DNA of 11,563 nt from the NCBI GenBank assembly GCA_002784795.1, contig PFLZ01000141.1, forward strand, positions 1-11,563. Direction: 5' to 3'. Under the pieces are notes generated by a model, which saw only the letters and a program-made list of their open reading frames with translations, searched no databases and was not told the DNA's origin. Shown here one piece after another: positions 1 to 11,563 of the stretch. Position 1 is the first letter of the stretch. Each line of letters begins with the position of its first letter. Source of the DNA: Candidatus Magasanikbacteria bacterium CG_4_10_14_0_8_um_filter_42_12. GTDB lineage: Bacteria > Patescibacteriota > Patescibacteriia > Magasanikbacterales > UBA922. The translations under genes and the position numbers were made by a program.

Positions 1-294
1 TTCAAACGTGGTGTGTGTACAAAGGTATACACCATGACCCCAAAGAAGCCAAACTCTGCGCTTCGAAAAGTTGCGAAAGTTCGTCTTTCAAACGGACAAG
101 AAGTCATCGCATATATCGGGGGAGAAGGTCACAATCTTCAAGAACACAGTATCGTACTCATCCGTGGTGGTCGTGTAAAAGATCTTCCGGGTGTTCGCTA
201 TCATATCGTTCGTGGTGTCTATGACACCCAAGGCGTCGACGGACGAAAGCAAAGTCGCTCAAAATACGGAGCAAAACGTCCGAAAAAAGCATAA
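1..294 (+). CDS. rpsL: 30S ribosomal protein S12, 3' part (5' end outside window)
   Basis: S12 lies at the decoding centre of the 30S subunit and helps control translational accuracy. The reading frame is open from base 1 ([11 protein letters not shown]...) to TAA at 292-294, giving 97 residues here. Compared with E. coli S12, about 28 N-terminal residues lie upstream of the window. The family signatures [24 protein letters not shown] and [14 protein letters not shown] are all present. The two lysines at which streptomycin-resistance changes occur in E. coli (K43 and K88, counting Met) are unchanged lysines here, so the sequence predicts the ordinary streptomycin-sensitive type. The aspartate after the second lysine, the known RimO methylthiolation site, is also kept. 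It is the first gene of the str-type cluster rpsL-rpsG-fusA. Identification is certain; only the true start is unseen. Confidence 0.98.
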
Positions 295-431
295 CTTACA
301 GATAACGGATAATGCTGATGTACTGATATCTGCATGCGCAAGTCAGAAATAATCCATTATCCAATCCGTAAATCAGGATTATCAGTAATCCGTAAGCTCA
401 GTAAGAGCGATTTAAATAGAAATAACGTTTT
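295..431. repeat. rpsL-rpsG spacer with short direct and inverted repeats
   Basis: This 137-base AT-rich spacer has no open frame worth calling. It contains GGATAATG (307-314) with its inverted copy CATTATCC (355-362), and a direct repeat AATCCGTAA (363-371 and 387-395). The word CAGATAACGGATAAT (299-313) recurs almost unchanged in the next spacer as CAGATATTCGGATAAT (913-928). No T-tract terminator and no convincing promoter are visible. Nothing like a strong Shine-Dalgarno site precedes the rpsG start. The function is unknown; decayed repeat copies or mRNA processing/folding elements are possible. Confidence 0.5.
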
Positions 432-905
432 ATGTCTAGAGGAAAAGCAGCACCAAAGCGTGTCCCAATGCCGGATCCAGTATATGGAAACGAGCTCATT
501 GGACGATTCATCAATTTTTTGATGGAACGTGGAAAGAAGTCTGTTGCACAAGCAATCGTATACGATGCCCTTACACTTGTGAAGGCAAAAAAAAGTGAAG
601 ATCCTGTAAAGATTTTTGAACAAGTTATTAATACGGCAAAACCACAAGTCGAGGTTCGTTCTCGCCGAGTTGGTGGTGCAAACTATCAGGTACCAATGCC
701 TGTTGTTGGTAATCGTCAAGATTCCCTCGCATTCCGATGGATCATCGCAGCAGCACGATCACGAAAAGGATCTATGGCAGAAAAACTCTCTGCAGAGTTT
801 CTTGATATTCTCGAAGGTACTGGTGGTACAATGAAAAAACGTGATGATGTTCACCGTATGGCAGAAGCAAACAAAGCATTTGCCCACTTCGCACGACGCA
901 GATAA
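432..905 (+). CDS. rpsG: 30S ribosomal protein S7
   Basis: S7 is a primary assembly protein of the 30S head; it binds the 3' major domain of 16S rRNA and contacts E-site tRNA. The 157-residue product has normal length for the family. It begins MSRGKAAPKR with DPVYGNELIGRFINFLMERGKKS, followed by the RRVGGANYQVPMPV block and the basic C-terminus ending HFARRR, all typical of S7. The ATG at 432 is chosen because it gives the standard N-terminus. The 20 bases before it (AAATAGAAATAACGTTTT region) have no Shine-Dalgarno match, which is notable for a highly expressed protein. It lies between rpsL and fusA in the classical str-operon order. Identification is secure. Confidence 0.98.
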   Translation: MSRGKAAPKRVPMPDPVYGNELIGRFINFLMERGKKSVAQAIVYDALTLVKAKKSEDPVKIFEQVINTAKPQVEVRSRRVGGANYQVPMPVVGNRQDSLAFRWIIAAARSRKGSMAEKLSAEFLDILEGTGGTMKKRDDVHRMAEANKAFAHFARRR

Positions 906-1028
906 TTGCATTCAGATATTCGGATAATTCAGATTTTCGGATATAGTATAATTCAACTTTCTTAGTATCAATCTGTATATCTAGATTATCTGGATATCAC
1001 AGGATACGTATCTTTTACACTTTGACCT
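906..1028. repeat. rpsG-fusA spacer with a 17-bp tandem duplication
   Basis: Two adjacent 17-base units, TTCAGATATTCGGATAA (911-927) and TTCAGATTTTCGGATAT (928-944), differ at two positions. They resemble the CAGATAACGGATAAT word in the preceding spacer. The rest is AT-rich, with several GATAT/GGATA words (980-1005). No clear ribosome binding site precedes fusA; the nearest purine run, AGGAT (1001-1005), is over 20 bases from the start codon. Confidence 0.5.
947..952 (+). promoter_or_regulatory. possible -10 hexamer upstream of fusA
   Basis: A perfect TATAAT (in TAGTATAAT) lies 76 bases before the fusA start. No good -35 box is found 16-18 bases upstream; the bases at 924-929 are ATAATT. In so AT-rich a spacer a chance match is likely. 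It could be an internal promoter giving fusA extra expression. Confidence 0.25.
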
Positions 1029-3128
1029 ATGCCTAGAGAATATACACTCGAACGAACCCGAAACATCGGGATCATGGCGCATATCGATGCAGGGAAAACT
1101 ACGTTTACCGAGCGCGTCCTTTTTTATACAGGAAAAAAACATAAGATTGGGGAAACTCATTCTGGTGAAGCTGACATGGACTGGATGGAACAAGAAAAAG
1201 AACGTGGTATCACTATCACCAGTGCGGCAACGACTTGTTTTTGGACACCGACGATAGGTGTAGAACCTGTGGCACATCGCATCAACATCATCGATACACC
1301 AGGGCACGTTGACTTTACCGTAGAAGTAGAACGATCACTTCGTGTGCTTGACGGTGCTGTTGCGGTATTTGATGGATCTCAGGGGGTAGAGCCACAGTCA
1401 GAAACGGTATGGCGCCAAGCAGACAAATATCATGTCCCACGTGTGTGTTTTGTCAACAAAATGGACAAGATGGGTGCGGATTTTTATATGAGTTTGAAAT
1501 CTATTCAAGAGCGTCTTTCTGACAAAGCATTTGCCATCCAGTTGCCTATCGGACAAGAATCTGAATTTACTGGTATCATCGATCTTGTTGAAGAAAAAGC
1601 ATACACATTTGAAGGAAACTTCGGAGAAAACATGGTAGAAATTCCTGTGCCAGAAGATATGAAAGCACAGGCAACAGAATACCGAAACATCATGATAGAA
1701 AAAGTTGCCGAAGCAAATGATGATCTCATGAACAAATATCTTGGCGGAGAATCGTTGAGTGTTCCTGAAATTCGAATTGGTCTTCGAACACTTGTCCTTG
1801 CAGATGATATCTACCCAGTCATGTGTGGATCTGCATTGGCAAACATTGGTGTACAGCTTGCACTCAATGAAGTCGTGCATTCACTCCCGTCTCCACTCGA
1901 TGTCCCACCTGCCATTGCAACAGATCCAGATGATGAAGAAAAAAAGACAGATGTTGTGGCTGATGATAGTGCACCATTTGCAGCACTCGCATTCAAAGTG
2001 GCAACGGATCCATACGTTGGAAAATTGACATTCTTTCGTGTGTATTCCGGTACTGTCAAAGCAGGAAGTTATGTCATGAATACGACATCTGGTGAAAGAG
2101 AACGTATTGGTCGTATCGTCATGCTCCATGCGAACAGTCGTCAAGAAGTAGATGAAGTGTTTGCAGGAGATATCGCTGCTGGAATTGGATTCAAAAAGAC
2201 AACCACGGGTGATACACTCTGTGCAGAAAATCGTGAGCTTGTTCTTGAAAAAATTACGTTCCCAGAACCAGTTATCCATATTGCTATTGAACCAAAGACA
2301 AAGCAAGATCAGGAAAAAATGGGTATGGCACTGCAAAAACTTGCAGAAGAAGATCCAACCTTCAAGGTGCATACTGATGATGAAACACTCCAGACCATTA
2401 TTTCTGGTATGGGAGAATTGCACCTCGATATTCTCGTCGATCGTATGAAACGAGAATTTGGTGTCGAAGCAAATATCGGTGCACCACAAGTTGCCTACCG
2501 TGAAGCGATCAAACACTCTGCAGAAGCAGAAGGAAAATACGTCAAACAATCTGGTGGACGTGGACAATTTGGTCACTGTTGGCTTCGTATCGAACCAAAA
2601 GAGGATGGAACTGGATTTGAATTTATTGATGATATCAAAGGTGGTGCTATTCCAAAAGAATATATTCCAGCTATCCAAAAAGGTATTCGAGAAACCATGG
2701 ACAAAGGTGTGGTTGCCGGCTATCCAATGCTCGATATCAAAGCAACGGTGTACGATGGTTCATACCATGAAGTCGATTCAAGTGAAATTGCCTTTAAAAT
2801 GGCAGGAAGTATGGCATTCAAGGCTGCGGCAAAAGCTGCTACTCCTGTTGTCATGGAACCTATCATGAAGGTAGAAGTTACAACACCAGAAGAGCACATG
2901 GGAGACGTTATTGGAGATATTAGCTCAAAGCGTGGAACCATCGAAGAAATGACAGATCGTGGAAATGCAAAAGTTATCCGCGCAAAAGTACCTCTCTCAG
3001 AAATGTTTGGGTACGTCAACAATCTTCGCTCTATGACCCAAGGTCGTGCTGCATATGCGATGGAATTTTCTCACTACCAAGAAGTTCCAAAGAATATTGA
3101 AGCAGAAATCGTTGCAGGGAAAAAGTAA
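1029..3128 (+). CDS. fusA: Elongation factor G (EF-G), translational GTPase
   Basis: EF-G drives tRNA-mRNA translocation on the ribosome by GTP hydrolysis and, with RRF, ribosome recycling. The product is 699 residues, the normal bacterial length. All GTPase motifs are visible: G1 AHIDAGKTT at about 17-25, G2 RGITIT at about 59, G3 DTPGH at 89-93, G4 NKMD at 143-146 and G5 GSA at about 267. Later domains show [20 protein letters not shown] (domain III), [16 protein letters not shown] and [15 protein letters not shown] (domain IV), and [18 protein letters not shown] (domain V). No truncation or missing catalytic residue is seen. It follows rpsG after 123 bases, and an intrinsic terminator lies 132 bases after its stop. 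tuf, often next in str operons, is absent here. The start at 1029 gives the usual [18 protein letters not shown] terminus. Confidence 0.99.
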
Positions 3129-3130
3129 TA

Positions 3131-3250
3131 TTGTCGTAATGCGACAACCCCTCCCTAACCCTCCCCTTAAAAAGGGGAGGGAACCTAAACGTTCCTAGTA
3201 CGTCCCTCCTCCCTGTATAAGGGGAGGAGGATAGGAGGTGGGGTTGCATT
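3131..3250. repeat. Double-hairpin C-rich/G-rich repeat element, two inverted copies
   Basis: After the fusA stop comes a small hairpin, TTGTCG(taatg)CGACAA at 3131-3147. A first strong stem-loop has a 10-bp perfect stem: CCCTCCCCTT 3159-3168 pairing AAGGGGAGGG 3172-3181, loop AAA. A second has CCTCCTCCC 3205-3213 pairing GGGAGGAGG 3222-3230. Outer arms CAACCCC (3145-3151) and GGGGTTG (3240-3246) are also inverted. The right half read on the minus strand resembles the left half read on the plus strand (CAACCCC, CTCC-TA-CCTCC, CCCCTT, then GGGAGG), so the element is two copies of one roughly 45-base unit facing each other. It looks like a REP/MITE-type dispersed element and has no coding capacity. 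Whether it is repeated genome-wide cannot be seen from one window. Confidence 0.75.
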
Positions 3251-3260
3251 GTAGAAAGGA

Positions 3261-3295
3261 AAAAGACGGCTCAGAATATGAGTCGTCTTTTTTTT
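3261..3295 (+). terminator. Rho-independent terminator of the rpsL-rpsG-fusA operon
   Basis: AAAAGACGGCTCA (3261-3273) pairs with TGAGTCGTCTTTT (3279-3291) through 13 pairs including one G-U, with the 5-base loop GAATA. A run of eight T follows (3288-3295). This is a textbook intrinsic terminator separating the str cluster from prfB. Confidence 0.9.
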
Positions 3296-3312
3296 GTTCT
3301 GTATCGGCAGTA

Positions 3313-3341
3313 TTGAAATATACCTCATTTTCCTATAGGAT
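3313..3341 (+). promoter_or_regulatory. possible sigma70-type promoter for prfB and the genes after it
   Basis: TTGAAA (3313-3318) is followed after 17 bases by TAGGAT (3336-3341). The -35 match is good and the -10 match moderate (4 of 6). Transcription would begin at about 3347-3349, almost at the prfB ATG (3351), giving a nearly leaderless mRNA. The position just after a terminator supports the call, but the -10 box also overlaps the only Shine-Dalgarno-like AGGA (3337-3340), and both cannot act in the same mRNA. Confidence 0.3.
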
Positions 3342-3350
3342 ACCTCTACT

Positions 3351-4445
3351 ATGAAAGAGCACTTACAGACATTGCAAGAAAAGATCACGTCTACGTGGGC
3401 GCTTTTGGATATTGATGGACAAAAGGAAGAGTTGAAGAAAATTGAGCAAGCTATGCAAGCAGAAGGGTTTTGGAATGATACAGAGCAGGCTACCAAGATT
3501 AGCAAACGTCATGAAGAATTGAAATCAGAAATAGATACGTGGCAGTCATTGAAAGATGAAGTTGATGGCTTGCTTAGTTTGAGTCAGGAACTGGAAGATT
3601 CTCCTGATGCCGACATGGAATCAGAAATAGATAAAAAAATAACAAGTCTTGAAGTGCAGTTTGAAACACTTGAATTCATCTTACTCTTTGATGGCAGGCA
3701 TGATCGAGACAATGCGCTTGTCACTATTCAAGCGGGAAGTGGAGGCACAGAAGCGCAAGATTGGGCAGAGATGCTAGAGCGAATGATTCTTCGATTTGTT
3801 GAAAAAAAAGGTTGGAAGGCAACATTGCTCGATGAATCAAAAGGGGCAGAAGCGGGAATCAAATCCGCAACGATTGAAGTGGAGGGAAGATATGCTTTTG
3901 GCCATCTAAAAAGTGAGCATGGGACGCATCGCCTCGTGCGACTTTCTCCGTTTGATGCTGAAGGCATGCGACATACATCATTTGCTTCGATAGAAGTCAT
4001 CCCAGAAATGGAGATAGGAGATGCAGTAGTCATTGATCCAAAAGAGTTGCGAGTCGATACCTTTATGTCTGGAGGGAAAGGCGGACAAAGTGTGAATACG
4101 ACATATTCTGCGGTTCGTATTGTGCATCTTCCTACAGGTATTACGGTGCAATGTCAAAATGAACGGTCTCAGGTTCAGAACAAAGAAAGTGCCATGCGTG
4201 TGCTCCAGGCAAAATTGCAAAAGCTTCAGGAAGAACAAGAAGAGGAAGAACGATTGAAACTTCGTGGTGAACATAAAAGTCCAGAGTGGGGGAATCAGAT
4301 TCGCAATTATGTATTGCACCCATATCATCTAGTAAAAGATGTCCGAACAAAGCATGAAACAGCAGATGATGTGCGGGTACTGAATGGAGAGATCGATGAT
4401 TTTATTGAAGCGTATTTGCGTTGGATAAAGTCACAAAACATGTAA
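3351..4445 (+). CDS. prfB: Peptide chain release factor 2 (RF2)
   Basis: RF2 reads UGA and UAA stops in the ribosomal A site and triggers hydrolysis of peptidyl-tRNA. The 364-residue product matches family length (365 in E. coli). The stop-codon reading motif SPF, specific to RF2, is at residues 199-201 (LVRLSPFDAEGMRHTSFAS), and the catalytic GGQ is at 244-246 (SGGKGGQSVNTT). The N-terminal coiled-coil domain covers about residues 1-110. The gene is one uninterrupted frame: where many bacteria have the autoregulatory CUU UGA +1 frameshift site (RGYLDYD in E. coli), this gene reads CTT TTG GAT at codons 18-20 (ALLDID). Frameshift control is therefore absent. A weak AGGA lies 10 bases before the ATG. 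It is 24 bases from tsaC and probably heads that transcript. Confidence 0.98.
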   Translation: MKEHLQTLQEKITSTWALLDIDGQKEELKKIEQAMQAEGFWNDTEQATKISKRHEELKSEIDTWQSLKDEVDGLLSLSQELEDSPDADMESEIDKKITSLEVQFETLEFILLFDGRHDRDNALVTIQAGSGGTEAQDWAEMLERMILRFVEKKGWKATLLDESKGAEAGIKSATIEVEGRYAFGHLKSEHGTHRLVRLSPFDAEGMRHTSFASIEVIPEMEIGDAVVIDPKELRVDTFMSGGKGGQSVNTTYSAVRIVHLPTGITVQCQNERSQVQNKESAMRVLQAKLQKLQEEQEEEERLKLRGEHKSPEWGNQIRNYVLHPYHLVKDVRTKHETADDVRVLNGEIDDFIEAYLRWIKSQNM

Positions 4446-4461
4446 CACGTAGCACGTAGCA
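4446..4461. repeat. 7-bp tandem duplication between prfB and tsaC
   Basis: CACGTAG occurs twice in direct succession (4446-4452 and 4453-4459), followed by CA. It fills most of the 24-base gap between the prfB stop and the tsaC start, where no ribosome binding site is seen. Confidence 0.45.
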
Positions 4462-4469
4462 ATTGTTCT

Positions 4470-5081
4470 ATGAACGTTATTGATACACAATCACTAGACA
4501 TTTCATCTCTCACCAAAGCGTTATCTGCCGGACAAACCATTGTTTATCCTACAGAAACATGCTATGGCCTTGGCTGTGATGCGACAAATCAGTCCGCTGT
4601 TGATACCATTTTTGATATCAAAAAAAGACAACGCAATAAACCCGTGCTTGTGGTAGTACACGATCTTTCTGTTATGCTTGAACACGTTTTTGATTCAAGA
4701 ACACTGTTTGAGATTGAAGAAAAATATTGGCCAGGTCCGCTGACAGTGGTGACAAAGGCCCGCCCAGATTCGACGCTCGCAAAAGGCGTGATAGCAGAAG
4801 ATGGCACGGTTGCCTTTCGCATTACCGAACACCCTATTGCAAAAGCGCTTTGCAAGGCCATAGATGGTCCGCTTGTATCGACGTCTGCAAATATTTCTAC
4901 CCATGAAAGTCCGTATGACATCAAAGATGTTCTCGCCATGTTTGAGCATCAGCTCGTACAGCCGGATATTGTGATTGATGGTGGAAAACTCCCACATGAA
5001 AGCCCTTCGACTATTGTGAGAATCCATGAAGATGGTACACTGGAAGTACTTCGTGAAGGAGAACTTGTATTGTTTAGTTAA
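4470..5081 (+). CDS. tsaC: L-threonylcarbamoyladenylate synthase (YrdC/Sua5 domain)
   Basis: This enzyme makes threonylcarbamoyl-AMP from threonine, bicarbonate and ATP. The Tsa transferase complex (TsaD with TsaB/TsaE) then uses it to form t6A37 in tRNAs reading ANN codons. The 203-residue length fits the short TsaC form; the extra C-terminal Sua5 domain is missing. Visible family motifs are YPTETCYGLGCDATN (residues 26-40), the basic KKRQRNKP (51-58), YWPGPLTVV, VAFRITEHPIAKALC, STSAN (137-141) and STIVRI near the end. The ATG at 4470 leaves a short lead before the first conserved strand. It follows prfB by 24 bases and precedes the DUF4015 gene by 14, implying cotranscription. No Shine-Dalgarno site is visible. 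Family assignment is firm; the TsaC role is by homology. Confidence 0.95.
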   Translation: MNVIDTQSLDISSLTKALSAGQTIVYPTETCYGLGCDATNQSAVDTIFDIKKRQRNKPVLVVVHDLSVMLEHVFDSRTLFEIEEKYWPGPLTVVTKARPDSTLAKGVIAEDGTVAFRITEHPIAKALCKAIDGPLVSTSANISTHESPYDIKDVLAMFEHQLVQPDIVIDGGKLPHESPSTIVRIHEDGTLEVLREGELVLFS

Positions 5082-5095
5082 TTTTTTATTTTGGT

Positions 5096-6259
5096 ATGTT
5101 TCATACGTCAAAATATTATTTTCCTATATTTTTAGTTGTTACAGCTTTTTTGACTGCCGGCGTTGGGTGGCAATGGATCCAGGTGACGACAGAGACCGGA
5201 AGTTATTATTTTTATGGTGTAGCTGACGAAGCACCAAAAGATGCACTGGAAGTAAAATTGTATCAAGCGCAAAAGGAGGAAAAAGCAAAACCTGAAAAAC
5301 GTGAAGTAAAAGGGATCTATCTGACAGCATATACGGCCAGCAATGATACGTCGAGACAACGTCTTATTGATTTGATTGATGCGACAGAACTCAATGCGGT
5401 GGTCATCGATATAAAAGATTACACAGGGTATACGTTGTATGATAGTCAACTTGAACTTGTAAATGAACTTGGCACCGATAAAGATAGACTTGGGGATATC
5501 AAAAAAATTGTAGATGATTTTCATACACACAATATTTATGTAATAGCACGTCAGACAGTCTTCCAAGATCCTGTCCTTGCAGAAAAAAAACATGACTGGG
5601 CCATCCGTGCAAAAAGTGGGGGACTGTGGCGGGATACTAAAGGTCTTGCTTGGGTTGATCCAACAAAAGAAGAAGTGTGGCAATACAATGTAGACGTTGC
5701 AAAAGAAGTCATTGCGTTTGGTTTTGATGAAGTGCAATTTGATTATGTCCGATTTCCGTCCGATGGTAATATGAGCAATGTTGTATACACCAATGGCGAT
5801 GAACCAAAATATGATGTCATGCGCCATTTTTATACATTCCTAGGTGAGGAGCTTTCAGATGAACCGGTATGGACGTCGCTCGATATGTTTGGATTCGTTA
5901 TGGAGCGGCACGATGGCATGAATATAGGTCAGCGTCTCGAAGATGCTGTTGGCAATGTGGATTACGTCTCTCCCATGATGTATCCATCCCATTACCCTTC
6001 TGGACATCTTGGCCTTTCAAATCCTGCTGCATCTCCTGGTATTGTCATAGAAAATGGTATGCAAAAGGGAATGCCGTACTTTCAAAATACAAAAACAGAA
6101 GCTCGACCGTGGATACAGGCATTCAACATTGGTGCGGTCTATGGTGCCACGAATATTCGAGCACAGATAGACAAGGTGGAAAAGTATACTGATGGTGGAT
6201 GGCTCCTCTGGAACGCATCGAATAGATATAGTAGTGCAGGGTTGAATGAAGCTAAGTAG
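5096..6259 (+). CDS. Membrane-anchored DUF4015 putative glycoside hydrolase
   Basis: The 387-residue protein starts with an uncleaved-looking signal anchor (about residues 6-27, YYFPIFLVVTAFLTAGVGW), then a polar charged linker (about 45-70, rich in K/E), then a TIM-barrel-like domain of the DUF4015 (putative glycosyl hydrolase) family. Recognisable blocks are VKGIYLTAYTA (from 71), AVVIDIKDYTG, ARQTVFQDP, LAWVDPTKEEVW, DEVQFDYVRFPSDG (from 211), SLDMFGF, VDYVSPMMYPSHYPSG and RPWIQAF. The acidic DYVRFP and SLDMFG blocks are plausible active-site strands by analogy with related hydrolases. It is expected on the outer face of the cytoplasmic membrane, acting on an unknown glycan. It lies 14 bases after tsaC and 16 before the kinase gene. 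Substrate and activity are unproven in the family, so only the fold-level call is secure. Confidence 0.88.
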   Translation: MFHTSKYYFPIFLVVTAFLTAGVGWQWIQVTTETGSYYFYGVADEAPKDALEVKLYQAQKEEKAKPEKREVKGIYLTAYTASNDTSRQRLIDLIDATELNAVVIDIKDYTGYTLYDSQLELVNELGTDKDRLGDIKKIVDDFHTHNIYVIARQTVFQDPVLAEKKHDWAIRAKSGGLWRDTKGLAWVDPTKEEVWQYNVDVAKEVIAFGFDEVQFDYVRFPSDGNMSNVVYTNGDEPKYDVMRHFYTFLGEELSDEPVWTSLDMFGFVMERHDGMNIGQRLEDAVGNVDYVSPMMYPSHYPSGHLGLSNPAASPGIVIENGMQKGMPYFQNTKTEARPWIQAFNIGAVYGATNIRAQIDKVEKYTDGGWLLWNASNRYSSAGLNEAK

Positions 6260-6275
6260 ATACAATTGAATATAT

Positions 6276-6887
6276 ATGCACAAAGATAAAGGAGGTACTG
6301 CCATCATTATTTCCGCAGATGAGATAAAAAAGACCTTGCCTGGATATAATCCAAAGGCTTCACATTTGGTTCATAGAGAATCTGCTCGCATCGCCGATAG
6401 CAACTTTTCTTCAATTCTGCGAAAAGAGATGTGTAAAAATATTATTTTGATGTCTGGTGGATCTGCTTCTGGAAAGACTGAGTATGTTGATACATTTTTA
6501 TTGGATGAAGACGTTATTATTTTTGACGGAACACTTCCTACATTGCTTGGCGCATCGATAAAGATAAAAAAGGTACATAGCGTTGATAAGATTGTTTCTA
6601 TTCATGCTGTGATTCCTGATGACTTGCGAAGATCATACGTTGCATTTTTGGGCCGTGAACGACAGTATGAAGATATGCATTTTTTTCGTACTCATGCAAG
6701 CTCAAGAAAGACACTTTTAGATATTGCTGTTCAATATCCTCAAATAGAAATTATTCTGATTGAAAGTTCATACAAAAAAGATAGACTTCAATTTGAGCAG
6801 TTTCTTTTTTCCAAAAGACAGAACTTGATTGAATTTTTGAAAAATATTCAGTATACTGAAAGAGAAATAAAAGATTTTGTCGTATGA
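6276..6887 (+). CDS. Zeta-toxin-like P-loop kinase with permuted motif order
   Basis: The 203-residue protein has a clear Walker A, GGSASGKT at residues 61-68 after strand NIILMS, and a zeta-style FDGTL at 83-87. A basic helix RERQYEDMHFFRTHASSRKT lies at about 127-146. Before the P-loop sits SADEIKKTLPGYNPKASHLV...HRESARIA (13-40), which resembles the substrate-side D-D-x-K-x-x-LPGY...HEESS-x-IA block that in usual zeta/PezT toxins comes after the P-loop. Zeta toxins phosphorylate UDP-N-acetylglucosamine and block wall synthesis; that activity here is only an inference. The gene is visibly AT-richer (about 22-35% GC in sampled 60-base lines) than fusA. It overlaps the DUF2188 gene by 4 bases (ATGA). 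A strong AAAGGAGG (6288-6295) lies just after the ATG, so the true start may be a non-AUG codon at 6303-6309. Confidence 0.75.
   Translation: MHKDKGGTAIIISADEIKKTLPGYNPKASHLVHRESARIADSNFSSILRKEMCKNIILMSGGSASGKTEYVDTFLLDEDVIIFDGTLPTLLGASIKIKKVHSVDKIVSIHAVIPDDLRRSYVAFLGRERQYEDMHFFRTHASSRKTLLDIAVQYPQIEIILIESSYKKDRLQFEQFLFSKRQNLIEFLKNIQYTEREIKDFVV
6288..6295 (+). promoter_or_regulatory. Strong Shine-Dalgarno-like sequence inside the annotated 5' end of the kinase gene
   Basis: AAAGGAGG followed by T is one of the best anti-SD matches in the window, and it lies 10 bases downstream of the only upstream ATG (6276). In the same frame, ATC (6303), ATT (6306) and ATT (6309) follow at 7, 10 and 13 bases from GGAGG. 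No ATG, GTG or TTG occurs at usable spacing. Either the site is incidental (it encodes KGG) or it drives initiation at ATT/ATC. Confidence 0.4.
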
Positions 6888-7141
6888 AAAAGAGAATATT
6901 AACACCAAAAAAACCTCATAATGCTTCATTGCAGGCATATACAAAAGCCGTACAAAGAGGGCGAAAAGGTATTCATGTGGTAAAGAATGAGAATGGTTGG
7001 GCAGTAAAAAAAATTGGAAATGTTCAGCAAGCAATATTTAGTACACAAAAAGAAGCTGAGACACATGCTTTACGTCAGAAAAAAAATGGAAATACGGTAT
7101 ATGTGCATGGAAGAGATGGGCGGATTAAACGAGTAACCTGA
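6884..7141 (+). CDS. Small DUF2188 protein, possible partner of the upstream kinase
   Basis: The 85-residue basic protein has a lysine-rich N-terminal tail (about 1-28), then a DUF2188 domain: GIHVVKNENGWAVKKIGN (29-46), a central TQKEAETHALRQKK helix, and the hallmark VHGRDGRI at 74-81. No biochemical role is established for DUF2188 that I can state; members are small, soluble and common near mobile or accessory genes. Its ATG shares bases with the kinase stop (ATGA, 6884-6887), so translation is probably coupled and the two products are likely made together. The order (possible toxin first, small protein second) is the reverse of epsilon-zeta. An antitoxin role is inferred from arrangement only. 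It is AT-rich like its partner and stops with TGA 57 bases before rsmA. Confidence 0.82.
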   Translation: MKKRILTPKKPHNASLQAYTKAVQRGRKGIHVVKNENGWAVKKIGNVQQAIFSTQKEAETHALRQKKNGNTVYVHGRDGRIKRVT

Positions 7142-7198
7142 TTTTTGAAAAGGGAAGTATGTTGTAATAGTCCGGACGTCGCTGAAATAAGAATCTTC

Positions 7199-8071
7199 AT
7201 GTCATCCTTTTTATCACCAACACAATTGAAATCTCTTTGCGAGACCTATCTCCTCACTCCTTCAAAAAAGTACGGACAAAATTATCTTATCTCAGAAACG
7301 CCCATCAATAAAATGATTGAAGCAGGGGAGTTGACGCCAGAAGACACTGTGGTTGAGATAGGCCCAGGTTTTGGTGTCCTCACGCTCGCTATGGCACCAC
7401 ACGTACAGCAGGTGATCGCATTTGAAATAGAAAAAAAGTTGGAAGCATATTGGGAGGAACAGCAACGTACGTTCAAGAACATTGAAATTGTGTGGGGAAA
7501 TGCACTGAAAGAAATTGGAAATAAGAAATTGTCCGCCCAAGGCGGATCCGCCTTGGGCGGAGAACTCGGAAGTTCATACAAAGTACTCGCCAATCTACCA
7601 TATCAGATTACTTCCAATGTTATTCGAACTCTTTTGGAATTAGAACAGAAACCAGAGAGGATTGTTATCATGGTACAAAAGGAAGTGGCTGAGAGAATTT
7701 GTGCAAAGCCGGGCGATATGAGCGTCTTGGCAATATCAATCCAGTACTACGGAACACCAAACATAGTAACAAAAGTGACCAAGGGGAATTTTTGGCCAGC
7801 ACCAAAGGTTGATTCAGCAGTCGTCTCTATTACGAATATACAAGACAGAGATGATGCAGAGACCTTTTTTCGGTATGTCCGAGCAGGATTTCAGAACAAG
7901 CGAAAGCAATTGTGGAGGAATCTTTCCCAAACACTGCATATCGATGGCGAGAATGTAAAGCGAGTCCTTCGTGATGTCGTTGGGGATGAAAGAGTCCGAG
8001 CAGAGGATTTGAGTGTAAAAAAATGGGAAGACGTCATTGATAGGTTGGAGAGAATAAAGGAGAACACCTAA
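7199..8071 (+). CDS. rsmA: 16S rRNA (adenine1518/1519-N6,N6)-dimethyltransferase RsmA (KsgA)
   Basis: RsmA dimethylates two adjacent adenines in the 3' hairpin of 16S rRNA, late in 30S maturation, using SAM. The product is 290 residues (E. coli 273). Motifs seen: KKYGQNYLI (23-31), SAM-binding VEIGPGFGVLT (52-62), FEIEKKL, catalytic NLPY at 132-135 (ANLPYQITSNVI), FWPAPKVDSAVV, and the C-terminal FQNKRKQLWRNL and VRAEDLSVKKW. Ten residues (112-121, SAQGGSALGG) are encoded by a perfect 30-bp palindrome in the loop before NLPY. The ATG at 7199 is preferred to the in-frame TTG at 7145, which would add 18 residues unlike the family. The leader has no clear SD; TGTTGTAAT (7160-7168) resembles an extended -10. 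It is the last large gene before the terminator at 8138. Confidence 0.96.
   Translation: MSSFLSPTQLKSLCETYLLTPSKKYGQNYLISETPINKMIEAGELTPEDTVVEIGPGFGVLTLAMAPHVQQVIAFEIEKKLEAYWEEQQRTFKNIEIVWGNALKEIGNKKLSAQGGSALGGELGSSYKVLANLPYQITSNVIRTLLELEQKPERIVIMVQKEVAERICAKPGDMSVLAISIQYYGTPNIVTKVTKGNFWPAPKVDSAVVSITNIQDRDDAETFFRYVRAGFQNKRKQLWRNLSQTLHIDGENVKRVLRDVVGDERVRAEDLSVKKWEDVIDRLERIKENT
7532..7561. repeat. Perfect 30-bp palindrome inside rsmA, in codon phase
   Basis: Left half TCCGCCCAAGGCGGA (7532-7546) is followed at once by its exact reverse complement TCCGCCTTGGGCGGA (7547-7561). Each half itself contains a shorter inverted repeat (TCCGCC...GGCGGA). It begins exactly on a codon boundary (codon 112) and encodes SAQGGSALGG. 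Its GC content (22 of 30) contrasts sharply with the AT-rich flanks. It looks like an inserted REP-like palindromic element tolerated in a surface loop. Confidence 0.93.
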
Positions 8072-8097
8072 TGTATAAGAGTGTTGTGTATCGATGA
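8071..8097 (+). other. Eight-codon mini-ORF overlapping the rsmA stop (TAATG)
   Basis: An ATG sharing its A with the rsmA TAA starts MYKSVVYR and ends at TGA 8095-8097. AAGGAG (8057-8062) lies 8 bases upstream, a good spacing. The peptide is too short to classify and may be chance. It lies between rsmA and the terminator, so it might also be the decayed start of a lost gene. Confidence 0.2.
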
Positions 8098-8137
8098 GCC
8101 ACTATCCATTATTTTTGTAGATCATATTTATCCACGA

Positions 8138-8174
8138 ACACGAACAATACCACTGTTCGTGTTTTTGTTTTTTT
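8138..8174 (+). terminator. Rho-independent terminator after rsmA
   Basis: ACACGAACA (8138-8146) pairs perfectly with TGTTCGTGT (8154-8162) across the loop ATACCAC. T-runs at 8162-8166 and 8168-8174 follow. It closes the prfB-tsaC-DUF4015-kinase-DUF2188-rsmA run. Confidence 0.88.
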
Positions 8175-8182
8175 GGTATACT
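8174..8182 (+). promoter_or_regulatory. Extended -10 promoter for the TSP3 and giant-protein genes
   Basis: TGGTATACT matches the extended -10 form TGnTATAAT with one mismatch. It directly follows the T-tract of the preceding terminator. No good -35 is present (TGTTCG at 8154-8159), as is common with extended -10 promoters. The start of transcription would fall near 8188-8190, giving a leader of about a dozen bases before the ATG at 8201. Confidence 0.45.
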
Positions 8183-8192
8183 ATGATCATAG
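8181..8192. promoter_or_regulatory. 12-bp perfect palindrome at the predicted transcription start
   Basis: CTATGATCATAG is its own reverse complement. It overlaps the end of the -10 box and the expected transcription start, a position where a dimeric repressor could bind. No known regulator is implied by the sequence. Confidence 0.35.
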
Positions 8193-8200
8193 AATTGATT

Positions 8201-9046
8201 ATGGCAGAATCGCCAAATCCAAAACGCACAACTACCGGACAGAAGGTCGGTGTGACCTTCATGTTTTTGTTTGCATTTTTGGCACTTGGTATGGGAGTGT
8301 TGCAACTGCGCACCACCGTCTATGGCCCTTTTGTAACTCAGACTCGTTCAAAAGTTAGTGCGGCTGAACAAGCACAATTGCAGTTCGATGAATCGCTCAA
8401 ACTCCAGCGCATTGATACTGACAAAGATGGCTTGAATGATTTTGAAGAATTAAATTTTTATCAAACCAGTGCGTATTTGGCAGACACAGATTCAGATGGT
8501 ATCAGTGATAAAAAAGAAATCAATGATGGCACAGATCCTCTCTGCCCAGAAGGAAAAGATTGTGGGTTTGGTGCTGATGGGACTGGCACAGAGACCGTAG
8601 ACGGCGCATCACTAGACAATCCCATTTTTGATCAAGCATTTCAAACGAGTGGCAATATCTTGGGAGCAGAACAAACCGGAGGAGCGCCAGGTATATTGGA
8701 TATGAACGCGTTGCTCGGAGATCCTACGAAACTTCGTGCGACCCTCCTCGCATCTGGGCAACTGAGTGCAGAAGAACTTGCACAGTTCAACGATGATCAA
8801 CTCATAGATCTGGCGCAAAATGCCCTCAAGTCACAAGCGGCGACGACACAACAACCACAAGAGACTGCTGCTGTGCCTACTCAAACAGATGTAACCTCAG
8901 AGCAATTGCAAGCCCTCATTGATAAACCAGAAGAATTACGGCAGTTGCTGATTACCACAAAAAAAATGACCAAAGAACAACTGGATCAGATAGATGATGC
9001 AACACTCATCTCCGTTACAAAGGATATTATTGCATCGGCAAACTAA
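8201..9046 (+). CDS. Membrane-anchored thrombospondin type 3 repeat protein
   Basis: The 281-residue protein has a short positive N-terminus (MAESPNPKRTTTGQK), one membrane segment (about 16-36, VGVTFMFLFAFLALGMGVLQL) and an outside portion. Two calcium-binding TSP3-type motifs, DTDKDGLNDFEE (72-83) and DTDSDGISDKKE (95-106), are followed by a CPEGKDC pair. A Gly/Thr/Gln-rich linker leads to two similar helical modules at 174-212 and 242-280 (sharing P--LR--L, E-L-Q--D--LI). Such proteins are expected to bind calcium at the cell surface; the exact role is unknown. The ATG at 8201 is chosen because it lies after the promoter and gives a normal signal anchor. The frame is open back to GTG 8081, but that reads through the terminator; ATG 8183 is a weaker alternative. 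It is 3 bases from the next gene. Confidence 0.85.
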   Translation: MAESPNPKRTTTGQKVGVTFMFLFAFLALGMGVLQLRTTVYGPFVTQTRSKVSAAEQAQLQFDESLKLQRIDTDKDGLNDFEELNFYQTSAYLADTDSDGISDKKEINDGTDPLCPEGKDCGFGADGTGTETVDGASLDNPIFDQAFQTSGNILGAEQTGGAPGILDMNALLGDPTKLRATLLASGQLSAEELAQFNDDQLIDLAQNALKSQAATTQQPQETAAVPTQTDVTSEQLQALIDKPEELRQLLITTKKMTKEQLDQIDDATLISVTKDIIASAN

Positions 9047-9049
9047 TCT

Positions 9050-11563
9050 ATGGATAAAAAATTTGGGAAACAACAAAAGAAACAGCGAATTGGGAAATAC
9101 ATTCTTTTGTTTGTTTTGGCATTGCAAGTAACAACCTGGGCAATGATACCACTGCCAGTAAAGGCAATCGGTGGAGGCCCTGTTGTCGTCACTGCTGATA
9201 TCCCTGCGCAAACAAAAAAAATTGGTGATCAAATATCACAAGCTATTTTGCAAGGGTTGCTCGGTTCTCTTGTCAACATGGCGTCATACTTTATGCGTAC
9301 GCTTGCGTATGATACTGCGAGTTATATCGCTGCTGGTGGCAAAGGACAAGGCTCACTTATTTTTGAAAAACCTTTTGATGAATATTTGGCAGGTGTTGCT
9401 AATAATTCTGTTGGGGAAGCAATTGCATCGTTGGGAGAGGGATTTGGTGTGAATCTGTGTGCACCTCCTGATTTGAGATTGCAAGCGCAGTTGAAAGTAG
9501 GTCTTGATCAAATTTACAACCCTGTCACTGCTGCTGGAAAGAGCCTGGGAAAGAGCCTGGGAAAGAGCCTGGGAAATACCGCAGGGACCAGTGCATCTGG
9601 ACCACAAGCACGTTGTTCGTGGCAACAACTTAAAAGTAACTGGAGTGATGGTGTTGACGTAGGAGTGGACATCAATGCTGCAGCTGATTTTGCGTCAGAA
9701 GTAAATGTGACTCAAACAGATTTTGGGTATGCGCTCGGTTCATTCCAACAGCTCGAAAGTCTCAAAAGTGCACAAAAAGAAGCAGCAGCTCTCGAGGCTA
9801 CTATCGGAGAAGGATTCAAGAGTGTGACAGATTTGGTCAGCGGGCATATCAACACCCCTGCAAAAATTGCTGGAGAAGAAGCAAAAACGCTGACAGGAAA
9901 ACATCAAGGTGAACAGAGTACGCAGCAAATTGCAGGACTCTATGCATCATCACTTTGGCAAGTTATCCCAACTGCGGCTTCTGTATTCCTCAATACACTC
10001 ACATCCCAACTGCTCAATCGCTTGTTCAATCAAGGTCTTGTGCCATCAGAGCGTGAGCGTGGGCAAGGAGTTGCTGATTTTTATGCTATCAATTCTGTCA
10101 TTAGCCAACGACAAGTTGCACAACGAGCATTTAGCTTTTTGACTGCAAGGACAGGAATCAAGGATCCCTCAGAATATGATGTTCTTGCTGAATTTAGTGT
10201 GTGCCCAAACAATCCTGGTCTCAATAATTGTGTCATGAATAATGACATGAAGACCGCCATCGACAGAGCGCTGATAGGAAAGCCACTCACCCTGTATGAT
10301 GCTGTGTTCAAAGAAGGATTTATTTCTCCAAATACACCGCTTATTTCACCACGAAGAACGGCAGATAATGAATCAATCACGTGTTATAAAGATAGTTTGT
10401 GTTATTCAAATATCCAAAAAATGAGAAAGGCGCGTATTTTGCCACTGGGTATGGAAATTGCAGCCCAACGGTCTGATCCGGACAACCCTTGGACTATTGG
10501 CGAGGTCTTACAAAAATTTGAAGAGTGTCCAGTACCAAATAATGATGGAACGATCACGCCGGACATTACCAATTTCCCATTTTGTCATCTGGTCAATCCA
10601 AACTGGATTCTCCGTTCACCAAATGCACGATGTGAAAATAGAGTATATTCTCCTGAATTGCTCGTGCCAGAGTCTCCTCGACGGCGTGAAGAATGTGTTG
10701 ATATTTCCACATGTATTACCGAAGACGAAAACGGCAATTGTGTAGATGATAAATTTTATGGATTTTGTACACAAGAAAAAAACGTATGGTTTTTCCCAGG
10801 GGACACCTGTGAACCAGCGTTTGCTTCTTGCAAGACCTATACCAATCAAGAAACAAGTGCGGTGGTCTCATACCTCTCTCGTACCATCGAATATGGTAGC
10901 TGTAATGCCAGTGCGGTAGGATGTTTGCCATATGTAACAGAAAAAAATACAGCAACAACAACCTGGGTGGGAACAAATAGTCTCACTGTAGGTGACAAGC
11001 TAACGGGTGCACAACAGGTGTTGTATCTCAATGATCGCATTACCAATAGAGAAAATACCTGTCCAGACTCTGCTGATGGGTGTACACAGTTTATTGGTGC
11101 CGAGCGAAATAGTACAACTGGTGCATATATAGAGGATGGTACAGGCGCGTATATTCAAGACACGGCAAGACAAAGAAATCTCAAAAAGGCACCAAATTAT
11201 CTCGGGTGTTACGATGAAACGTTTACTGACGCTAGCCCAGAAGTCAATTATCCTACAACGCCACTCGGGATTGCTGCACTGGCAGATGATCCACGGTGTG
11301 ATGCCTACGCATCTGTCTGTCTACCAGAAGAAGTGGGTTGTGAAGCCTATGCACCAGCTGGTGGCGGAGAAGCTGTCCCAGGTGTTGTTGGTGATAACTT
11401 TTGTCCATCCACCTGTGTTGGATACGATACCTTCCGCCAAGAAGAAACCAATTTTGAATCAAGTGAATATCCACTCTATTTTATTCCAGACAATGGTACT
11501 GAATGTAGTGCACAACACGTCGGGTGTGACGAATTTACCAATATTGATGATGTCTCTCAAGGT
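9050..11563 (+). CDS. Giant secreted cysteine-rich protein, N-terminal 838 residues (3' end outside window)
   Basis: The frame is open from ATG 9050 to the right edge with no stop, 838 codons so far. The N-terminus is a classic signal peptide: a KK/QKK-rich lead, hydrophobic ILLFVLALQVTTWAMI (18-33) and cleavage probably after VKA39. Mature residues 62-82 and 298-325 are hydrophobic or amphipathic stretches that could be membrane-associated. A GKSL tetrapeptide is repeated three times (163-174). I count about 27 cysteines, most after residue 380. Four copies of C-x5-G-C-x2-[YF] begin at C618, C671, C757 and C819. It suits an exported, disulphide-stabilised surface protein. I do not recognise a named family; it recalls large uncharacterised surface proteins of Parcubacteria. 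It starts 3 bases after the TSP3 gene, so the two are cotranscribed and may work together. Confidence 0.85.
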   Translation, partial: MDKKFGKQQKKQRIGKYILLFVLALQVTTWAMIPLPVKAIGGGPVVVTADIPAQTKKIGDQISQAILQGLLGSLVNMASYFMRTLAYDTASYIAAGGKGQGSLIFEKPFDEYLAGVANNSVGEAIASLGEGFGVNLCAPPDLRLQAQLKVGLDQIYNPVTAAGKSLGKSLGKSLGNTAGTSASGPQARCSWQQLKSNWSDGVDVGVDINAAADFASEVNVTQTDFGYALGSFQQLESLKSAQKEAAALEATIGEGFKSVTDLVSGHINTPAKIAGEEAKTLTGKHQGEQSTQQIAGLYASSLWQVIPTAASVFLNTLTSQLLNRLFNQGLVPSERERGQGVADFYAINSVISQRQVAQRAFSFLTARTGIKDPSEYDVLAEFSVCPNNPGLNNCVMNNDMKTAIDRALIGKPLTLYDAVFKEGFISPNTPLISPRRTADNESITCYKDSLCYSNIQKMRKARILPLGMEIAAQRSDPDNPWTIGEVLQKFEECPVPNNDGTITPDITNFPFCHLVNPNWILRSPNARCENRVYSPELLVPESPRRREECVDISTCITEDENGNCVDDKFYGFCTQEKNVWFFPGDTCEPAFASCKTYTNQETSAVVSYLSRTIEYGSCNASAVGCLPYVTEKNTATTTWVGTNSLTVGDKLTGAQQVLYLNDRITNRENTCPDSADGCTQFIGAERNSTTGAYIEDGTGAYIQDTARQRNLKKAPNYLGCYDETFTDASPEVNYPTTPLGIAALADDPRCDAYASVCLPEEVGCEAYAPAGGGEAVPGVVGDNFCPSTCVGYDTFRQEETNFESSEYPLYFIPDNGTECSAQHVGCDEFTNIDDVSQG
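9536..9576 (+). repeat. 12-bp in-frame tandem repeat (3 copies plus partial)
   Basis: GGAAAGAGCCTG occurs three times without a mismatch (9536-9547, 9548-9559, 9560-9571), followed by GGAAA of a fourth. The unit is a multiple of three and in frame, encoding GKSL repeated. Perfect identity points to recent slippage or expansion, so copy number may vary between strains. Confidence 0.95.

Follow-up and report, generated by a model that had tools for sequence, protein, structure and literature searches.

The double-hairpin elements of mitochondrial genomes carry two adjacent hairpins in one mobile unit. In bacteria, the Rickettsia palindromic elements (RPEs) are 105-146 bp long, have 12-bp terminal repeats, and are found in 19 reading frames; one tagged enzyme was active, with a changed affinity for its substrate (PMC2229807). 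The short REP elements of the GTAG and CGTC families are palindromes of 20-40 bp, single or dimeric, and some of them lie within repair-protein and tRNA synthetase genes; the hypothesized mobilizers of the GTAG REPs are tyrosine (Y1) transposases (PMC3733652). (Here and below, what we say of RPEs and REPs follows parts of these two accounts.)

We analyzed a stretch of 11,563 nucleotides from a genome of Candidatus Magasanikbacteria ("the window"), in which a 30-bp palindrome lies within rsmA. We put the probability at about 80% that this palindrome is a copy of a REP-like mobile element, very small and non-autonomous, that occurs in Magasanikbacteria and their near relatives. In the list below, a "unit" is a 15-nt hairpin; a "twin" is two units (30 bp), and a "single" is one (15 bp).

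7199 to 8071, + strand: host gene rsmA (ksgA), encoding a 16S rRNA dimethyladenosine transferase of 290 amino acids (TIGR00755); ATG at 7199, stop codon ending at 8071
7526 to 7567, + strand: insertion site, AAATTG / GAACTC around the element; compared with empty sites and for flank preference
7532 to 7561, no strand: twin-hairpin element, a perfect palindrome, rsmA codons 112-121 (SAQGGSALGG); absent from rsmA of three genomes of the same genus
7532 to 7546, + strand: first hairpin unit, TCCGCC-CAA-GGCGGA; a repeated unit, elsewhere alone or paired
7547 to 7561, + strand: second hairpin unit, TCCGCC-TTG-GGCGGA; the hairpin is kept via paired changes in other copies

The initial annotation described a perfect 30-bp palindrome inserted in codon phase in rsmA, and this is confirmed: TCCGCCCAAGGCGGATCCGCCTTGGGCGGA is its own reverse complement and fills exactly ten codons, shortly N-terminal of the NLPY motif. 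(In 11.6 kb of DNA with equal base frequencies, the expected number of perfect 30-bp palindromes is about 1e-5.) Allowing up to three mismatches, TCCGCCCAAGGCGGA matches the window four times (two places, each on both strands) versus 0.10 expected, and none of 200 shuffles gave four or more matches. The palindrome folds as RNA at -27.7 kcal/mol (z = -6.5). It is free of stop codons in all three phases. Because it is also palindromic and 30 bp long, it never shifts the frame and encodes the same peptide in either orientation.

The host protein scores 206.6 bits against TIGR00755 (cut-off 171), and its closest named relatives are from Candidatus Magasanikbacteria. In an AlphaFold model from a 40-row alignment (mean pLDDT 91.2), the insert is modelled as a low-confidence loop, with pLDDT under 50 at residues 113-116 and 118-120. 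This loop lies between a helix (residues 102-107) and the strand that leads into NLPY (residues 128-132).

We compared rsmA orthologues for the presence or absence of the element. Three genomes of the same genus (G033, G034, and G035) encode RsmA proteins that are 85, 73, and 78% identical to the window's, and their genes lack exactly these 30 bases, with no duplicated target. (At the closest empty site, AAATTG is directly joined to GAA.) The 30 bp are therefore an insertion. Among the 120 RsmA homologues listed, of 7,464 found, only the window's own protein matches a pattern for the SAQGGSALGG peptide. A second insertion in the same loop of RsmA, with the peptide SAPGGPALGW, is present in a genome from another genus (G036, locus L294) and absent from the two genomes of that genus that were compared (G039 and G040). 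There, the net difference is 24 bases, not 30, and the loop is also length-variable. The two insertions in RsmA are apparently independent.

Other genes give similar comparisons. The ahcY copy in the window's genome is a variant twin and accounts for exactly 30 extra bases relative to G033, with no duplicated flank. (The match in G034 ended before the insertion site.) With exact 30-bp differences at the rsmA and ahcY empty sites, there is no target site duplication of the kind seen with MITEs. The alaS copy corresponds to 33 extra bases, not 30, relative to the three relatives in the genus, so one more codon has changed there. In alignments to solved homologues, the element appears as a ten-residue insertion in RecA, PcrA/UvrD, and AhcY, and the gap in CTP synthase (PyrG) is nine residues long; the distant alignment for RsmA has a loop gap of six, not ten, and the alignment for AlaS broke off before the element. 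Thus rsmA, and ahcY with a variant of the element, each gained a clean 30-bp insertion without target duplication. That it is mobile is what we infer from these comparisons between genomes.

If the palindrome were instead an ordinary expansion of the RsmA loop, it would have arisen locally, by slippage or template switching, with selection at the peptide level for a linker. The loop before NLPY does vary in length across the family, and the ahcY of G035 (L326) has a different, unrelated insert at the very site of the element in ahcY of the window's genome. But the identical 30 bases are present in three other genes of the window's genome and also in G244, which belongs to another family of the class. 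Because the sequence is shared in this way, we reject a local origin as highly improbable.

The element belongs to a dispersed family. The initial annotation proposed a search for further copies, and TCCGCCNNNGGCGGA has 17 unit matches in the window's own genome (1.04 Mb in 169 contigs), versus none for the reversed control. These represent 13 distinct elements (11 twins and 2 singles). Of the family's 46 genomes, 32 have the TCCGCCNNNGGCGGA unit (the window's own among them), with 1 to 52 matches per genome and none for the control in any of them. More broadly, the C-loop unit is present in 45 of 86 genomes of the order, all 45 of them in two families (f1 and f8), and of the 379 genomes sampled from the phylum, two (the window's own and G244) have the exact twin. 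From the loci that we fetched, which hold part of the search matches, we collected 177 distinct copies: 101 twins and 76 singles. Sixteen of the twins are identical to the window's sequence and 19 are perfect palindromes. In the titles and abstract beginnings listed by searches of an open-access library, we saw no account of this element in these bacteria.

Other repeats occur in the same DNA. At 9536-9576 of the window, a 12-bp repeat, GGAAAGAGCCTG, occurs three times head to tail. The fetched loci from Magasanikbacteria contain further recurring hairpins, namely TGCCTGCCGGCAGGCA and a set with a CTAAAG loop and varying stems. A longer repeat occurs in G037 at L178, L186, L188, L190, and L201: CAAGGTTTAA comes after the single unit, with a CGTAGCTTGCT stretch as well at some of these loci. 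The DnaK and ribosomal protein S5 genes of G037 (L187, 1449-1478; L196, 1541 and 1625) have a second in-frame segment that resembles an inverted repeat, with the peptide (E)SASAKASADK or similar; its DNA pattern had one match in the fetched loci.

The initial annotation treated the palindrome as a single element. Its perfect symmetry stands, but the unit is two abutting 15-nt hairpins, and the second hairpin varies by paired substitutions. To score the pairing, we took every copy of TCCGCCCNNGGCGGA (193 when oriented, with perfect palindromes counted twice) and kept the 91 copies that had the inner GCC/GGC within the next 15 bases; we then scored the outer three pairs. In 38 copies the outer triplets were other than TCC/GGA (CCC/GGG in 13, TGC/GCA in 8, TCA/TGA in 7, CCA/TGG in 4, TGG/CCA in 1, and five others). 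In these 38 variant second hairpins, 108 of 114 outer pairs are Watson-Crick, versus a mean of 61 in shuffles; none of 10,000 shuffles reached 108, although this is not a strict probability, as the rows are related. The alternative, one long hairpin of 30 nt, keeps only 74 of 114 outer pairs in the same copies. Thus, two adjacent hairpins are held by pairing. A caveat is that quasi-palindrome (hairpin-templated) correction can yield paired changes without selection.

We then considered the reading phase of the twins inside genes. We called gene-internal copies by a score of codon usage, for which the long frames of the fetched loci served as training data, and we identified the host genes from Pfam or solved homologues. 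In the strict set of 27 twins, 26 were in phase 0 (the SAQGGSALGG frame) and one was in phase 2. We dropped L249, which precedes the likely start of gyrB; of the 26 that remain, 25 are in phase 0. Seven of 11 borderline twins were accepted. Six of these are in phase 0 (L005, L016, L157, L165, L184, and L286), with hosts that are RsmA, AlaS, a tyrosine recombinase, an RsmB/F-type protein (twice), and an exonuclease/endonuclease-family protein; the seventh is in phase 2 in a Mur ligase (L307). When the other 63 twins were rechecked, two more, in long frames missed by the score, proved to be in recognized genes: lgt (L250, phase 0) and an O-antigen ligase (L268, phase 2). Overall, 32 of 35 accepted gene-internal twins are in phase 0, three are in phase 2, and none are in phase 1 (p = 1e-12 versus one third). 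The proportion was higher before this recheck (31 of 33). The copies in L008 and L177 descend from a single hisS insertion, and if this is counted once, 31 of 34 are in phase 0.

Two of the counted twins (L007 and L232) were included on score and frame alone and have no Pfam match. We excluded L008:2414 and L245 (beside tRNAs, with poor downstream scores), L276:1399 (negative score), L038 (phase 0, no recognized gene), L020 (phase 0 in a 620-residue frame with no Pfam match), L163 (phase 1) and L276:1582 (phase 2), whose frames have no Pfam match, and both twins of L171 (one in phase 1 and one in phase 0, in a frame next to a tRNA).

The hosts of twins include ThrS, HisS, AlaS, a class II D/K/N synthetase, a class I synthetase, ATP-citrate lyase-like proteins (in two genomes), AhcY, a GT4 glycosyltransferase, RecA, NusA, a UvrD-type helicase, transketolase, CTP synthase, S5, L7/L12, FtsK, RecG, a PPDK-type protein, and a DnaJ-type protein. 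DnaK is a host in two genomes, with the element at different places. (In the RecG of G038 (L305, 340-2970), which has a phase-0 element, a PDDEXK_3 nuclease-type match at residues 451-564 lies between the DEAD and helicase C matches.)

Whether the insertion phase is always the same, as the initial annotation raised, now has an answer: one phase is strongly preferred, but there are three exceptions, in recG (L272), the O-antigen ligase, and the Mur ligase. Each of the three has one TCAGCC/GGCTGA half. These exceptions rule out a mechanism that fixes the phase, since insertion itself is not tied to one phase. The bias points to selection on the peptide. The likeliest reason is that the other readings of the core, RPRRIRLGR and PPKADPPWA, would be more harmful. 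Insertions in these two phases would then mostly have been removed by selection, and SAQGGSALGG may be tolerated in loops of essential proteins as a linker that is small, flexible, and uncharged.

For single hairpins inside genes, the phase is mixed: in the strict set, two are in phase 0 and one is in phase 2, and an earlier list also had L022, L026, and L072 out of phase. Two phase-2 twins from G012 (L268, 1987-2016; L272, 1610-1639) have a left flank of GGAAATTG and a right flank of GAAATT in common, which perhaps reflects a longer unit or a common target.

The family of copies, the empty sites, and the phase all support the earlier view of an insertion element that survives inside genes and recalls the RPEs. 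They also bear on the idea of an artefact of assembly or library preparation. The genomes are drafts, each assembled into several to many contigs, but the element recurs in many genomes and at different sites, with structured variants, a preserved frame, and clean empty sites in relatives. We consider this explanation ruled out, for practical purposes.

Could the unit be mainly an RNA hairpin signal? It might act as a transcription terminator, a protector of mRNA ends, or a spacer for tRNA processing, and have spread by recombination or selection, with the copies in genes as accidental by-products. The RNA hairpins are very stable, and many single units lie outside any long reading frame. Also, of the 74 twins outside the strict gene set (including nine that were later accepted as gene-internal), 21 are within 100 nt of a tRNA, versus 4 of 73 such singles (Fisher p = 3e-4). 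In the window's genome, all three of the twins outside genes are beside tRNAs (29-52 nt away). The position next to tRNAs may reflect a preferred target, a refuge from selection, or a part in processing. But the other 8 of the 11 twins in this genome are inside genes, and all 8 are in phase 0; and the empty sites indicate precise insertion into coding DNA. The twins near tRNAs are found on both sides (13 at the 3' side and 8 at the 5' side), unlike a terminator, so we reject a role as a terminator only. Overall, an RNA signal as the main role seems unlikely. (At the Rfam gathering score, the matches in 20 loci were 19 tRNAs.)

A mobile element raises the question of what moves it. In rsmA, the flanks, read into the element, end with TTG and, on the other strand, TTC, with T as the second base in both. 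Across 100 twins, position -2 is T in 74%, position -1 is C or T in 78%, and position -3 is T in 53%, which is a preference for TTY. At least one side has TY in 91 of the 100 (the background is 17% per site). Exactly one side has TY in 58, versus 47 expected if the sides were independent, which is a mild hint of a one-sided target.

Y1 (HUH) transposases of the IS200/IS605 kind do not duplicate their targets, and the hairpin form and short target also fit these enzymes. Among the 14 genomes that have a Y1 gene with a strong match (E below 1e-20; 13 genomes) or in many fragment copies (G033), 13 have at least eight units, versus 5 of 32 others (p = 1e-6, with a strong/weak cut that was drawn after the matches were seen, and with genomes that are related). 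The association is also seen by genus (7 of 8 versus 4 of 24, p = 7e-4) and if any Y1 match is considered (15 of 21 versus 3 of 25, p = 5e-5). For rve transposases, used as a control, the corresponding proportions are 8 of 13 versus 10 of 33 (p = 0.09). (Of the 27 Y1 matches in G033, the majority are incomplete, and many begin at or within a few bases of the start of a contig, as would be expected of an insertion sequence present in many copies at which the assembly breaks.)

A mobilizer other than a Y1 transposase, such as a recombinase borne by phages or plasmids or reverse transcription of the hairpin, is a serious possibility, if short of an even chance. None of the 30 Y1 loci that we examined (of 70 matches) has a Y1 gene flanked by the element, as in a REPtron. 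(The TCCGCC units in these loci are confined to two of them: L214, in a dnaJ-type gene at a distance of about 1.4 kb, and L228, in dnaK.) Three copy-rich genomes (G010, G031, and G045) have no Y1 match, and in the window's genome the Y1 matches are weak (best 1e-10). On the other hand, the exact twin, searched for with R/Y loops, is absent from a collection of viral contigs, and phage and plasmid records gave no match to the element. Copy number is more strongly associated with Y1 than with rve, and the clean insertions and hairpins are as would be expected of Y1 enzymes. Because the examined Y1 loci are not flanked by the element, a Y1 mobilizer is a lead, not a finding.

In the mechanism that we tentatively favor, the element would move as a single-stranded hairpin that is recognized in trans by an IS200/IS605-type transposase, which would insert it next to a short target without duplication; the support for this step is co-occurrence across genomes. 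As a whole, the picture of a minimal transposable element of two 15-nt hairpins that colonizes essential genes of streamlined Patescibacteria, that reads in phase 0 as a neutral glycine-serine-like linker, and that is moved next to TTY in this way is possible, but we would not call it probable.

Candidate Phyla Radiation genomes, at about 1 Mb, are regarded as streamlined. Even so, the 30-bp element is found inside RecA, UvrD, RecG, DnaK, S5, L7/L12, several tRNA synthetases, and RsmA. It is a natural record of sites where essential proteins accept ten extra residues. It is also a small and well-defined substrate with which to study the movement of REP-like palindromes and why a single phase is retained.

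How does this element compare to the known systems? Like the double-hairpin elements of mitochondria, compared here by their description, it has paired hairpins, but their hosts are mitochondrial. The mitochondria of Nematomorpha also have perfect inverted repeats inside protein-coding genes, but these are up to 284 bp long and, in the part of their description that we draw on, are not presented as one dispersed 30-bp family. The initial annotation likened the element to the RPEs, calling it shorter and unrelated in sequence. In-frame insertion into genes is indeed alike, but the short REPs are also among the closest kinds.

Like the RPEs, the element is palindromic and dispersed, and it lies both between genes and in frame within genes for conserved proteins (PMC2229807). 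The RPEs are set apart by their description: they have 12-bp terminal repeats and at least 105 bp, whereas this element has 30 bp in two hairpins and is found in other hosts. Like the REPs, it is a short palindrome that is dispersed as singles or dimers (PMC3733652); the 30-bp twins are within the 20-40 bp range of REPs, while the 15-bp singles are under 20 bp. It differs from the REPs in that it has neither GTAG nor CGTC: its ends are TCCG and CGGA, and its flanks have only the TTY preference. It also lacks, at the 30 examined Y1 loci (of 70 matches), the REPtron arrangement of the GTAG REPs, and its gene-internal copies are mostly in one phase. Given that it has no REP tag, is not of RPE size, and has no flanking transposase in the examined loci, we place it in kind with the REPs and (by their description) the RPEs, but as a new family and a member of neither.
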